64,000 nucleotides of DNA, from the NCBI GenBank assembly GCA_016213775.1, contig JACQZR010000069.1:1-64000 (forward strand), given 5' to 3'. Shown one piece after another: positions 1-64,000 of this stretch. Below the pieces are notes generated by a model. It ran no database searches. It had not been told where the DNA came from and worked only from the letters and a program-made list of their open reading frames with translations. This DNA is from Acidobacteriota bacterium (lineage in GTDB: Bacteria > Acidobacteriota > Terriglobia > Bryobacterales > Bryobacteraceae). The translations under genes were made by a program, and so were the position numbers. How positions within the stretch are numbered: the first letter of the stretch is position 1; every line of letters begins with the position of its first letter.

Positions 1-324
1 GGCGTCGGGGGAAGAGGCCAGGTCGCGGGCTGGGACGAGGTGGCTTCTGTGGAAGCCGCTGCCTCGAAAATCCGTGTCGGTAGCGGAGGCGGCGAGTTCG
101 GGGTCACGGCGGAAGTGTTGACGTGCGGCGGATGGGGCTTCGAGCATTTCGGGGGTGAGCTGGTAGGCGGTCCAGACGGGAACTCTGTGGGTGTTGCTGA
201 GGCAGAGGGTGAAGGCGGAGCGGGTAGCGAGTTGTTGATCTGGGGCGTCACAGGCGGGGAGACCGAAGCGGTTGGGCTGGGCGCTGAGGGTTTGGATTGC
301 GAGGAGGAGGAGCGCGGTTACCAT
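1..324 (-). CDS. DNA/RNA non-specific endonuclease (NUC1 family), N-terminal part, cut by window edge
   Basis: The minus strand reads an open frame of 108 codons from an ATG at 324 to the left edge without a stop. It begins with a short hydrophobic signal peptide (MVTALLLLAIQTLSAQ). Residues 35-57 match the beta-strand region of NUC1 nucleases (TRSAFTLCLSN followed by VPVWTAYQLT). Residues 86-103 (FRGSGFHRSHLVPARDLA) match the active-site block. The usual DRGH signature reads HRSH here (residues 92-95), keeping the catalytic-type His95. A TAA lies two codons upstream, so this is the first possible start. The family cleaves DNA and RNA with a Mg ion, and a secreted scavenging nuclease is likely. 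The metal-binding Asn region would lie outside the window. The family call is fairly firm; activity with the altered motif is uncertain. Confidence 0.72.
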   Translation of the reverse strand, partial: MVTALLLLAIQTLSAQPNRFGLPACDAPDQQLATRSAFTLCLSNTHRVPVWTAYQLTPEMLEAPSAARQHFRRDPELAASATDTDFRGSGFHRSHLVPARDLASSPDA

Positions 325-365
325 ACATTATATAGATCGACTGTTTCAAACATTTCTATAGTATG
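322..365. repeat. AT-rich imperfect inverted repeat over the nuclease start
   Basis: Arms CATAC (322-326) plus TATAGA (331-336) face TCTATA (355-360) plus GTATG (361-365), with four extra bases in the left arm. The repeat covers the nuclease start codon and the stop of the doubtful ORF at 356. It is strikingly AT-rich against the surrounding GC-rich DNA. It could be an operator or a weak terminator; no assignment can be made from sequence alone. Confidence 0.4.
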
Positions 366-667
366 ACTGGGGCAAAAAAATCTAAAGGCGTGTTCCCGCC
401 GACGGTGGGGACAAAGGCGATTGCCGGGAGGTGGCCGCGGGCGGCGAACTGCTCAAATGGAGGTGCAATCCACGATTCGCAGGGGTACATTCTGTTGGCC
501 TTCGGGGGTGGGTACGGCTGATTGGGGAAGATGACGGCGTTGGCGGATTTTGTTTCGCCGCTAAGGGCGAGGACGATTCTGCAGATTATGCAGTGCACCG
601 CATAATCGGTGGTCGACGGTGAGTGTTGCTGAGAAGTCGCAGGGGGGAGTACCGTACCGCGAATCAT
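356..667 (-). CDS. Doubtful hypothetical protein, 103 residues
   Basis: A 103-codon minus-strand frame starts at ATG 667 and stops 31 bases before the nuclease start, in the same direction. I do not recognise the product. Its codons mostly end in C or G and its residue mix is protein-like, with several Pro-rich turns and a C-terminal PTVGGNTPLDFF stretch. That favours coding over chance. Against it, there is no clear ribosome binding site, and its 5' end would share space with the promoter of the divergent gene at 698. It has no signal peptide or membrane segment. It may be a small real gene, a decayed fragment or a shadow. It is the only candidate in the gap between the nuclease and the secreted repeat protein. 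Confidence 0.3.
   Translation of the reverse strand: MIRGTVLPPATSQQHSPSTTDYAVHCIICRIVLALSGETKSANAVIFPNQPYPPPKANRMYPCESWIAPPFEQFAARGHLPAIAFVPTVGGNTPLDFFAPVIL
584..607. repeat. Perfect 8-bp inverted repeat with 8-base loop
   Basis: GATTATGC (584-591) and GCATAATC (600-607) are exact reverse complements separated by AGTGCACC. It sits about 90 bases upstream of the secreted repeat protein start at 698 and inside the doubtful minus-strand ORF. It could be a regulator site or RNA hairpin for the downstream gene. No poly-T tract follows, so it is not a typical terminator. Confidence 0.4.
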
Positions 668-697
668 CGCGATATGATAGAGCAGCGAGAAGTGATT

Positions 698-2509
698 ATG
701 AGAACACTACCACTGCTGGCTCTATCGGTCATTTATGCTTGCGTCCCGGCCGCGGCTCAGACTCCAAGCCTGCTGCTGAGTCCGACATCTTTTACTTTCA
801 CCTATAACCCCGGTAGCTTTCTACCGGCATCGCAAAACCTCTTCGTCAGCAGCACGGGTTTCGGATTCAATTATTCCGTTTCCACAACATTCGCAAGCTG
901 GCTGAGTGTAAGCCCGGTCAACGGTTTCACGCCGGGCACGACGCTTGTGACGGTAAACCCGTTCGGGTTGCCAGTGGGCACCTATTCGGCAACCATTATC
1001 GTCAACGCCGGTTTCACCCAGGCTAATGTTCCGGTCACTCTTAATGTTGGAACCACTGGCAGCGGCGCCAATGTCACGCCCTCCAGTCTGGCTTTCAGCT
1101 ATACCACCGGGGGTGCTCCACCTGCGAGCCAGTCTGTTCAGGTGGCGGTGTTTCAAGGAAGCGCTGTGTACTCGACGGCGGCATTCACGACGACAGGCGG
1201 CACCTGGTTGTCAGTCGCACCGAATGCCGCCCTGGCACCGTCGAGTATCACCGTGAGCGTCAGCTCATCGGTGATTGCCACCCTGGCAACAGGTACGTAC
1301 AACGGCCAAGTCACCATTTTCATTGACGGAATTGATCCGATCCCGATCCCGGTAACTCTGACGGTGAGCGCCGGCGGAACCACCTCGGGCGGCCGCTTCG
1401 TACCTCTGACGCCATGTCGCGTTGCGGACACTCGCGCGGGGCAGGGCTTCGGGGGATCGTTCGGGCCTCCCTCCCTAACTGCCGGTTCCACACGGCCCTT
1501 CCCGATCCGGTTGAGTAATTGCGGCGTCCCGAGTGCTCAAGCCTACGCGCTCAACATCACAGTTGTCCCGGTGGGTCCGCTTCAATACCTGACCGCTTGG
1601 CCAACGGGCGTAGCTCAACCGAATACGTCGACGCTCAATGCATTTGAAGGCGCCATCACCTCCAACGCCGCGATTGTTCCGGCCGGCACGGATGGAGCGA
1701 TCAACATCTTTGTCACCAACCAGACGGATGTGATCATCGACATCACGGGCTACTTCATCGACTCGGCGTCGGCACTCGCTCTCTACCCTGTGAGCCCGTG
1801 CCGCATCGCGGACACGCGCAATCCCGCAGGTCCGTTCGGAGGACCGCAGCTCACGGCATCGTCGACGCGGGACTACAATGTCCCCGCGAGTTCGTGCAAC
1901 ATCTCCACGACCGCGCAGGCGTATTCGCTGAACGCGACGGTGGTGCCGCCGGGGCCACTGTCCTTCCTGACTCTTTTCCAGACGGGACAAGTCCGGCCCA
2001 ACGTATCGACGCTGAATTCGTTTGAAGGATTCATCAAGGCCAATGCAGCAATCGTGCCGGGAGGAGCGAGCGGAGCAATTAGCGCGTTCGTGACCGACCG
2101 CACGGATCTAGTGCTGGACATCAACGGTTACTTTGCACCTCCGGGCTCCCCCGGCGGGCTGCGGTTCTTTGCAGTGACGCCGTGCCGCGTGGTGGATACG
2201 CGCAACACAGGAGGCGCCATCACGGGGAACACATCGCGCGATTTCACAATTCAAAACACGTGCCAGATTCCGACGACCGCAGCCGCTTACTCGCTGAATG
2301 TGACTGTTGTTCCGAGCAGCGCTCTGAGCTTCCTGACTCTGTGGCCGGCCGGTTCTTCCCGACCGTTGGTTTCCACGCTCAACAGCTTCCAGGGCAGAAC
2401 TCTCGCCAACGCGGCGATCGTTCCATCAGGCGCATCGGGTTCAGTGAGTGTCTACGCGAGCGATACGACGCACGTGATTCTGGACATCAACGGATACTTC
2501 GCTCCGTAA
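698..2509 (+). CDS. Secreted protein with two Ig-like (BACON-type) units and three 125-residue C-terminal repeats
   Basis: The frame is open from 623, but the start at 698 gives a clean signal peptide (MRTLPLLALSVIYAC, then a cleavage site near AAAQ-T), so 698 is chosen. The mature protein of about 580 residues has two parts. Residues about 25-120 and 124-225 are two Ig-like units containing W-L-S-V-(S/A)-P motifs, as in BACON domains. Residues about 233-603 hold three tandem repeats, each opening with a T/S-P-C-R-(V/I)-(A/V)-D-T-R motif and closing with a D-I-(T/N)-G-Y-F motif. The two repeated Cys per unit suggest disulfides. No catalytic motif is visible, so surface adhesion or cell-envelope structure is a guess. 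Unlike its right-hand neighbours, its coding strand is C-rich. It ends seven bases before the convergent ackA. Confidence 0.75.
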   Translation: MRTLPLLALSVIYACVPAAAQTPSLLLSPTSFTFTYNPGSFLPASQNLFVSSTGFGFNYSVSTTFASWLSVSPVNGFTPGTTLVTVNPFGLPVGTYSATIIVNAGFTQANVPVTLNVGTTGSGANVTPSSLAFSYTTGGAPPASQSVQVAVFQGSAVYSTAAFTTTGGTWLSVAPNAALAPSSITVSVSSSVIATLATGTYNGQVTIFIDGIDPIPIPVTLTVSAGGTTSGGRFVPLTPCRVADTRAGQGFGGSFGPPSLTAGSTRPFPIRLSNCGVPSAQAYALNITVVPVGPLQYLTAWPTGVAQPNTSTLNAFEGAITSNAAIVPAGTDGAINIFVTNQTDVIIDITGYFIDSASALALYPVSPCRIADTRNPAGPFGGPQLTASSTRDYNVPASSCNISTTAQAYSLNATVVPPGPLSFLTLFQTGQVRPNVSTLNSFEGFIKANAAIVPGGASGAISAFVTDRTDLVLDINGYFAPPGSPGGLRFFAVTPCRVVDTRNTGGAITGNTSRDFTIQNTCQIPTTAAAYSLNVTVVPSSALSFLTLWPAGSSRPLVSTLNSFQGRTLANAAIVPSGASGSVSVYASDTTHVILDINGYFAP

Positions 2510-2516
2510 TTACTGC

Positions 2517-3761
2517 TTATGGCAGCGGCAGGCCGAGGATACAACGGAGCGTGTCTCGTGCGATGAGGAGTTCTTCGTTGGTGGGGATGACCCAGGACGG
2601 GATGCGCGACTGATCGGTGGTGAGGCAGGCTTCAATGCCCACTTTGCCGGCGTTGCGCGCGGGATCGAGGTCTACTCCGAGGCCGGTCAGTCCGGTGAGA
2701 ATGCGTTCCCGGACAGGGGCGGAGTTTTCGCCGATACCACCACCGAAGAGGATCCCATCGCAACCGTTCATGGCGGCAATGTACGCTCCGATGTATTTGC
2801 GGACGCGATAGCAGAACATGTCGATGGCGAGTTTGGCGCGGTCGTTGCCCTTGGATTCCTCTTCGAGAAGAATGCGCATGTCGGACGAGATGCCCGAGAC
2901 ACCATAGAGACCGCTCATCCGGTTAAGGAACGTTTCCAGGGCTTGGGCATCGAACTCTTCGTGCCAGATGACGTGCATAACGGCCATGGGATCGACGTCG
3001 CCGCAGCGGGTTCCCATGAGGAGTCCTTCGACGGGAGTGAAGCCCATTGAGGTGTCGATGGAATCGCCGTGATCGATGGCGCAGATGGAGCAGCCGTTGC
3101 CGAGGTGGCAGGTGATGAGTTTGTAATCGTCGCGGCGCTTGCCGTGGAGTTGGGCGTAGCGGTAGGAGATGTAGCGGTGGGATGTGCCGTGGAAGCCGTA
3201 GCGGCGGATGCGGTAGCGCTCATAGTAGAGGTAGGGCAAGCCGTAGATGTAAGCGTGCTTGGGCATGGAGGAATGGAAAGAAGTATCGAAGACGGCGGTG
3301 TGCTGGGCATGGGGGAGTTTCGCCTTGGCTGCGTAATATCCCCGAAGATTGTGGGGATTATGGAGCGGGGCGAGGTCGATGTTGTCTTCGATGTCGTCGA
3401 CGACTTCAGGGGTCATGAGGGTGGAGGCGGTGAAGCGCTCGCCGCCATGGACGATGCGGTGGCCGATGCCGGTGATGCTTTCGGGGCTGGATAATTCATC
3501 GCCGAGGTACTGCATGTAGGCGTCGAGGATTGCCTGGACAGCCTCTTCAGCCTTATAGATAGGCTTGGAGATTTTGACTTTTTTGTGTGCGGGGAGCTTG
3601 CCTGGCGCCTCGACGTTGACGACGGAGTAGGGGGTCCCCATGCGATCGATGGTGACTTTGGCGAGGAGGCGATCGGAATTGGAAGCGATGAGTTCGGGGC
3701 TGGTTTCGATGAGCTGGCTTTTGGCGGACGAGCTTCCAAAATTCAAGACAAGGATAATCAT
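2517..3761 (-). CDS. ackA: Acetate kinase
   Basis: The 414-residue product matches acetate kinase over its full length. Motifs include the N-terminal phosphate-binding LNFGSSSAKSQ, the RIVHGGERF segment, the catalytic-region VFDTSFHSSM, the YGFHGTSHRY motif, LITCHLGNGCSICAI, and the late GGIGENS loop. The enzyme interconverts acetate plus ATP with acetyl phosphate plus ADP in the cytosol. No phosphotransacetylase gene is adjacent, so the pathway partner must lie elsewhere. The window also encodes AMP-forming acetyl-CoA synthetase at 20179, giving two acetate-activation routes. The start has only a weak Shine-Dalgarno. It is transcribed toward the secreted repeat protein and lies 42 bases downstream of the Gfo/Idh/MocA gene, with which it may be co-transcribed. 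Confidence 0.95.
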   Translation of the reverse strand: MIILVLNFGSSSAKSQLIETSPELIASNSDRLLAKVTIDRMGTPYSVVNVEAPGKLPAHKKVKISKPIYKAEEAVQAILDAYMQYLGDELSSPESITGIGHRIVHGGERFTASTLMTPEVVDDIEDNIDLAPLHNPHNLRGYYAAKAKLPHAQHTAVFDTSFHSSMPKHAYIYGLPYLYYERYRIRRYGFHGTSHRYISYRYAQLHGKRRDDYKLITCHLGNGCSICAIDHGDSIDTSMGFTPVEGLLMGTRCGDVDPMAVMHVIWHEEFDAQALETFLNRMSGLYGVSGISSDMRILLEEESKGNDRAKLAIDMFCYRVRKYIGAYIAAMNGCDGILFGGGIGENSAPVRERILTGLTGLGVDLDPARNAGKVGIEACLTTDQSRIPSWVIPTNEELLIARDTLRCILGLPLP

Positions 3762-3803
3762 GGTGGTGAAAGTAGCACGGCAAGGGCCAAAGTTGCGGCG
3801 AAG

Positions 3804-4985
3804 CTAGGCGCTCCAAGGGGCTACCGCACCGGTGCGGAGGGCCTGGTTGGCGAGGTGGGCGGCGGAGGCGGAGTTGACTCCGGCTTGCGCGGGGGCGACT
3901 GGTTGTTTGCGAGTGCGCACGGCTTCGATCCAGTTCCGGAGGTGGAGGAGTTCGGCGTTTGGGTTGTTGTAGAAGTCGGCTCCGCGTGCGCCTTCGCCGA
4001 GTATCCATTCTTCGTAGGGGAATTTCTTCGTTCGTTCGGGGTGGAGCTCGTAGCGTCCGCGATCCAGGTAGAGGGTGCCGTCGGTGCCCATGAGCTCGAT
4101 CATGGCGGCGTTGCGGGCGTTGCTGAATGTGCCTTCGAAATAGACCTGGAGCTCGGCTTGCGGATAGCGCAGGAGGGTTTGGACGGTATCGGGCGTCTCC
4201 CAGATGCCTTTGGCGGAGAACCAGTCGCCGATGCTGGTGGCCATGGCGGGATGGTCGAGCCCGCAGATCCAGTGGACGATGTCGATCTGGTGAACCATGA
4301 GGTCAGTAAAAAGGCCGCCGCCGAATTCCCAGAACCAGCGCCACTGGCGGAAACGGTAGGAGTCGAACGGCTGGTTGCGAGCGGGGCCGAGCCAGGAGTT
4401 CCAGTTCACGGATTTGGGATCGATGTTGTAGGTCTGGGCGGCGCGAGGGGCGTTGCGGTTCCAGGTGATGTGGGCTTTGTAGACTTTGCCGATTTTGCCG
4501 GAGAGGACGAACTCGCGGCCCTTCTGCATGTGCGGCATGCTGCGCTGCTGCGTGCCGACCTGAATGATACGACCGGTTTTGCGCTGGGCTTCGAGGACGG
4601 CTGCGCCTTCGGTGAGGTTGTGGGTGAGCGGCTTCTCGACGTATACGTCTTTGCCGGCGTGGCAGGCGGCGACGGTGAGGGGAACGTGTTGATGGTCGGG
4701 CGCGGCGATGAGGACGACGTCAACATCTTTGCGGGCGAGGAGGTCGCGGTAGTCGGGTGTGGCGAAGGCGTTGGGACCGGCGATCTGGCGGGCTTTGGCT
4801 AGGGCGTCCTGCCACACGTCGCAGACGGCGGTAATGCGGGCGCTGCCGATGGCTTCGATGTTGCGCATGAGGGCCTGGGAGCGTCCGCCGGTTCCGATGC
4901 AGCCGATGCCGATGGTTTCGTTTGCGCCCAGGATGCGGGATGCGGAAAGAGCGGTGAGGATGGCGTGACGGCGGGTGGTGGGCAT
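3804..4985 (-). CDS. Gfo/Idh/MocA-family oxidoreductase, exported by a Tat-like signal
   Basis: The 393-residue protein starts with a twin-arginine-like leader (TTRRHAILTALSASRILGA). A Rossmann fold follows (IGCIGTGGRSQ, then AVCDVWQDA). The family motif YVEKPLTHN carries the conserved EKP lysine. Residues from about 160 on form the substrate-binding alpha/beta domain, with a WRWFWEFGGGLFTDLMVHQID segment typical of exported members in Acidobacteria and Planctomycetes. These enzymes oxidise or reduce sugars and cyclitols with NAD(P) and often work beside DUF1080 proteins on 3-keto-sugars. One such gene lies at 14664, but the functional link is inference. The start lies 97 bases from the divergent NHL gene. 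The exact substrate cannot be told from sequence. Confidence 0.88.
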   Translation of the reverse strand: MPTTRRHAILTALSASRILGANETIGIGCIGTGGRSQALMRNIEAIGSARITAVCDVWQDALAKARQIAGPNAFATPDYRDLLARKDVDVVLIAAPDHQHVPLTVAACHAGKDVYVEKPLTHNLTEGAAVLEAQRKTGRIIQVGTQQRSMPHMQKGREFVLSGKIGKVYKAHITWNRNAPRAAQTYNIDPKSVNWNSWLGPARNQPFDSYRFRQWRWFWEFGGGLFTDLMVHQIDIVHWICGLDHPAMATSIGDWFSAKGIWETPDTVQTLLRYPQAELQVYFEGTFSNARNAAMIELMGTDGTLYLDRGRYELHPERTKKFPYEEWILGEGARGADFYNNPNAELLHLRNWIEAVRTRKQPVAPAQAGVNSASAAHLANQALRTGAVAPWSA

Positions 4986-5082
4986 AGCGATATTCTACAG
5001 GGCCGCGGAACGGGTGGGGCTGGAGCAAAAAAAAACATTGGCTCTATGCGGGAATGCGAGTAAGATGGAGTTTAATTCACTT

Positions 5083-8000
5083 ATGAAACATCATAATTTG
5101 GCGGTTGCCGCATTATTGTTGAGTTTTCCAATAGCCTCGCAGGGCCAAGTGGGCGGAACTTATTACTCGATCCAAACGCTTGCGGGAACGTACGACATCG
5201 GAGACGAAGGGCCGGCGACTTCGGCGCTGCTTTTTACACCATTGGCGGCAGCTTTTGACAGGGCCGGGAACATGTATGTAGCCGACCGGAGAAACTTCCG
5301 GATCCGGAGAATAACTCCGCAAGGCACGATTACGACAATAGTAGCTGGCTTAGCCGCCCGGGATATAGCCGTGGATTCCACGGGAAGCACGATTTACGCG
5401 CTTACCGGGACGAACGTCTACAAGATCACGTCGCGGGGCGTGGTGAGCAACTATGTAGGAAACGGAAGAGCGGCGTTCGGCGGGGATGGGGGACAGGCAA
5501 CGACCGCGTCGATTGATGCGACGGCGATCGCATTGGATGAGCGGGGGCAGCTCTTTATTGCGGACTTTTACAATAGCCGCGTGCGGAAGGTGGCTGCGGA
5601 CGGAACGATCAGCACGATTGCCGGCAACGGTACTTTTGCATTTGCGGGGGACGGCGGACCGGCGGTGCAGGCACGGTTGTACGGTCCGGATGGTGTGGCG
5701 GTGGACCGGACGGGCAACGTATTTGTCAGCGACAGCTACAATCACCGGATCCGGAAGATTTCGCCGGATGGAGTGATTACGACGATAGCGGGGAATGGGG
5801 GCGCGGGGTCGACCGGGAACGGCAACCCGGCAACATCAGCAGCGATTCTCTACCCATCGCATTTGGTGCTGGATTCGAACGGGAACCTATATTTCGCGGG
5901 CTACGATACGCGGATTCGCAAGGTAACCGCGGCGGGGATCATGCAGGCATTCGCCGGGAGCGGTAGTTACGGATTCGCGGGGGATGGAGGGCCTGCGGTG
6001 CAAGCCGCGTTTGGGGATTACTATTCGAACATCGGGGTGGCGGTGGATGGGCAAAACAACGTGTATGTGATGGACGTGGATAACGACAGGATTCGCAAGG
6101 TGGACGCGAGCGGGGTCATCAACACGGTGGCGGGGGCGAGCCATTTCCGCGGGGAAAATGCAGCGGGGAGTTCGGCACTAATGAAGTTCCCTACGGGCAT
6201 TATGGCGGATCGTGGTGGGACGGTGTATTTCACGGATACGGAAAACATGAGGATCCGGGCGATTTCGCCGCAAGGGATTGTGACGACGTTCCTGGGGAAC
6301 GGACTACCGGTGTCGACCGACGGTCCGCTGGCTGGCGCGCGGACCTTCTTCCCGTCCGGGCTGACGCAGGACGGCGGGGGGAACTTCTATTTCGGCGAAG
6401 GGGCACGGGTGCGGCGCATCAGCGCGGCGGGTGTTGTTTCGACTGTGGCAGGTACGGGCACTTCGGGGTTTTCCGGCGATGGAAGCCCGGGGAATGTGGC
6501 GCGAGTGAGCCGGCCGTACAACGTGGTGGTGGACGCGAACAACAACGTATATTTCGCGGACACGGGGAATCATCGAGTGCGGAAGATCGCGGCGGATGGA
6601 ACGATCACAACGGTGGCGGGGAATGGAACCGCGGGCTTTGCGGGGGATGGCGGTCCGGCTACGCAGGCGCGGCTGTCGAATCCACGGGGAGTGGCGCTGG
6701 ACCGGAACGGGAACCTGTATATAGCCGATTCGAGCAACCAACGGATTCGGCGCGTGGATGGCAACGGTACGATTTCGACGGTGGCGGGAAACGGGAGTTG
6801 CTGTTCGAGCGGGGACAACGGGCCGGCGACAGGGGCGCGGCTGGGCACGCCGTATGCGGTGGCGTTCGATGCAACGGGGAACCTGTACATTGCGGACTGG
6901 CTGGGAAATCAGATACGGCGCGTGGGTACGAACGGCGTGATCATGACGGTTGCGGGCACAGGAGAACCGGACTTTTCCGGAGACGGTGGATCGGCGCTGG
7001 TGGCTGCGATGAACGGGCCGTCGAGTATGTTTATCGACGCGGCAGGGGCGATCTACTTCTGTGATCAGTACAACCATCGGATCCGCAAATTGACGCCGCT
7101 GGTGCCGTCAGTGCTGTCGATTGCCAGTGGAGATCAGCAATCGGCTCCGGTGGGGACGGTGGTGCCGAAGCCGCTGGTGGTGAAGGTGACGTCCACGAAC
7201 GGCGCGGGGGTGCCGGGCGTGCAGGTCACGTTTACGATCACCGGAGGGTCGGGAACATTATCGACAAGTAATGTTGTGACGGGGGTGGATGGAACAGCAG
7301 CGGTGACGTTGACGCTGGGGACAACGGTGGGTGATGTGACGGTGCGGGCGGTAGCGAGCGGGCTGCAGCAGGTTACGTTCACGATTTCGGCGGCGAATGC
7401 CAGCGCCGATGCAAAGCCAGTGATTGACGAGGGCGGCGTTGTGAGCGGAGGGCTGAGCACGCCTCCGCTGCGGACGATTGCTCCGGGGTCGCGGGTGGTG
7501 ATTCAGGGGTCGGGGTTCGCGGCGGCGGAAGTGAACATCACACGTACCGCGGACGATCCGCTGACGGAGAATCTGCAAGGTACGTGTGTGCGGATTGGCG
7601 GACAGCGGGCGTTGATCTATTTGCTGACGCCGACGAGGATTGGGGCGGTGGCTCCGGATGCGGGGACGGGCGATCATGCGGTTCAGGTGAGCACTGGTTG
7701 CGACACGGCGAATGAACTGGCAAGCAACGAAGTGACGGTGGCGATGCAGCAGTACAGCCCCGAGTTCTTCTACGCCGGACCGGAGCAGGGCGGGAAACGA
7801 CCGGTGCTGATGACCAATAACGAAGGCGTGGCGAAGGCGGCGGCGCTGGCTGGAGATACTGTGAATCTATCTATGACAGGGTTGAGTACGCTTGCGGAGG
7901 CGCCTGTGGTGACGCTGGGGCAGAATCCGTTGCCGGCGGAATCGGTGACTGCGACGCCGGGGTTCGCCGGCGCGTACGCGGTGCAGATCAAGATACCGGA

Positions 8001-8106
8001 CGATCAGGCGGCGGGCGATATCGCCATCAGCGTCACGATCGGCGGGGTCTCGACCGCGGAGGGGGTTGTGTTGCCGGTGAAGCTTCCCGCACGTTCGGCG
8101 GAGTGA
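5083..8106 (+). CDS. Secreted NHL-repeat beta-propeller with Big-1 and Solibacter C-terminal domains
   Basis: The frame is open from 4975, but ATG 5083 gives a textbook signal peptide (MKHHNLAVAALLLSFPIA) with GGAG 12 bases upstream; ATG 5065 is the alternative. The 1007-residue product begins with about eleven NHL-type repeats of roughly 55 residues. Each carries VAVD-x-x-GN-(V/L)-Y-(V/I)-AD, a HRIRK-like strand, and a glycine-rich GNGTAGFAGDGGPAT-like turn. Residues about 677-770 form a Big-1-like Ig domain. From about 785 on, IAPGSRVVIQGSGFA and RALIYLLTPTRIGAVAPD match the C-terminal domain known from Solibacter secreted proteins (TIGR03437 type). An extracellular binding or scaffold role is likely; no catalytic residues are recognisable. 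The kinase gene follows after 57 bases. Confidence 0.85.
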   Translation: MKHHNLAVAALLLSFPIASQGQVGGTYYSIQTLAGTYDIGDEGPATSALLFTPLAAAFDRAGNMYVADRRNFRIRRITPQGTITTIVAGLAARDIAVDSTGSTIYALTGTNVYKITSRGVVSNYVGNGRAAFGGDGGQATTASIDATAIALDERGQLFIADFYNSRVRKVAADGTISTIAGNGTFAFAGDGGPAVQARLYGPDGVAVDRTGNVFVSDSYNHRIRKISPDGVITTIAGNGGAGSTGNGNPATSAAILYPSHLVLDSNGNLYFAGYDTRIRKVTAAGIMQAFAGSGSYGFAGDGGPAVQAAFGDYYSNIGVAVDGQNNVYVMDVDNDRIRKVDASGVINTVAGASHFRGENAAGSSALMKFPTGIMADRGGTVYFTDTENMRIRAISPQGIVTTFLGNGLPVSTDGPLAGARTFFPSGLTQDGGGNFYFGEGARVRRISAAGVVSTVAGTGTSGFSGDGSPGNVARVSRPYNVVVDANNNVYFADTGNHRVRKIAADGTITTVAGNGTAGFAGDGGPATQARLSNPRGVALDRNGNLYIADSSNQRIRRVDGNGTISTVAGNGSCCSSGDNGPATGARLGTPYAVAFDATGNLYIADWLGNQIRRVGTNGVIMTVAGTGEPDFSGDGGSALVAAMNGPSSMFIDAAGAIYFCDQYNHRIRKLTPLVPSVLSIASGDQQSAPVGTVVPKPLVVKVTSTNGAGVPGVQVTFTITGGSGTLSTSNVVTGVDGTAAVTLTLGTTVGDVTVRAVASGLQQVTFTISAANASADAKPVIDEGGVVSGGLSTPPLRTIAPGSRVVIQGSGFAAAEVNITRTADDPLTENLQGTCVRIGGQRALIYLLTPTRIGAVAPDAGTGDHAVQVSTGCDTANELASNEVTVAMQQYSPEFFYAGPEQGGKRPVLMTNNEGVAKAAALAGDTVNLSMTGLSTLAEAPVVTLGQNPLPAESVTATPGFAGAYAVQIKIPDDQAAGDIAISVTIGGVSTAEGVVLPVKLPARSAE

Positions 8107-8163
8107 ATTGAAGGCAGACGGGGTGGCTTGCGTGCGTTACTATGAAACACAGTTTCCAAACGC

Positions 8164-10986
8164 ATGACACCAGAGTTGTGGCAAAAAGTGGAAGACGTGT
8201 TTGCGGGCGCCGCGGAGCTGCTTCCTTCGGAAATTCCTGATTATCTGGACCACGAGTGCCAGGGCGATGCGGACCTGCGCAAAGAAGTGGAAGCGATGCT
8301 TGCTTACGACGTGAAGGATCAGAACCTGATCCAGAACGTGGTGGAGCAGGCGGCGGAGCACATTGCCACGACGCGCAGCGGGATGGTGGCGAACCTTGCG
8401 AACCGCCGCGTAGGGACGCGGATTGGACCGTACAGGTTGGACCGGGTGGTTGGGACTGGTGGGATGGGGGTTGTCTATCTGGCGGTGCGGGATGACAACC
8501 AGTTCACGAAAAATGTAGCGATCAAGCTGGTGCAAAGCGGGCGCGAGGTGAAGTTCGTGCTGGACCGGTTTCGTCAGGAGCGGCAGATTCTGGCGCAACT
8601 GGACCATCCGAATATTGCGCGTTTCATTGACGGCGGACTTACGCCGGACGGCCTTCCTTATTACGTGATGGAGTACGTGGAGGACGGCGAGGCAATTGTG
8701 GATTACTGCCGGAAGCGGGACTTGTCTCTGTTTCAGCGATTAAACATTTTCCTGCAGGTATGTTCGGCGGTGAATTACGCGCACCGGAACCTGGTGGTGC
8801 ACAGGGATCTGAAGCCGGGGAACATTCTGGTGGATAGGCACGGAGTGTTGAAGCTGCTGGATTTCGGGATCGCGAAGGTGATCGACGCCGATGGGGATGC
8901 GCAGCGAACGCGGACCGTGGTGCGGATGTTGACGCCGGATTATGCGAGTCCGGAACAAGTGCTGGGGCAGGCGATCACGACTGCGTCGGATGTTTATTCA
9001 CTGGGCGCGATCCTCTATGAGCTGCTGGCGGAGGCTCCGGCGCACCGGTTCCACAATTATTCGCCGACGGAGATAGAACGGGTGGTGTGCCGGCTGGAGC
9101 CGACGCTGCCAAGTACGGCAATTCTGCAACAGGACCGGACGCCGCAGAGACTGCGGGTGGCGAAGTTGCTGGCAGGGGATCTGGACAGTATCGTGTCGGT
9201 GGCGATGCGGAAAGAGCCGAAGCAGCGGTATCAATCTGTAGAGCAGCTTATCGACGATATTGAGCGGTTTATCGCGGGGCAGCCGGTGGTGGCGCACAAG
9301 GCAACGTTATTCTACCGGGCGGCGAAGTTCGCCAAGCGGAACCGGTTTTCGGTAGTTGCGGCGGCGGTGCTGCTGATAACGATGGTGGGCGGGGTTGCGG
9401 CGAGTGCGTACATGGGGCGGCGCGCGGAACGGCGTTTTCAGCAGATGAAGCAACTGACGAGCGCGCTGATGGGCGACTTTGAAGATCGGGCCAAGGGGCT
9501 GCCGCAATCGACGGAGCTGCGGGAATGGCTGTGGACGACTATGGTTCGCCATCTGGACGACCTGGCGACGGAGACAGGCGATGAAGCGATGTTGCAGGAT
9601 CTGGCCCAGGCGCATATGAAGCTGGCGTCGCTGGAGGACAGCGGCAACCAGGCGTCGCACCTGGGGCGGAATCCCAAGGCATTGGAGAATTACCGCAAGG
9701 CGCTGGAGATTCTGGAGCGGCTGCGTCCGCGGCGTGCGCATGATGCGGGGTTTCTCGCTTTGTCGTGTGGGACGCTGCGGAGGCTTGCCGATTCGGAGAA
9801 TGCGGCGGGTGATGTGGGGAGTTCGCGGAATCATCTGGAGAGGGCACTGCAAAATGGGGCCGAACTGGTGAGCCTCAAAGCAGCGGAAGGGCACGAGTGT
9901 CTGGCGGATGCCTATTCGTCGCTAGCGGCGACCGAGATGCGGGCATCGAATGCGCGCGGAGCGATTCCGCATGTTTCGCGGGAACTGGATCAGGTGCGCG
10001 AGTTGCAGTTGACGCGCCCTGGCGCGGCGAGTGAGAGGCGGGTGGTGGGCGCGATGTTGGATATGGCGTGGGCGCGGCTGGAGACGGGCAATCCGGAGGC
10101 GGCGATGCAGGCGGCGCGCGATGCCGTGGCGAAGGGCGAGGCGAGCTATGCGGGGAGATGGAATCAGTCGCACGACCGGCTGCGCGCATTGGAGACGATG
10201 GGAGACATCAGCGGGAATCCGCGGGACATTCATTTGAACCGGCCGGCGGAGGCAAGCGGCTACTACGAGCAGGCTTTGGCGATGGCGGAAACGGCCCTGG
10301 CATTGGAAGAGAATGATGTGCGTGCGCGCCGGGATGTGAACCGGCTGCTGAGGAAGTTGGCGTTGATGGTGGTGGACGCGAATCCGGAACGCGCACTGGG
10401 GTTATGCAATCGGGCGGTGCCGATCTCAGAGGCGCTAGTGTCGAAGTCGCCGAAGACAGTGAGCTACATGCGCGATCATGCCGACGGGGTGTTGATTGTG
10501 GGGTATGCGGTGGAGAACCTGGGGCGGGTGAAGGAGGCGATGGGGCATTACGAGAAGACGCTGGCGCTGCAGACGGAGATCCGGCGAATGAGTCCCGATC
10601 TGCGGCGTGTGCGGCGGGAGATGGAAGAGACGCTGTCTTCGCTGGGCGATTCGTGTGTGAAGCTGGGCCTGGAGACGGACGCAATGCGCTACTACGAGAA
10701 AGCGCGGGAGATCACGGTGGGGCTGCTGTGGGACCGTCCCACCGATGCATATCTATTGCGGGATTTGACGGATCTGAATGAGCAGATGGCCGCGCTGCAC
10801 GGGCGGATAGCGAAGCGCGGAGGGCCGCAGGCGAAAGAGCATTGGAAGCAGGCTCAGGAGTTCGGGCAGAAGAGCCTGGACACATGGCTGGAATGGCCGA
10901 AGCGGTTCGCTCCTGGCGAGTTTGCGGCGGTGCGCGCCGAGCGGGCGCGGAAGCTAGTGGAGGAGTACCGCAAGGCGGCGCAATAG
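8164..10986 (+). CDS. Membrane-anchored Ser/Thr protein kinase with TPR-like C-terminal half
   Basis: The 940-residue protein has a complete Hanks-type kinase domain at about residues 88-380. The glycine loop is VVGTGGMGVVY, the ATP lysine lies in VAIKLV (near 121), the catalytic loop is HRDLKPGN (near 213), and the metal-binding DFG is near 233. The APE-like motif reads YASPEQ. A single transmembrane helix (VVAAAVLLITMVGGVAASAYMG, about 395-416) follows. The remaining 500 residues are helical repeats with alternating small and large residues, consistent with TPR-like units outside the membrane. The start has a poor Shine-Dalgarno. The kinase would sense an external partner and phosphorylate cytosolic targets. 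The gene sits between the NHL-propeller gene and a secreted glycosidase-like gene that starts two bases after its stop, so the three are probably one transcript. Confidence 0.92.
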   Translation: MTPELWQKVEDVFAGAAELLPSEIPDYLDHECQGDADLRKEVEAMLAYDVKDQNLIQNVVEQAAEHIATTRSGMVANLANRRVGTRIGPYRLDRVVGTGGMGVVYLAVRDDNQFTKNVAIKLVQSGREVKFVLDRFRQERQILAQLDHPNIARFIDGGLTPDGLPYYVMEYVEDGEAIVDYCRKRDLSLFQRLNIFLQVCSAVNYAHRNLVVHRDLKPGNILVDRHGVLKLLDFGIAKVIDADGDAQRTRTVVRMLTPDYASPEQVLGQAITTASDVYSLGAILYELLAEAPAHRFHNYSPTEIERVVCRLEPTLPSTAILQQDRTPQRLRVAKLLAGDLDSIVSVAMRKEPKQRYQSVEQLIDDIERFIAGQPVVAHKATLFYRAAKFAKRNRFSVVAAAVLLITMVGGVAASAYMGRRAERRFQQMKQLTSALMGDFEDRAKGLPQSTELREWLWTTMVRHLDDLATETGDEAMLQDLAQAHMKLASLEDSGNQASHLGRNPKALENYRKALEILERLRPRRAHDAGFLALSCGTLRRLADSENAAGDVGSSRNHLERALQNGAELVSLKAAEGHECLADAYSSLAATEMRASNARGAIPHVSRELDQVRELQLTRPGAASERRVVGAMLDMAWARLETGNPEAAMQAARDAVAKGEASYAGRWNQSHDRLRALETMGDISGNPRDIHLNRPAEASGYYEQALAMAETALALEENDVRARRDVNRLLRKLALMVVDANPERALGLCNRAVPISEALVSKSPKTVSYMRDHADGVLIVGYAVENLGRVKEAMGHYEKTLALQTEIRRMSPDLRRVRREMEETLSSLGDSCVKLGLETDAMRYYEKAREITVGLLWDRPTDAYLLRDLTDLNEQMAALHGRIAKRGGPQAKEHWKQAQEFGQKSLDTWLEWPKRFAPGEFAAVRAERARKLVEEYRKAAQ

Positions 10987-10988
10987 TT

Positions 10989-12812
10989 ATGAGATTGCTG
11001 GCAAGGTGGATGGCGCTGGGGGTAGCAGCTCACATGTGGGCGGGGCCGGTGGAGTTCGGATTGGCGGAGCTGCAGAAGGCGCTGCAGGAGGCGAAAGTGC
11101 CGGCGGGGCGGGTACGAATTGCCGCGGAGGTGTGGCCCGGAACCAAGAGTGATGCGTTCGAGATTGTTCCCTGGCGGGTGAGCGGCGGCGATATTCGCGG
11201 GTTGATGTACGGGCTGTTGGAGGCGTCGGATCAGATTCGCAAGTCGGGGAAACTGACGCCGATGAAAGTGGAGCCGGCGGCAGCGGTGCGCGGGATACGG
11301 ATCGTGTTGCGGGACGCCGAATGGGAGAAGACGCGGCTGCATGACCGGGGGTTTTGGGAGTCGTATTTTGCCCGGCTGGCGCGGACGCGATTCAACCGGA
11401 TTCAGATCGAGCTGGGGGAGCCCAAGTGGGAAGCGCCGCAGTTGCCATACCTTTTTTCGCTGCCGTTTTTCGAACGGGTGGAAGTGGACGGGTTAACGGC
11501 GTTTGAACGGGGGCGGAATCTGGATGCGTTACGGGTGATCGCACAAACCGCCGCGGGATATGGTGTGGATGTTTCGCTGGGGTTGCATTTGGGGAAGACG
11601 GGGACGCGGGTGAAGGGGTTGAGCGATGAGTTTCGTACGCCGTATGTGAGGGCCGCGCTGCCGCATTTGCTGGAGGCGGCGCCGTCGATACGGGCGGTGG
11701 CGGTGCACGAGGCGACGGACGAGATGTTGCGCGAGGCGGTGATTCCGTCGTTGCAAAGCGCGGGTCACCTGGTGACGCTGGAGATTCACGACAGAACGGG
11801 GATGCCGGCGCGGGAGGTGGGTGTTGCTGTGCGGCTGTTTGAGCCGCTGGCACGAGGCGTGGCAGTGCCGGATCTGGCGAAGTTGCGGGCGCGGGAGAAT
11901 GGCGTCATCCGGTTGGTGGCGGCATCGCGATATACGGATCCGGCTTACGTGCGACGCGTGGCGAGTGGTGTGCTGTTGGGCGGGGCACTGGGGTTCGAAG
12001 TGGAAGGCTCGATGGATTTGGATTCGGCGGAGGCGTTGTTGTTGCACGAGGCATGGGGACGTTTGGGATATCAACCAGCCGCGGTAGTGGCCGCGGAGAA
12101 GACCGAAATGGCCCCGCCGATCATCTGCGCGGCACGCGTGGAGAATCCAGAATCGGCGATGCGCGAGCTGCAGGATTGCTCCGTGATTCTGGAGGCGACG
12201 GAGCGGCCGGAATGGAAGGCTCTGGCGCAACAGGCCTCGATGCGCGTACGGCTTTTGTGGGCGCGGAAGATGGAGGAGCACTACGAGGCCACCAGGCATG
12301 AGTCGGCATTGCGGGCGGCGTTCTATTCGTACCGAGCGGCTGCACGGACTGCGCCGGAGCGGCAAGCGGACGTCGAGCGGTTGGAGAAGATGATCGCGCA
12401 ATTGGAGCCGAATCCGGAGCTGGGGGCGATGCCGTGGACCGTGGCGGCGAGTCAGCCGTCGATCGGCCACATGCCAGCGGCAGTGGCATTGACTGGACAG
12501 CCTTTAGTGGTGGTTGTGAACTATGCCGCGAATGCCAGAGTGACGGGCGTTCGAATGCACTACCGGATAATTGGCGGCGCGGAGGGGTTTCGCACGTTGG
12601 AGGCTCCGGCGAAAGCGCCGCGGTTCACGATTGCGGCGGCGGAGCTGGGATCGGCGGGGCAGTTGGTGTATTGGTTCGAGTTGACGCATTCGGGCGGCGT
12701 GTGGCGGGTTCCGGCGGAACAGGCGGCTCTGCCGGTGTTTGTCACTGTGTTGAAGGCGCCACCGCCAAAGGAAGAGGAAGCGAGTGAGCCTAAAGGGTCC
12801 ACGCAAAAATAA
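10989..12812 (+). CDS. Secreted glycoside-hydrolase-like protein of unknown function
   Basis: ATG 10989, two bases after the kinase stop, begins a signal peptide (MRLLARWMALGVAAHMWAG); the longer frame from 10842 only shadows the kinase. The 607-residue product has an N-terminal part (about 30-100) like the alpha/beta domain preceding GH20 and GH67 barrels, with SGGDIRGLMYGLLEASDQI. A barrel-like segment follows (about 100-350) with RGIRIVLRD, RFNRIQIELGEP and AVAVHEATDE. The last 130 residues are an Ig-like or carbohydrate-binding-like beta domain (RVTGVRMHYRIIGG). I cannot point to a confirmed catalytic acid pair, so the hydrolase label is tentative. Tight coupling to the kinase suggests it acts in or is controlled by the same system. 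Confidence 0.6.
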   Translation: MRLLARWMALGVAAHMWAGPVEFGLAELQKALQEAKVPAGRVRIAAEVWPGTKSDAFEIVPWRVSGGDIRGLMYGLLEASDQIRKSGKLTPMKVEPAAAVRGIRIVLRDAEWEKTRLHDRGFWESYFARLARTRFNRIQIELGEPKWEAPQLPYLFSLPFFERVEVDGLTAFERGRNLDALRVIAQTAAGYGVDVSLGLHLGKTGTRVKGLSDEFRTPYVRAALPHLLEAAPSIRAVAVHEATDEMLREAVIPSLQSAGHLVTLEIHDRTGMPAREVGVAVRLFEPLARGVAVPDLAKLRARENGVIRLVAASRYTDPAYVRRVASGVLLGGALGFEVEGSMDLDSAEALLLHEAWGRLGYQPAAVVAAEKTEMAPPIICAARVENPESAMRELQDCSVILEATERPEWKALAQQASMRVRLLWARKMEEHYEATRHESALRAAFYSYRAAARTAPERQADVERLEKMIAQLEPNPELGAMPWTVAASQPSIGHMPAAVALTGQPLVVVVNYAANARVTGVRMHYRIIGGAEGFRTLEAPAKAPRFTIAAAELGSAGQLVYWFELTHSGGVWRVPAEQAALPVFVTVLKAPPPKEEEASEPKGSTQK

Positions 12813-12998
12813 CTTCGCGGTGACTTGCGGGCCGTCTGGGGGGAAGAAGCGCCGGGATGAATCTTGGCGCAAAGCGCAAGACGGCGCGGCAGCCTGAGAG
12901 GTCAATGCCGCGAGGTTTTGTAGTGAGATGTAATGAGAACATTTTCAACACTTTATGTTTTTCCTGGCGGTGACACCAATTGCCGCGGTGAACGAACG

Positions 12999-13155
12999 GC
13001 GTCGACTTGAGAGTCGACGCTGGCGGGACTGAGGTCCCGCTAGGCCTGGCCTGGAAAGGCCAGCCGCGGCCAGGATTGGCCGCCCTACACAACGGCGAAA
13101 TGTCCAAACTCCAGGCGTCGACTTGAGAGTCGACGCGGCACGCATGAGTGCGTGC
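12999..13155. repeat. Mosaic of six short perfect hairpins (copy A)
   Basis: Six back-to-back stem-loops lie in the 373-base gap between the glycosidase-like gene and the GT39-like gene. GCGTCGACT/TGAG/AGTCGACGC occurs at 12999-13020 and again at 13115-13136. GCGGGAC/TGAG/GTCCCGC is at 13023-13040, CTGGCCT/GGAA/AGGCCAG at 13046-13063, GCGGCCA/GGAT/TGGCCGC at 13066-13083 and GCACGCA/TGAG/TGCGTGC at 13138-13155. A conserved linker (ACGGCGAAATGTCCAA) separates the fourth and fifth. Related mosaics lie at 33751, 43862 and 19889. None has a poly-T tract. The rest of the gap, 12813-12998, shows no gene or other signal. Confidence 0.85.
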
Positions 13156-13185
13156 GCCGCGTCGAGCGTTCTTTGAGCACCGATC

Positions 13186-14637
13186 CTAAGGCCGTAGCGC
13201 CGAAGACTGCGAAGCCGCCACAGTAAGGCCGAAGGGGAAGCGCCGGCGCACAGTGAGTTTGTGTTTGTCGATCCACTGCCGCTGATCGGCGGCGAGCACG
13301 TATACGTCGTAGCTGCCTGTAGCGCCTTCCTTTACCGGAGCGATCGTGGTGAGGTTCCAGATGAGGCGGTAGTATTCGACGTTGCGATGGAAGGGAAATG
13401 TCGCGCCGATGGTGAGTTTGCGGCCGTCCGTGGGGACGCGGTCGCGGATGTACTCCATCACCGCGCGGTTATCGGCGTCGAAGGCCCATTCATCGTAGTA
13501 GCGAACGTTCCATGCGAGCAGGAACATCGTCAGGCAGAGTACGCCGAATGCTGTGCCTGCGGCTTGCGCGAGGCGGGGGAGGCGGGGCACCGCGGTGATG
13601 GCGAGCAGGGTGAACAGCGGGATGAAGTAGAGTCCAGTGCGGCGTTCGGGGTAGAGGAGTCCGGTGGCGGCGTGGAGAGCGATCAGAATGAGGGTACTGA
13701 GGGCAGTGACTCCGAGGAGCATGCCGAGCAGGGGAGCGCGTGATTTACGGATGGCGGCCAGAGCGGCTGCGAAGATGGCGAGCGGAAGCAACGGCGCGAT
13801 GACAATCGCGGTTTGCAGGAAAGCACCTGGCGCGGGCGAAGGCTCCAGTGCGAAGTACGCGCGCCAAAGAAACGGATGGACAATGCTCACGGCGGACGCG
13901 GAGAGAGTCCCTAATCCGACGTAGAAGTGCTCGCGCCTGGCGGGGAGGAGCGGGACAAGCAGTACGACGGTGGTGATGAGGACGCAGGGGACGGCGATGC
14001 GGTCGAGGATCAGGCTGAGGCGATGGTGGACGCGCGGCCACTGGCGTTGGAGGGCCGGCGGGATCAGCAGGTACGCGGCGAGTGAGAGGACGAGGGCAGT
14101 GGACGGGAAGAGCACGGTCAGGTTGGCGGTGACTGCGAGCGCCAAGCTGATGGCGATTGCGTAGGCGCGCCATTGTTGGGTTGGCGTGTTGATGAGGAGG
14201 ACGGATTGATGGAGCGCGAGCAGAACAAGGGATGTGGCCATGCCGTAGCCACGGGCGATGGAGCAATAGTCGAGCATCATGGGGTTGAGCACGAGTAGTG
14301 AGTAGGCGAGCAGCAGCGGCCATGCGCCTGCGGTGGCCATCATGCACAGCTTGAGACAGATGACCAGGTAGAGGAGGCCGCCGAGGAGCGCCGGGATGCG
14401 TAGGGTGAATTCCGATGCACCGAAGAGGCGCGTTGTGAGTTTGCACAACAGCGTGTGTAGAATGTGGTCGTTGGCGTCGAATATCTTCCACAATTCGGGG
14501 ATGGGAACGATGACGGAACGAGTATAGGTGAAGGCTTCGTCGGTAGTGATGGATTGCGTGGCCGCTCGATAGAGGTTGACTGCGAAGAGCAGCGTGAGCA
14601 GCAGCCAGGACAAACGAATCGCGCGTGAACGGGACAA
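13186..14637 (-). CDS. Polytopic membrane glycosyltransferase-like protein (GT39/ArnT-like)
   Basis: The 483-residue protein has about ten to twelve hydrophobic helices. After the first helix comes TTDEAFTY (residues 31-38), matching the acidic motif in the first extracytoplasmic loop of GT39/PMT-type enzymes. NDHILHTLL (56-64) matches the second loop, where such enzymes carry a conserved His. These proteins transfer sugars from polyprenyl-phosphate donors to proteins or lipids on the outer face of the cytoplasmic membrane. The C-terminal 90 residues are soluble. The gene stands alone, facing the mosaic repeat downstream and diverging from the DUF1080 operon with only 26 bases between starts, so promoters must overlap. 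Exact donor and acceptor are unknown. Confidence 0.75.
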   Translation of the reverse strand: MSRSRAIRLSWLLLTLLFAVNLYRAATQSITTDEAFTYTRSVIVPIPELWKIFDANDHILHTLLCKLTTRLFGASEFTLRIPALLGGLLYLVICLKLCMMATAGAWPLLLAYSLLVLNPMMLDYCSIARGYGMATSLVLLALHQSVLLINTPTQQWRAYAIAISLALAVTANLTVLFPSTALVLSLAAYLLIPPALQRQWPRVHHRLSLILDRIAVPCVLITTVVLLVPLLPARREHFYVGLGTLSASAVSIVHPFLWRAYFALEPSPAPGAFLQTAIVIAPLLPLAIFAAALAAIRKSRAPLLGMLLGVTALSTLILIALHAATGLLYPERRTGLYFIPLFTLLAITAVPRLPRLAQAAGTAFGVLCLTMFLLAWNVRYYDEWAFDADNRAVMEYIRDRVPTDGRKLTIGATFPFHRNVEYYRLIWNLTTIAPVKEGATGSYDVYVLAADQRQWIDKHKLTVRRRFPFGLTVAASQSSALRP

Positions 14638-14663
14638 GTATCAAAGTATAGAATGGAAGGCCT

Positions 14664-15464
14664 ATGAAATGGTTGTTGTTCGCTGGAATCGCCTGGGCTT
14701 CGTTTTGCGCGTTTGGGTTTTGCGCGTTTGGGCAGCGTCCGGAGTTGAACGATGGAGAGGCGCACGGCGATCCGCCGTTTCTACTGGAAGAGGGATGGCG
14801 TCCGTTGCTGAATGGCCGTGATGTTACGGGATGGAAGGGGCAGAGCGGGCCGCACGAATGGTTCACCACGAAGGGGGTGCGGTGGGAACGGCTGCTTGGA
14901 CCGACGCGTCTGGCGGGGATCAAGGGAGAGGCCGGAACCATGTTGAACGGGCCGAACGGGCGGACGCAGAACCTGATGACGGAGGAAAAATTCGGGGACA
15001 TCGAGTTGTATCTGGAGTTCATGGTTTCGAAGGGATCGAACTCGGGGGTGTACCTGCACGGGTTGTACGAGGTTCAGATTTTCGACAGCTACGGATCTTC
15101 GGAGCCGATGAAGACGTCGGACTGCGGGGCGGTGTATCACCGGTGGATCAACAATCAGGGGGTTGGCGGGTCAGCGCCATCGCGGAATGCGAGCCGGCGA
15201 GCCGGAGAGTGGCAGTCGTTCCAGATCTGGTTTCGCGCACCGCGGTTTGACGCGAGCGGGAAGAAGGTGGAGAACGCGCGGTTCGTACGGGTGCTACACA
15301 ATGGACTGTCAGTGCAGAATAACGTGGAGTTGGAAGGCGGAACGCGGGCCCATATGCCGCTGGCCGAGGCCGCGATGAATCCGCTGATGCTGCAGGGCGA
15401 TCACGGCCCGGTGGCTTTCCGTAACATCTACTGGCGGCCGCTAAGGCCGATTATCAACAGGTAG
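14664..15464 (+). CDS. DUF1080 (3-keto-disaccharide hydrolase) secreted protein
   Basis: The 266-residue product has a signal peptide (MKWLLFAGIAWASFCAFGF) and a DUF1080-type concanavalin-like jelly roll from about residue 44. Landmarks are GWRPLLNGRDVTGWKG, FGDIELYLEFMVSKGSNSGV, YLHGLYEVQIFDS, and the terminal GPVAFRNIYWRPL. Family members hydrolyse or eliminate 3-keto-glycosides, often with Gfo/Idh/MocA oxidoreductases. Here the gene leads an operon with two sulfatases that start 6 bases after its stop and then with a 4-base overlap, pointing to breakdown of a sulfated glycan. GGAAGG lies three bases before the ATG, close for a Shine-Dalgarno. The substrate is unknown. Confidence 0.85.
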   Translation: MKWLLFAGIAWASFCAFGFCAFGQRPELNDGEAHGDPPFLLEEGWRPLLNGRDVTGWKGQSGPHEWFTTKGVRWERLLGPTRLAGIKGEAGTMLNGPNGRTQNLMTEEKFGDIELYLEFMVSKGSNSGVYLHGLYEVQIFDSYGSSEPMKTSDCGAVYHRWINNQGVGGSAPSRNASRRAGEWQSFQIWFRAPRFDASGKKVENARFVRVLHNGLSVQNNVELEGGTRAHMPLAEAAMNPLMLQGDHGPVAFRNIYWRPLRPIINR

Positions 15465-15470
15465 GGAATT

Positions 15471-16847
15471 ATGCAAAGAAGACGTTTTCTAGGAGCGATG
15501 GGCGGCGGAGTGGCTGCCGGCGCGCTGGCAACGGCGCAAACACGGAAACCCAATTTTGTTTTGGTGCTGGTGGACGATTTGCGCTTTGACGCGCTCGGCT
15601 ACATGGGGCATCCCTTTGTGAAGACGCCCAATATCGACCGGCTGGCGAAGGAAGGCGCAGTTTTCAAGAACACGTTTGTGACGACGCCGCTGTGTTCGCC
15701 GTCGAGGGCCAGCTTTCTCACCGGCACCTACGTGCGAACCCATCATGTGAAGGGGAATGGCGACAGCGCGGAGTTGAGCCATAAGCTGATCACGTTCCAC
15801 AAAATGCTCCACGACGGCGGGTATGAGACCGCCCACGTGGGCAAGTGGCACATGGGGACGGACGATACGCCGCGGCCGGGCATCGACCGGTGGGTGAGCT
15901 TCCGTGGGCAGGGCATCTACGATGATTGTCCGTTGAATGTGGACGGGAAGGCAGTGCAGAGCAAGGGCTACATCACCGATGTTCTGAGTGACTATTCGGT
16001 GGAGTTTATCAAGAAGCAGAGGACGAAGCCGTTTTCGCTGATGCTGGCGCACAAGGCGGTGCACGGGCCGTTCACTCCGGCTGGGAGGCACGCGAACTTG
16101 TTTGAAGGCGCGCGGATCCAGCGTTCGGCGAACGCGAATGACGATCTGGCGGGAAAGCCGATGTTGACGCGGCCGTTGCCGGCAGTTGCGGAAAAGAAGG
16201 CGGGGAAGAAGAAGGCCGCGGGCGGAGGGGGATCGGGCGATGCGCTGATCCTGAATCAGTTGCGATGTCTCACGGCGATTGACGAGGGTGTTGGGCGGCT
16301 GCTGAAAGCGCTGGAGGAGACGGGGCAGTTGGACAATACGCTGTTCATCTTCACCAGCGACAACGGGTATTTCTGGAGTGAGCACGGACTGGGGGACAAG
16401 CGAGCGGCTTATGAGGAGTCGATTCGCATTCCGATGGTGGCGCGGTACCCGAAGCTGGTGAAGGCCGGCCGCAAGATCGAGGAGATGGCGTTGAACATCG
16501 ACATCGCGCCGACGTTTCTGGATCTGGGTGGCGTCAAGATCCCGGAGGGAGTGCAGGGACGGTCGCTGGCGCCAGTGTTATCGGGCAAGGCCAGGCAGTG
16601 GCGGGCGAGTTTCCTGTGCGAGTACTTCATGGAGCAACAGCAGGCGCGGGTGGCGACTTGGGAGGCGGTGCGTTCCACCAAATGGAAGTACGTCCGCTAT
16701 CCGGAATTACAGGGGATGGACGAGTTGTACGATTTACAACATGATCCGGGCGAGATGAAGAATCTGATCAAGGACGCGAAGGCGAAGTCGACGCTGGAGG
16801 CGATGCAGAAGGAACTGGAGCGGTATCGCAAGGAGGTTCGCGCATGA
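15471..16847 (+). CDS. Sulfatase with Tat-type leader
   Basis: The 458-residue protein starts with a twin-arginine-like leader (MQRRRFLGAMGGGVAAGA). It carries the metal-binding VLVDDLRFDALG and the sulfatase signature PLCSPSRASFLTG with Cys75 as the residue converted to formylglycine. HVGKWHMG and FTSDNGYFWSEHGLGDKR supply further active-site residues. The enzyme should hydrolyse sulfate esters of glycans in the periplasm or outside. A short Lys/Gly-rich insert (AGKKKAAGGGGSG, about 245-257) interrupts the fold and looks like a surface loop. It overlaps the next sulfatase by four bases (ATGA), so the two are translationally coupled. No formylglycine-generating enzyme is encoded in the window. 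Confidence 0.93.
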   Translation: MQRRRFLGAMGGGVAAGALATAQTRKPNFVLVLVDDLRFDALGYMGHPFVKTPNIDRLAKEGAVFKNTFVTTPLCSPSRASFLTGTYVRTHHVKGNGDSAELSHKLITFHKMLHDGGYETAHVGKWHMGTDDTPRPGIDRWVSFRGQGIYDDCPLNVDGKAVQSKGYITDVLSDYSVEFIKKQRTKPFSLMLAHKAVHGPFTPAGRHANLFEGARIQRSANANDDLAGKPMLTRPLPAVAEKKAGKKKAAGGGGSGDALILNQLRCLTAIDEGVGRLLKALEETGQLDNTLFIFTSDNGYFWSEHGLGDKRAAYEESIRIPMVARYPKLVKAGRKIEEMALNIDIAPTFLDLGGVKIPEGVQGRSLAPVLSGKARQWRASFLCEYFMEQQQARVATWEAVRSTKWKYVRYPELQGMDELYDLQHDPGEMKNLIKDAKAKSTLEAMQKELERYRKEVRA

Positions 16848-18226
16848 TAACCCGCCGCGAAATGGTGTTGGCGTCCCTGGGCGCAGGGTTGGGAGCGGCC
16901 CAAACAGGACGCCGCATGAATGTTCTTATGATCGCGGTGGACGATTTGAACAACCGGATTGGGTGCTTTGGCGACAGGGTGGTTAAGACGCCGAACATCG
17001 ACCGCCTGGCGAAGATGGGCGTGCGGTTCGACCGCGCCTACTGCAACTACCCGCTGTGCAATCCTTCGCGGACGTCGTTGTTGAGCGGGATGAGGCCTGA
17101 CCGGACGAAGGTTCTGGACAATCGCACACCGCCGCGGACCACGATTGGGAATGCTGTGATGTTGCCGGAGTATTTTCGCAACAACGGATACTTCACGGCG
17201 CGAGTGGGCAAGATTGCTCACGGGCTTTACGAAGACGCTGTGAAGTGGGATGTGTCGGAGAGTGCGAACCGCCGCGAGGCTGCCTTGAAGGCAGGCAAGA
17301 AAAAGCGGGCAGGGAGCGATGACGCGCCGGGCAAGCTGCAGTGGGCCGCCACGGAGAACCGCGACGATCAGGAACCGGACGGGCGGACAGCGTTGCGCAT
17401 TTCGGAATTGATCGAGCAGAACCGGAGCAAACCGTTCTTCCTCGGGGCGGGCTTCCACAAGCCGCATCTGCCTTGGGTGGCGCCGAAGAAATATTTCGAG
17501 ATGTATTCGACTGACATGATCAAGTTGCCGGATACCCCCGCGGATGATTTGAACGACATCCCGCCAATCGCGCTGACACACACGGCAGGCGAGAAGGGGA
17601 TGCCGGAGCTGGAGCGGAAGAAGGCGATAGTGGCGTATCACGCGGCGACGAGCTTCATGGATGCGCAGGTGGGCGTGTTGTTGAACACGATGGACCGGCT
17701 GAAGCTGTGGGACAACACAGTGGTGTTCCTGTTTGGTGATCACGGGTGGCATTTGAATGAGCACCATGGACTGTGGCGCAAGATGACGGTGTTTGAGGAA
17801 GCCGCGCGCGCACCGATGATCATGGTTGCGCCGGGCAAGCAGAAGGGCGTCGCCTGCCCGCGGTTGGTGGAGTATGTGGACTTCTATCCGACGCTCGCTG
17901 AATTGTGCAACCTGCCGAAGCCCACCGGGCTGGATGGGACGAGCTTTGCACCGCTGCTCGCCAATCCGCAGCGGGCGTGGAAGAAGGGTGCCTATACGGT
18001 GGTGCAGCACCAGGGCGTGATTGGCCGGAGTGTGCGCACGGAACGGTATCGCTATACGGAGTGGGGCAAGCCGGAAGTGGCGGAGTTGTACGACCACGAG
18101 ATGGATCCGAAGGAGTATAAGAACATCGCACACGCGACGCGGAATCCGGATGACAAGCAGAAAGCGGTGATTGCGGAGATGCGAAAGCTGCTGAACAATC
18201 CGGAACTGGCGAAGCCGGTAGTCTGA
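16844..18226 (+). CDS. Sulfatase, iduronate-2-sulfatase-like
   Basis: The 460-residue protein begins with MITRREMVLASLGAGLGAA, a Tat-like leader. VLMIAVDDLNNRIGCFG supplies metal ligands and PLCNPSRTSLLSGMRPDRT is the formylglycine motif with Cys72. The C-N-P-S-R form and the DDLNNRIG segment resemble iduronate-2-sulfatase-type enzymes. FLGAGFHKPHLPW and LFGDHGWHLNEHHGLW provide further conserved active-site positions. A Lys-rich insert (KAGKKKRAG) lies near residue 150. It is co-translated with the preceding sulfatase and ends directly against the convergent ABC permease gene with no spacer. Activity on a uronate sulfate is plausible but not demonstrable here. Confidence 0.92.
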   Translation: MITRREMVLASLGAGLGAAQTGRRMNVLMIAVDDLNNRIGCFGDRVVKTPNIDRLAKMGVRFDRAYCNYPLCNPSRTSLLSGMRPDRTKVLDNRTPPRTTIGNAVMLPEYFRNNGYFTARVGKIAHGLYEDAVKWDVSESANRREAALKAGKKKRAGSDDAPGKLQWAATENRDDQEPDGRTALRISELIEQNRSKPFFLGAGFHKPHLPWVAPKKYFEMYSTDMIKLPDTPADDLNDIPPIALTHTAGEKGMPELERKKAIVAYHAATSFMDAQVGVLLNTMDRLKLWDNTVVFLFGDHGWHLNEHHGLWRKMTVFEEAARAPMIMVAPGKQKGVACPRLVEYVDFYPTLAELCNLPKPTGLDGTSFAPLLANPQRAWKKGAYTVVQHQGVIGRSVRTERYRYTEWGKPEVAELYDHEMDPKEYKNIAHATRNPDDKQKAVIAEMRKLLNNPELAKPVV

Positions 18227-19018
18227 TCAGGAGACTCCTTCGCGGGTATTGGAGTGTGCGGGTTTCCAGCGGAGCAGGCGGCGTTCGAGATTGCCTACGA
18301 GCGAGCCGACCGCCAGGACTACGACCGCGAGGATCGTCATGCCCGCGAAAACTCCCGTTGTATCGAAGACACCTTCGGCCTGCGAGATCATGTATCCGAT
18401 GCCTTTGGCTGCGCCCAGATATTCGCCGACGACGACGGCGATGATGGCGAACCCGATGCTGATGTGGAGGCTTGAGAAGATCCACGTGAGGGCGCTGGGG
18501 ATGAGGACGTGGCGGATGAGTTGCTTCTCGCTGGCGCCGAGCATGCGGGCGTTGTTGAGAATGACGGGATCGACTTCGCGCACGCCCTGGAACGTGTTGA
18601 AGAAGACGATGAAGAAAACGACCGTGACGCCGAGGGCGACTTTGGACCAGATGCCGAGTCCGAACCACAAAAGGAAGATGGGCGCGAGGACGACGCGTGG
18701 GAGCGAGTTGGCGACGCGGAGGTAGGGATCGAACAGGTCAGCGAGAAAGCGTCGGCGCGCGAGGAGGAAGCCGGCGGCCACGCCGAGGGTGACGCCGATC
18801 AGGAACGACAGAATCGCTTCAATCAGCGTTGTTGCCAAGTGGACCCAGATCGTTCCGGCGGCGAAGAGTTGCGCGACGCGTGAGGCGATGTCGGAAGGAC
18901 GGCTGAAGAAGAATTTGTCGAAGACGCCTGCGCGGACGCCGCCTTCCCACGCGGCGAGCATTGCCGCTCCGAGGGCGAGTTGCCAGGCGAGCATCGAACG
19001 GTCACGAGGTGCGCGCAT
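18227..19018 (-). CDS. ABC transporter permease, SsuC/TauC-like
   Basis: The start at 19018 (MRAPRDRSMLAW) is chosen because the longer frame to 19222 only shadows the ATPase gene. The 263-residue product has about six transmembrane helices and the BPD permease-type EAA loop (GVREVDPVILNNARMLGASEKQLIRHVLIPSA), as in sulfonate, taurine, nitrate and pyrimidine-precursor importers. It would form the membrane channel for the ATPase encoded just upstream, with which it overlaps by 17 bases. No substrate-binding protein gene is adjacent, so the substrate cannot be assigned. Sulfonate or a sulfated compound would fit the sulfatase neighbourhood but is conjecture. Confidence 0.9.
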   Translation of the reverse strand: MRAPRDRSMLAWQLALGAAMLAAWEGGVRAGVFDKFFFSRPSDIASRVAQLFAAGTIWVHLATTLIEAILSFLIGVTLGVAAGFLLARRRFLADLFDPYLRVANSLPRVVLAPIFLLWFGLGIWSKVALGVTVVFFIVFFNTFQGVREVDPVILNNARMLGASEKQLIRHVLIPSALTWIFSSLHISIGFAIIAVVVGEYLGAAKGIGYMISQAEGVFDTTGVFAGMTILAVVVLAVGSLVGNLERRLLRWKPAHSNTREGVS

Positions 19019-19787
19019 AGCTCTTAAGCACCTCCTGTTTGAGATCGGTCCAGATGGTGCGGTAGAGGTCGAGGAAGCGTGGATCGGTCTTAATGTCGAT
19101 GAGATTGCGTGGGCGTGAGAGGTCGACGGGATAGACGCCGATGATGCGGCTGGCAGGGCCCGCGGAGAGGACGGCGACTTCGTCGGAGAGCGCGATGGCT
19201 TCTTCCAGATCGTGAGTGACAAACATCACTGTTTTGCTGGTCTCGGCCCAGAGGTTGAGGATTTCGGTTTCCATGCGGAGCCGCGTGTGCACGTCGAGCG
19301 CGGCGAAGGGCTCGTCCATGAAGACGATGTCGGGGTCAACGATCCAGGTTTGCGCCATGGCGACACGCTTGCGCATGCCTCCGCTGAGTTGGTGCGGGTA
19401 GTGGTGGGAGAAATGGTCGAGCCCGACGCGGCGAATCCAGTTCTCAGCCTGCTCCGCTGATTCGTTGGGGGCGATGCCGCGGAATTGCAGGCCGAGTGTG
19501 ATGTTGTCTCTTACGGTTTTCCAGGGGAGGAGGGAGTCCTGCTGGAACATGTAGCCTGCACGGCGGTTGATGCCGCTGAGGGGAGCGCCGAAGATTTCGA
19601 TGGAGCCTTCGCTGGGCGGCATGAGTCCAGCGGCCATGTTGAGGAGAGTGGTTTTGCCGCACCCGCTGGGACCGACTACGCTGAGGAACTTGCCTGCAGG
19701 GACGTCGAGCGAGATGGCGGAGACGGCGGTGTATCCGGGGAAGCTTTTGGAAACGCCGGAGAGCCGCACGGCAATGTCGGAAGGCAT
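19002..19787 (-). CDS. ABC transporter ATP-binding protein, SsuB/TauB-like
   Basis: The 261-residue ATPase starts at ATG 19787 (MPSDIAVRLSGVSKSF); ATG 19799 is an alternative that would overlap the -10 element. Walker A is GPSGCGKTT (39-47), the Q-loop MFQQDSLLPWKTV, the signature LSGGMRKRVAMAQ, Walker B IVFMDEPFAALD, and the switch His is in VTHDLEEAIALSD. All features match the nitrate/sulfonate/taurine importer subfamily. It energises uptake with the overlapping permease. The gene pair points away from acsA and is preceded by a repeat-rich intergenic region. No periplasmic binding protein is seen within this window. Confidence 0.92.
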   Translation of the reverse strand: MPSDIAVRLSGVSKSFPGYTAVSAISLDVPAGKFLSVVGPSGCGKTTLLNMAAGLMPPSEGSIEIFGAPLSGINRRAGYMFQQDSLLPWKTVRDNITLGLQFRGIAPNESAEQAENWIRRVGLDHFSHHYPHQLSGGMRKRVAMAQTWIVDPDIVFMDEPFAALDVHTRLRMETEILNLWAETSKTVMFVTHDLEEAIALSDEVAVLSAGPASRIIGVYPVDLSRPRNLIDIKTDPRFLDLYRTIWTDLKQEVLKSYARTS

Positions 19788-19797
19788 GAAAGAAAGC

Positions 19798-19803
19798 ATT
19801 ATA
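19798..19803 (-). promoter_or_regulatory. Consensus -10 element (TATAAT) 10 bases before the ABC ATPase start
   Basis: The minus strand reads TATAAT at 19803-19798, then ten bases to the ATG at 19787. There is no Shine-Dalgarno in those bases. A weak -35 (TTCATC) lies 17-18 bases upstream. Transcription from here would give a nearly leaderless message. Confidence 0.4.
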
Positions 19804-19888
19804 CGGTGAAATAGGGCCACAGATGAACCCGACATGACCGGCGCTTGTAGGAAATGCGTCGGTCGCGCGCGAAGGATGAAAAGCACGA

Positions 19889-19932
19889 GCGTCCGCATGA
19901 GTGTGGACGCGGCAGGCAAGAGTGCATGCGCC
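19889..19932. repeat. Degenerate hairpin pair (copy D of the mosaic family)
   Basis: GCGTCCGCA/TGAG/TGTGGACGC at 19889-19910 is a 9-bp stem with one mismatch and the same TGAG loop as copy A. A looser stem (GGCAGGCA facing TGCATGCGCC) follows. It lies in the 391-base gap between the ABC ATPase and acsA, which otherwise holds no gene. The flanking CCACAGATGAACCCGACATG near 19817 and the decamers at 20018 belong to the associated direct-repeat family. Confidence 0.5.
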
Positions 19933-20017
19933 ACGAGCAATGAGTGAGTTGTTATGGGTGTGGTTTCGTGTCGTAGGCCGGCCGGGTTCTTTGGATGCGA
20001 GTGACGTTATTGGTCAC

Positions 20018-20057
20018 GGATCAACTGGGATGAACTCGGATGAACTCGAATCAGATC
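20018..20057. repeat. Tandem decamer repeat (GGATGAACTC type)
   Basis: Four consecutive decamers read GGATCAACTG, GGATGAACTC, GGATGAACTC and GAATCAGATC. Two are identical and the outer two are degenerate. They lie about 120 bases upstream of acsA. Similar ATGAAC or TTCATC words appear in the intergenic regions near 19820, 33705 and 43983, next to the hairpin mosaics. Confidence 0.6.
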
Positions 20058-20178
20058 GAATTCTCCACTGACTTTGAGCGAATCGGAGGGATTCTCCAAA
20101 ATCTGTGGTGAGGCGATCGGCGGAACGATATCCGCAGATGCTGCGGCAGCCTTGATGGTACAATCGCCGATTGCCCCT

Positions 20179-22107
20179 ATGAGCCAATCCATCTATCCTC
20201 CCAGTTCAGAGTTTTCCGCGAAAGCCCATGTTTCCGGCATGGAAGGTTACAACGCGCTGTACGAGAAAGCGAAGGACGACCCCGAAGCATTCTGGGGTGA
20301 ACTCGCCGAAAAAGAGTTGTTTTGGTTTGAAAAGTGGAACCACGTATTCGAGTGGAATCCGCCGTTCGTGAAGTGGTTTGCCGGCGGCAAGACCAACGTC
20401 AGCTACAACTGCGTTGATCGACATCTCACGACGCCGCGCAAGAACAAAGTGGCGATCCTTTGGGAAGGCGAGCCGGGCGATCAGCGGATGATCACCTACC
20501 AGGAACTGCACCGGCTGGTGAGCCGTTTTGCGAACGTTCTGAAGGCGCGCGGTTTCAAGGAAGGCGACCGGGCGATTGTGTACATGCCGATGGTGCCGGA
20601 ATTGCCTGTGGCGTTGCTGGCGTGCGCGCGGTTGGGCATTACGCATAGTGTGGTGTTTGGCGGTTTCTCGGCGGAGGCGCTGAAAGCGCGCATTCAGGAT
20701 CTGGACGCGGGGGTGGTGATCACGGCGGATGGCGGGTGGCGCCGGGGTAAGGAAGTCCGGCTCAAGGATGCGGTGGACGAGTCGCTTGCCGGTTGCCCGA
20801 GCGTGAAGGACGTGATCGTGCTGAAGCGCACGGGTTCGAATGTGACGATGAAGGAAGGCCGCGATCACTGGTGGCATGATCTCGATGCGACGGCGAGCGA
20901 GGATTGTCCCGCGGTGCCGCTGGATAGCGAGCATCCTTTGTATGTGCTCTACACGTCGGGTACGACGGGCAAGCCGAAGGGCATATTGCACACCACCGGC
21001 GGGTATCTGTTACAGGCCACCATGACGATGAAGTGGGTATTCGATTTGAAGGAAGAGGACACCTACTGGTGCACGGCTGATATCGGATGGGTGACGGGCC
21101 ACAGCTACATCGTGTACGGGCCGCTATCCGCGGGTGCGACGTCGGTGATGTACGAAGGCGCGCCGGATTTCCCCGCGTTCGACCGCTTCTGGCGCATTGT
21201 AGAGAAGTACCGCGTGACCACTTTCTACACGTCGCCTACAGCGATTCGTGCGCTGTTGCGACAGGGCGACCAATGGCCGAACATGCACGACCTGTCGAGT
21301 CTGCGGTTGTTGGGGAGCGTGGGCGAACCGATCAATCCTGCGGCGTGGGAATGGTATCACCGTGTGATCGGCAAGGGCCGGTGCCCCATCGTGGACACGT
21401 GGTGGCAGACGGAAACGGGTGCGATCATGATTGCGCCGATGCCTGGCGCGGTGCCTTTGAAGCCGGGGTCGGGGACGTTGCCGCTGCCTGGGATTCTGCC
21501 CGACATTGTGGACTTCAACGGGATCCCGATGGAGGAAGGGCGCGAGGGTTTCCTGATTGTGCGGCGTCCGTGGCCGAGCATGTTGCGCACGCTGTGGGGC
21601 GATCCGGAGCGGTACAAGGAAAACTATTGGAGCCGCATTCCGGGGATCTATTTTACGGGTGACGCGGCGCGGCGCGATGCCGATGGGTATTACTGGATTC
21701 TGGGCCGCGTGGATGATGTGATGAACGTCAGCGGTCACCGGTTGAGCACGATGGAAGTGGAGTCGGCACTGGTGCGGCATCCGGCTGTGGCGGAGGCAGC
21801 GGTAGTGGGCAGGCCCCATGAGATTACGGGGCAGGCGGTGTGCTGCTTTGTCACGTTGAAGAAGGGCGATTACGATCCGGCGGTGCTGGGCAAGGAACTG
21901 CGGCAATGGGTGGCGCATGAGATCGGGGCATTTGCGCGGCCGGAGGAAATCCGGTTCACGGAAGGGTTGCCGAAGACGCGCAGCGGAAAGATCATGCGGC
22001 GGCTGTTGCGTGAGATTGTGACGTCGAACGCAGTGACGGGCGATGTGACGACGCTGGAAGATATGGGGTCGATTACGCGGCTGGCTGCGCAGCACGACGA
22101 AGAATAG
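20179..22107 (+). CDS. acsA: Acetyl-CoA synthetase, AMP-forming
   Basis: The start at 20179 ([16 protein letters not shown]) fits the usual Acs N-terminus; upstream in-frame codons to 20074 lack family similarity. The 642-residue length is normal. Motifs include the phosphate loop [23 protein letters not shown], the adenylate-binding [22 protein letters not shown], and the C-terminal [11 protein letters not shown] containing the Lys that is acetylated to control Acs in other bacteria. The cytosolic enzyme converts acetate, ATP and CoA to acetyl-CoA via acetyl-AMP. A TACAAT box at 20159-20164 is a possible -10. It ends 22 bases before the beta-helix gene, which may be co-transcribed although functionally unrelated. 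Confidence 0.96.
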
Positions 22108-22129
22108 ACGCCGGGAGTAGCATGAGGGC

Positions 22130-24259
22130 ATGGGTTTAGGTTGGGTTGTCCTCATGCTCTCCGCTGTGGCGAGCGCGGCGGAGGTCCACGTCAGTCCTCA
22201 AGGCCGCGACGCGAATGACGGATCCGCGGAAGCGCCGGTGGCGAGTCTGGAGCGTGCGCGGGAGTTGCTTCGCGCGGCGGGCGGCGGGACAGCGTGGTTG
22301 CATGCGGGGTATTATTTTCGCGAATTCACGTTTACTCTGACGGCGGCGGACAATGGGACCGTGTGGCGCGCCTTCGCCGATGAACGCGCGGTGATCACTG
22401 GTGGCAAGCGAGTGAACGGCTGGCGCGAATCGGCTCTGCGCGATGGGGTTTGGGAAGTCGATTTGAAGGCGCAGGGGATTACCGACTTTGGGCGATTGCG
22501 GCGTCGGGGATTCGGTGCGGCGCAACAGCCATCGGCTCTGGAGTTGTTCTTTCGCGGGAACCCTATGCCGCTGGCGCGATGGCCGAACCGCGGCTGGACT
22601 TACATTGACGCAACACCCGGTGGGCAACAGGGTGGCAGGTTTACGTTCACTTCCAACCGTCCGCTGACGTGGACCAAATCGGATGACATCTGGGTGCATG
22701 GCTATTGGACCTGGAATTGGGCCGACAGTTGGGAGCATGTGGCGGGCATTGATGCTGCGGCGCGGGAGATCCGCACGGATCCACCACACGGTGTGTACGG
22801 ATACACACCGGCGCGGCGCTGGATGGCAGTGAACATTGTCGAGGAATTGGATGAGCCGGGGGAGTGGTATCTCGACCGCAAGACCGGCATCCTTTATTTC
22901 TGGCCACCAGAGCCGGTGGAGACCGATGATGTCTGGGTGTCGCTGTTGGAACAGCCGCTGATCACCATTGATGGCGCGACTGGTGTGGAGATTCGCGGGC
23001 TGGTGTTAGAGAACGCGCGCGGGCATGGTGTGGTGATGCGCAACGCGAGACAGAGTGTTGTGGCCGCCTGCACAATCCGCAACGTGGGGATGATGGCGGT
23101 GAATGTTCAAGGCGGGGCGCAGAACGCGGTTGAGTATTCCGAGATTGCGGAGACGGGCGAGGGCGCGATTTTGCTATCGGGCGGAGACCGCGTCACATTG
23201 ACGGCCAGCGGGCACCGTGCGTATTCGAACAATATTCGCGATTACAGCCGGTGGGTGCGCACATACCGTCCGGCGATTCAGATGAGTGGGGTTGGCCAGC
23301 GGGCGATGTTCAATCACATTCACTCGGCGCCGCACGAAGGGATTGCGCTGTCAGGGAATGATCATCTGATTGAAGGCAACGATGTGCACACTGTGGCGTG
23401 GGAAACGTCGGATGTCGGCGCGTTCTATGCAGGCCGCGATTTGACCTGGCGCGGCAATGTGCTGCGGGGGAACTTCTTTCACAACCAGGGCAACGGCGAC
23501 GTGAACTCGGTGTATCTGGACGACTGTCTGAGCGGTGTGCTGGTGGAGAACAACGTGTTTCACCGCGCTGGGCGCAGCATTTTTATCGGCGGCGGGCGCG
23601 ACAACATCGTTCGAAATAACGTGATCCTGGAGGGCAATCCGGCCATTCAGGTGGATGCGCGCGGGATGACGTGGGCGAGTTACTGGTTTGACGGGCGCGA
23701 TCCGTCGATCATGAACGGATTGAAAGCAGTGCCGTATCAGCAGCCGCCATGGAGCGAGCGCTATCCGGAACTGGTGAACGTGCTGGACGATGAGCCAGCG
23801 GCGCCAAAGGGGAACGTGGTGGAGAACAACGTGATCTACAAGGGTCGCGGTGTGGTTTTGAATGACGCAACGGACCGATGGGTGAAGCAGCAGGGTACGT
23901 GGGTGGTGAGCGAGGCGCCGGACACCCCGGCGAAAGATGCATGGTCGCGCGGTACACAGATTGTGAATCACCGCGTGGAGCTGGTTCGCAACGGGCGGCC
24001 TGCGCGGGTGCGGGTGGTGGTGGAGAATTTGGGAGTGATCCGCGCGGAGGGCGCGGTGGACCTGTGGGTTTGGCCGGATGCCTCAGTGAGGTTGCCAGGT
24101 GATGCCACTGTGGAGTACGCGCTGGAGCCCGGCGAGATGACGACGAGGGAATTCGACGTAGAAGCGGGTGCACAGTGGAGTGTCGTCTACGTGGGCGCGA
24201 TGCAGCAGGGTTCCGACCTGCGTCCGCTGCCATTGACGATCACTTTGCCGCGACAGTAG
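22130..24259 (+). CDS. Secreted right-handed parallel beta-helix protein
   Basis: The 709-residue protein begins with a short signal peptide (MGLGWVVLMLSAVASAAE). A DUF1565-type opening follows (VHVSPQGRDANDGS, then SLERARELL). The central part (about 265-560) contains strand-turn repeats with G-(V/I)-x-I-x-x-N patterns, such as NDHLIEGNDVH, SGVLVENNVFHRAG and RDNIVRNNVILEGN, which form a beta-helix. The last 70 residues look like an Ig-type domain (RVRVVVENLGVIRAEG). Such proteins bind or cleave acidic polysaccharides as lyases or polygalacturonase relatives. I see no definite catalytic set, so enzyme activity is unproven. It probably acts outside the cell with the glycan-degrading genes in this window. 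Confidence 0.85.
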   Translation: MGLGWVVLMLSAVASAAEVHVSPQGRDANDGSAEAPVASLERARELLRAAGGGTAWLHAGYYFREFTFTLTAADNGTVWRAFADERAVITGGKRVNGWRESALRDGVWEVDLKAQGITDFGRLRRRGFGAAQQPSALELFFRGNPMPLARWPNRGWTYIDATPGGQQGGRFTFTSNRPLTWTKSDDIWVHGYWTWNWADSWEHVAGIDAAAREIRTDPPHGVYGYTPARRWMAVNIVEELDEPGEWYLDRKTGILYFWPPEPVETDDVWVSLLEQPLITIDGATGVEIRGLVLENARGHGVVMRNARQSVVAACTIRNVGMMAVNVQGGAQNAVEYSEIAETGEGAILLSGGDRVTLTASGHRAYSNNIRDYSRWVRTYRPAIQMSGVGQRAMFNHIHSAPHEGIALSGNDHLIEGNDVHTVAWETSDVGAFYAGRDLTWRGNVLRGNFFHNQGNGDVNSVYLDDCLSGVLVENNVFHRAGRSIFIGGGRDNIVRNNVILEGNPAIQVDARGMTWASYWFDGRDPSIMNGLKAVPYQQPPWSERYPELVNVLDDEPAAPKGNVVENNVIYKGRGVVLNDATDRWVKQQGTWVVSEAPDTPAKDAWSRGTQIVNHRVELVRNGRPARVRVVVENLGVIRAEGAVDLWVWPDASVRLPGDATVEYALEPGEMTTREFDVEAGAQWSVVYVGAMQQGSDLRPLPLTITLPRQ

Positions 24260-24316
24260 AACGCGCGTGTTCAGGCATAATAGAGCATTGGTTCACTCCC
24301 ATTTCTAAAGGACCGT

Positions 24317-25888
24317 ATGCTCACCAGGCGCGCGTTTCTCAATACAAACGCCGCCGCGGCTCTGGCCACCCGCCTGTTTGCCGCGCCGGCCGATTCCAAG
24401 ACACCGAATACAGAACTGGAGGCGTTGGGCGCGGTGGCGCTGGCGGAGGCTAAGAAGCAGAAGGCCAGCTACTGTGATATCCGCATCATCCGCTACCGGC
24501 GGCAGGTTCTGAACGTGCGGCTGAATCCCGATCGCGGGAGTGGCAAGACGTTGGAGGTGCCGGGCATTTCCGACGGCGGTTCGTTCGGGTTTGGGGTGCG
24601 CGTGATTGCCAACGGCACGTGGGGATTTGCGGCGTCGCCGATCGTGACGAAGGATGAGATTGCGCGGGTGACGCGTGAGGCGGTGGTGGTGGCGCGCGCC
24701 AATTCCGTGCTGCAGGCAAAGCCCGTGCAGCTTGCGCCGGTGAAGGCGTTTCGCGACCGGTGGCAGACTCCGCATGAACGCGATCCGTTTGCGGTGTCGA
24801 TTGAAGAGAAGCTGGAACTGATTCGCGCGGCGGCGGCCGAAGCTAAGAAGGAGCGGCAGGTCTTTTCGTCGGGCTGCAATTTGTCGTTCCGGTCGGAGGA
24901 CAAGTACTTCGCTTCGTCAGAGGGGTCGTCGATTCAGCAGTTGAATCTCCAGACGTTCGCTGAGGTGAATGCGACGGCGGTGGATCTGAGCAAGGCGCTG
25001 TCGAAGACGCGCAGTTACACGCCGCAACCGGTGACGGCGGGGTACGAGTATGTCCCGGTGATGAACCTGGTGGAAAACGCGCGGCGCGTGCGCGAGGAAG
25101 TGATTGAGCATTTGAAAGCGCCTCCGGTGACTGCGGGGAAGAAGGACCTGGTGCTGCTGCCGTCGCACCTATGGTTGACGATTCACGAGAGCATCGGGCA
25201 TTCGACGGAGTTGGATCGGGCGCTGGGGTATGAAGCCAACTACGCGGGCACGAGCTTTCTCACTACGGACAAGATGGGCAAGCAGAGGATCGGCAGCGAG
25301 ATCGTGAACGTCTGGGGTGATCGTACTTCCGAGCGCGGGCTGGCGACGATTGGCTATGACGATGACGGCGTGAAGGCGACGAAGTGGCCGATCATCGAGC
25401 GCGGCGTGTTCAAGCACTATCAGACGATTCGCGATCAGGCGCACCTGGTGGGAGAGAAGGAATCGCGCGGGTGCTGCTATGCGGACAACTGGGCGAGCGT
25501 GCCGTTCCAGCGGATGCCGAATGTGTGGCTGGAACCGGGGAAGCCTGACACGACGTTGGATGATCTGATTGCCGGCGTGGAGGACGGCATTCTGATTGAC
25601 GGCAACGGGAGTTTCTCGATTGATCAGCAGCGGTACAACTTCCAATTCGGCGGCGATGCTTTCTGGGAGATCAAGGGCGGCAAGAAACGCGGCATGGTGT
25701 CCAGGGTGGCGTATCAATCGCGTACGACGGATTTCTGGACGGCATGCGATGGGATTGCGGGGCCGAGTTACTGGCAGCAGTGGGGCGCTCCGAATGACGG
25801 CAAGGGCGAACCGGCGCAAGTGAATTCGGTGAGTCATGGGTGCTCTCCGGCTCGCTTCCGCAAGATCAACGTGATGGTGACGGATTAG
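24317..25888 (+). CDS. tldD: TldD-type metalloprotease subunit with Tat-type leader
   Basis: The 523-residue protein starts with MLTRRAFLNTNAAAALATR, a twin-arginine-type leader unusual for cytosolic TldD of enterobacteria but common in soil and Gram-negative lineages. Residue 290 begins HESIGHSTELD, matching the HExxxH zinc motif of the TldD catalytic subunit. GGSFGFGVRVIANGTWGFA and the C-terminal GGDAFWEIKGGKKRGMV are further family landmarks. Ten bases separate it from the TldE-like gene. TldD and TldE form a complex that cuts small peptides; in Escherichia coli it degrades CcdA and matures microcin B17. AAAGGA before the ATG is a reasonable Shine-Dalgarno. The downstream OPT transporter suggests a peptide substrate. 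Confidence 0.92.
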   Translation: MLTRRAFLNTNAAAALATRLFAAPADSKTPNTELEALGAVALAEAKKQKASYCDIRIIRYRRQVLNVRLNPDRGSGKTLEVPGISDGGSFGFGVRVIANGTWGFAASPIVTKDEIARVTREAVVVARANSVLQAKPVQLAPVKAFRDRWQTPHERDPFAVSIEEKLELIRAAAAEAKKERQVFSSGCNLSFRSEDKYFASSEGSSIQQLNLQTFAEVNATAVDLSKALSKTRSYTPQPVTAGYEYVPVMNLVENARRVREEVIEHLKAPPVTAGKKDLVLLPSHLWLTIHESIGHSTELDRALGYEANYAGTSFLTTDKMGKQRIGSEIVNVWGDRTSERGLATIGYDDDGVKATKWPIIERGVFKHYQTIRDQAHLVGEKESRGCCYADNWASVPFQRMPNVWLEPGKPDTTLDDLIAGVEDGILIDGNGSFSIDQQRYNFQFGGDAFWEIKGGKKRGMVSRVAYQSRTTDFWTACDGIAGPSYWQQWGAPNDGKGEPAQVNSVSHGCSPARFRKINVMVTD

Positions 25889-25898
25889 GGAGGACATC

Positions 25899-27287
25899 AT
25901 GCTGAGCAAGGATCAGGCAAAGGCACTCGCGGACAAGGTTCTCTCGTTCTCGTCATTTCCCGAATGCGATGTGAGTATCACCGAGACGGAACGGTCGTCG
26001 ATCCGGTTTGCGCTGAACGGCATCACGACGTCCGGGTACACGCTGACGCAATCGATGTCCATCACATGCGTGAAGGAGGGCAAAGTAGGCAGTACCAATG
26101 TGGATGAGTTCGACGATGGGTCGATGCGGAAGGCGGTGAAGAATGCCGAGCAACTGGCAATGATCGCGCCTCCGAATCCGGAACGCGTGGCGCCGTTGGG
26201 ACCGCAGAAATACGACGCCATGGAGAATTTTCCGCTTGGGACCGTGAAGGCACGGAACGACGTTATGATTCCGCATGTGCGGGCCATTATTGAAGCGGCG
26301 AAGAAGAGCAGTCTGGTGGCGGCGGGGTTGTTTGACCGCACTGCGACGATTGCGGCGATTGCCAATAAGGCGGGCAATTTCGGTTTCGGACGGACCACGG
26401 ATTCGAGTCTGTCGACAACGATTCGCACGGCGGATGGATCGAGTTCGGGATGGGCGTCGATGCCCGCTGTTCGCATTGAAGAGATCAACGGCGGCGAGGT
26501 GGCGCGGATTGCCATTGAGAAGGCGCTGCGGTGGAAGAATCCCAAGCGGCTGGAACCGGGCAAGTACACTGTGGTCCTGGAGCCGACTGCCGTTGGTGAT
26601 TTGGTGCCGCAGCTTGCGTTCAGCTTGCTGGCGCGCGGCGCCGAGGAGGGCAGAAGCTTCCTGAGCAAGCAAGGCGGTGGAACGCGGCTGGGCGAGAAGC
26701 TGTTTCCGGAGATGATCACGCTGCGGTCCGATCCGCTGAACAAGTTGTTTTCGGTGATGCCGTGGGGCGGCGGTGGCGGCGGTGGTTTCGGCGGCGGCGG
26801 TGGTGGACGCGGAGGGCGAGGCGGTGGGGGCGGCGTTGGCGAACCCGCGCGTCCGATGACGTGGATTGAAAAGGGAGTTCTGAAGAACCTGGTTTACGAC
26901 CGGTATTGGGCATCGAAGACCGGGCAGAAGGCGACTCCGTTCCCGGGCAATCTAGTGCTGGATGGCGGGGAGAAGACGTTGGAGCAGTTGATTGCCTCAG
27001 TGGAGCGTGGGCTGCTGGTGACGCGATTCTGGTATATCCGATCCGTTAATCCACAAACCGTGCAGTTGACGGGCCTGACGCGCGATGGGTTGTTTCTGGT
27101 GGAGAACGGCAAGGTCACCGGCGCAGTGGTGAATTTCCGGTTCAACGAGAGCCCGGTGCGGCTGCTGCAGAATGCCGTTGCTGCCGGTGTGTCGCGACGG
27201 GTGCGAGGCGGCGAAGGGCAAGGGATGATCGCGCCCGCGATGGTGGTGAAGGATTTCAATTTCGCGAGCGTTTCCGACGCGGTGTAG
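25899..27287 (+). CDS. TldE/PmbA-type subunit with a long polyglycine insert
   Basis: The 462-residue protein is the non-catalytic partner type. It lacks HExxxH and has family landmarks FGFGRTTDSSLSTTIRTADG, SFLSKQGGGTRLGEKLFPE and a C-terminal FRFNESPVRLLQNA. It follows tldD by ten bases. Residues about 289-314 form a low-complexity Gly/Arg tract: about 24 of 26 residues are Gly or Arg, with one Phe and one Val. It falls between PWG and EPARPMTWIEKGVLK, where other members have a short loop. The frame stays open and in phase on both sides, so it is an expressed insert, not a frameshift. It could be a flexible linker at the TldD-TldE interface or an expanded simple repeat. Without a leader peptide of its own, export would require partnering with TldD. 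Confidence 0.88.
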   Translation: MLSKDQAKALADKVLSFSSFPECDVSITETERSSIRFALNGITTSGYTLTQSMSITCVKEGKVGSTNVDEFDDGSMRKAVKNAEQLAMIAPPNPERVAPLGPQKYDAMENFPLGTVKARNDVMIPHVRAIIEAAKKSSLVAAGLFDRTATIAAIANKAGNFGFGRTTDSSLSTTIRTADGSSSGWASMPAVRIEEINGGEVARIAIEKALRWKNPKRLEPGKYTVVLEPTAVGDLVPQLAFSLLARGAEEGRSFLSKQGGGTRLGEKLFPEMITLRSDPLNKLFSVMPWGGGGGGGFGGGGGGRGGRGGGGGVGEPARPMTWIEKGVLKNLVYDRYWASKTGQKATPFPGNLVLDGGEKTLEQLIASVERGLLVTRFWYIRSVNPQTVQLTGLTRDGLFLVENGKVTGAVVNFRFNESPVRLLQNAVAAGVSRRVRGGEGQGMIAPAMVVKDFNFASVSDAV

Positions 27288-27318
27288 CACGCGGTTCGTT
27301 TGACGGCTTGGGGGAATC

Positions 27319-29316
27319 ATGCAGACCGAAGAGACGCGATCGTTACCAGAGAACGCGTATGCCCCGTTGAAACCGGGAGAGACCTATGAGCCGCTGGTGA
27401 GCGCACGGCAAGCGCCTGCGGAGTTCACGGCACGGGCCGTGTTCTGGGGGTTGCTGCTGTGCGTTATCTTCACTGTGGCTTCGGCGTACAGCACGTTGAA
27501 AGTGGGACAGGGCATGGAGACGGCGATTCCGATCTCCATCCTCTCCATCGGGCTGGCCCGCATGTACAAGAGGCGGTCGACGGTGCTGGAGAACGTCATC
27601 ATGACGGGCTTTGGCGGCGTCGGCGGGGCGGTGGTGGCGGGTGCAACTTTTACGCTTCCGGCACTGTACATATTGAAGCTGGATCCACACCCGTTCCAGA
27701 CGGTTCTCATCGCAATCGCCGGCGGGTGTTTGGGGACGCTGCTGCTGATTCCGTTACGGCGTTACTTTGTGAAGGAGACGCACGGGCAGTTGCCGTATCC
27801 CGAAGCGACGGCGATCACGGAAGTGCTGGTGACCGGAGAGCGCGGCGGATCGCAGGCACGGTTGCTGCTGCAGGCGACTGCCATTGCGGGGGTCTACGAC
27901 TTCCTCGTCACGACGTTTCATGTGTGGAAGGAGAACATTGATTTCCTGTTCACGTCGCCGCTGAAGCGTCTGCCGACGGAAGCGAAGGTGGTGTTCAACT
28001 TCGATGCGATTGGGTTCATTCTCGGGCTTGGTTACGTGATGGGGCTGCGCAGTTCGATGATTCTGTGCGCGGGCGGGTTTCTAGCGAATTTTGCGCTGGT
28101 GCCTTTGATCTGGCTGATCGGATCGCAGTTGCAGGATGTCGCGGTGTATCCGGCGACCGTGCCGATTTCGCAGATGACCGCGTCGCAGATTTTCCGCGGG
28201 TACGTGCGATTCATCGGTGTCGGCGCCATAGCGACGGCGGGAATTTTCGGGATATTGAAGTCGTTGAAGGTTCTGAGCGGGTCGCTGAGTATCGCGTTTC
28301 GGGCATTTCAAGGCGGGGCGGTGGCGAGTGAGCGCACGGATCGTGACATGTCCCTCATGAAGGTGTTGATCGGGGTGATCCTTTGCGCCGTAAGTATCGC
28401 GGCGATTCTCGGGTCGCTGTCGGCGCCGGTGATGGCGGTGACCGCGGGAGTTGCGCTGGTGATGATGTTCTCGTTCTTCTTCACGAGTGTGGGGGCCAAT
28501 GCGATTGCCACAACCGCGCGCAATCCGGTGTCGGGGATGACGATGCTGACCATCATCATTTCGTCGCTGGTGTTGTTGAACTTTGGCGTGTCGGGACGCA
28601 CCGGCATGTTTTTCGTGATGGCGATTGCCGGTTTGGTGTGCACGGCATTGTCGGTGGCGGGACAGGCGGCAACGGACTTCAAGGCGGGGTACTGGATCGG
28701 GTCCACACCGGAAGCACAACAGAAGGCGCGGCTCTTGGGTGGTGTGGCGTCGGCGATTGCGGTGAGCCTGACACTGGTGATGCTGGCGCAGACGTTTCAA
28801 TTCGGCGAGGCGGTGCCCGGGGACAACCGGGTGGTGCTGGCGTCGCCGCAAGCGTCCATCATGAAGGCGCTGGTGGAGGGATTCATGAGCCGCCAGCCGG
28901 TGGCGTGGCTTCTGCTTGCCTGCGGCGGCGTGATCGCGGTGATCATGGAGATGCTGGGTGTGCCGGCGTTGATCTTTGCGTTGGGGATGTACCTGCCATT
29001 GGAGTTGAATTCGCCTGCGCTGGTAGGTGGCGTGTTGAGTCACTTCATCAACAAACGCGCCGATAGGGAAGGTGGAGTGAGTGGACGCAGCATGCGCGAA
29101 CGCGGCGTGATCATCGCATCCGGCCTGATGGCCGGAGGCGCGCTGGGGGGCGTGATTGGCGCGGCGCTGCGCCTGATTCCGTCGTATTCGGAAGATTGGG
29201 TGAAGACTCCGTTCTACGACAACGATCCGATTTCGCAGATCGTATCGACAGTGGCGTTCCTTGCGTTGTGCTGGTACACATGGGCGGGATCGATGAAGAA
29301 GGAGAAGGCTGCATGA
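27319..29316 (+). CDS. OPT-family oligopeptide transporter
   Basis: The 665-residue protein has about 14-16 hydrophobic segments and the OPT hallmark QLPYPEATAITEVLVTGERGG after the fourth helix. Further matches are FNFDAIGFILGLGYVMGLRSS and the late LGMYLPLELNSPALVGG. OPT proteins import oligopeptides or metal-chelate compounds across the cytoplasmic membrane using the proton gradient. The gene lies 31 bases downstream of the TldE-like gene and overlaps the next peptidase-like gene by four bases (ATGA at 29313). This places transport in the same transcript as two proteolytic functions, consistent with import or export of small peptides. The exact cargo is unknown. Confidence 0.93.
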   Translation: MQTEETRSLPENAYAPLKPGETYEPLVSARQAPAEFTARAVFWGLLLCVIFTVASAYSTLKVGQGMETAIPISILSIGLARMYKRRSTVLENVIMTGFGGVGGAVVAGATFTLPALYILKLDPHPFQTVLIAIAGGCLGTLLLIPLRRYFVKETHGQLPYPEATAITEVLVTGERGGSQARLLLQATAIAGVYDFLVTTFHVWKENIDFLFTSPLKRLPTEAKVVFNFDAIGFILGLGYVMGLRSSMILCAGGFLANFALVPLIWLIGSQLQDVAVYPATVPISQMTASQIFRGYVRFIGVGAIATAGIFGILKSLKVLSGSLSIAFRAFQGGAVASERTDRDMSLMKVLIGVILCAVSIAAILGSLSAPVMAVTAGVALVMMFSFFFTSVGANAIATTARNPVSGMTMLTIIISSLVLLNFGVSGRTGMFFVMAIAGLVCTALSVAGQAATDFKAGYWIGSTPEAQQKARLLGGVASAIAVSLTLVMLAQTFQFGEAVPGDNRVVLASPQASIMKALVEGFMSRQPVAWLLLACGGVIAVIMEMLGVPALIFALGMYLPLELNSPALVGGVLSHFINKRADREGGVSGRSMRERGVIIASGLMAGGALGGVIGAALRLIPSYSEDWVKTPFYDNDPISQIVSTVAFLALCWYTWAGSMKKEKAA

Positions 29317-30647
29317 TTACGAACGAAACCATCGCCACCGCGATCCTTGGGATTGATACGCTTTGGGGCGGCGATGTGATGTGCCTGTCGGGCACCGGAA
29401 GATTCATCGCCGATTCGTGGTTCTCCGATGAGCCACTGCCGCTGGCGTATACGCATCCCGCGGCTGCACGCCTGCGCGAGACTGGCGGAGTTTCGGGCAA
29501 GAAGGTTGACCGTGAGGCCGTGGATGCGTACTTGCAAGCGGTGGATGTGGCGGGCACGATCACGAAGCTTTCCGGCGCGGCGAGTTTGTTTGTGCGCAAC
29601 ATGAGCACGAGTCTGGAAGTGATGTGGGACTTGGTGCAGGAGATGTTGGGCAAGGGCGAGCCTGTGCCTTATGAGCGCTGCGTGCGGGCATCCACGGGCG
29701 CTGATCCGGAGCCTTCGGATGCGCGCGGCAAGCGGGAGATGGTGTCGGAACTGCTGGCTCGCGCGGGGTATCCTTCGGCGTCGAACGATGAGTTGCTGGC
29801 GGCGGTGGATGGGTGGCGCAAGGAGCGGATGGCGCCGATGGCGGCGCTGCGATCGCTCGGCGCGGCGGTGATTGCCCGGTATGATGCGTTGTGCGCGCGC
29901 AACCTGATGCCGTACCTGCCGGAAGATCTGGCTGCGGTACCGCGCGCCAACATCAGCTTCGATGCCATCAAGGACGCCTGGTTTTCCGGGTCGATGAATT
30001 ACATTGGGCGCGCGCGCAAGTCCGATGGATCGCCATTGTATGAGGCGAATTACGAGATCAACGCGTCTCTGAAGATATCAGTGCCGGAGTTTGAGCAGTT
30101 GGTAACGCATGAGGTAGTGCCGGGCCACGTGACGACGTTTGCGTATTTGCAGGATCTGTATCATCGCGGGAAGGTGAGTTTTGAGGCGACCGTGCTGACG
30201 ATGAATACACGCGCGGCCACGCTGTATGAGGGGATCGCGAACAACGCGTTGCTGATGGCGTGTGGGGTGACGGATATCTCCGAGTTGGATGACGACGATC
30301 TGAAGATCGGGCTGCTGCTGGCGCTGTTGCAGGATGACGCGAAGAATCAGTCGTCGTATCTGACGTGGAAGGAAGGTGCGGCTCAGGCGGACGTGGCTGC
30401 TACGCTGCGCCGAGACTTTCTGGTTTCTGAAGAGCGTGCGGGCAAGCTATCGGGTGCATGGGGGCGGCATCCGTTGTTGGGGCGGATGTATTTGCCGGGG
30501 TATCGCGCGGGCACGGAGCGCGTGGCTGCGTGGCGCAAGAAGCATTCCGCAAAGGAGATCATCCCGACGCTCTATGGATGCCACGGGCTGGTGGACATCA
30601 CTACTGTGGAGTTGTCGTTAAAGGGACCGGCCGGGTTCTTCGCGTAA
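29313..30647 (+). CDS. DUF885-like putative zinc metallopeptidase
   Basis: ATG 29313 overlaps the transporter stop (ATGA), and the 444-residue product matches no shorter start better. Residues 265-275 read THEVVPGHVTT, a HExxPGH motif like that of DUF885/M32-like metallopeptidases. About 40 residues later, TLYEGIANNALLM supplies a Glu in the place of the third zinc ligand of the family (usually in an E-G-x-A motif). There is no signal peptide, so it is cytosolic. The N-terminal half (LGIDTLWGGDVMC, then ARLRETGG) is helical and not diagnostic. In this operon it may hydrolyse peptides imported by the OPT protein. The family call is moderate; substrate unknown. It ends exactly where the convergent AhpD-like gene ends. 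Confidence 0.68.
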   Translation: MITNETIATAILGIDTLWGGDVMCLSGTGRFIADSWFSDEPLPLAYTHPAAARLRETGGVSGKKVDREAVDAYLQAVDVAGTITKLSGAASLFVRNMSTSLEVMWDLVQEMLGKGEPVPYERCVRASTGADPEPSDARGKREMVSELLARAGYPSASNDELLAAVDGWRKERMAPMAALRSLGAAVIARYDALCARNLMPYLPEDLAAVPRANISFDAIKDAWFSGSMNYIGRARKSDGSPLYEANYEINASLKISVPEFEQLVTHEVVPGHVTTFAYLQDLYHRGKVSFEATVLTMNTRAATLYEGIANNALLMACGVTDISELDDDDLKIGLLLALLQDDAKNQSSYLTWKEGAAQADVAATLRRDFLVSEERAGKLSGAWGRHPLLGRMYLPGYRAGTERVAAWRKKHSAKEIIPTLYGCHGLVDITTVELSLKGPAGFFA

Positions 30648-31037
30648 TCAGCGATAGCGCTCGTCCACTTCGACGCGGTAGCCGTTGGCGAGGCGATTCG
30701 TTTCGTTGGCGAGCCCGACGATGGCCATCAGTTCGCCGAACATTTCCGGAGTCATGCCTTTGTTGGTGGCCGCGGCTGTGTGCGTGGCGACGCAGTAGGT
30801 GCAGTTGTTGGTGACGCTGACGGCGATGTAGATCAGCTCACGGGTGAGCGGGTCGATTGTGCCGGGCTCGCCCATGATGGACTTCACGCGCTCCCAGGTG
30901 CGGCGCAGTGTCGGCGGATGGTGGGCGAGGGCTTTCCAGAGATTGTTGATGTAGTCCGTTTTGCGCGTGGTGAGGATGTCGTCGTAGACGGCGCGTACTT
31001 CAGGAGTGGCGTCGTCGTATTCGATGAGTGGAGGCAT
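30648..31037 (-). CDS. AhpD-like / carboxymuconolactone decarboxylase-family protein
   Basis: The 129-residue all-helical protein has the CMD-family core LTRELIYIAVSVTNNCTYC followed by VATHTAAA. The CxxC pair and the His eight or so residues on match the AhpD redox site. AhpD-type proteins reduce peroxiredoxins or have unknown thiol chemistry. The gene is last in a minus-strand operon with cysS and a trans-sulfuration enzyme, 17 bases downstream of the latter. That link to cysteine metabolism favours a thiol role. The start at 31037 gives MPPLIEYDDATPEVRAVYDD, typical for the family. The peroxiredoxin in this window (59391) lies far away, so partnership is conjecture. Confidence 0.85.
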   Translation of the reverse strand: MPPLIEYDDATPEVRAVYDDILTTRKTDYINNLWKALAHHPPTLRRTWERVKSIMGEPGTIDPLTRELIYIAVSVTNNCTYCVATHTAAATNKGMTPEMFGELMAIVGLANETNRLANGYRVEVDERYR

Positions 31038-31054
31038 GCCTCCTATTATCCGTG

Positions 31055-32236
31055 CTAGCCGCGGAGGGCTTGTTCGATGTCAGCGATCACGTCGGCGGTG
31101 TCTTCAATGCCGACGGAAAGACGAATGAGGTTGTCGCGGATACCTGCGCGTTCGCGCTGCTTCGGAGAGAGGTCGCGATGCGAACTCATGGCCGGGTAGA
31201 GGGTCATGGTGTGGACGTCGCCGAGCGATGTGGCGCGCACCACGAGTTTCAGGCGGTCCATGAAGGCGAACACTCCCGCGCGGTCTGCGCCTTTGAGTTC
31301 GAAGCTGGTCATCGCGCCGTGGAGTTTCTCCGGGAAGAGGCGGTGGATGTTCGCGGCGTCGGGGTGATTGGGGTCGGCCGGGAAGTAGACTCGTTCGATC
31401 TCGGGACGTGTTGCGAGCCATTGCGCGATCTCGCAGGCATTGCGGCACTGGCGTTCGAAGCGCAGCGGGAACGTCTTGATGCCGCGCATGGTGAGGTAGC
31501 TTTCGAAGGGGCCGAGCAGCGGGCCGCCGGTGCGGCTGAGTGTGCGGACGGTTTCGACGTGTCCGGGATCGGAGATGATAGCGCCGCCGAGGACGTCACC
31601 GTGGCCGGCGAGGTATTTCGTCACGCTGTGAACGACGATGTTTGCGCCGAGTTCCAGGGGACGGACCATCATCGGAGTAGCGAAGGTGTTGTCGACAACC
31701 AGTGCGGTACCGGACTCGTTGCAGAGGGATGCGATGTGATCCATTGGGCCGACGCGGAGCAGCGGGTTGGAGATCGTCTCCATCAACACGCAGCCGGGCT
31801 TCCTTTCACGAATGGCCTTCTCCACTGCTTGTTCGTCGCAGATGTCCACCCAGGTCGTTTCCACACCGAGCGGTTCAAACATCGACATGAGCATGCGAAT
31901 GGTTGCGCCGTAGAGAGCGTTGGCGGCAACCACATGTTTGCGTCGATCGAGCAGCGCGGCCTGCAGAGCGTATTGAATTGCGAGCATGCCGGAACTGGTG
32001 GCGAGCGCGCCGGCGCCGGATTCGAGAGCGGTCAGCAATTCTTCCAGGGCGCGGTTGGTGGGGTTCTCATAGCGCGCGTAGGAATCCCCTTCCATCTCGC
32101 GGCCGAAGACGCGGTCGAGCTGCTCAATGTCATCGTAGATGTAGCTGGACGCCGTGTAGATGGGCGTCGTGACTGGGATGGCGATACAGTGCCGCTTGCG
32201 GTCGCCGGCATGCACGGCCTTGGTTTGAATTTTCAC
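31055..32236 (-). CDS. PLP-dependent trans-sulfuration enzyme (cystathionine gamma-synthase/lyase type)
   Basis: The 393-residue protein fits the Cys/Met metabolism PLP family over its full length. MKIQTKAVHAGD opens the protein, YARYENPTNRALE and the SSGMLAI phosphate-binding region follow, then VDNTFATP. The PLP lysine is Lys207 in HSVTKYLAGHGDVLGG. The family includes cystathionine gamma-synthase, gamma-lyase, beta-lyase and O-acyl-homoserine sulfhydrylase, which sequence alone does not separate here. Its gene starts two bases after cysS, so cysteine formation or breakdown coupled with cysteinyl-tRNA supply is a natural reading. A gamma-lyase role making cysteine from cystathionine would fit best but is inference. 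Confidence 0.92.
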   Translation of the reverse strand: MKIQTKAVHAGDRKRHCIAIPVTTPIYTASSYIYDDIEQLDRVFGREMEGDSYARYENPTNRALEELLTALESGAGALATSSGMLAIQYALQAALLDRRKHVVAANALYGATIRMLMSMFEPLGVETTWVDICDEQAVEKAIRERKPGCVLMETISNPLLRVGPMDHIASLCNESGTALVVDNTFATPMMVRPLELGANIVVHSVTKYLAGHGDVLGGAIISDPGHVETVRTLSRTGGPLLGPFESYLTMRGIKTFPLRFERQCRNACEIAQWLATRPEIERVYFPADPNHPDAANIHRLFPEKLHGAMTSFELKGADRAGVFAFMDRLKLVVRATSLGDVHTMTLYPAMSSHRDLSPKQRERAGIRDNLIRLSVGIEDTADVIADIEQALRG

Positions 32237-32238
32237 GT

Positions 32239-33639
32239 CTACTTCCTCTTCCAGCGAGTACCTTCTTTGGTGTCTTCCAGAATGACGCCTTGATCGAGGA
32301 GCTGTTTGCGAATCTCGTCGGAGCGCTGGAAGTTGCGCGACTTCTTGGCGGCTGCACGCTCGGCGATCAGCGCGTCGACATCGGTGTCGCTGATCGCGCC
32401 GCCGGCAACGGTGGGCTTCAACACATCGAAGATAGAGTCGAAGCGGGCAAGCAGATCGCGTGCGGCGGTGACATCGCCCGCCAGGAATTCGCCGCTATCC
32501 ATGGCGGTGTTGGTATCGCGTACGAACTCGAAGATCGCGCCGAGGGCTTCGGCCGTGTTTAGGTCGTCATCCAGCGCAGCCTCGAATTGATCAATGGCGG
32601 TCTTGGCCCGCTCCGTCATTTTGGGGTTGACGCCATCGGCGAACTTGGAAGTGGTGAGACGAAGCTCGTAGTTGCGCAGACGTTCCATCGCGGTGACGGC
32701 AGCCTTGAGGCCGTCGAAGGTGAAGTTGAGCTGCTTGCGATAGGGTACGGATGCCAGCAGATAGCGTACGGCTTCGGGCGCGTATCCTTTGTCCAGCAGA
32801 TCGCGCAGCGTGTAGAAGTTGCCCAACGACTTGGACATTGTCTGGCCTTCCACCATCAGATGTTCGGTGTGGATCCAGAAGCGCGAGAAGGGCTTGCCCG
32901 TCGCGGCTTCGGCTTGGGCGATTTCGTTTTCGTGATGCGGGAAGACGAGGTCCACGCCGCCGCAATGAATGTCGAGCGTTTCGCCGAGGTACTTCATTGC
33001 CATTGCGGAGCATTCGATGTGCCAGCCGGGCCGGCCCGCGCCGAGAGGCGTGTCCCAGAAATGCTCGCCTTCCTTGCGAGCCTTCCAGAGCACGAAGTCG
33101 CGCGCGTTCTCCTTGTCGTACTTGTCAGTGTCGACGCGCGCGCCGGCTTTGTTGCCTTCAAAGTGCGTGTGTGAGAGTTTGCCGTATTCGGGAAATTTGG
33201 TGATGCGGAAATAGACGGAGCCTTCGCTCAGATAGGTGCAGTCGTTGTGTTCCAGCGACTGTATGAGCGAGACCATTTCCGGGATGTGGTCCGTGGCTTT
33301 GCAGACGATTTCGGGCTTTTCCAAACGCACCTTGGCGGTGTCTTCAAAGAAGGCCTTGGCGTAGGTGTCGGTGTAGTCATAGATGGTTTGGCCCGCGGCG
33401 ACGGCTTGCTGGATGATGCGGTCGTCCACGTCGGTGAGGTTCATTACATGGCGCAATTCCCAGCCGCGGTAACGGAGCCAGCGGCGAAGGATGTCCTGGG
33501 AAGTGAAGGACCGCAGGTTGCCGATATGGACGAAGTTCCAGACGGTGGGTCCGCAGGTGTACATGCGGACGGTTTTGCCGTCCTGGGGCGCAAACGGAGC
33601 GAGTTCCTGGGTAAGGGTGTTGTAAAAACGCAAAGACAT
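32239..33639 (-). CDS. cysS: Cysteinyl-tRNA synthetase
   Basis: The 466-residue enzyme shows RMYTCGPTVWNFVHIGN at 25-41, holding the zinc ligand Cys29 and the HIGH motif as HIGN. Further zinc ligands lie in WHIECSAMAMKY and the DLVFPHHENEIAQ segment. The second signature reads TMSKSLGNF, with Thr in place of the first Lys of KMSKS. The C-terminal DALR-like helical domain (about 330-400) and a final WKRK tail complete it. It charges tRNA-Cys in the cytosol. It leads a three-gene minus-strand operon with a trans-sulfuration enzyme and an AhpD-like protein, suggesting coordinated cysteine supply. Upstream lies hairpin mosaic copy B. Confidence 0.97.
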   Translation of the reverse strand: MSLRFYNTLTQELAPFAPQDGKTVRMYTCGPTVWNFVHIGNLRSFTSQDILRRWLRYRGWELRHVMNLTDVDDRIIQQAVAAGQTIYDYTDTYAKAFFEDTAKVRLEKPEIVCKATDHIPEMVSLIQSLEHNDCTYLSEGSVYFRITKFPEYGKLSHTHFEGNKAGARVDTDKYDKENARDFVLWKARKEGEHFWDTPLGAGRPGWHIECSAMAMKYLGETLDIHCGGVDLVFPHHENEIAQAEAATGKPFSRFWIHTEHLMVEGQTMSKSLGNFYTLRDLLDKGYAPEAVRYLLASVPYRKQLNFTFDGLKAAVTAMERLRNYELRLTTSKFADGVNPKMTERAKTAIDQFEAALDDDLNTAEALGAIFEFVRDTNTAMDSGEFLAGDVTAARDLLARFDSIFDVLKPTVAGGAISDTDVDALIAERAAAKKSRNFQRSDEIRKQLLDQGVILEDTKEGTRWKRK

Positions 33640-33750
33640 CGGATTGTTCTATGGTACCAATGGCGGCGGGAGAAGAGACGGCCTTGCGGCCTTGGCCACT
33701 GATTCACACTGATTACCGGCCACCCCGATGGATGACACGGGACTCGCCGG

Positions 33751-33896
33751 GCGGGACTGAAGTCCCGCGAGGGCTGGCCTGGAAAGGCCAGCAGCGGCCA
33801 CGATTGGCCGCCCCACAGGACGGCGGAATGTACAAACTCCAAGGGCGGGACTGAAGTCCCGCGCCCCCACAGGGCGGCAGGATGTCCAAGCGACGG
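33751..33896. repeat. Mosaic of short perfect hairpins (copy B)
   Basis: Four stem-loops are arranged as in copy A. GCGGGACT/GA/AGTCCCGC occurs at 33751-33768 and again at 33845-33862. GCTGGCCT/GGAA/AGGCCAGC is at 33773-33792 and GCGGCCA/CGAT/TGGCCGC at 33794-33811. The linker ACGGCGGAATGTACAAACTCC follows the third hairpin, and GGCAGGATGTCCAAGCGACGG ends the element. It fills the 265-base gap between the divergent cysS and the MFS gene end. A decayed TGATTCACACTGATTAC decamer stretch lies just left, near 33702. Confidence 0.85.
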
Positions 33897-33904
33897 AAGG
33901 CAGA

Positions 33905-35179
33905 TCAGAGGGGCGAAGGTATGTGCGCTTCGGCGGCCTTTATGTCTTTGGGAGCGTAGAGTGCGAAACCGATGGTGAGCAGGATGGCGGCGATTACGTA
34001 GACGACGGCGGTGATGGAGATGGCGAAGCCGAGGCCGTGCTGGTCAGCGAGGAAGCCGATGACGATGGGCGCTGTTCCGCCACCGGCGAGCCAGCCGATG
34101 GTATTCATCAGACCGGCGGCGCCGCCGCGAGCTTCGGGCGGGACCACTTCATACATCGATGCGAAGATGTTGGCGTCGTAGAGCCCCTTGAAGAAGCCCC
34201 ATCCGATGAGAGCAGCGACGAGCACCGGGATCGTCTGCGTCATACCGCAGAGGACCACGAAAGGCGCGCCGCAGAAAAGGCCGAGGGCCTGCACCTGCAT
34301 GCGTCCTCCGGGAGAGTGCCTGCGCCGCATGTCCGCCCACCAGCCTCCGGTTGCGGAACCGGCGAGGCTTGCCAGTTGGAGGAACAGAGTGGCGGTGAGA
34401 CCCGCCATGGCGAGGCTGAGGTGGAACTTGTCGTAGAGGAATTTCGGCATCCACGAAAGCATCACGGTAGCGACGAAATTCGAACACGCAAATGCAGCGA
34501 GAAGGACGCGGGCTGTGCGCGTGCGCCAGGCGAAAGAGAGGAACTCGCCGACGGTCCAAGGCTTGCCCGCGATCACATTTTCCACCTCGCCGCGTTGTGG
34601 TTCGCGCAGGTAGCGGGCGAGCAGGAACCCCAGGAGAACCCCGGCGCCACCGAAGACGAGAAACGATAGCCGCCAGCCGTAGTGCTGCCCGATGAGGCCC
34701 GCGAAGAAGCCGCCGCCGATGGTGCCGACGTATACGCTAGTCTGATGAAAGCCCATCGCACGTGAGCGGGTTTTCTTGTCGTGATAGTCGCTGATGAGCG
34801 ACATGGAGGCAGGGAAGTAGAACGTCTCGCCGAGTCCTTCCAGCGCACGGAAAATCACCAGGTGAGTGAAGTTGCGGGACAGCGCGGTGGCCATACAGAT
34901 CACGCTCCAGGCATGGAGTCCACCGAGGAGGGCCGATTTGCGGCGAATGCGATCGACGATGGATCCGGCGAAAACAGCGCCCAGTCCGTAGACGATGGCG
35001 AAGGAAGAGCCGAGCGCTCCAAGCTGCGTGTTGCTCAACTGCATTTCGCTTTGCAGCAGCGGGAAGACGGAGAAGATGGCCTGGCGGTCGGCGTAATTGA
35101 AGAACGCGATCCACCACAGCATGGCGACTACGTACCATTTATAGTTGCCGGGGAGAGGTTTTGAGGGGGCAGTCGGCAT
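33905..35179 (-). CDS. MFS transporter, anion:cation symporter (ACS)-like
   Basis: The 424-residue protein has about twelve hydrophobic segments. The loop between helices 2 and 3 carries GSIVDRIRRKSAL, the MFS motif A region. An N-terminal WIAFFNYADRQAIFSVFP and the GLGETFYFPASMSLISD motif of helix 4-5 resemble the ACS/hexuronate-type transporters that carry organic anions or sugar acids. It is three bases downstream of the acyl-CoA carboxyltransferase gene on the same strand, so a shared transcript is likely. A dicarboxylate or sugar-acid substrate is possible; the sequence does not decide. Confidence 0.9.
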   Translation of the reverse strand: MPTAPSKPLPGNYKWYVVAMLWWIAFFNYADRQAIFSVFPLLQSEMQLSNTQLGALGSSFAIVYGLGAVFAGSIVDRIRRKSALLGGLHAWSVICMATALSRNFTHLVIFRALEGLGETFYFPASMSLISDYHDKKTRSRAMGFHQTSVYVGTIGGGFFAGLIGQHYGWRLSFLVFGGAGVLLGFLLARYLREPQRGEVENVIAGKPWTVGEFLSFAWRTRTARVLLAAFACSNFVATVMLSWMPKFLYDKFHLSLAMAGLTATLFLQLASLAGSATGGWWADMRRRHSPGGRMQVQALGLFCGAPFVVLCGMTQTIPVLVAALIGWGFFKGLYDANIFASMYEVVPPEARGGAAGLMNTIGWLAGGGTAPIVIGFLADQHGLGFAISITAVVYVIAAILLTIGFALYAPKDIKAAEAHIPSPL

Positions 35180-35182
35180 GGT

Positions 35183-36730
35183 TTAGAGTGGAATGTTTCC
35201 GTGTTTCTTGCGGGGCATTGTATCGACTTTGTTCTCGAGCATGCGGAGCGCGCGAATTACGTGGGGACGCGTTTCGCGCGGTTCGATGACATCGTCGATG
35301 AAGCCGTGTTCGGCGGCGATGAAGGGGTTGGCGAAGCGGTCCTTGTATTCGGAGATGCGATCGGCGAGAGCGGCGGCCTTGTCGGAGGCGGCTGCGAGTT
35401 CACGCCTATAAATGATGGAGGCGGCGCCCTCAGCTCCCATCACGGCAATCTCCGCGCTCGGGTAGGCGAGGTTGATATCGCAGCGAAGGTGTTTGGACCC
35501 CATTACGCAGTAGGCTCCGCCATAGGCTTTGCGAGTGATCACGGTGATCTTGGGAACCGTGGCTTCGGCGTAAGCATAGAGCAATTTTGCGCCGTGGCGG
35601 ATGATGCCGCCGAATTCCTGATCGGTACCGGGAAGGAATCCGGGGACATCCTCCAGCGTAAGGATAGGAATGTTGAACGCATCGCAGAAGCGCACGAATC
35701 GGGCGCCCTTGGTGGAAGAGGAAATATCCAGGCAGCCGGCAAGATGGGCCGGTTGGTTGGCCACGATGCCGATGGGACGCCCGTCCATATGCGCGAAGCC
35801 GACGACGATGTTTCTGGCCCAATGCTCGTGGACTTCAAAAAAATCTTCGTCGTCTACGATTCTGTGGATGATGTTCTTGATGTCGTAGGGGACGTTGGAT
35901 TGCTCGGGAACGATGGAGTCGAGGGCGGGATCCATGCGGTCGATGGGGTCGGTGGAGGGACGGAATGGCGCGGCGTCGCGGTTGTTCTGCGGGATGTACT
36001 CCATCAGTTTGCGGATTCCGCGCAGGCAATCGGCGTCATCGGCGGTGATGAAATGCGCGACGCCGCTGACGGAGTTGTGCGTCATTGCGCCGCCGAGTTT
36101 CTCTTTGGTTACATCTTCATGGGTGACGGTCTTGATCACGTCGGGCCCTGTGACGAACATGTAGCTGGTGGTATCAACCATGAAGACGAAATCGGTGATA
36201 GCCGGTGAATAAACCGCGCCGCCGGCACACGGGCCGAGAACTGCGGAGATTTGTGGAACCACGCCGCTGGCGAGTGTGTTGCGAAGAAAGATGTCGGCGT
36301 AGCCGCCGAGCGAGAGCACGCCCTCCTGAATGCGCGCCCCGCCGGAATCGTTGAGGCCAATGACAGGTGCGCCGTTCTTCATGGCGAGGTCCATGATCTT
36401 GCAGATCTTGCGGGCATTGGTCTCAGAGAGGGATCCGCCAAAGACGGAGAAGTCCTGCGCAAAGACGTAAACGAGGCGTCCATGTATGAGGCCCCAACCG
36501 GTTACGAAGCCATCGCCGTCGATGATCTGCTCTTCCATTCCGAAGTCGCGGCAACGGTGGCGAACGAGCTTGTCCAGCTCCTCAAAGGTCCCATCGTCCA
36601 ATAACAATTCGATGCGTTCGCGGGCCGCGAGTTTGCCTTCCGCATGCTGGCGATTGCGGCGCTCCTCACCGCCGCCAGCCTCGGCCGCGGCATGACGGCG
36701 CCGGACCTCCTCCAAACGATTACTGGCCAT
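35183..36730 (-). CDS. Acyl-CoA carboxylase carboxyltransferase subunit (propionyl/methylmalonyl-CoA type)
   Basis: Start 36730 ([20 protein letters not shown]) is preferred to the longer frame at 36748. The 515-residue protein matches the biotin-dependent carboxyltransferase family. [34 protein letters not shown] and [20 protein letters not shown] are conserved, and [15 protein letters not shown] supplies the second oxyanion-hole region. It moves a carboxyl group between biotin and an acyl-CoA, acting in propionate and odd-chain breakdown or as the alpha subunit of a decarboxylase complex. No biotin carboxylase or biotin-carrier gene is adjacent. The gene diverges from selB with 29 bases between start codons and leads into the MFS gene. 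Confidence 0.93.
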
Positions 36731-36759
36731 AACGTACAAAGGTACCATTGAGGATTGGC

Positions 36760-38610
36760 ATGATTCATTGCATTGCGGGAACGGCGGGACACATTGATCA
36801 CGGCAAGACGGCGCTGGTGCGCGCTCTCACGGGAATCGACACGGACCGGTTGGAAGAGGAGAAGCGCCGCGGTATTTCGATTGATCTAGGCTTTGCGCAC
36901 GTGTCGCCCGGCGAAGGAGTGGAGTGCGGAATCGTCGACGTGCCGGGACATGAGCGGTTTGTGAAAAACATGCTGGCGGGCGTGGGCGGCATCGACATGG
37001 TGTTGCTCATCATTGCCGCGGATGAGTCGATCAAGCCGCAGACGCGGGAGCATTTCGACATTTGCAGGCTGCTGGGCATCGAGCGCGGAATTGTGGTGAT
37101 CACGAAGTCCGATCTGGTGGACGGGGATTTGATCGAGTTGGTGAAGATGGAGGCGGAGGAGTTTGTCGCGGGGTCGTTCTTACAGGGCGCGGCGGTGATC
37201 GCTGTCAGCTCCGTCACTGGAGCCGGGATGGATGATCTGAAGCGCGAGATTGTGCGGCTGGCGAAATCGCTTCCGCATAAGGATGCCAACCGGCACTTCC
37301 GATTGCCGGTGGATCGAGCGTTTTCGATGAAGGGCTTCGGCGCGGTAGTGACGGGGACACTGGTGGCCGGAAGCGTGCAGGTGGAACAGGAAGCCGAGTT
37401 GCATCCCGGTTCGCGGAAGGTTCGCGTGCGCGGCGTGCAGGTGCATGGGCAGGCGGTGAAGCGGGCGGTCACCGGCCAACGAACGGCGCTGAACCTTGCC
37501 GGCGTTGACGCAGCGGACCTGCATCGCGGGATGGTGCTATCCGCGGCTGGGCTGTTCCAGGCGACCACTACTGTGGATTGCGCGGTGGATCTGCTGGCGT
37601 CGGCGAAACCCCTGAAGAATCGCGCGCCGGTGCACTTTCACTCGGGAGCGGCTGAGATCGAGGCCGAGGTGAGATTGCCGGAATCGAAGATGACGCCGGG
37701 AAGCAGCGGTTATGTGCGGATCGTGCTGCGCGAGGCGGCGTTGTTGCTGCCGGGCGACCGATTCATTTTGCGGATGTTCTCTCCGGTGATCACCATTGCG
37801 GGGGGCCGTGTATTGGACGCGTCGCCTCCGCGCCGGTTGAGAGAAGACCTGTTGGCGATCCTGCATCGTGGCACGCTCCCGGAGCAACTATCTTTGTATG
37901 TGAGCGAGTCGCCGTATGGGTTGGGAATGGCGGATCTGGTGGCGAGGACCGGGCTATTGGAAAAGGAGATTGCCGCGGCGCTGGCGAAATCCTCACTGCG
38001 GGTTATCGCGGAGCAGCAGTGGGCGATTGAATCGACCGCTTTCACGGCGTTGGCCGAGAGGCTGAAGAAAGCTCTGGCGTCGTTTCACAAGCAGAATCCT
38101 TTGCTGCCGGGGATGAGCAAAGAGGAAGCGCGCGGGCGCGAGTTGAAGGGGGCGCCGGTATTCCTGTTGGATGCTTTGTTGAAGGCTACGCCGGGAGTTG
38201 TCGCGGAGGGCGACGTGCTTCGCCTGGCCTCGCACAAGCTGGCGTTTCGTGAGGACGAGAAGGCGGCATTGCAGAAGATTGAGGATGCGTTCGCCGGCGC
38301 GGGGCTGACGGTTCCTTCGGCGCAGGAAGTGTTGAAGGGATGCGGAGTAGATGCCGCGCGGGCGCGTACGCTGTTGCAGATTCTGCTGCGAGAGAAACGG
38401 GTGGTGAAGGTGGCGGAGGATCTGTTGTTTCATCCGTCGGCGATGGAATCGTTGCGTGCGATGCTGGCGGTGAAGAAAGGACAGCGCTTCAGTGTGCCGG
38501 AGTTCAAGGACTGGACGGGAGTATCGCGCAAGTACGCAATTCCGTTGTTGGAGTGGCTGGACCGGGAGCGGATGACACGGCGCGACGGCGATACGCGGAT
38601 TGTGCTGTAG
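36760..38610 (+). CDS. selB: Selenocysteine-specific elongation factor
   Basis: ATG 36760 follows GAGGA by five bases and is preferred to TTG 36748. The 616-residue protein begins [20 protein letters not shown] with the G1 loop at 10-17. The switch region [15 protein letters not shown] is diagnostic of SelB, and [15 protein letters not shown] (G3) and TKSDLVD (G4) follow. Domains II-III end near 350, and the last about 240 residues are the winged-helix repeats that bind the SECIS RNA hairpin. SelB delivers Sec-tRNA to UGA codons. No selA, selD or tRNA-Sec gene is visible here, so the rest of the pathway must lie elsewhere. Its presence means TGA-interrupted ORFs in this genome deserve checking for selenocysteine. 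Confidence 0.94.
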
Positions 38611-38622
38611 GGCGGCACTGGA

Positions 38623-38637
38623 CCGTCAGACTGACGG
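38623..38637. terminator. Short hairpin between convergent selB and regulator genes
   Basis: CCGTCA (38623-38628), a GAC loop, and TGACGG (38632-38637) form a 6-bp stem. It sits 12 bases past the selB stop and overlaps the last codons of the convergent regulator gene. No poly-T tract follows on either strand, so termination is only possible, not shown. Confidence 0.25.
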
Positions 38638-39729
38638 GCGCACGTCTACCGGGTAGATCCTATTGACGTTGGCGCTGGTGACCAGTCGATGGCGGGTGTA
38701 GAGAGCAGGTGGGAGCGGCTTGTTTTGCAGGATATCGAGAGCGACGCGGAGTAGCGCCTCGCCGTAGCGTTCGGGAAAATAGGCGACTGTGCCGATGAGG
38801 CGGGTGCCTGGCTTACGGAGTTCATTGCGAGCATCGAGCGTTGCGCCCTGGCCGGCGACGGCGCAGCGTTCTTCGCGGCCTTGTTCACGATAGGCGGACA
38901 GAGCGCCGAGGGCGTTGGGGTCGTTCATTGCGAGGATGAGGCAGCGTTCGCGGGTGTGCTTCTTAGTGACGCGGTGCGCGCCGTCAAAGGTGTTGGCGCC
39001 GTCGAGGTGAAGGAATCGCTCCGGCTCGATTGCGCCCATCACTTCATTGAGGCCGGCACGTGCTCCGACGAGTCGAGTCTCCAGCGATGGCCCGCCCGAC
39101 GCAAGTTCGATCAGCAGCACGTGGTCGAAGTTGCCCCCCCAATGTTCGTGGGCCCAGCGGCCGAGTGCGCGCCCTGCGATGCGGCCGGCGGTGTAGTTGT
39201 CAGCGCCAAAGTAAGTGGCCCCGGGCATCGGCAGATCCACAGAGATGAGTGGAATGCGGGCCTGTTCGAACTTTGAGGGTATCTCCTGGGCGAGCCGTTC
39301 GAAAGTCTGGAAGTCAATCGCCACGTCGACCCGCTCTTCGATCATGCGGGCAGCGTTTCTGCGAGTGGTGGCGATGTCGAACCTGTTGTCGAAGACGAGG
39401 AGTTGAACGCCCGCGTTTTCGGCGGCACGGCGGACACTTTCGGTCACCTCATGGGCGAAGAGAGATGCCTCGGTCTGAGATGCGTAACCGATGCGGAGCC
39501 GGGGGGCCTGGACAATCGAGATCAGCGAGCGAAAACCGCGCTGGGCCACCTTCTCCACGAAGCCCGCGGTTTCGAGTGTGCGCAGGAGACGCGATACGGT
39601 GGCTTTGTGTAGGCGCGTGCGGTCAGAGAGATCCTGAACGCGCATGATCACGTTGGGGCCGGAGAAAGCGCGGAGGAGTTCGCAGGCGCGGAGGACAGCT
39701 TCCACAGCATCCGAACGGGGGCCTGGCAT
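38626..39729 (-). CDS. Hybrid transcription regulator: IclR-type winged helix plus periplasmic-binding-type sugar sensor
   Basis: The 367-residue protein has an N-terminal winged helix-turn-helix (about 8-62) with VEAVLRACELLRAFSG and RLHKATVSRLLRTLETAGFVEK, the signature layout of IclR regulators. Instead of the IclR effector domain, residues from about 73 on form a type-1 periplasmic-binding-like domain (RIGYASQTEASLFAHEVTES, then IPLISVDLPMPGATYFGADN, and LILAMNDPNALGALSAYREQ), as in LacI proteins and ribose-binding proteins. The gene diverges from the PSD1-DUF1501 pair with 77 bases between starts, so it probably controls that pair in response to a sugar. TACA/TGTA and TCTCA/TGAGA inverted pairs in the spacer are candidate operators. 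Confidence 0.85.
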   Translation of the reverse strand: MPGPRSDAVEAVLRACELLRAFSGPNVIMRVQDLSDRTRLHKATVSRLLRTLETAGFVEKVAQRGFRSLISIVQAPRLRIGYASQTEASLFAHEVTESVRRAAENAGVQLLVFDNRFDIATTRRNAARMIEERVDVAIDFQTFERLAQEIPSKFEQARIPLISVDLPMPGATYFGADNYTAGRIAGRALGRWAHEHWGGNFDHVLLIELASGGPSLETRLVGARAGLNEVMGAIEPERFLHLDGANTFDGAHRVTKKHTRERCLILAMNDPNALGALSAYREQGREERCAVAGQGATLDARNELRKPGTRLIGTVAYFPERYGEALLRVALDILQNKPLPPALYTRHRLVTSANVNRIYPVDVRPSV

Positions 39730-39790
39730 GTCTCATAGAGTAATACATCTTCGTCTTGTAATGTGAGACGGAGCATCAGGCGTCACTGGC

Positions 39791-39796
39791 TATAAT
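39791..39796 (+). promoter_or_regulatory. Consensus -10 element (TATAAT) 10 bases before PSD1
   Basis: TATAAT at 39791-39796 is followed by ten bases and then the ATG at 39807. No good -35 is found at the usual spacing, which suits a regulated promoter. The ten-base distance equals that before the ABC ATPase gene on the other strand. Confidence 0.4.
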
Positions 39797-39806
39797 TTCT
39801 CGCAGG

Positions 39807-42317
39807 ATGCGTTTCTTTTACTGGGTTTTCTGCATACCACTGTCTCTGTGCGCTCAATCCCCCGTGGATTTTGACACGCAGGTGCAACCGATCCTGCGGG
39901 CCAAGTGCGTGGCCTGTCACGGCGCGAGCCAACAAATGAGCGGACTGCGTCTGGACGAAAAGAATGGGGCCATGGCCGGCGGCTATTCGGGGGCTGTGAT
40001 CGTTCCCGGCAACAGCGGGGTGAGCAAATTAGTGGCCAGGCTCACCGGCGCAAAGGGCATAGCGATCATGCCGCCGGGAAGCAAGGGTCTGCCGGAAAGC
40101 GAGGTAGCGGTCATACGGCGGTGGATTGACGAAGGAGCGAAGTGGCCGGCGGGACCGGTGACGGGTGTCCCCGTGGCGCCTACGAGGAAGTCGAACCATT
40201 GGTCGCTTCAGCAGGTGAAGCGGCCGGCGGTGCCTGCGGTGAGCTCAAAGTGGGCGCGGAATCCCGTGGACGCGTTTGTGCTGGCCCGGTTGAATCAGGA
40301 GAAGATTGCGCCGTCGGAAGAGGCGGCGAAACTGACTCTGCTGCGCCGCGCGCACCTTGATGTCACAGGGTTGCTGCCGACGGTGGAGGAGACGAACGAC
40401 TTCCTTTCCGATCCGCGGCCCGACGCCTACGAACGCCGGGTGGAGCAACTGCTTCAGTCCCGGCATTTCGGCGAGCGGTGGGCGCGGCCGTGGCTCGACC
40501 GTGCGCGCTACGCCGACAGCGATGGTTACGAGAAGGATTGGGCTCGTCCTTATGCGTGGCGCTACCGGCACTGGGTGATTGATGCGCTCAACAAGGACAT
40601 GGGGTTCGACCAATTCACTATCCAGCAATTGGCCGGTGATTTGCTGCCTCAGGCAACCCCGGACCAGCGCGCCGCAACGGGTTTTCTGCGCATGACTCTG
40701 ACCAATCGTGAGGGTGGGATCGACAACAAGCAGTTCCGCTTTGAGGACAGCGTCGATCGTGCGATGGCGGTAGGCTCAGCGTGGATGGGCCTCACGGTCG
40801 GCTGCGCGCAATGCCACGACCACAAATACGATCCCTTTTCGCAGAGAGATTTCTATCAACTCTTCGCGTTCTTCGATCGCGTCGAGGAAGTGGATATCGA
40901 CGCGCCGATGCCCGGTGAGGTGGGACCTTATCTGGCGAAGCGGGCCGAGTATCTGTCCAAGCGCGAGGCCCTGCTAGCCGAGTACAAAGCAGCCGAACTG
41001 CAGGCGGCATGGGAAAAGGAGATGCTGCGGGCGTCGGCTAATCCTGGTGAGCGTACGGATTGGGACCTGGCATGGGATTGCCTGCTTAAGCTGACCGAGT
41101 TTGGCGACGGCGAGAAGATCATTCGAATTGCACCGGAGAAGCGCACTGCGCGCGAACGGGATATTCTCGTCGACCACTTCGTCCGTAATTTCCATTTCGC
41201 GGTGGGCAACAAGCGCTACAACGAACTCAAACTCAAAGAACTGGATGGGAAACTGCGGAAGCTTAAGGAAAGCTACCCGCAGTTGTCGCAAGCGATGACC
41301 GTGGTGGAGTCCGCGTCCACTGAGCCGAGCCACTTGCGTGTCAAGGGCGACTACCGCTCGTTAGGAATCGAAGTGCAGCCTCTCGCGCCATCGGTGTTGC
41401 CGAGTATCGCCACGCAGGGCCGGGCGACGCGACTCGATCTTGGCAAGTGGCTTGTGTCGCGCGAGAACCCGTTGACGTCGCGAGTGACGGTGAACTGGGT
41501 CTGGGCCGAGATCTTCGGCCGAGGACTCGTCAAGAGCGTGGACGATTTCGGCGTGCGGGGCGACCGGCCATCGCATCCTGAGTTGCTGGACTACCTTGCG
41601 TCGCAATTCATGGACAGTGGCTGGAGCGTGAAGAAACTGGTTCGGGAGATTGTGCTGTCTTCCACTTATCGCCAGTCGTCGAAGGTGCGCAAGGATCTAG
41701 CCGAGCGCGATGCGGACAATGCGCTGCTGGCCCGGCAGAATCGTCTGCGGCTGCCCGCGGAACTGATTCGCGACGCGGCACTGGCGGCGGGGGGATTGAT
41801 TTCGTTGGATGTCGGTGGGCCGAGTGTGAAGCCGCCGCAGCCGGATGGTGTGATGGAGCTTGGTTACGGCAACCGGTGGGGCAATGCGTGGCCGGTTAGC
41901 ACGGGCAAGGACCAATATCGCCGCGGGCTGTACGTACATTTTCAGCGGAGCACTCCGTATCCGATGCTGGTGAACTTTGATGCGCCGAAGGCGAATGTTT
42001 CTCAATGCAAGCGCGACCGCTCCAACTCCGCGCTCCAGGCGTTGAATCTGTTGAACGATCCGGTGTTTCAGGAAGCGGCGCAGGGCATGGCTTATCAGGT
42101 AACGGCTGCGTCGCAGGATTGGAGCGCGCGGCTGGAGTCGGCGTTCCTGCGCGCGCTGGTGCGCAAGCCGAGCGAGAGTGAGAAGCAGAAACTGGAACGG
42201 TTTTTCGCCAGGCAGAAAGAGCAACTCGCCAGCGAAGGCGTGCGGGAGGAGAACGCGGCGTGGGCTGCGCTCGCCAGTGTGCTGTTGAACCTGGATGAGT
42301 TCATCACGAAGGAATAG
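39807..42317 (+). CDS. PSD1-family protein with cytochrome c-like domain (DUF1549/DUF1553)
   Basis: The 836-residue exported protein has a signal peptide (MRFFYWVFCIPLSLCAQ). A planctomycete-type cytochrome domain follows with the heme motif CVACHG (Cys34, Cys37, His38). DUF1549 spans about 145-350 (DAFVLARLNQEKIAPSEE, GCAQCHDHKYDPFSQRDF with a second CxxCH). DUF1553 spans about 540-810 (GKWLVSRENPLTSRVTVNWV, GRGLVKSVDDFGVRGDRPSH). The protein pairs with the DUF1501 gene four bases on. Such pairs are abundant in Planctomycetes and Solibacter-type Acidobacteria and are linked by context to breakdown of complex glycans, though their reaction is not established. A hybrid sugar-responsive regulator diverges upstream. 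Confidence 0.9.
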   Translation: MRFFYWVFCIPLSLCAQSPVDFDTQVQPILRAKCVACHGASQQMSGLRLDEKNGAMAGGYSGAVIVPGNSGVSKLVARLTGAKGIAIMPPGSKGLPESEVAVIRRWIDEGAKWPAGPVTGVPVAPTRKSNHWSLQQVKRPAVPAVSSKWARNPVDAFVLARLNQEKIAPSEEAAKLTLLRRAHLDVTGLLPTVEETNDFLSDPRPDAYERRVEQLLQSRHFGERWARPWLDRARYADSDGYEKDWARPYAWRYRHWVIDALNKDMGFDQFTIQQLAGDLLPQATPDQRAATGFLRMTLTNREGGIDNKQFRFEDSVDRAMAVGSAWMGLTVGCAQCHDHKYDPFSQRDFYQLFAFFDRVEEVDIDAPMPGEVGPYLAKRAEYLSKREALLAEYKAAELQAAWEKEMLRASANPGERTDWDLAWDCLLKLTEFGDGEKIIRIAPEKRTARERDILVDHFVRNFHFAVGNKRYNELKLKELDGKLRKLKESYPQLSQAMTVVESASTEPSHLRVKGDYRSLGIEVQPLAPSVLPSIATQGRATRLDLGKWLVSRENPLTSRVTVNWVWAEIFGRGLVKSVDDFGVRGDRPSHPELLDYLASQFMDSGWSVKKLVREIVLSSTYRQSSKVRKDLAERDADNALLARQNRLRLPAELIRDAALAAGGLISLDVGGPSVKPPQPDGVMELGYGNRWGNAWPVSTGKDQYRRGLYVHFQRSTPYPMLVNFDAPKANVSQCKRDRSNSALQALNLLNDPVFQEAAQGMAYQVTAASQDWSARLESAFLRALVRKPSESEKQKLERFFARQKEQLASEGVREENAAWAALASVLLNLDEFITKE

Positions 42318-42321
42318 CGAC

Positions 42322-43749
42322 ATGAAGAAGGATTTGTTGGCGATCCATGGGCGGCGTTCGTTTCTGCGCGATTGCGCGGGCGGAATCGGCATGATGGCGT
42401 TGGGCGATCTGTTGGCGGCAGAAGGACGCGCGGCGAACGTGGCGGATCCGATGCTGCCTCGCAAGCCGCATTTCGCGCCGAAAGCGAAGAACGTGATCTT
42501 CCTCTTTATGGAGGGCGCTCCGAGCCAGATGGATCTGTTCGACCCGAAGCCGGAGTTACAGCGCTGGCACGGCAAGCCGCTTCCAACCGAGATGACCAAG
42601 GACTTGAAGCTGGCGTTCATCAAGCCGACCGCCAAGGTGATGGGGAGCCCCTTCAAATTCCAGAAGCACGGGCAGAGCGGGCTGGAGCTGTCGGAATTGC
42701 TGCCCCAATTGGGCACGGTTGCCGATGACGTGTGCATGGTGCGGTCGATGTATAGCGAGGCGTTCAACCACCACCCGGGACAGTTGTTTCTGTTCACCGG
42801 CTCGATGTTGGGCGGCCGTCCCACGATGGGTTCGTGGGTCACGTACGGACTGGGCAGCGAGGCACGCAACCTCCCCGGGTTTGTGGTGCTGTCGTCGGGC
42901 GTGGGCACCAGCGCGGGATCGGACAACTGGTCGAGCGGATTCCTGCCGTCCACGTATGCGGGCACGGTGTTCCGCAGCAAGGGCGATCCGATTCTCTACC
43001 TGTCGAATCCGAAGGGGATCAGCCGGGAGTCGCAGCGGCTGCGCCTGGACGCAATGAAGGAGTTGAACGAAGAGCATCTGGAAGCGACCGGCGATGCGGA
43101 GATCGCGTCGCGCATTCACAGTTACGAATTGGCCTACCGGATGCAGATGTCCGCGCCGGAGTTGTTGGACTTTTCCAAGGAGCCGGCCGCCACGCTGGAT
43201 ATGTACGGGTTGAACAAGGACAAAACGAAGCCGTTCGCGACGAACTGTCTGTTGGCGCGCCGGCTGGTGGAGCGCGGCGTGCGGTTTGTGATGTGCATGC
43301 ACGCCAGTTGGGATCATCACAGCTCGCTCGAAAGCGGATTGCGCTCGCAGTGCAACGCGACGGACCAGCCGGCGGCGGCGCTGATCAAGGATCTGAAGCA
43401 GCGCGGCATGCTCGATGACACGATCGTGATCTGGGGCGGCGAGTTTGGCCGCACTTCAATGAGTGAGCTGCGCAGACCCGATGATCCCACGAATATCGGC
43501 CGCGATCATCACCCCAACGGGTACAGCATGTGGATGGCGGGCGGAGGGATCCGCGGTGGCCAGACGATCGGCAAGACGGACGATCTGGCGCTGAGCGTCA
43601 CCGAGGACAAAGTGCACGTGCATGATCTGCAGGCGACGATTCTGCACTGCCTCGGGATGGACCACTTGAAGCTGACTTACCGGCACATGGGCCGCGACTA
43701 CAGGCTCACGGACCTGGGCGGCAGCGTGGTGAAGAAGTTGTTGGCGTGA
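42322..43749 (+). CDS. DUF1501 protein with Tat-type signal
   Basis: ATG 42322, four bases after the PSD1 stop with AAGGA upstream, starts a 475-residue protein; the frame from 42295 is an extension into PSD1. The Tat-type leader reads HGRRSFLRDCAGGIGMMALG. DUF1501 landmarks include FAPKAKNVIFLFMEGAPSQM, LFDPKPEL, LGSEARNLPGFVVL, and WGGEFGRTSMSE near the C-terminus. The domain is distantly related to sulfatase and alkaline phosphatase folds. It works with the PSD1 protein as a two-gene unit in the envelope. The fixed pairing suggests a joint enzyme or binding complex; the chemistry is not known. Confidence 0.92.
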   Translation: MKKDLLAIHGRRSFLRDCAGGIGMMALGDLLAAEGRAANVADPMLPRKPHFAPKAKNVIFLFMEGAPSQMDLFDPKPELQRWHGKPLPTEMTKDLKLAFIKPTAKVMGSPFKFQKHGQSGLELSELLPQLGTVADDVCMVRSMYSEAFNHHPGQLFLFTGSMLGGRPTMGSWVTYGLGSEARNLPGFVVLSSGVGTSAGSDNWSSGFLPSTYAGTVFRSKGDPILYLSNPKGISRESQRLRLDAMKELNEEHLEATGDAEIASRIHSYELAYRMQMSAPELLDFSKEPAATLDMYGLNKDKTKPFATNCLLARRLVERGVRFVMCMHASWDHHSSLESGLRSQCNATDQPAAALIKDLKQRGMLDDTIVIWGGEFGRTSMSELRRPDDPTNIGRDHHPNGYSMWMAGGGIRGGQTIGKTDDLALSVTEDKVHVHDLQATILHCLGMDHLKLTYRHMGRDYRLTDLGGSVVKKLLA

Positions 43750-43861
43750 GGGCCGCGCAGAACGCTATGTTCGACCCCCTGAAACAATAGGGCACCGATG
43801 AACGCCACATGGCCCACCCGTTGGATCGGTCGCCCCGATTTATGAAAACGGACTCGCGGGG

Positions 43862-43926
43862 GCGGGACTCAAGTCCCGCGCGGGCTGAAGCCCACCCCAC
43901 AAGACGGCAGAATGTCCAAGCGACGG
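43862..43926. repeat. Short hairpin mosaic (copy C)
   Basis: GCGGGACT/CA/AGTCCCGC at 43862-43879 and GGGCT/GA/AGCCC at 43882-43893 are followed by the linker GACGGCAGAATGTCCAAG and CGACGG, matching the end of copy B. The left flank GACTCGCGGGGGC also matches copy B (GACTCGCCGGGC). It lies in the 273-base gap between the DUF1501 gene and the convergent TonB receptor. Right of it, GCGTTCATCCGCGTTCGCC near 43980 belongs to the decamer family. Confidence 0.8.
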
Positions 43927-44022
43927 TTATTTTTGGACCAACAGTGACAAACGCTGATGGGAAACAAAAGGCCTTCTGGGCGTTCATCCGCGTTCGCCGG
44001 CGGCTAAGATCGAGGTTGCCGG

Positions 44023-47000
44023 CTAGAATTCGAAGCGGGCGCCCAACTGCATGTTGCGGTTGTTCTTGGCGCGCGTGATGGTGCCGCCGCTGATGATGTC
44101 CACGCGGTTTTCCGGCAGATTGAAATTCGGATGGTTCGGCGTGTTGAACGATTCCGCGCGGATCTGTAAAAAGCGGCCTTCCCCGAAACGGATGCGTCGC
44201 GACACGGACAGGTTGATCATCATCGTGCCCGGTCCATCGAGGATGTTCCGGCCGGAACTGCCGAAGCGGTAGGAGCCAACAGGAACAACCGGGAACAGTG
44301 TGCGATCGAACCAGCGATCGATGCTCGCCTCTTCCAATCGTCCGTTTCCGATGCGGTCGGGCCGGCTCGCTTCACCGTTGGTGTAGTTGAAATTCGCCAC
44401 TTTGGGCGTGTATGGAGGGCCCGTGTAGATGGTGCTGGTGCCGGACAGTTGCCAGTCCTTCGCCAGCCGGTTGCGCGAAAACGACGGCGACCAGATGAAG
44501 CTGCCGGCAAAGGAGTGACCGATGTCGAAGTCGCTGCGTCCGCGCTCCGCACTGAGATTGCGCGAATCCTGTGCGGTGGGGAAATTGTACTGTATCGTCC
44601 CGCCGGTGTTCGAGGTTTGGTCAATCGACTTCGCATACGTATAGGCCGCACGCAGGAACAGATTCTTGCTGAACCTCCGGCGAACGGTAAGAGCACCCGA
44701 ATTATAGATGGAGTTGGAACTGTCGGCAGTGATGTTGATGCCGGAGAATCCCGCGTAGGGGCGGATGGATCGCAGCGCCTGTTCGCGGTATGGCTGGTTG
44801 ATATCGTAGCGGCGCTGCAGATGCGTACCCTTGGAACCCGCGTAGCCGGCTTCCAATACTGTGCCGCGGCCAAACTCTCGCTCCAGTGTCATGCTGTAGG
44901 TCTGCAGGTACTGGGTGGACGGGTCGGCTGGACCGCCATACGTGCTGGTGATGCCACCGACGCTGCGGCGGGCGGCCGGATACGGATTCGACACGGTCAC
45001 CGCCGCCGGGTTGTTGGTAACCGCGGGGTACGTCTCGTTGATGGAGAACGGAAAAGTGTCGCTGTACTCGTCCAGCCGGTAGAGCGAACTGCTGCCGTAA
45101 TAGATGCCGTAGCCGCCGCGCAGCACCGTGCGGTTGTTGCCGAACATGCGCCAGGCGAAGCCAAAACGCGGCGCGAAGTTGTTGTAGTCCGGTTGCATGA
45201 TGGTGGTGGGCAGTCCCACGTCGGATGCCATAGTGATGTACTGCGAAAGGCCCGTGGATGCTATACGCTCATTGAAATCCGTGAGCAGCCCCTTGCCGGC
45301 GATCACTTGCTTGCCGACGTCAGGGACAAACATCGACCATGCGCCGAACTTCTCCTTGGGAGGCTTCATCAACTCGTAGCGAAGCCCGATGTTGAACGTC
45401 AGCGTGGGAGAGACTTTGAAGTCGTCCTGGACGTAGGCGGAGTAGTTGGAAACGAGGTGGTACGGTCCTGCGCCATCCAACTGGCGGCGCGTGGTGCTGG
45501 GCCACCCGAGCAGGAGGTCGGCCATCGGCTGGCCGGTGTTGCGGCCAAGGAATGTGAGGCGTCCGCGGGTGTCGCCATACTGTCGCGAGAAATATTGGAA
45601 GCGCAGGAACTCGCCGCCGAACTTCACAAAATGCTTGCCGTGGAACCACGAAACAGACGGGCTGTACTGATAGTTGTTGTATGACCAGATCTTAGGGAGA
45701 TCGTATGCGGGGCCGAGGGTGATGTAGCCGCTCGCATCCAACTGCGGGAGGCCGCGGGCAATCGGATTGGTGATGCCACCGACGAAGCCAACCTCTCCAG
45801 CCCAATCCTTGTCGTTGCCATAGGGCCAGCGCTGGTTGTTGGTCTTGCGCGAGAAGGAGACTTTGGCATCGAGCACGACGTTTGTGCTGAAAGTACGCAC
45901 GTAGCGAATGTAGGACAGCACGTCGAGGACATTGTTGACGGAGCCAAAGATGGGCAGGGGAGAGCGGCTGGAGGCCACGGGATCCCAGTTGTTGCTGGGA
46001 CGCCAGAAGGCGCTCAGCGTGAGGCGGTCGCGGTCACTGAGGTTGTGGTCGCCCTTGATGACGTAGCTGTTGTTGCGGTTGGTGCCATTGCCTTGAGAGA
46101 TGAAGTTGTTCACTTGTCCCGGCAGATTCGGCTTCGGATAGTAGGCGGCGAGTTTCAGCGCGACGGGGTCAAACCGGCTGACGGGGATTTGATTGCCGGC
46201 GAACGGAGCCTTTGCCAATGGATCGGTCAGACTGAGCGGCCGCCCGTTTGCATCAGTGGCCTTGGAGAAGTCGCCCGTCATATATTCGGCGAGCGGTGTG
46301 ATGCCGCGTTGCGACTTGCCGGCGGTGGACCGCAGGGAATCCCAACTGAACATGAAGAAGGTACGATTGCGCCCGTTGTAGAGTTTGGGGAGGTAGACCG
46401 GCCCGCTCACCGTCGCGCCGAACTGATTGCGCCGCAGTTTCGACTTCTGCACATCGAAGTAGCCTTTGGCATCAAAGACGTCATTGCGCATGAACTCATA
46501 GAAGGCGCCGCGGAACCGGTTGGTACCGCTCTTGGTGACGGCCGTCAACATGCCGCCGGCGTATTTGCCCGATTCGGCGGTGAAGCCTGACGTGACCAGC
46601 TTGAACTCCTGGACGGATTCGATGGGCGGGTTCATCATTGCGCCGGTGTTGCGGCGCTGGGTGTTCTCTACTCCGTCTATCTGGAAGCCGAAATTATCGG
46701 CGCGCGCGCCATTGACGGCGTAGGCGCCATCGCCGCCGTCGCCCTTGGGGATCACTCCGCCGGTGAGGTAGGCAAGGTCGGAGAAATTGCGGCCATCGAG
46801 TGGGATCTCGGCGATCTCCTCTTGCGAAGTGACCTCGCCTCTGGCGGCTGATTCGGTGTTGAGCACGGCCGGCGTGGCTGTGACGGTGACGCTTTCGGTG
46901 GCTGAGCCGATTTCCAGTTTGATATCGATGCGAAGGGCTTGCTCGACTTCCAACTGAAACTCAGTTTGACGGAACTGGCGGAAGCCTTCGGCGGTTGCCT

Positions 47001-47217
47001 GTAAGGTATAACGGCCGGGGCTGAGAGAGGGGACCACGTAATCGCCGACGTCGTTGGATTTGCCGGCGAATGCCTGGCTGGTAGCGACGTTGGTCACTTT
47101 GACGGACACATTGGGAATCACCGCGCCGGAGGCATCGACGATGCGTCCGACAACGCTGGCGGATGGAGCTTGCGCAGACAAGGCAAGCGCGAATAATGGC
47201 AGGAGTCCATGAAGCAT
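44023..47217 (-). CDS. TonB-dependent receptor, Oar-like, with carboxypeptidase-type N-terminal domain
   Basis: The 1064-residue protein begins with a signal peptide (MLHGLLPLFALALSAQAP). Residues about 20-105 form a CarboxypepD_reg beta-sandwich (VVGRIVDASGAVIPNVSVKV). A plug domain follows (NTESAARGEVTSQEEIAEIP, DGRNFSDLAYLTGGVIP), then a long outer-membrane beta-barrel ending in aromatic Phe (LGARFEF). Oar-like receptors are a large family in Acidobacteria and myxobacteria and carry substrates or protease-processed proteins across the outer membrane using TonB. GGAG sits seven bases before the ATG. The gene diverges from a second receptor with 147 bases between, including a palindrome over its likely promoter. 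No SusD partner is present, so the substrate is unknown. Confidence 0.92.
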   Translation of the reverse strand: MLHGLLPLFALALSAQAPSASVVGRIVDASGAVIPNVSVKVTNVATSQAFAGKSNDVGDYVVPSLSPGRYTLQATAEGFRQFRQTEFQLEVEQALRIDIKLEIGSATESVTVTATPAVLNTESAARGEVTSQEEIAEIPLDGRNFSDLAYLTGGVIPKGDGGDGAYAVNGARADNFGFQIDGVENTQRRNTGAMMNPPIESVQEFKLVTSGFTAESGKYAGGMLTAVTKSGTNRFRGAFYEFMRNDVFDAKGYFDVQKSKLRRNQFGATVSGPVYLPKLYNGRNRTFFMFSWDSLRSTAGKSQRGITPLAEYMTGDFSKATDANGRPLSLTDPLAKAPFAGNQIPVSRFDPVALKLAAYYPKPNLPGQVNNFISQGNGTNRNNSYVIKGDHNLSDRDRLTLSAFWRPSNNWDPVASSRSPLPIFGSVNNVLDVLSYIRYVRTFSTNVVLDAKVSFSRKTNNQRWPYGNDKDWAGEVGFVGGITNPIARGLPQLDASGYITLGPAYDLPKIWSYNNYQYSPSVSWFHGKHFVKFGGEFLRFQYFSRQYGDTRGRLTFLGRNTGQPMADLLLGWPSTTRRQLDGAGPYHLVSNYSAYVQDDFKVSPTLTFNIGLRYELMKPPKEKFGAWSMFVPDVGKQVIAGKGLLTDFNERIASTGLSQYITMASDVGLPTTIMQPDYNNFAPRFGFAWRMFGNNRTVLRGGYGIYYGSSSLYRLDEYSDTFPFSINETYPAVTNNPAAVTVSNPYPAARRSVGGITSTYGGPADPSTQYLQTYSMTLEREFGRGTVLEAGYAGSKGTHLQRRYDINQPYREQALRSIRPYAGFSGINITADSSNSIYNSGALTVRRRFSKNLFLRAAYTYAKSIDQTSNTGGTIQYNFPTAQDSRNLSAERGRSDFDIGHSFAGSFIWSPSFSRNRLAKDWQLSGTSTIYTGPPYTPKVANFNYTNGEASRPDRIGNGRLEEASIDRWFDRTLFPVVPVGSYRFGSSGRNILDGPGTMMINLSVSRRIRFGEGRFLQIRAESFNTPNHPNFNLPENRVDIISGGTITRAKNNRNMQLGARFEF

Positions 47218-47235
47218 AAACTCACTCCTTTTGGA

Positions 47236-47279
47236 GATCGAGACTGAGATGTCTCTACTATAGCGCTCTCATCTCGATC
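47236..47279. promoter_or_regulatory. Palindrome over the -10 of the minus-strand TonB receptor gene
   Basis: GATCGAGA (47236-47243) and TCTCGATC (47272-47279) are exact reverse complements 28 bases apart. A nested pair GAGATG/CATCTC lies at 47246-47251 and 47270-47275. Between them, the minus strand reads TATAGT at 47262-47257, a likely -10 for the receptor starting at 47217. The layout suggests an operator where a dimer could block transcription. The factor is unknown. Confidence 0.45.
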
Positions 47280-47302
47280 GCAGAACGTCTTAAGTTCGCA
47301 GG

Positions 47303-47331
47303 TTGTATTACTCCCTCCGAACCAGTAGAAT
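47303..47331 (+). promoter_or_regulatory. Candidate sigma-70 promoter for the plus-strand TonB receptor
   Basis: TTGTAT (47303-47308), a 17-base spacer and TAGAAT (47326-47331) fit a sigma-70 promoter with a good -10 and a weak -35. Transcription would start near 47338, leaving a leader of about 27 bases with GAGGAGGG before the GTG start. Confidence 0.45.
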
Positions 47332-47364
47332 TGCTGAAGTTCACTCGCTTTTGAGGAGGGTCAC

Positions 47365-50300
47365 GTGAAATCCTTGGGAGTCCTTCCGCTTGTTCTGCTT
47401 TTCGCGGCCGCGCACGCCGATGGGCAAGTGCTCTTCGGCTCAATCGTTGGCAACGTAACCGATGCCACATCCGCTGCCGTCCCCGCCGCTCAGGTCAAAG
47501 TCGTCAACGCCGGCACCGGCCAGCATTGGGATCTCACCACGTCATCCGACGGCGTGTTTGCGATCAACACGCTCGCCCCCGGCGCCTACAACGTCACCGT
47601 CACCGCCACCGGTTTCAAGAGCGCCAGCCGCAACGACGTTATTGTTGCTTCAAACTCCACCGTGCGCGTGAACATCGGACTCGAGATCGGCCAGGTGACC
47701 GAGAGGGTGGAGATCAGTGCGCAATCCGTCAGCCTCAAGACCGACACGATGGACGTCCGTAGCGAGATCGGCGCGTCCGACCTGCAGAACATACCGGTGC
47801 CGGTGACCCGCAATTTTCAAACCCTGCTGGTAACCGTTCCAGGCATAGCGCCACCTCGCGACGCCCATTCCATTTCCGCCAACCCGTCGCGGTCGCTTCA
47901 GTTGAATGCCAACGGCACTACCGCGCAGTCCACCGCCATCCGCATCGATGGCGCGACCGCCTGGAACAGTTGGCTGCCGCATGTCGGCGGCTATGTCCCC
48001 GCGCTCGAAGCCATCCAGACTGTGAACGTGCAGAGCAGCAGCTATGAAGCCGAGTTGGGGTACGCCGGCGGCGCGGCGGTGAACGTGTCCATCAAGAGCG
48101 GCACCAACGAACTGCATGGTTCAGCATTTGAGTACCACAGCAACCAGCACCTCAAGGCGCGGCCCTACTTCCTGGCGGCCAACCGCGGCAAGGATAAGCG
48201 CATTCTCAACCAGTTCGGCGGAACCGTGGGCGGGCCCATCGTCAAGAACAAGATCTTCTTCTTCGGCTCCTACGAGGGCACGCTCGACAGACAATCCAGC
48301 TTCCAGACGGTTGTGGTTCCCACGGTGACGATGAAGCAGGGCAACCTGTCGGGCTCCGCACTACCCATCTTCGATCCGCTCACCGGCGCAGCCAACGGTG
48401 GCGGCCGCACACCGTTCGCCGGCAATCTCCTGCCCGCCGCCAGGATGAGCCCGATCATCAAAAAGATCGTCGACCTCACACCGAATCCGAACCTCGGCGA
48501 CACCAACCTGCTGGGCACCAACTTCTTCTCCAACGGTTCGTTCCTCTATGACCGCCATGTGCTCGACAGCAAGTTCAACGCGCAGGTGTCCGACCGGCTG
48601 AACCTCGCCGCGCGTGTCAGCTATCTCGATTGGAATTTTACTAATCCGCCGCTGTACGGTCAGCTTGGCGGCACCGGCATCGAGAGCCGCGGATCGTACG
48701 ATGGCCAGGGCCTCGGAAGCACCGTTACCATGACGTACTCGGCTGTCTACACAGTGTCGCCGACCGTTGTGATTGACGGCTACGTTGGCTACACGGTCAT
48801 CGACAATGCTGTTGAGAACACGCGGCTCGATGAGAAGCTGGGGTCGGATTTCCTGGGCATTCCCGGCACAAACGGCGCAAGCCGCAACTACGGTGGCTGG
48901 CCGGGTTTCGCGGTGACGGGCTACCCCACATACGGCCGCGCACAAAACAACTCGCCATGGGGTCTGCGCCTACCGCAGGCGCAGTACGTGTCGAGCCTCG
49001 CGTGGGTGAAAGGCAAACACAATCTCCGCTTTGGCTGGGACGCCCTCTGGATGGGTATGGATGGCAATGAGCCCGCCGGCTATCCGGGTGGCTTCACTTT
49101 CAATCGCGAAGTTACGGGCACGGCCGGCACCGCGGTGAACGACTACAATTCCTACGCGTCGTTCCTTCTCGGCCTTCCGAACTCCATGGAGCGCCGGACC
49201 CGCGTCGTAACAGGCTACACACGCACCTGGGCGCATAGCCTCTATGCGCGCGACAAATGGCAGGTGAATCAGAAGCTCACGGTGTCCCTTGGTCTACGTT
49301 GGGACTACTTCGGTGTGCCCACGCGCATCGAGGGGCAGGGACTGGAAATTTACGACTTCAACACCGGCCAGCTCAAACTATGCGGCGTCGGCAATCAGCC
49401 GCAGAACTGCGGCTTCACCATGGGGAAGAAATACTTTGCGCCGCGCGCCGGGGTTGCCTACCGCCCCACCAACAGCTTTGTCATCCGCGCCGGGTATGGC
49501 ATTTCCTGGGATCCGGTGAACATCGGCCGCAATCCGCTGCAGACTTTCCCGATGCTGAGCATCAACACCTTCCCCGCCGCCAACAACTACCAGTTCTTTG
49601 CGCCCATCGCCAGCGGGTTGCCCACCGTGGCCGCTCCTAATCTCGGCAATGGCATCGTCACTCCTCCCGGAACCGTGGCGCTGGAACTCGCTGATCCGAA
49701 CTTCAAGCGCAGCTACATCCAGGCCTGGAACGTGATGATGGAGAAGGATCTCGGGAACAACTGGGTGGCCGAGTCCGGCTACGTCGGAAACCGCCAGGTG
49801 AATTTGCAGAACCGCTGGAATTCCAATCACGGTTTTATTGGCGGGGGCAACGCGAGCCGCGTGCTGAACACAAAGTTCGGCCGCACCGCCGATACCAATT
49901 TCCATTCCAACGTCGGCGGGTTCCGCTCCTGGTATGATTCGCTGCAAAGCTCGCTGCAGCGCCGCTTTCGTTCCGGCTACATGATGCGCTTCACCTACAC
50001 CTGGTCGAAGGCCCTCGGACCACGCGGCAATGAGAACGGCGTCGATGGCTACACCAACAACACGCCCGACTACTTCCCGCTCATTGCGAAGGTGGTTCGC
50101 GGCTTCGATCGCACCCATACGTTCAACGCCATGACTTCCGTGGAATTGCCCTTCGGCCGCGGCAAGAAGATGGCCACTGAAGGCATCGGCGCGATGCTGC
50201 TCGGTGGCTGGCAGGTGAACGGATTGCTCACGATGTATACAGGTGGTCCCTTCAGCGTCACCACATCCGGCGGCTCGCTGAATGCCCCTGGCAACGGACA

Positions 50301-50658
50301 GACGGCCGATCAGATCAAGCCGGACGTCCAGATCTTTGGGACCCGCGACCGGTGGTTCGACACGACGGCCTACGCGCCAGTTACCGTCGCCCGCTTTGGC
50401 ACGGCTGGATGGGATCAGTTGCGCGGACCGGGTCTGGTCAACCTCGACCTGAGCGTCTATCGCGCCTTCCGCGTCACGGAACGTTTCCAGCTTCAGTTCC
50501 GCGCGGAGTCATTCAACATGTCGAACACACCGCACTTCGGAAACCCGCGTTCCGATATCAGCGCGACGCAGCCGGGCTTGATCACGGGTGTGCAAAACAC
50601 GGGGCGCGAAGGCATTGATGAACGCATGTTCCGCTTTGGCCTGCGGCTGAGCTTCTAG
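47365..50658 (+). CDS. TonB-dependent receptor, Oar-like
   Basis: GTG 47365 is the start, set by GAGGAGGG four bases upstream and by the signal peptide that follows (KSLGVLPLVLLFAAAHADG). The 1097-residue protein has a CarboxypepD_reg domain at about 22-105 (LFGSIVGNVTDATSAAVPAA), a plug region (VPVTRNFQTLLVTVPGIAPP), and a beta-barrel ending RFGLRLSF. Its plan matches the divergent receptor at 44023, but the two differ throughout, so they are paralogues of old origin. Its coding strand is C-rich in third positions, unlike plus-strand genes to the left. No SusD, regulator or TonB gene is adjacent. Ligand unknown. Confidence 0.92.
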   Translation: MKSLGVLPLVLLFAAAHADGQVLFGSIVGNVTDATSAAVPAAQVKVVNAGTGQHWDLTTSSDGVFAINTLAPGAYNVTVTATGFKSASRNDVIVASNSTVRVNIGLEIGQVTERVEISAQSVSLKTDTMDVRSEIGASDLQNIPVPVTRNFQTLLVTVPGIAPPRDAHSISANPSRSLQLNANGTTAQSTAIRIDGATAWNSWLPHVGGYVPALEAIQTVNVQSSSYEAELGYAGGAAVNVSIKSGTNELHGSAFEYHSNQHLKARPYFLAANRGKDKRILNQFGGTVGGPIVKNKIFFFGSYEGTLDRQSSFQTVVVPTVTMKQGNLSGSALPIFDPLTGAANGGGRTPFAGNLLPAARMSPIIKKIVDLTPNPNLGDTNLLGTNFFSNGSFLYDRHVLDSKFNAQVSDRLNLAARVSYLDWNFTNPPLYGQLGGTGIESRGSYDGQGLGSTVTMTYSAVYTVSPTVVIDGYVGYTVIDNAVENTRLDEKLGSDFLGIPGTNGASRNYGGWPGFAVTGYPTYGRAQNNSPWGLRLPQAQYVSSLAWVKGKHNLRFGWDALWMGMDGNEPAGYPGGFTFNREVTGTAGTAVNDYNSYASFLLGLPNSMERRTRVVTGYTRTWAHSLYARDKWQVNQKLTVSLGLRWDYFGVPTRIEGQGLEIYDFNTGQLKLCGVGNQPQNCGFTMGKKYFAPRAGVAYRPTNSFVIRAGYGISWDPVNIGRNPLQTFPMLSINTFPAANNYQFFAPIASGLPTVAAPNLGNGIVTPPGTVALELADPNFKRSYIQAWNVMMEKDLGNNWVAESGYVGNRQVNLQNRWNSNHGFIGGGNASRVLNTKFGRTADTNFHSNVGGFRSWYDSLQSSLQRRFRSGYMMRFTYTWSKALGPRGNENGVDGYTNNTPDYFPLIAKVVRGFDRTHTFNAMTSVELPFGRGKKMATEGIGAMLLGGWQVNGLLTMYTGGPFSVTTSGGSLNAPGNGQTADQIKPDVQIFGTRDRWFDTTAYAPVTVARFGTAGWDQLRGPGLVNLDLSVYRAFRVTERFQLQFRAESFNMSNTPHFGNPRSDISATQPGLITGVQNTGREGIDERMFRFGLRLSF

Positions 50659-50757
50659 TTTCGGCCCATAGCGGAATTCATGTGAAGGTTCAGTCGCGAA
50701 TGCGGGTTGGCAACTATTGCCTATGATGCTAGGCTGGAAGCCAAAGGGCTGATTTCC

Positions 50758-51066
50758 ATGCCAACACGCAACGTCATCTTGAGCGCGCATTTCGATCGTT
50801 TCATCACTGAGCGGATTGCGTTGGGCCGCTTCTCCAACGCGAGCGAAGTGGTGGGCGAGGGTTTGCGCCTGTTGGAGCAGCGCGAGCAAGAGGACGCCGC
50901 CAAGCTCGAATGGCTACGCGCCGCCGCCAAGGAAGGCTTTGACGCTGCTGACCGCGGCGATTACGTCGCGCTTCGCTCGGATCAGGAAATCGATGACTTC
51001 GTCGATCAGATACGGCAGGAAGTGACAGAAAAGCTCGCCGCTGAAACTTCTCGTGGCAAGGGGTAG
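50758..51066 (+). CDS. parD: ParD-type antitoxin
   Basis: ATG 50758 starts MPTRNVILSAHFDRFITERI, a ribbon-helix-helix N-terminus like that of ParD; the longer frame from 50707 adds unrelated residues. The 102-residue protein continues with GRFSNASEVVGEGLRLLEQREQ, the classic ParD helix pair, and an acidic C-terminal toxin-binding region (QEIDDFVDQIRQEV). It overlaps the ParE-type gene by 14 bases. The antitoxin should bind and block the toxin and repress their shared promoter. TTGGCA at 50706 and a poor -10 near 50730 could be the promoter. Confidence 0.9.
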   Translation: MPTRNVILSAHFDRFITERIALGRFSNASEVVGEGLRLLEQREQEDAAKLEWLRAAAKEGFDAADRGDYVALRSDQEIDDFVDQIRQEVTEKLAAETSRGKG

Positions 51067-51442
51067 ACGTGAGGTCCGCCTCACCGGCCCCGCCCGCCAG
51101 GACATCTCCGAGGTGATGGAATGGACCGTGCTGAAGTTCGGTGCAAAAGCCGCTCTTCGCTACGACGCGTTGATCAAGCAAGCATTGAAGGATATCGGCG
51201 CCGAACCTGATCGGGTTGGATCCAAAGCGCGGCCTGACGCCATGATTGAAGGCGCGCGCATCTATCACCTGGAATTCAGCCGCGACCGTGTAAGTGGGCC
51301 TTGCGTTAAGAATCCAAGGCATTTTTTGCTCTACCGTACCCGCGAGGACGGAGTGATCGAAGTGGCCCGCGTTCTTCATGACATGCGCGATCTCGCCCGG
51401 CATCTTCCCGATGACTACCGGCGCAGGGAGGACGGCGATTAG
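51053..51442 (+). CDS. parE: ParE-type toxin (RelE/ParE fold)
   Basis: GTG 51053 lies within the last codons of parD, so translation is coupled. The 129-residue protein begins MARGRREVRLTGPARQDISE and carries the family helix EWTVLKFGAKAALRYDALIK, a central IYHLEFSR strand and the C-terminal HFLLYRTREDGVIEVARVLHD strands. ParE toxins inhibit DNA gyrase; other RelE-fold members cleave mRNA. The gene appears intact. It is the only complete toxin among three toxin-antitoxin loci within 5.5 kb. Confidence 0.9.
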   Translation: MARGRREVRLTGPARQDISEVMEWTVLKFGAKAALRYDALIKQALKDIGAEPDRVGSKARPDAMIEGARIYHLEFSRDRVSGPCVKNPRHFLLYRTREDGVIEVARVLHDMRDLARHLPDDYRRREDGD

Positions 51443-51479
51443 TCTCGCGCGATGCAGTCAGATCCCTCTCGCCGGTTTC

Positions 51480-51703
51480 GCGCTCGCCCGGTGCACGCCG
51501 GATCAGTGCATCTTCGCTCGCTAGTTCGCTTTGGCCCGCGGCGGCGATTCCCGCCGTCGGCATGTCGAGATAGGAGGCATCGTCCGGCCAGAATACGTGT
51601 TGCGAAAGCGAGGAAAAAACCGAACCGCGCGCATTGGGTGATCGGACAGATGGCAACCTGCGCCCCTTCATGAACCACGCCGCGCACGGGCGTTCAAGCC
51701 TTG
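51480..51703 (-). pseudogene. Decayed VapC-like PIN toxin fragments
   Basis: Fragments typical of VapC toxins lie on the minus strand in different frames. LNARARRGS lies at about 51671-51700. AQVAICPITQCARFG follows a frameshift, with CPIT encoded at 51648-51637, matching the ATCPLT motif. HVFWPDDASYLDM at about 51602-51560 in yet another frame matches the FWPDD motif. GQSELASEDAL further on resembles the GHxQLTDAxL motif. The N-terminal part with the first catalytic Asp is missing, and the spacing between CPIT and FWPDD is too short, so the gene has frameshifts and deletions. A small ORF with antitoxin-like C-terminus lies just upstream (51722). The assignment rests on eye-matched motifs only. 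Confidence 0.5.
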
Positions 51704-51721
51704 TTCCGGTGTCGCCGGTGT

Positions 51722-51904
51722 TTACTCTTCATCATCGAGTGCCTTGACGTCTTCGCCATTCACCGGACGTGCGCAGCGGAAGGTGGGGAATCCGTAAGCG
51801 CTCATCTGGATAGAATCGCCTTTCGTGCCTTTCGCCGTTTGGGAATCCGGTGGACCACCACTCGTCATAGGCTGGTGCTTTTCGTTCGAATCCTCGTTTG
51901 GCAC
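51722..51904 (-). CDS. Small protein of 60 residues, possibly an antitoxin remnant
   Basis: GTG 51904 is preceded by AAGGAG at eight bases, a good Shine-Dalgarno, and the frame runs 60 codons. The product is very hydrophilic in its first 34 residues (MPNEDSNEKHQPMTSGGPPD and on). The C-terminus, YGFPTFRCARPVNGEDVKAL followed by DDEE, resembles the end of CopG/ribbon-helix-helix antitoxins that finish with a PTFR-like block and an acidic EDEE-like tail. The DNA-binding half is absent. Directly downstream lie remnants of a VapC-type toxin, supporting a decayed vapBC locus. It might instead be an independent small protein. It diverges from rsmG. Confidence 0.42.
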   Translation of the reverse strand: MPNEDSNEKHQPMTSGGPPDSQTAKGTKGDSIQMSAYGFPTFRCARPVNGEDVKALDDEE

Positions 51905-51987
51905 GGTCCTCTCTCCTTGTCCTGACTTCTGTCTACCTGTTTAGCACAAGCGCCCAAACTGGCGTGCCGCGTTCCTCGTTTGCGATC

Positions 51988-52638
51988 ATGGGGCTCGTGC
52001 CCTTCGCCGGTGAACTCGAACAGCTTCTGCCTCCCGACATCCCCTGTCGGGAGCAGTGCATCGCGGGAGCGGCCAGGCACCTCGACATGATCGTCGAAAC
52101 CAACCGGCAATTCAACCTGACACGCATCGTGAACCCGCGCGAAGCGGCCATCAAACACGTGGTCGATTCCGTTCTTCCGTGGCGCCTTTTCGAGGACGCC
52201 GATCGCGTTGCTGACGCCGGGTCGGGAGCCGGTTTCCCAGGCATCCCGCTCGCCCTCGTGCTGCCCCAGACCCGATTCATTCTCCTCGAATCCACGCAGA
52301 AGAAGGCCCGCTTTATCGAATCCGTGGTGCAGACGCTGGAATTACCGAACGTCGAGGTGTACCCCGTGCGCGCCGAAGAATGGCTCGGCGCAAATTCCGT
52401 CGCCATCGTCACCGCACGCGCTGTTGCCCCGCTCCATCGCGCCGCGGCCCTCTTTGCGCCAGCACTCCGCAAGGGGGCGCGCGTGTTGCTCTATAAGGGT
52501 CCGGACGCCGCTACCGAGATCGCTGAAGCAGCACCCGAAACCGCCAAACGCCAACTGAAGCTGAGTGTCCTGGAACGCTACGAACTCCCGGAATCAATGG
52601 GCACGCGCACCATCGTCGAGATGAAGCGCGCCCGTTAG
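51988..52638 (+). CDS. rsmG: 16S rRNA (guanine-N7) methyltransferase RsmG
   Basis: ATG 51988 starts MGLVPFAGELEQLLPP, the usual short N-terminus; the frame open from 51898 lacks family similarity before it. The 216-residue protein shows ETNRQFNLTRIVNPREAAIK, the SAM-binding VADAGSGAGFPGIPLALV (motif I) and LLESTQKKARFIESVV (motif II), then VTARAVAPL. It methylates G527 of 16S rRNA in the cytosol, and its loss gives low-level streptomycin resistance in other bacteria. It stands alone, without the common mnmG or parAB neighbours, and convergent with the sulfatase whose stop lies next to its own. Confidence 0.95.
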   Translation: MGLVPFAGELEQLLPPDIPCREQCIAGAARHLDMIVETNRQFNLTRIVNPREAAIKHVVDSVLPWRLFEDADRVADAGSGAGFPGIPLALVLPQTRFILLESTQKKARFIESVVQTLELPNVEVYPVRAEEWLGANSVAIVTARAVAPLHRAAALFAPALRKGARVLLYKGPDAATEIAEAAPETAKRQLKLSVLERYELPESMGTRTIVEMKRAR

Positions 52639-52639
52639 C

Positions 52640-54187
52640 TCACCGTTTCTTTGGAGGCGGCGCCTGTACGTACGACGACTCCTTCGGCTGTTCGTTGGCA
52701 AACTGATCGTCGTCCTTCACTTCCTTCTTGAGCTGCGCCAGTTGCTGCTTCAACGCCGCCACTGTCTTCTGCGCCTTCGGATCGTCGTAGATATTGCGCA
52801 TCTCGTGCGGATCGGCCACCAGATCGTAGCACTCCCACTGGTCTTTCTTCCAGAAGTAGATCAGTTTGTGCCTGTCCGTGCGAATCCCGTAGTGCGCCCG
52901 CGTGTTGTGATCGCCGGGATCGTGGTAGTAGCGGTAGTACATGGCGGTGCGCCAGTCACGCGGTTTGTTCCCTTTCCACACCGGGACGAAACTCCGGCCC
53001 TGCATGTCCTTGGGCACAGGCTGTCCCGCCAGGTCGAGGAACGTCGGGGCAAAGTCGCAATTGATCCCGATCGCAGTGGAGGTGCTGCCGGGCTTGATGC
53101 CCGCCGGCCACCGCACCAGGAACGGCATCCGCAGAGACTCTTCGTACATGAAGCGCTTATCGTACATTCCGTGCTCACCGAGGAAGAACCCCTGATCGCT
53201 CGAATAAATGACAACGGTGTTGTCCTTCAAACCATTCGCATCCAGCCAGTCCAGCATGCGCCCGACGTTATCGTCCACGCTCTGCACGCACCCCAGGTAG
53301 TCCTGCATGTAGCGCTGGTATTTCCAGTCCTCCAGTTCCTTGCCGGTTAGCGTCTTCTTCACGCCGTCGATCTCAGTTTCCACTTCGGTCGGCTTGGTCT
53401 GCAGCCATTTGCGCAACTCCGGCCCGGCGAGTCCCGGCGGCGGCTTCAGCTTGAGATCGTTCCGGGTCATATCGCGGAACACCGACTGCCGCTGCTCCTT
53501 AATCGCATCCGTCCGTCCCGCATGATCGTCGCGCAAATTCGCCGGCTCTGGAATGCGCTTGTTCTCGAACATCTTCCGGTACTTCTCACTGGGAGTCCAT
53601 TCGCGATGCGGCGCTTTGTGATGCGACATCATGAAGAACGGTTTGTCCTTGGGCCGGTTCTTCAGCACGTCGATGCTGATATCGGCGATGATGTCGGTGG
53701 CATACCCCTTGTGGGTCTCCGAGCCATCTTTGTCGTAGAGCGTCGGATTGTTGTAGACCCCTTGTCCGGGCAGAATGTTCCAGTAGTCGAATCCGGTCGG
53801 ATTGCTTCCCAGGTGCCATTTGCCAACCATCGCCGTGTAGTAGCCCGCCTGCTGGAGAAGCTTCGCTACCGTCTGCTGCCCCCCGTCAAAGCGGTTGAAC
53901 ACCGGGACTCCGTTCATGTGGCTGTACTTGCCCGTGAGAATGGTCGCCCGGCTCGGCGTACAGATCGAGTTCGTCGCAAACACGCGGTCCATTCGCATCC
54001 CTGAGCTCGCCAGCCGGTCGAGATGCGGCGTCTGGTTGATCTTGCTGCCATAGCAACTGATGGCCTGCGTGGCATGATCGTCAGTCATGATGTAAAGGAT
54101 GTTGGGCCGCTTCACTTGGGCCCCCAAGCTGGAAGCCCCGTAGGCAAACGGAAGCGCAAGCAGACTTCGGCGGGAGATGGATTCCAT
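52640..54187 (-). CDS. Sulfatase (arylsulfatase type) with signal peptide
   Basis: Start 54187 gives MESISRRSLLALPFAYGASS, a Tat-like leader; the longer frame to 54526 is an antisense extension into the neighbour. The 515-residue enzyme carries ILYIMTDDHATQAISCYG for metal binding, SICTPSRATILTGKY with Cys76 as the formylglycine site, MVGKWHLGS, and YSSDQGFFLGEHGMYDKRFM. It should hydrolyse sulfate esters outside the cytoplasm. It is a lone gene in divergent orientation to the PQQ-propeller gene, with 58 bases between starts. It is the third sulfatase of the window; C-T-P-S-R rather than C-S/N-P-S-R suggests a different subfamily and substrate. Confidence 0.94.
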   Translation of the reverse strand: MESISRRSLLALPFAYGASSLGAQVKRPNILYIMTDDHATQAISCYGSKINQTPHLDRLASSGMRMDRVFATNSICTPSRATILTGKYSHMNGVPVFNRFDGGQQTVAKLLQQAGYYTAMVGKWHLGSNPTGFDYWNILPGQGVYNNPTLYDKDGSETHKGYATDIIADISIDVLKNRPKDKPFFMMSHHKAPHREWTPSEKYRKMFENKRIPEPANLRDDHAGRTDAIKEQRQSVFRDMTRNDLKLKPPPGLAGPELRKWLQTKPTEVETEIDGVKKTLTGKELEDWKYQRYMQDYLGCVQSVDDNVGRMLDWLDANGLKDNTVVIYSSDQGFFLGEHGMYDKRFMYEESLRMPFLVRWPAGIKPGSTSTAIGINCDFAPTFLDLAGQPVPKDMQGRSFVPVWKGNKPRDWRTAMYYRYYHDPGDHNTRAHYGIRTDRHKLIYFWKKDQWECYDLVADPHEMRNIYDDPKAQKTVAALKQQLAQLKKEVKDDDQFANEQPKESSYVQAPPPKKR

Positions 54188-54245
54188 AACGCATTCATCA
54201 TACTCCGGCACGCGGCCTGAACGACATATGATGGGTAGCTGACGC

Positions 54246-55652
54246 ATGCGCCCCCTTCTATGTTCCCTCTTCGGGTTGAGTCTGTTCGCTGCCGATTGGC
54301 CGCAGCTCCGCGGCCCGCACGGCTCCGGACTTTGCCCTTCCTGCGGCCGTTTGCCAACTGAGTTTGGACCGCAAAAGAACGTGCTTTGGAAGACCGCGCT
54401 GCCGGAGGGCAAGTCATCTCCCGTGCTGGTGGGCAACCGTATTTTCCTCACCGCTGCGGAAGGCGATGACTTGATCACGATGTGCCTCAGCCGCGTCACC
54501 GGCCAAGTCCAGTGGCGGCGATCCATCCGCGCCGCTAAACGGGAAACTCAGCACACCCTCAATCACCGCGCCGCGCCCACACCGGTCACCGATGGCAAGC
54601 GTGTCTTCGTCTTCTTCGCTGACTTCGGTCTCGCCGCTTATGATGTCGACGGAGACCCGCTATGGCAGTTTCCGCTCGGCCCGTTCAACAGTCAACACGG
54701 CATCGTGGCTTCGCCGGTCTACGCCGATGGAAGAGTGGTCCTGGTCTGCGATCAGGACACCGACGCCTTCATCCTCGCCGTCGATGCCATCACGGGAAAG
54801 CTCGCCTGGAAGACGCCGCGCCACGTTATCAATGGCTACTCCACGCCGATCATTCACCGTCCGGACCGCGGCGTCACGCAGGTCATCGCACCGGGCTCCT
54901 ACCAGCTCACTGCCTATTCCATTGTCGATGGCGAGCAGATCTGGTTCGCCCGCGGCCTCACCTGCCAGCCCAAGTCGGCTCCCACCATTGCCGGCGATAC
55001 GCTGTACTTCAACGGCTGGACCACCGGCAACGACGCGGGCCAGCAAGTGGACCTGCCGCCGTTTGCCGAAGTGATCGCCGCGGCCGACGCCAATCGCGAC
55101 GGCAAGCTCGCGCCGGTGGAACTTCCCAAGCCCTGGCAGCCCACCGGGACGTGGCGCGCCGTCGACCTCGACCGCGATGGCTTCCTCAACGAGCGCGAAT
55201 GGACGTTCTTTCGCACGCGCCGCGCCTCGCGCAACGCCATGCTCGCCGTCAGACTCGGCGGCAGCGGCGACGTGACGGACACTCATGTGCTCTGGCGATT
55301 CGAGAAATCGCTACCTGACGTGCCCGCTCCACTTGTATACAACAACGTGGTGTTCCTCTTCCGCAACGGCGGCATCGCCACCACGCTCGACGCCCGTTCC
55401 GGCAAACTGCTCAAACAGGCCCGCCTCACCGGCGCGCTGGAAGATTACTACGCCTCCCCAATCGGCGTCGACGGCAAGGTTTACATCGCCACTGAGCAAG
55501 GCAAAGTCGTCGTGCTCCGCGCCGCCGGCGATTGGGAGATTCTCGCGATCAATGATTTCGAATCCGGCATTTTCGCCACCCCGGCAATCGCTGAAGGCAG
55601 GCTGTACATTCGCACACGAAACGCCCTTTACGCCGTGGGGTCGCGAGAGTAG
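54246..55652 (+). CDS. Secreted PQQ-like beta-propeller with an EF-hand pair insert
   Basis: The 468-residue protein starts with a short signal peptide (MRPLLCSLFGLSLFAADWPQ) and LRGPHGSG, the common opening of BamB-like propellers of Acidobacteria. PQQ-type blades repeat as AVDAITGKLAWKT, TLDARSGKLLKQARLTG and similar. Between blades, at about 279-318, lie two EF-hand loops: DANRDGKLAPVE and DLDRDGFLNERE, each with Asp, Asn or Asp, and Asp at calcium positions 1, 3 and 5 and Glu at 12. Calcium binding in a secreted propeller is likely; no catalytic residues are obvious. The gene stands alone between the sulfatase and broken vapC. Confidence 0.87.
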   Translation: MRPLLCSLFGLSLFAADWPQLRGPHGSGLCPSCGRLPTEFGPQKNVLWKTALPEGKSSPVLVGNRIFLTAAEGDDLITMCLSRVTGQVQWRRSIRAAKRETQHTLNHRAAPTPVTDGKRVFVFFADFGLAAYDVDGDPLWQFPLGPFNSQHGIVASPVYADGRVVLVCDQDTDAFILAVDAITGKLAWKTPRHVINGYSTPIIHRPDRGVTQVIAPGSYQLTAYSIVDGEQIWFARGLTCQPKSAPTIAGDTLYFNGWTTGNDAGQQVDLPPFAEVIAAADANRDGKLAPVELPKPWQPTGTWRAVDLDRDGFLNEREWTFFRTRRASRNAMLAVRLGGSGDVTDTHVLWRFEKSLPDVPAPLVYNNVVFLFRNGGIATTLDARSGKLLKQARLTGALEDYYASPIGVDGKVYIATEQGKVVVLRAAGDWEILAINDFESGIFATPAIAEGRLYIRTRNALYAVGSRE

Positions 55653-55695
55653 CCCTCCGGGCAATGCGATTGCGGCGGCTATACGGGAATTACCG

Positions 55696-55978
55696 TCACC
55701 GCCCGCACCGGTCCAACACCGCGTCCGTCAATTGCTGGTGCCCCATCACGCGGCGGCGGATCTCCGGGAGAACCTCCGTCAACCCATTCGCCATCGGCCA
55801 AAACGCGTGCGCGTTGTGCGCCGTAATCCGGGCCAGCGCCTCCATTACATCCTCAAAGAGAATCGGGACTTTCACTACCGCAGGCTGCATAGAAAGCGCA
55901 CGAAGCGGCCGAATTGTGATGCACGTGATTCGGCCAGGCCAGCGAGAGCAGGACATTTACATCCAACAGGGAGGCCAC
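55696..55978 (-). pseudogene. Broken VapC toxin gene downstream of intact vapB
   Basis: GTG 55978, five bases after the vapB stop, begins VASLLDVNVLLSLAWPNHVH, the exact N-terminus of VapC PIN toxins with the first catalytic Asp. The frame then fails (ending ESPDSL-stop). In another frame from about 55905 the toxin resumes as LSMQPAVVKVPILFEDVMEA, then HAFWPMANGLTEVLPEIRRR and GHQQLTDAV, and stops at 55696 instead of running another 25 or so residues. The central part with the TCPLT motif is deleted and the C-terminus is cut. The toxin cannot fold as a PIN nuclease. The antitoxin upstream is complete, so it is an orphan. Confidence 0.8.
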
Positions 55979-55983
55979 CGCCG

Positions 55984-56247
55984 TTACCGCCGCGGCCCAA
56001 GAAACTCGCGCGCCACTTCCGCGTCTTCGCCTGCCGCAGCGGCTGCCACCTCCTCCGCATCGAAGCGTGGCGTTCCCGGCGCCAGTTGGAATACCGGAGA
56101 CCCATTCTGGCTGCTCAACGGTGTCCGCGCCGCAAGTCCGCGTCTGGCCAGTTCTGACAATGCAGCGCCCACGGAAACACCCCGCGCGGCCGCCAGTGCC
56201 TTGGCAGCAGCAAGAACATCATTCTCTATATCCAGCGTGGTCCGCAT
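55984..56247 (-). CDS. vapB: VapB-type antitoxin
   Basis: The 87-residue protein reads MRTTLDIENDVLAAAKALAA at its start, followed by SVGAALSELARRGLAAR, matching the N-terminal DNA-binding part of VapB antitoxins of the MRTTLDI type. Its C-terminus (FDAEEVAAAAAGEDAEVARE) is the acidic toxin-binding region, in shortened form. A consensus -35 (TTGACA) and a GACA-N7-TGTC palindrome lie just upstream. The gene is intact while the downstream toxin is broken, so it may survive as a repressor or by protecting against VapC elsewhere. Confidence 0.88.
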   Translation of the reverse strand: MRTTLDIENDVLAAAKALAAARGVSVGAALSELARRGLAARTPLSSQNGSPVFQLAPGTPRFDAEEVAAAAAGEDAEVAREFLGPRR

Positions 56248-56256
56248 CTTGATTCA

Positions 56257-56285
56257 ACGATGACAGTGGACACATTTGATGTCAA
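56257..56285 (-). promoter_or_regulatory. Candidate promoter with operator of vapB
   Basis: On the minus strand, TTGACA (56285-56280) is followed by a 17-base spacer and CATCGT (56262-56257), nine bases before the vapB start. GACA-N7-TGTC (56269-56283) overlaps the -35 and is a likely VapB operator. The -10 is poor, which suits repression control. Confidence 0.4.
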
Positions 56286-56300
56286 CTCGAAGCCGTTGCT

Positions 56301-57965
56301 TCAGGTCAGTGCCAGATACTCCCGCGCGAGCCAGACCACCATCGATCCCTCCCCCACTGCGGAGGCGACACGGTTCATCGCCCCGGCGCGGAGATCGCCC
56401 GCCGCGAAAACACCGGGCTCGCTGGTCTCGAGCGGTAACGGCTCGCGCGTCTCCTTCCAAATCCGCAGATAGGCCTCGACCGCCAACAGGTCACGGCCCG
56501 TGAGGACGAATCCCCTGCCATCCCGCAGTACAGAAGGAGGAATCCAGTCGTTACAGGGACGGGTGCCGATGAACACGAACAGTGCGTCGACTTCCTCATT
56601 CGCGCACGATCCATCCTCAAGCGAAGCGAGCCCCACCCGTTCCACGCGACCGTTGCCTTCCACCCATTCCACTTCCGTGCGCGGCCGCACTTGGATGTTC
56701 GGCGTCTTCTCGATCTGCTCGATGAGGTATTGCGACATGGACTCGCGCAGGCTCTCCCGGCGCACCACAATCTGCACTTCTCTCGCGTGGCGCGACAGAT
56801 AGATCGCGCCTTGACCGGCTGAGTTGCCGCCACCGATCACGAGTACGCGCCGGCCGGCGATGCCCGCCGCTTCCGTCGTCGCGGCGCCGTAGTACACACC
56901 CGCGCCTGTGTGATCCGCCATGCCGCGGGCGGGATGCTCGCGGCAGAGCATTCCAGTGGCGGCCAACATGGCTCGCGTGACTATCTCGCGACCATCCGTG
57001 AGCGTCAGCCGCTTGTATCCCCCCTCGATGGAAACGCGGGTCACTCCGAGCGGCATCAGCAACTCCGCGCCGAGCCGTTGTGCCTGCATCACAGCGCGGC
57101 GCGTCAGTTCGCTGCCGCTCACACCCGCCGGGAACCCGAGATAGTTCTCAATCCGCGAGCTTGTGCCCGCCTGACCGCCTGGCGCGTGCCGGTCCAACAG
57201 CAGCGTCCGCAACCCTTCCGATGCGCCGTACACGGCCGCCGCGAGACCGGCCGGGCCCGCGCCGACGATCACCAGGTCGTATACATCGAAAGCCGCCGAC
57301 AGCGGCCGGCCGAGACGCTCTGCCACCTGCCGTGCTTCCGGGTTACGCAGCACGGAACCTCCGTCGTCGAAGAACAGCGCCGGAAGTTCGTCGTCCCCAA
57401 CCCCGGCCGCATTCAGCAGCGCCCGCGCGCCGGAGTCTCGATCGACATCCATCCAGTGGTAGGAAATGAGATTGCTCGCCAGGAACCCTTTGATCGCATG
57501 CGAACGCGGCGACCATTGGTGCCCCACCAGCCTCAGTCCCTTCGCTTCGGGCAGACATTCGGCCTGCCACGCATCCAGCAGGTCGTCCACCACAGGGAAC
57601 AGACGCTCCTCCGGGGGACTCCAGGGTTTTGAGAGATAGTAGTCGAGGTGGGCCTCATTGATGGCTTTCACCGCCGCTTCGATATCAGAGTAGGCGGTGA
57701 GGAGAACGCGCCGCGCCTGTGGGTACACTTCGCGCGACCGCGTGAGCACTTCGCTCCCCAGCATGCCGGGCATGCGTTGATCGCTGATCAACATCGCCAG
57801 CGAATCGCCTCGCCTCTTCAGCTCGTTCGCGGTGGCCAGGGCCTCATGCCCCGATGCCGCGCTCATCACTGTGTAGTGCTCCCGGTAGCGTGACCGAAAG
57901 TCGCGGCGCACAGCCGCGAGCACCTGTGGATCGTCGTCGACGATTAGTAGAACTGGCTTGTTCAA
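56301..57965 (-). CDS. Receiver - glutaredoxin-like - thioredoxin-reductase-like fusion lacking redox cysteines
   Basis: The start is TTG 57965, overlapping the kinase stop by four bases; the 554-residue product begins MNKPVLLIVDDDP. Residues 4-125 are a response-regulator receiver with acidic Asp10-12, phosphoacceptor Asp62 (LISDQRMPG) and Lys113 (LSKPW). Residues about 143-222 fold like a glutaredoxin (LRLVGHQWSPRSHAIKGFLA) but the CxxC site reads WSPRS. Residues 228-554 are a thioredoxin-reductase-like flavoprotein with FAD loop VIVGAGPAGLAAA, NADPH loop VLVIGGGNSAGQ and C-terminal GVFAAGDLRAG. The CxxC of thioredoxin reductase is replaced by GAAT (about 360-363). FAD and NADPH binding look intact, but disulfide chemistry does not. 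The kinase upstream likely phosphorylates it. A redox-signalling or ligand-modulated flavoprotein is likely. Confidence 0.9.
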   Translation of the reverse strand: MNKPVLLIVDDDPQVLAAVRRDFRSRYREHYTVMSAASGHEALATANELKRRGDSLAMLISDQRMPGMLGSEVLTRSREVYPQARRVLLTAYSDIEAAVKAINEAHLDYYLSKPWSPPEERLFPVVDDLLDAWQAECLPEAKGLRLVGHQWSPRSHAIKGFLASNLISYHWMDVDRDSGARALLNAAGVGDDELPALFFDDGGSVLRNPEARQVAERLGRPLSAAFDVYDLVIVGAGPAGLAAAVYGASEGLRTLLLDRHAPGGQAGTSSRIENYLGFPAGVSGSELTRRAVMQAQRLGAELLMPLGVTRVSIEGGYKRLTLTDGREIVTRAMLAATGMLCREHPARGMADHTGAGVYYGAATTEAAGIAGRRVLVIGGGNSAGQGAIYLSRHAREVQIVVRRESLRESMSQYLIEQIEKTPNIQVRPRTEVEWVEGNGRVERVGLASLEDGSCANEEVDALFVFIGTRPCNDWIPPSVLRDGRGFVLTGRDLLAVEAYLRIWKETREPLPLETSEPGVFAAGDLRAGAMNRVASAVGEGSMVVWLAREYLALT

Positions 57966-59377
57966 TGCGTTCCTCCCGAGGCTTCCATCTCAGCAACAGC
58001 AAGCGCAACACGAAATCGTGTGCGGCCTGGCTGCGACTCCACTGAGATCTCGCCGTCGTTATGGCGGACCAGTCGCCGCACGATGTCCAGGCCCAGACCG
58101 GTACCTTCTCCCATCGGCTTGGTGGTGAAGAACGGGTCAAAGATTCGCTCGCGGATTTGCGCAGATATACCCGGCCCGTTGTCGATGACGCACACTACCA
58201 CTTGCCGTCCCTCGCGGTTCGCGGTCACTTCAACCCGGCCCGCGTCGGGGATGGCATCGAGGGCGTTGTCGATGAGGTTCGCCCAGATCTGGTTGAGCTC
58301 GCCGGCGAAGCCGCGCGCGCGTGGCAGGCCAGGTTCGGTTTCCACCACCACGGTGGCTGATCTTGCCCGCGCCTTGGCTCTCAGTACAGTAACCGTGTTG
58401 CTCAGACCCTGCGCCAGGTCCACAGGCGCGGCAATCGCAGCCTGATCCATGTGCGTGAAGCCCTTGATGGCGGTCACCAGGCCCGAGATGCGCATGGCCG
58501 CGTCCTGAATCTCCGATGCGAGGCTGCGGACTGAGCAGCCCGAAGCGCCCCACCTCAGTACGGCGTTCAACGCCGGCCGGTCGATCGCCTGCGCCAGCTT
58601 GTCGAGCGCTTCGAATGTCACGGCCGTATCCGCGAGCAGTTCCGCCATGGTGATGTCGAGGCCGCGATCAGCCAGCCAATCGGACATGGCCTCCTCGCGT
58701 TCCGCCTGCTCAATGGGGGACCGTACGCCGGACTCCTGCCTCGCCAGACAAGCCTCCCGTGCCGCATCGACGGCCGCGAGTTGCGTATCAGAAAGCTGCA
58801 ACGCGCCTAGCGCTCGAGCCGCCCGCTCGTTCGCTTCCAGCCGTTCGTCGAGCAGCACGGCGCTGCGCTCGATGGCAGCGGCGGGGTTGTTCAACTCATG
58901 GGCCAGACCCGCGGAAAGTTTTCCAAGAGAGAGCATCTTCTCGTCGTGCAGATCACTCGAGGTGAAGGCCTTGGCGCGGTCGATCATAGCGTGAACCAGC
59001 GTCGCCGTGATCTCATGGCACGTTTCGGTCAGTTCCCGGATCTGATCGGCCTGCAGCTCCAGGATTTCCGCGGGTTCCTGCGCGACCGAATCGCCCGGTG
59101 GGCCAGCGACGCGTGAGTACGGAAGCATGCCCATCACGTCGCCTTCCCGCCATTCCATGATTTTGCGCGGCCCGCCACCCCGGTCCACTGACATGCTGAA
59201 GGACCCCGACAGCACCACGAACAAGCCCTTCGGCCGGGTCCCTTTCGCGGTCAGCACCTGCCCGGGATGCATTTGCCGGAGCATCCCGCGGGAGGCCAGC
59301 CAGGTGAGTTCTTCGCGAGGCGCCCCGCCAAGGGTCTTGTGCCCGGTGAGCCGGTCGACGAGCTTTTCTGTTGGCAT
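57962..59377 (-). CDS. Histidine kinase with N-terminal cNMP-binding domain
   Basis: ATG 59377 (MPTEKLVDRLTGHKTLGG) is preferred to the longer frame at 59407, which overlaps the peroxiredoxin. The 471-residue protein has a cyclic-nucleotide-binding-like fold (about 10-130) with GQVLTAKGTRPKGLFVVLSG. The HisKA phosphoacceptor is SAGLAHELNNPAAAI. HATPase motifs are WANLIDNALDAI, IDNGPGI and GEGTGLGLDIVRRLV. No transmembrane segment is seen, so it is cytosolic. It lies 13 bases downstream of the peroxiredoxin and overlaps the receiver fusion by four bases, making them a cognate pair. Whether the effector domain binds cAMP or another ligand is unknown; conserved Glu/Arg contacts are not clear. 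Confidence 0.92.
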   Translation of the reverse strand: MPTEKLVDRLTGHKTLGGAPREELTWLASRGMLRQMHPGQVLTAKGTRPKGLFVVLSGSFSMSVDRGGGPRKIMEWREGDVMGMLPYSRVAGPPGDSVAQEPAEILELQADQIRELTETCHEITATLVHAMIDRAKAFTSSDLHDEKMLSLGKLSAGLAHELNNPAAAIERSAVLLDERLEANERAARALGALQLSDTQLAAVDAAREACLARQESGVRSPIEQAEREEAMSDWLADRGLDITMAELLADTAVTFEALDKLAQAIDRPALNAVLRWGASGCSVRSLASEIQDAAMRISGLVTAIKGFTHMDQAAIAAPVDLAQGLSNTVTVLRAKARARSATVVVETEPGLPRARGFAGELNQIWANLIDNALDAIPDAGRVEVTANREGRQVVVCVIDNGPGISAQIRERIFDPFFTTKPMGEGTGLGLDIVRRLVRHNDGEISVESQPGRTRFRVALAVAEMEASGGTH

Positions 59378-59390
59378 CGGAGTGAGCCTG

Positions 59391-60050
59391 CTACACCGGC
59401 TGCGCAACGATCCGCAAATAGGGTTTGGGCGCCTTCCAGCCGCCTGGGTATTTCAGCCTGGCCTCTTCGTCGGAAACCGCCGGCAGAATGATCACGTCAT
59501 CGCCCTTTTTCCAGTTCACCGGCGTTGCCACCTTGTGGCTGGCCGTGAGTTGCATGGAATCCAGCACGCGAAGCACTTCATCAAAGTTGCGCCCGGTGCT
59601 CATCGGATAGCTGAGCATCAGTTTGATCTTCTTGTCGGGTCCGATCACGAATACGGTACGGACGGTCGCGTTCGTGGCGGCTGTGCGGCCTTCGCACGTG
59701 TCACCGGCATCGGCCGGCAGCATGTTATACAGCTTCGCCACCTTGAGTTCGGGGTCCCCGATCATCGGGTAGTTCACCTTGTGGCCTTGCGTCTCTTCAA
59801 TGTCGTTGAGCCACTTGCTGTGGCTGGTCACGGGATCGACGCTGAGCCCGATGATCCTGCAGCCACGCGCCTCGAACTCCTGCTGCATTCCGGCCATGTA
59901 GCCGAGTTCCGTGGTGCAGACAGGAGTGTAGTCCTTCGGGTGGGAAAACAGAATCGCCCAGCCGGTGCCGATCCATTCGTGGAAGTTGATGGTGCCCGCC
60001 GTGGTCTCGGCGGAAAAATCGGGAGCAGTGTCATTGATGCGTAGACTCAT
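59391..60050 (-). CDS. 1-Cys peroxiredoxin (Prx6 type)
   Basis: The 219-residue protein opens MSLRINDTAPDFSAETTAGT and has the Prx motif HPKDYTPVCTTELGYMAG with peroxidatic Cys45. The C-terminal extension (WKKGDDVIILPAVSDEEARL to the end) is typical of the Prx6 subgroup. A further Cys occurs in GDTCEGRT. It reduces peroxides in the cytosol with thiol help. GGAG upstream of the start is good. The gene lies 45 bases after the MBL-rhodanese protein and 13 bases before the cNMP-domain kinase, so peroxide removal is embedded in a signalling operon. Its reductant is unknown; the flavoprotein fusion lacks the needed cysteines. Confidence 0.93.
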   Translation of the reverse strand: MSLRINDTAPDFSAETTAGTINFHEWIGTGWAILFSHPKDYTPVCTTELGYMAGMQQEFEARGCRIIGLSVDPVTSHSKWLNDIEETQGHKVNYPMIGDPELKVAKLYNMLPADAGDTCEGRTAATNATVRTVFVIGPDKKIKLMLSYPMSTGRNFDEVLRVLDSMQLTASHKVATPVNWKKGDDVIILPAVSDEEARLKYPGGWKAPKPYLRIVAQPV

Positions 60051-60095
60051 CGCTTATCTCCTTTGGGGATTGATTGTTTGGTACGAGCGAAAACG

Positions 60096-61499
60096 TTAGT
60101 GTGTGGGGGGAGCGAACTCGAGAGAAGCGGCATCCCAGGCCGCCAGGCCACCGGCCATCTCGATCAGATTCGTGATCCCGTGTTGGTGCAGGATGCTGGC
60201 TGCGATGGAAGACCGGTAGCCGCCCGCGCAGTGGACAGCGATTCTGCGGTCGCGCGGGATCTCCCCAATCCGCTCCTGGAGATGGTTGAGCGGCACGTTC
60301 AGGCTGCCGTCGATGTGGCGCGCCGCCCACTCGCGAGGGTTCCGGACATCCACAAGCAGAGGCGGTTCCATGCTTGCCAACTCTTCGGCCACCATGGGGG
60401 CGCTGATGCGCTCCGTCGGCCACACCAGGTCCGGTCTCGCGGCGAGCGCTTCCATGCCCCTGTCCAGATAGCCTCTGACATGATCGAACCCGATGCGGCC
60501 GAGGCGGAGAGCGGCTTCCTTTTCCCGTCCAGGCTCGGCGATGATCACGATTGGCTTGGCACGATCCAGCACCGTGCCGGCCCAGGTAGCGAATTGCCCA
60601 CTCAGCCCGATGTTGATGCTGCCGGCCAGGTGCCCTTTGGCATATTCGGCCGCGTCTCGCACGTCGAGGATTTGAACGCCCGCATCGCCCATTCGCAGGA
60701 CCTCGTCGAGATCGATGGGATGGAGAACATGTTCCAGATTCTCATCCAGCGTGGCGTGCTCACGCGTGTTCAGAATCGCATCATAGGTGAAGTACGGCGG
60801 GGCGTCGGGCTGGTCCGCGGTGACGAGCCGAATGAATTCCTCCTTCGCCATCGGCTGCAGCGCGTAGTTCAGACGGCGCTGATCCCCAAGCGAAGATACA
60901 GTGTCGCTGGACAGTTGTTTGCCGCAGAGCGAGCCGGCGCCGTGAGCAGGGTAGACCAGCGTTTCATCGGGCAAAGTCAGCAGCTTGTTGCGGAGGGAGT
61001 CGTACAGATACGCGCCCAGATCATTCGCCGTCCAGCCGAGAGAGGCGCGCAGGTCGGGGCGGCCAACGTCTCCGATGAACAGCGTGTCGCCCGTGAGAAC
61101 AGCGTATGGCATCGAGGGATCTTTCTTGAGATCAAACGCCAGGATCGAGATGGACTCGATGGTGTGGCCGGGGGTCTCCAGCACTTGCAGCCGGAGCCCC
61201 GGGAAGTGGAGCGCATCCCCATCCTGCATCGCCACAAACGCGTATTCCGCCTGTGCGCGGGACCCGAGATGGATGATTGCGCCGCAACGGTCGCGCAATT
61301 CCAGATGGCCTGCGATGAAGTCAGCGTGGAAATGGCTGAGGAAGACGTGGCGGATTTGCAGACCGAATTTCGCGGCGTCGTCCATGTACTGCTGAACGTC
61401 GCGCTGTGGATCGACGATGATGGCCGTCTCACTGGCCTCGTCTCCCAGCAGATAGGATGCGTGGGCGAGGCAGCCCAGATAGTACTGTTTCAGAATCAT
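60096..61499 (-). CDS. Metallo-beta-lactamase fold protein with two rhodanese domains
   Basis: The 467-residue protein starts MILKQYYLGCLAHASYLLGD. Residues 1-230 form an MBL fold of the persulfide-dioxygenase/glyoxalase II type with HVFLSHFHADFIAGH (His56, His58, Asp60), ETPGHT and LTGDTLFIGDVGRPDLR. A first rhodanese domain (about 255-355, VQILDVRDAAEYAKGHLAGS) has no Cys at its active loop (IIAEPGRE). The second (about 370-460) has the loop VHCAGGYRS with catalytic Cys. This architecture occurs in sulfide and persulfide oxidation. The gene overlaps the upstream receiver gene by four bases (ATGA). It probably oxidises glutathione or other persulfides and transfers sulfane sulfur; the exact reaction is inference. 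Confidence 0.93.
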   Translation of the reverse strand: MILKQYYLGCLAHASYLLGDEASETAIIVDPQRDVQQYMDDAAKFGLQIRHVFLSHFHADFIAGHLELRDRCGAIIHLGSRAQAEYAFVAMQDGDALHFPGLRLQVLETPGHTIESISILAFDLKKDPSMPYAVLTGDTLFIGDVGRPDLRASLGWTANDLGAYLYDSLRNKLLTLPDETLVYPAHGAGSLCGKQLSSDTVSSLGDQRRLNYALQPMAKEEFIRLVTADQPDAPPYFTYDAILNTREHATLDENLEHVLHPIDLDEVLRMGDAGVQILDVRDAAEYAKGHLAGSINIGLSGQFATWAGTVLDRAKPIVIIAEPGREKEAALRLGRIGFDHVRGYLDRGMEALAARPDLVWPTERISAPMVAEELASMEPPLLVDVRNPREWAARHIDGSLNVPLNHLQERIGEIPRDRRIAVHCAGGYRSSIAASILHQHGITNLIEMAGGLAAWDAASLEFAPPTH

Positions 61500-61867
61500 A
61501 ACGTCTCCGTGTTTTCCGTTGATGCTGTCGAACGAATCAGTGGCACCAGGTCGAGTAGGTTCCGCTTCAGCGCATAGCCGCAGGCGCCCGCTTGGCGCGC
61601 TGCCACGCGAAGGTCGTCATCGTCGTAGTCGGTCACGATCACAACCTTGGCGGTGGGGTCAGAAAGCAGAATCTGTCTGGTTGCGGCCAGCCCGTCCATG
61701 CCTGGCATCCGAATGTCCATCAGAACAATATCCGGACGATACATCAAAAAAGCATCCAAAGCACCCGCCCCATCGCAGCAGTCCCAGACCACGTCAGCAA
61801 CATCGGCGACTACGCTCCGCAGCAGGCGGCGAATGCCCTCGTTATCCTCGACAATCAGAAGTGTCAT
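61496..61867 (-). CDS. Single-domain response regulator receiver
   Basis: The 123-residue protein is a CheY-like receiver alone. It has acidic EDN near the start (LLIVEDNEGI), phosphoacceptor Asp in IVLMDIRMPGMDGLAA, and Lys in YALKRN. No output domain follows. Its stop overlaps the MBL-rhodanese start by four bases, so the two are translated together. That direct coupling of a receiver to a persulfide-type enzyme is unusual and suggests phosphotransfer or allosteric control. It may be phosphorylated by either histidine kinase of the cluster. A promoter probably lies in the 124-base upstream gap, which also contains an 8-bp palindrome. Confidence 0.9.
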   Translation of the reverse strand: MTLLIVEDNEGIRRLLRSVVADVADVVWDCCDGAGALDAFLMYRPDIVLMDIRMPGMDGLAATRQILLSDPTAKVVIVTDYDDDDLRVAARQAGACGYALKRNLLDLVPLIRSTASTENTETL

Positions 61868-61956
61868 TCTTACCTGCCAACGCTCAAAGCACCGTCCACA
61901 TTAGCGAGAGTACGCGAAATCTGATGGCGCAACAATAGAGGCGGCTACACAGCAAC

Positions 61957-61974
61957 CCGTGTGGTGCCACACGG
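61957..61974. promoter_or_regulatory. Perfect 8-bp palindrome between LuxR-type and receiver genes
   Basis: CCGTGTGG (61957-61964), TG, CCACACGG (61967-61974) form an exact inverted repeat. It is 18 bases past the stop of the LuxR-type regulator and about 90 before the receiver start. No T-tract follows on the minus strand. It could be a terminator-like hairpin separating the two transcripts or an operator for the LuxR-type protein itself. Confidence 0.4.
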
Positions 61975-61991
61975 CCCGGCAGACCCTCTCT

Positions 61992-62627
61992 TTACAGGCT
62001 GTGTTTGTTTTGCAGAGCGAAGCGCAGCAGCGCATTGGAGCCTTCCAGCCCCAGCTTGCGGCAGATATTGGTGCGGTGATTTTCCACCGTGCGGTAGTGG
62101 ATGGAGAGCTCCGCTCCGATCTCCTTGCTCGACTTGTCGTCGGCGACCAACTGGACGATCCGGCGTTCCGTGGGGGTGAGGCGGTCCACCGGCGCGTGCG
62201 GCGGTGGTTGCCGCTGCAGGAGCCGCGCCGTGAGTACGGAATTGAGGTACGGTTGCCCCCCAGCCACCGCTCGCACCGCCGCCACAATCTCGATCAGGGC
62301 GCTGTCCTTCAGGAGGTAGCCCTTGGCTCCAAGCTCGATGGCCGCGAGCAGAAGGTCCTCCTGGGCATGCATCGTGAGAAAGATCATCTCCACCGGCAAT
62401 CGCCGTTTGTGGAGTTCCCTCGCCACCGCGAATCCGTCCAGCTTCGGCATATCAATATCCAGCACGGCTACTTGAGGAAGAAGCCTTTCGATCAGAGCGA
62501 GCGCGGTTTCTCCATCCGCTGCTTCGGCCACGATGGTCAGGCCAGGGTCCTCCTCAACAGCCATTCGCAGCCCTTTGCGAACGACAGGGTGATCATCCGC
62601 GATCAGGATTCGAATCTGGTCATTCAT
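61992..62627 (-). CDS. NarL/FixJ-type response regulator with LuxR helix-turn-helix
   Basis: The 211-residue protein begins MNDQIRILIADDHPVVRKGL, a receiver with phosphoacceptor Asp in VAVLDIDMPKLDGFAVA and Lys in GYLLKDSALIE. Residues about 145-211 form a LuxR-type DNA-binding domain (LTPTERRIVQLVADDKSSKE, then YRTVENHRTNICRKLGL). It should bind DNA when phosphorylated by the propeller-sensor kinase whose 3' end it overlaps by eight bases. Likely targets include the redox genes just downstream, though this is inference. The Shine-Dalgarno lies within the kinase gene. Confidence 0.95.
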   Translation of the reverse strand: MNDQIRILIADDHPVVRKGLRMAVEEDPGLTIVAEAADGETALALIERLLPQVAVLDIDMPKLDGFAVARELHKRRLPVEMIFLTMHAQEDLLLAAIELGAKGYLLKDSALIEIVAAVRAVAGGQPYLNSVLTARLLQRQPPPHAPVDRLTPTERRIVQLVADDKSSKEIGAELSIHYRTVENHRTNICRKLGLEGSNALLRFALQNKHSL

Positions 62628-64000
62628 TGGCTTTTCTCCCGCAAGGGATCCGGACGGACACGACGGTACCGCGCCCGGGTGCCGCCTGCACCGTCATCTC
62701 GCCACCCAGCAGGCGCGCCCGCTCCGCCATTCCGATGACACCGAAGCCGCCACGTTCCGAGTCGGACTTTGCGGTTCCTGGCGTATAACCTCGCCCATTG
62801 TCCCGGATGGTGAGCAACACCTGGTCTGCGGTTCGACTGATCCTGATGCTCACCTCCGTTGCTTGCGCATGTTTCAGGATGTTGGTGAGAGACTCCTGCA
62901 CGATCCGGTAGAAGTTGATCCGTAGTCCTTCAGGAAACACATCGTCTATGTTATCGAGATCCAGCGAAAACGCGGTTGCGGAGGCCTCCGACGCGGTCCT
63001 GACGAGGGCTTCGATGGCTTTGCTCAACCCCAGCCGGTCCAATTGAAAGGGGCGCAGGTTGTAGGAGATCTCGCGCGTTTCATCGATTGCCAAGGCCGCT
63101 TCGGCTGAGATTTCTTCAATCGCTTTCAGCTTTCCAGTACTCGCCGCCTCTTCCCCCTGCGCGCGCAGGAAAAGCAGTGTGAGATTCTTGACGATGATCA
63201 GCCTTTGCCCGAGGCTGTCGTGAAGTTCGGCCGCGATGCGCTTCCGCTCTTCTTCCTGGGAAGCAATCAGCTCGCGGGAAAAAGCCTGCTGGATGGCTTG
63301 CATGCGCTCCAGTTGCGACACGCGATACCGCCATGCGATTGCCAGTAGCGACAGTACGGAAAAGGAGGCGAGCGCCTGAAACCACCAGGTCCGGTAAAAC
63401 GGCGGCAGTACGGTCACAGACAGACGAGCGCCATCCGTATTCCACACCCCGTCACTATTGGCGGCAATCACGCGAAATGTGTAGTTGCCCGGTGGAATGC
63501 GCGTGTAGTAAGCTGTGCGCCGCGCACCGGCCTCGATCCAATCCGGATCGAGACCTTCCATTCTGTACCGGAAGCGAATCTGGTTCGATTTAATGAAGCT
63601 GAGCGCCGTGTATTGAATGTCCAGCCTCGATTCCGCGGGAGTCAGAGTAGCGGCGCCGCCACCAACGCTGCGCCCGTCAACCTCCGCCTCTTCAATCACG
63701 ACCGGTGGTGGGTGAACGTTCACTTGCGCAGCCAGCGGATCTAACACTGCCAGTCCATCCATCGTCGGAAACCAGAGCTTGCCGTCTTTTGCTTTGATTC
63801 CGGTGGGCTGGCCGGAGTAGCGGCACTCGACGTTGATCATGCCGTCCGTTCTGCCGAAACGGGTGGAGATTAGAAGTGTTTGACGGCCTGCCGCGAAGGC
63901 ATTCAGATCTTGCTTCTTCACGCGATGGAGCCCGGTGTGGCTGCTGAGCCACAGATAGCCTTTGCCGTCCTCCAGAATCTGGTAAGCACCGTTGGTGGAG
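62620..64000 (-). CDS. Propeller-sensor histidine kinase (Y_Y_Y, NarX-type HisKA_3), N-terminus beyond the window
   Basis: The frame stays open to the right edge; ahead of the first in-window candidate start at 63921, the DNA reads YQILEDGKGYLWLSSHTGLH in frame, a two-component-regulator propeller blade. So at least 460 residues are present and the gene is cut. After another blade (GIKAKDGKLWFPTMDGLAVL) comes a Y_Y_Y domain (NQIRFRYRMEGLDPDWIEAG, PPGNYTFRVIAANSDGVW), then a transmembrane helix (WWFQALASFSVLSLLAIAW). The HisKA_3 phosphoacceptor His is in RIAAELHDSLGQRL, and HATPase motifs are IRDNGRGY and RGGFGVIGMAERARLLGG. The propeller faces the periplasm and senses an external ligand, commonly a glycan in this architecture. 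Its stop overlaps the LuxR-type regulator. Confidence 0.93.
   Translation of the reverse strand, partial: STNGAYQILEDGKGYLWLSSHTGLHRVKKQDLNAFAAGRQTLLISTRFGRTDGMINVECRYSGQPTGIKAKDGKLWFPTMDGLAVLDPLAAQVNVHPPPVVIEEAEVDGRSVGGGAATLTPAESRLDIQYTALSFIKSNQIRFRYRMEGLDPDWIEAGARRTAYYTRIPPGNYTFRVIAANSDGVWNTDGARLSVTVLPPFYRTWWFQALASFSVLSLLAIAWRYRVSQLERMQAIQQAFSRELIASQEEERKRIAAELHDSLGQRLIIVKNLTLLFLRAQGEEAASTGKLKAIEEISAEAALAIDETREISYNLRPFQLDRLGLSKAIEALVRTASEASATAFSLDLDNIDDVFPEGLRINFYRIVQESLTNILKHAQATEVSIRISRTADQVLLTIRDNGRGYTPGTAKSDSERGGFGVIGMAERARLLGGEMTVQAAPGRGTVVSVRIPCGRKANE

Follow-up and report, generated by a model that had tools for sequence, protein, structure and literature searches.

An HExxPGH protein encoded beside an OPT-family transporter points to a separate clade of DUF885-related putative metallohydrolases

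Proteins matching the Pfam entry DUF885 (PF05960) are still labelled 'unknown function', and our search of the literature on DUF885/PF05960 found, among the papers listed, no title or abstract opening on metallopeptidase activity. When the profile of ordinary DUF885 proteins (alignment A3) was compared with the PDB, 3o0y, 3iuk and 3u24 were the only entries matched at E up to 0.001, so these three are taken here as the solved DUF885 members. To our knowledge, OPT transporters occur widely in bacteria, and the substrate is known for few of them. Two other metallopeptidases also bear on the comparison. KIAA0895L is described in PMC10499314 as having a metal motif that is more extended than HExxH, with the third ligand located in an EEG motif distant from it, and PMC5810440 gives HExxxH and Cys ligands for TldD of E. 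coli. A literature search yielded no paper joining TldD with an OPT transporter.

The window analyzed here, the whole 64-kb stretch of DNA, contains the following run of features:

24317..25888, + strand: TldD-like metallopeptidase subunit, by family match, with HESIGH at residues 290-295 and the N terminus MLTRRAFL
25899..27287, + strand: TldE/PmbA-like subunit without HExxxH, by family match
27319..29316, + strand: OPT-family oligopeptide transporter, the frequent partner of M885 (PF03169, 270 bits; TIGR00733, 241.5 bits; both over cut-off)
29299..29304, + strand: AAGGAG, a ribosome-binding-site-like sequence inside the OPT gene, 8 nt before the ATG of M885
29313..30647, + strand: M885 (the name used here), a DUF885-related protein of 444 residues plus stop, by translation

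The ATG of M885 and the TGA of the OPT gene share the letters ATGA, giving a 4-nt overlap. The translation places HEVVPGH at residues 266-272 and bears out the first-pass annotation, which had described a 444-residue HExxPGH protein overlapping a transporter gene. M885 is a real gene, with relatives of 63-71% identity at 80 loci (the best of 172 confirmed) and, by crude pairwise counts, a median dN of 0.26, with dS saturated at 1.75 (72 pairs, 68 with finite dS). A scan for promoters and terminators gave nothing above chance. No match to M885 was found in PHROGs or among phages, and there is thus no sign of a phage origin. No signal sequence is visible by eye at the N terminus. The carriers among the 80 loci are mostly Acidobacteriota, with a few MAGs labelled as other phyla. 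For a record labelled Planctomycetota, the family was found in one of 246 genomes of that phylum, the centre genome itself, and this record may therefore reflect either an isolated transfer or a contig binned in error.

The sole Pfam match of M885 is DUF885, at 17.5 bits, below the cut-off of 32.4. Nothing was found in NCBIfam at E up to 1, and a direct sequence search of the PDB returned chance-like matches only. Relatives were collected in alignment A2, which contains the window protein and 71 of the 80 fetched loci (72 rows). Seven of the loci left out (L011, L019, L045, L056, L060, L076 and L077) have an internal stop in the excised stretch, mostly from overrun past the gene end; L082, which contains X, and L032 were also excluded. 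In L060 the stop apparently lies within the gene. Of the A2 members, 70/72 reach an E of 1 or below with the DUF885 profile, the lowest E being 7.2e-5.

The AlphaFold model of M885 has a mean pLDDT of 90.9 and a pTM of 0.92. The top five Foldseek matches in the PDB are chains of 3o0y, 3iuk and 3u24 (E 2.1e-6 to 1.2e-5), with a modest TM of 0.43-0.53 of the query and rmsd above 10, and the fold as modelled is DUF885-like. Two metallo-carboxypeptidases rank next, the M32 enzyme 1k9x (E 1.3e-3, TM 0.27) and MATCAP 7z5g (E 0.03). Below rank 7 the matches are mostly chance-like (chaperonins, glutamate transporters), and chains of ACE type and of oligoendopeptidase F appear at E above 0.5.

Shorter relatives were found on plasmids. 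A tblastn search of plasmids with M885 gave one distant match, in Deinococcus ficus (23.4%, E 3e-4), and the 398-residue D. ficus protein used as query retrieved 16 plasmid records, its own included, from which ten proteins make up alignment A5. The direct profile comparison of A2 with A3 is weak (34.8%, E 4.1e-4). The match between A2 and A5 is near full length (99.4%, E 3.1e-21), and A5 in turn matches A3 (95.7%, E 9.8e-9). Judged by these profiles, the short relatives bridge the M885 family and ordinary DUF885. The DUF885 profile search suggested in the first-pass annotation thus ended below threshold, yet with a DUF885-like fold and this bridge.

The motifs of M885 are located as follows:

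29349..29441, + strand: N-terminal signature GIDTLWGGDVM..SGTGRFIADSWFSDEPLP of the M885 clade, residues 13-43, from alignment A2
30108..30128, + strand: HEVVPGH, residues 266-272, with H266 and H272 as putative metal ligands and E267 as putative catalytic base; H, E, P, G and H invariant in 72/72 and in 9/9 rows with short relatives
30228..30233, + strand: E306-G307, invariant, with E306 as putative third metal ligand; paired by hhalign with E451-G452 of A3
30501..30512, + strand: Y397-x-x-G400, with Y397 as putative transition-state tyrosine; ordinary DUF885 has the invariant Y535-x-x-G538 at this place

Six-frame translation of the window yields HExxPGH once, as the HEVVPGH of M885; this motif is rare enough to be expected by chance about 2e-5 times per protein of this composition. 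Nine residues (H266, E267, P270, G271, H272, E306, G307, Y397 and G400) are invariant in all 72 rows of A2, and the same nine columns are invariant in 9/9 rows of the mixed alignment A4. In the A2-A3 alignment they face H418, E419, P422, G423, H424, E451, G452, Y535 and G538, each present in 15/15 sequences of A3. The zinc motif had been called DUF885-like, and the invariant residues agree with this reading, with zinc itself as the probable metal. The downstream Glu mentioned with it is best read as E306. Among the 13 invariant columns of A3, an alignment of just 15 sequences, two more are nearly kept in addition to these nine, P362 facing P210 (P in 71/72) and R441 facing R285 (R in 69/72), and two are replaced, Q427 by T275 (72/72) and Y456 by N311 (71/72). 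In the model, a helix of residues 257-267 ends and a helix of residues 272-284 follows, with HEVVPGH at their junction, as expected with a Pro-Gly insertion. The motif lies in confidently modelled, invariant sequence, and the refuting result named in the first-pass annotation, a motif outside the conserved fold, was not seen. Confidence is lower for residues 21-40 (block means 67 and 71), within the N-terminal signature, a 14-column stretch of which is missing in all six short relatives that were aligned.

In 73 of the 80 loci, a set biased to close relatives as the best of 172 confirmed, the gene immediately upstream of the M885 gene is OPT, in the same orientation. Seven loci (L020, L053, L054, L072, L081, L083 and L087) have no OPT there, and the seven genomes lacking an adjacent OPT contain other OPT genes, of 26-45% identity. 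Among 396 genomes drawn evenly from the phylum, 32 match the M885 family at E up to 0.001, and after three weak matches (E 4.8e-5 to 7.8e-4) were set aside, 29 genomes including that of the window remained. OPT adjoins the M885 gene in 16 of these and not in 12, with one at a contig end; some contigs of the sample also belong to the 80 loci (at least G067 equals L054 and G303 equals L083, judged by length and genes), so the two counts are not independent. Within the sample, 23 genomes have an OPT at 64% identity or above, and eight of these have no M885 gene. In 61 close genomes, all five full-length M885 genes have an OPT of 68-100% identity beside them, and three further genomes contain only M885 gene fragments, with an OPT of this kind absent. 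G004 has a sixth OPT of the close type, cut off by the contig end after 2 nt, and the remaining OPT rows are 26-43% identical.

Pairwise distances of M885 and OPT correlate with r 0.63 over 54 loci (none of 999 permutations as high, the top being 0.29), a correlation that would also come from shared descent alone. In the flanks of the 80 loci, with ORFs picked by a G+C rule and many loci shorter than 17 kb, the two members of the pair cluster in 68 and 67 loci, and no protein family beyond the pair was found in more than 12 of the 80. The family seen in 12 is an apparent antisense artefact, the next, in seven, is ABC-ATPase-like by eye, and the neighbours otherwise change. The link between M885 and OPT is frequent, not obligatory. 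Geothrix rubra, for instance, has the M885 gene with no OPT next to it.

The surroundings of the short relatives were inspected in 11 of the 16 plasmid records, seven with a gene table and four without. Peptide-type ABC transporter genes lie within 5 kb of the short relative in five Deinococcus loci and in Lichenicola, and the five Deinococcus loci also carry an IclR regulator and a gene for an Xaa-Pro peptidase or aminopeptidase P, split in two once. In Neorhizobium, an amidohydrolase is nearby, together with permease and ATPase genes of an ABC transporter whose type is not named. In Ensifer NER9 the short relative is accompanied by an oligo_HPY ABC ATPase and by a DUF885 gene of the ordinary kind (176 bits), and Ensifer Corn53 has the same ORFs from the short-relative gene onward. 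No transporter is evident next door in Nocardia and Nonomuraea, where ORFs were viewed without family search.

Two unrelated transporter types thus stand beside two groups of one superfamily, and this association is the chief reason for proposing a role with imported peptides. We consider it reasonably probable that M885 is a cytosolic DUF885-related metallohydrolase that hydrolyses imported peptides. By analogy, H266 and H272 together with E306 would coordinate a single zinc ion, as in a gluzincin-type metallopeptidase, water would be activated by E267, and Y397 would stabilize the transition state. Short peptides would enter the cell through the OPT transporter, and M885 would then hydrolyse them for nitrogen and carbon, possibly from the C-terminal end. 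The recurrent pairing of a DUF885-type protein with OPT and the second pairing of short relatives with peptide ABC transporters in other phyla point to one testable function, in a small enzyme.

Some OPT relatives carry peptide-like metal chelates or peptide-derived compounds. It is conceivable, and the most serious of the less likely readings, that this OPT does the same and that M885 is a specialized amidase freeing the cargo instead of a general nutrient peptidase. The high conservation (63-71%) and the clade-specific N-terminal signature would fit one substrate. A dedicated catabolic route is also suggested by several short-relative clusters that contain 2-dehydropantoate-reductase-like and Gfo/Idh/MocA genes, the reductase-like gene alone being shown in others. 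However, clustering of the flanking ORFs of the 80 loci gives no family beyond the pair in more than the 12 loci of the apparent artefact, and the neighbours of the pair in the window are another peptidase pair.

The position of M885 relative to DUF885 was examined by maximum likelihood, in a tree built from 43 rows: 18 of the 72 in A2, all 10 in A5 and all 15 in A3. One branch sets off the M885 family (98/97), another the short group (99/93) and a third ordinary DUF885 (100/100); the program warns of long branches. With the same warning, M885 lies beside the short group of Deinococcus, rhizobia and others, apart from ordinary DUF885 and not nested among its 15 members. Since M885 has the DUF885 fold and keeps or nearly keeps 11 of the 13 invariant columns, it might be regarded as an ordinary though divergent DUF885 protein with no clade of its own, but this is improbable. 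It has about 440 residues against 562-609 in the solved DUF885 chains, M885 and all six short relatives scanned (13.1-22.7 bits) fall below the Pfam cut-off of 32.4, and the tree separates the groups. As far as sequence and predicted structure go, the evidence supports M885 as a separate, so far uncatalogued clade of DUF885-related proteins. The idea of a distinct metallopeptidase clade differing from typical members, raised in the first-pass annotation, agrees with the 17.5-bit score and with the tree, 'metallopeptidase' being a reading of the motifs and the model.

The OPT linkage at many loci would also be consistent with M885 being a non-catalytic binding or accessory protein of the transporter. 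We regard this as highly improbable, as residues of catalytic type are invariant in 72/72 and the M885 gene occurs without an adjacent OPT in 12 of 29 genomes. Membership of peptidase family M32 (carboxypeptidase Taq), to which the Foldseek match to 1k9x might point, has next to no likelihood and is refuted as far as sequence can do so, since hhalign against 12 M32 proteins gave a probability of 0.3% and the HESQSR that follows HExxH in the 15 M32 loci read is absent from M885.

In the window, hydrolysis of imported peptides by M885 may be accompanied by a step outside the membrane. The TldD and TldE genes are separated by 10 nt, and 31 nt lie between TldE and OPT. The N terminus of the TldD-like protein appears Tat-like by eye, with RR kept in the three relatives viewed, and Cys477 is a candidate third ligand by position. 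Pairs of TldD and TldE occur elsewhere, in G024 (83/71% identity), G001 (69/53%) and G018 (47/38%), with no OPT or M885 gene in the 11-13 kb around them. Conversely, TldD/TldE is found beside OPT-M885 in none of the 80 loci, 43 of which extend at least 3.3 kb upstream of OPT, and it is likewise missing from the sequence available upstream of the OPT genes in G004 and G026. As each pair is seen apart elsewhere, two separately conserved pairs stand side by side here. Possibly the four genes TldD-TldE-OPT-M885 form a peptide-scavenging operon, peculiar to this genome among the loci examined. The apparently Tat-exported TldD with TldE may trim peptides outside the membrane first, and a joint periplasmic and cytosolic route may be proposed. 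A broader picture, which we put forward tentatively and hold to be doubtful, is that OPT and M885 form a self-contained two-gene unit of peptide import and hydrolysis, built around a new peptidase family and spread from phylum to phylum, which is joined here to a Tat-exported TldD/TldE protease in one operon that trims outside, imports and finishes inside.

Compared with the DUF885 structures 3u24, 3o0y and 3iuk, M885 has the same fold as predicted, the HExxPGH, EG and YxxG motifs, and nearly always P210 and R285. It differs in its length, its sub-cut-off score, its own N-terminal signature and clade, the T for Q after the motif, the N for Y after EG, and its frequent pairing with OPT. The short plasmid proteins of Deinococcus, Ensifer, Lichenicola, Neorhizobium, Nocardia and Nonomuraea, which bear, where annotated, the label 'hypothetical protein' or 'DUF885 domain-containing protein', are alike in length class (383-409 residues), in the near full-length profile match and, in Deinococcus, Lichenicola and Ensifer, in their peptide-transporter neighbours; in contrast to M885, they show 17-22% identity to it, ABC instead of OPT transporters and a separate group in the tree. 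The M32 carboxypeptidase 1k9x resembles M885 weakly in fold, whereas the motifs differ and no sequence homology was detected. The MATCAP/TMCP tubulin carboxypeptidases (HExxxH) match M885 in Foldseek with probability 1.00. MATCAP, which we take to be KIAA0895L, resembles M885 in its metal motif, which extends beyond HExxH, and in a distant third ligand of EG type, putative in M885; no sequence similarity is shown, and the substrate of MATCAP is eukaryotic tubulin. The TldD-like protein of the window has, like E. coli TldD, HExxxH, a candidate Cys ligand and a TldE-like partner without the motif, but it is set apart from the TldD/TldE heterodimer by its Tat-like N terminus and by a gene run next to a peptide transporter.

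Partial copies of the gene for M885, the DUF885-related protein with an HEVVPGH motif, occur in three close relatives:

L157 (genome G010): partial M885 gene, covering about residues 73-348
L158 (G031): partial M885 gene, covering about residues 336-425
G009:C655:1904-1990: partial M885 gene, covering about residues 328-356

These fragments, apparently remnants of the gene or assembly breaks, suggest that it was lost repeatedly. An OPT-family oligopeptide transporter of the kind encoded directly upstream of M885 is absent from all three genomes.

Copies with 65-67% identity to M885 (L060, L079, L080, L081 and L087) are all found in MAGs, labelled as Elusimicrobia, Gemmatimonadales/Gemmatimonadetes, Eisenbacteria and Planctomycetota; they may reflect inter-phylum transfer or misbinned contigs. 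One further locus was found in a phylum sample genome:

L160:1044-2999 (G261), (-) strand: weak match to the M885 family profile, HESYPGH present

A Pfam search with this locus gave no match at E up to 0.001, and its product is perhaps another uncatalogued relative.

The window also carries a TldD/TldE pair (24317-27287), whose TldD member has a Tat-like N-terminal sequence. No such sequence is evident at the N terminus of TldE, which has a Gly-rich insert at residues 290-312 and might be carried across the membrane as a TldD-bound partner.

The distant, short DUF885-like genes recur on plasmids in a cluster with a peptide ABC transporter (L187, L189-L194). Most of these loci also contain a 2-dehydropantoate-reductase-like gene, a Gfo/Idh/MocA gene and a further gene, which in Deinococcus encodes an Xaa-Pro peptidase and in Ensifer and Lichenicola an ordinary DUF885 protein. 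The cluster looks like a catabolic route for a single compound.
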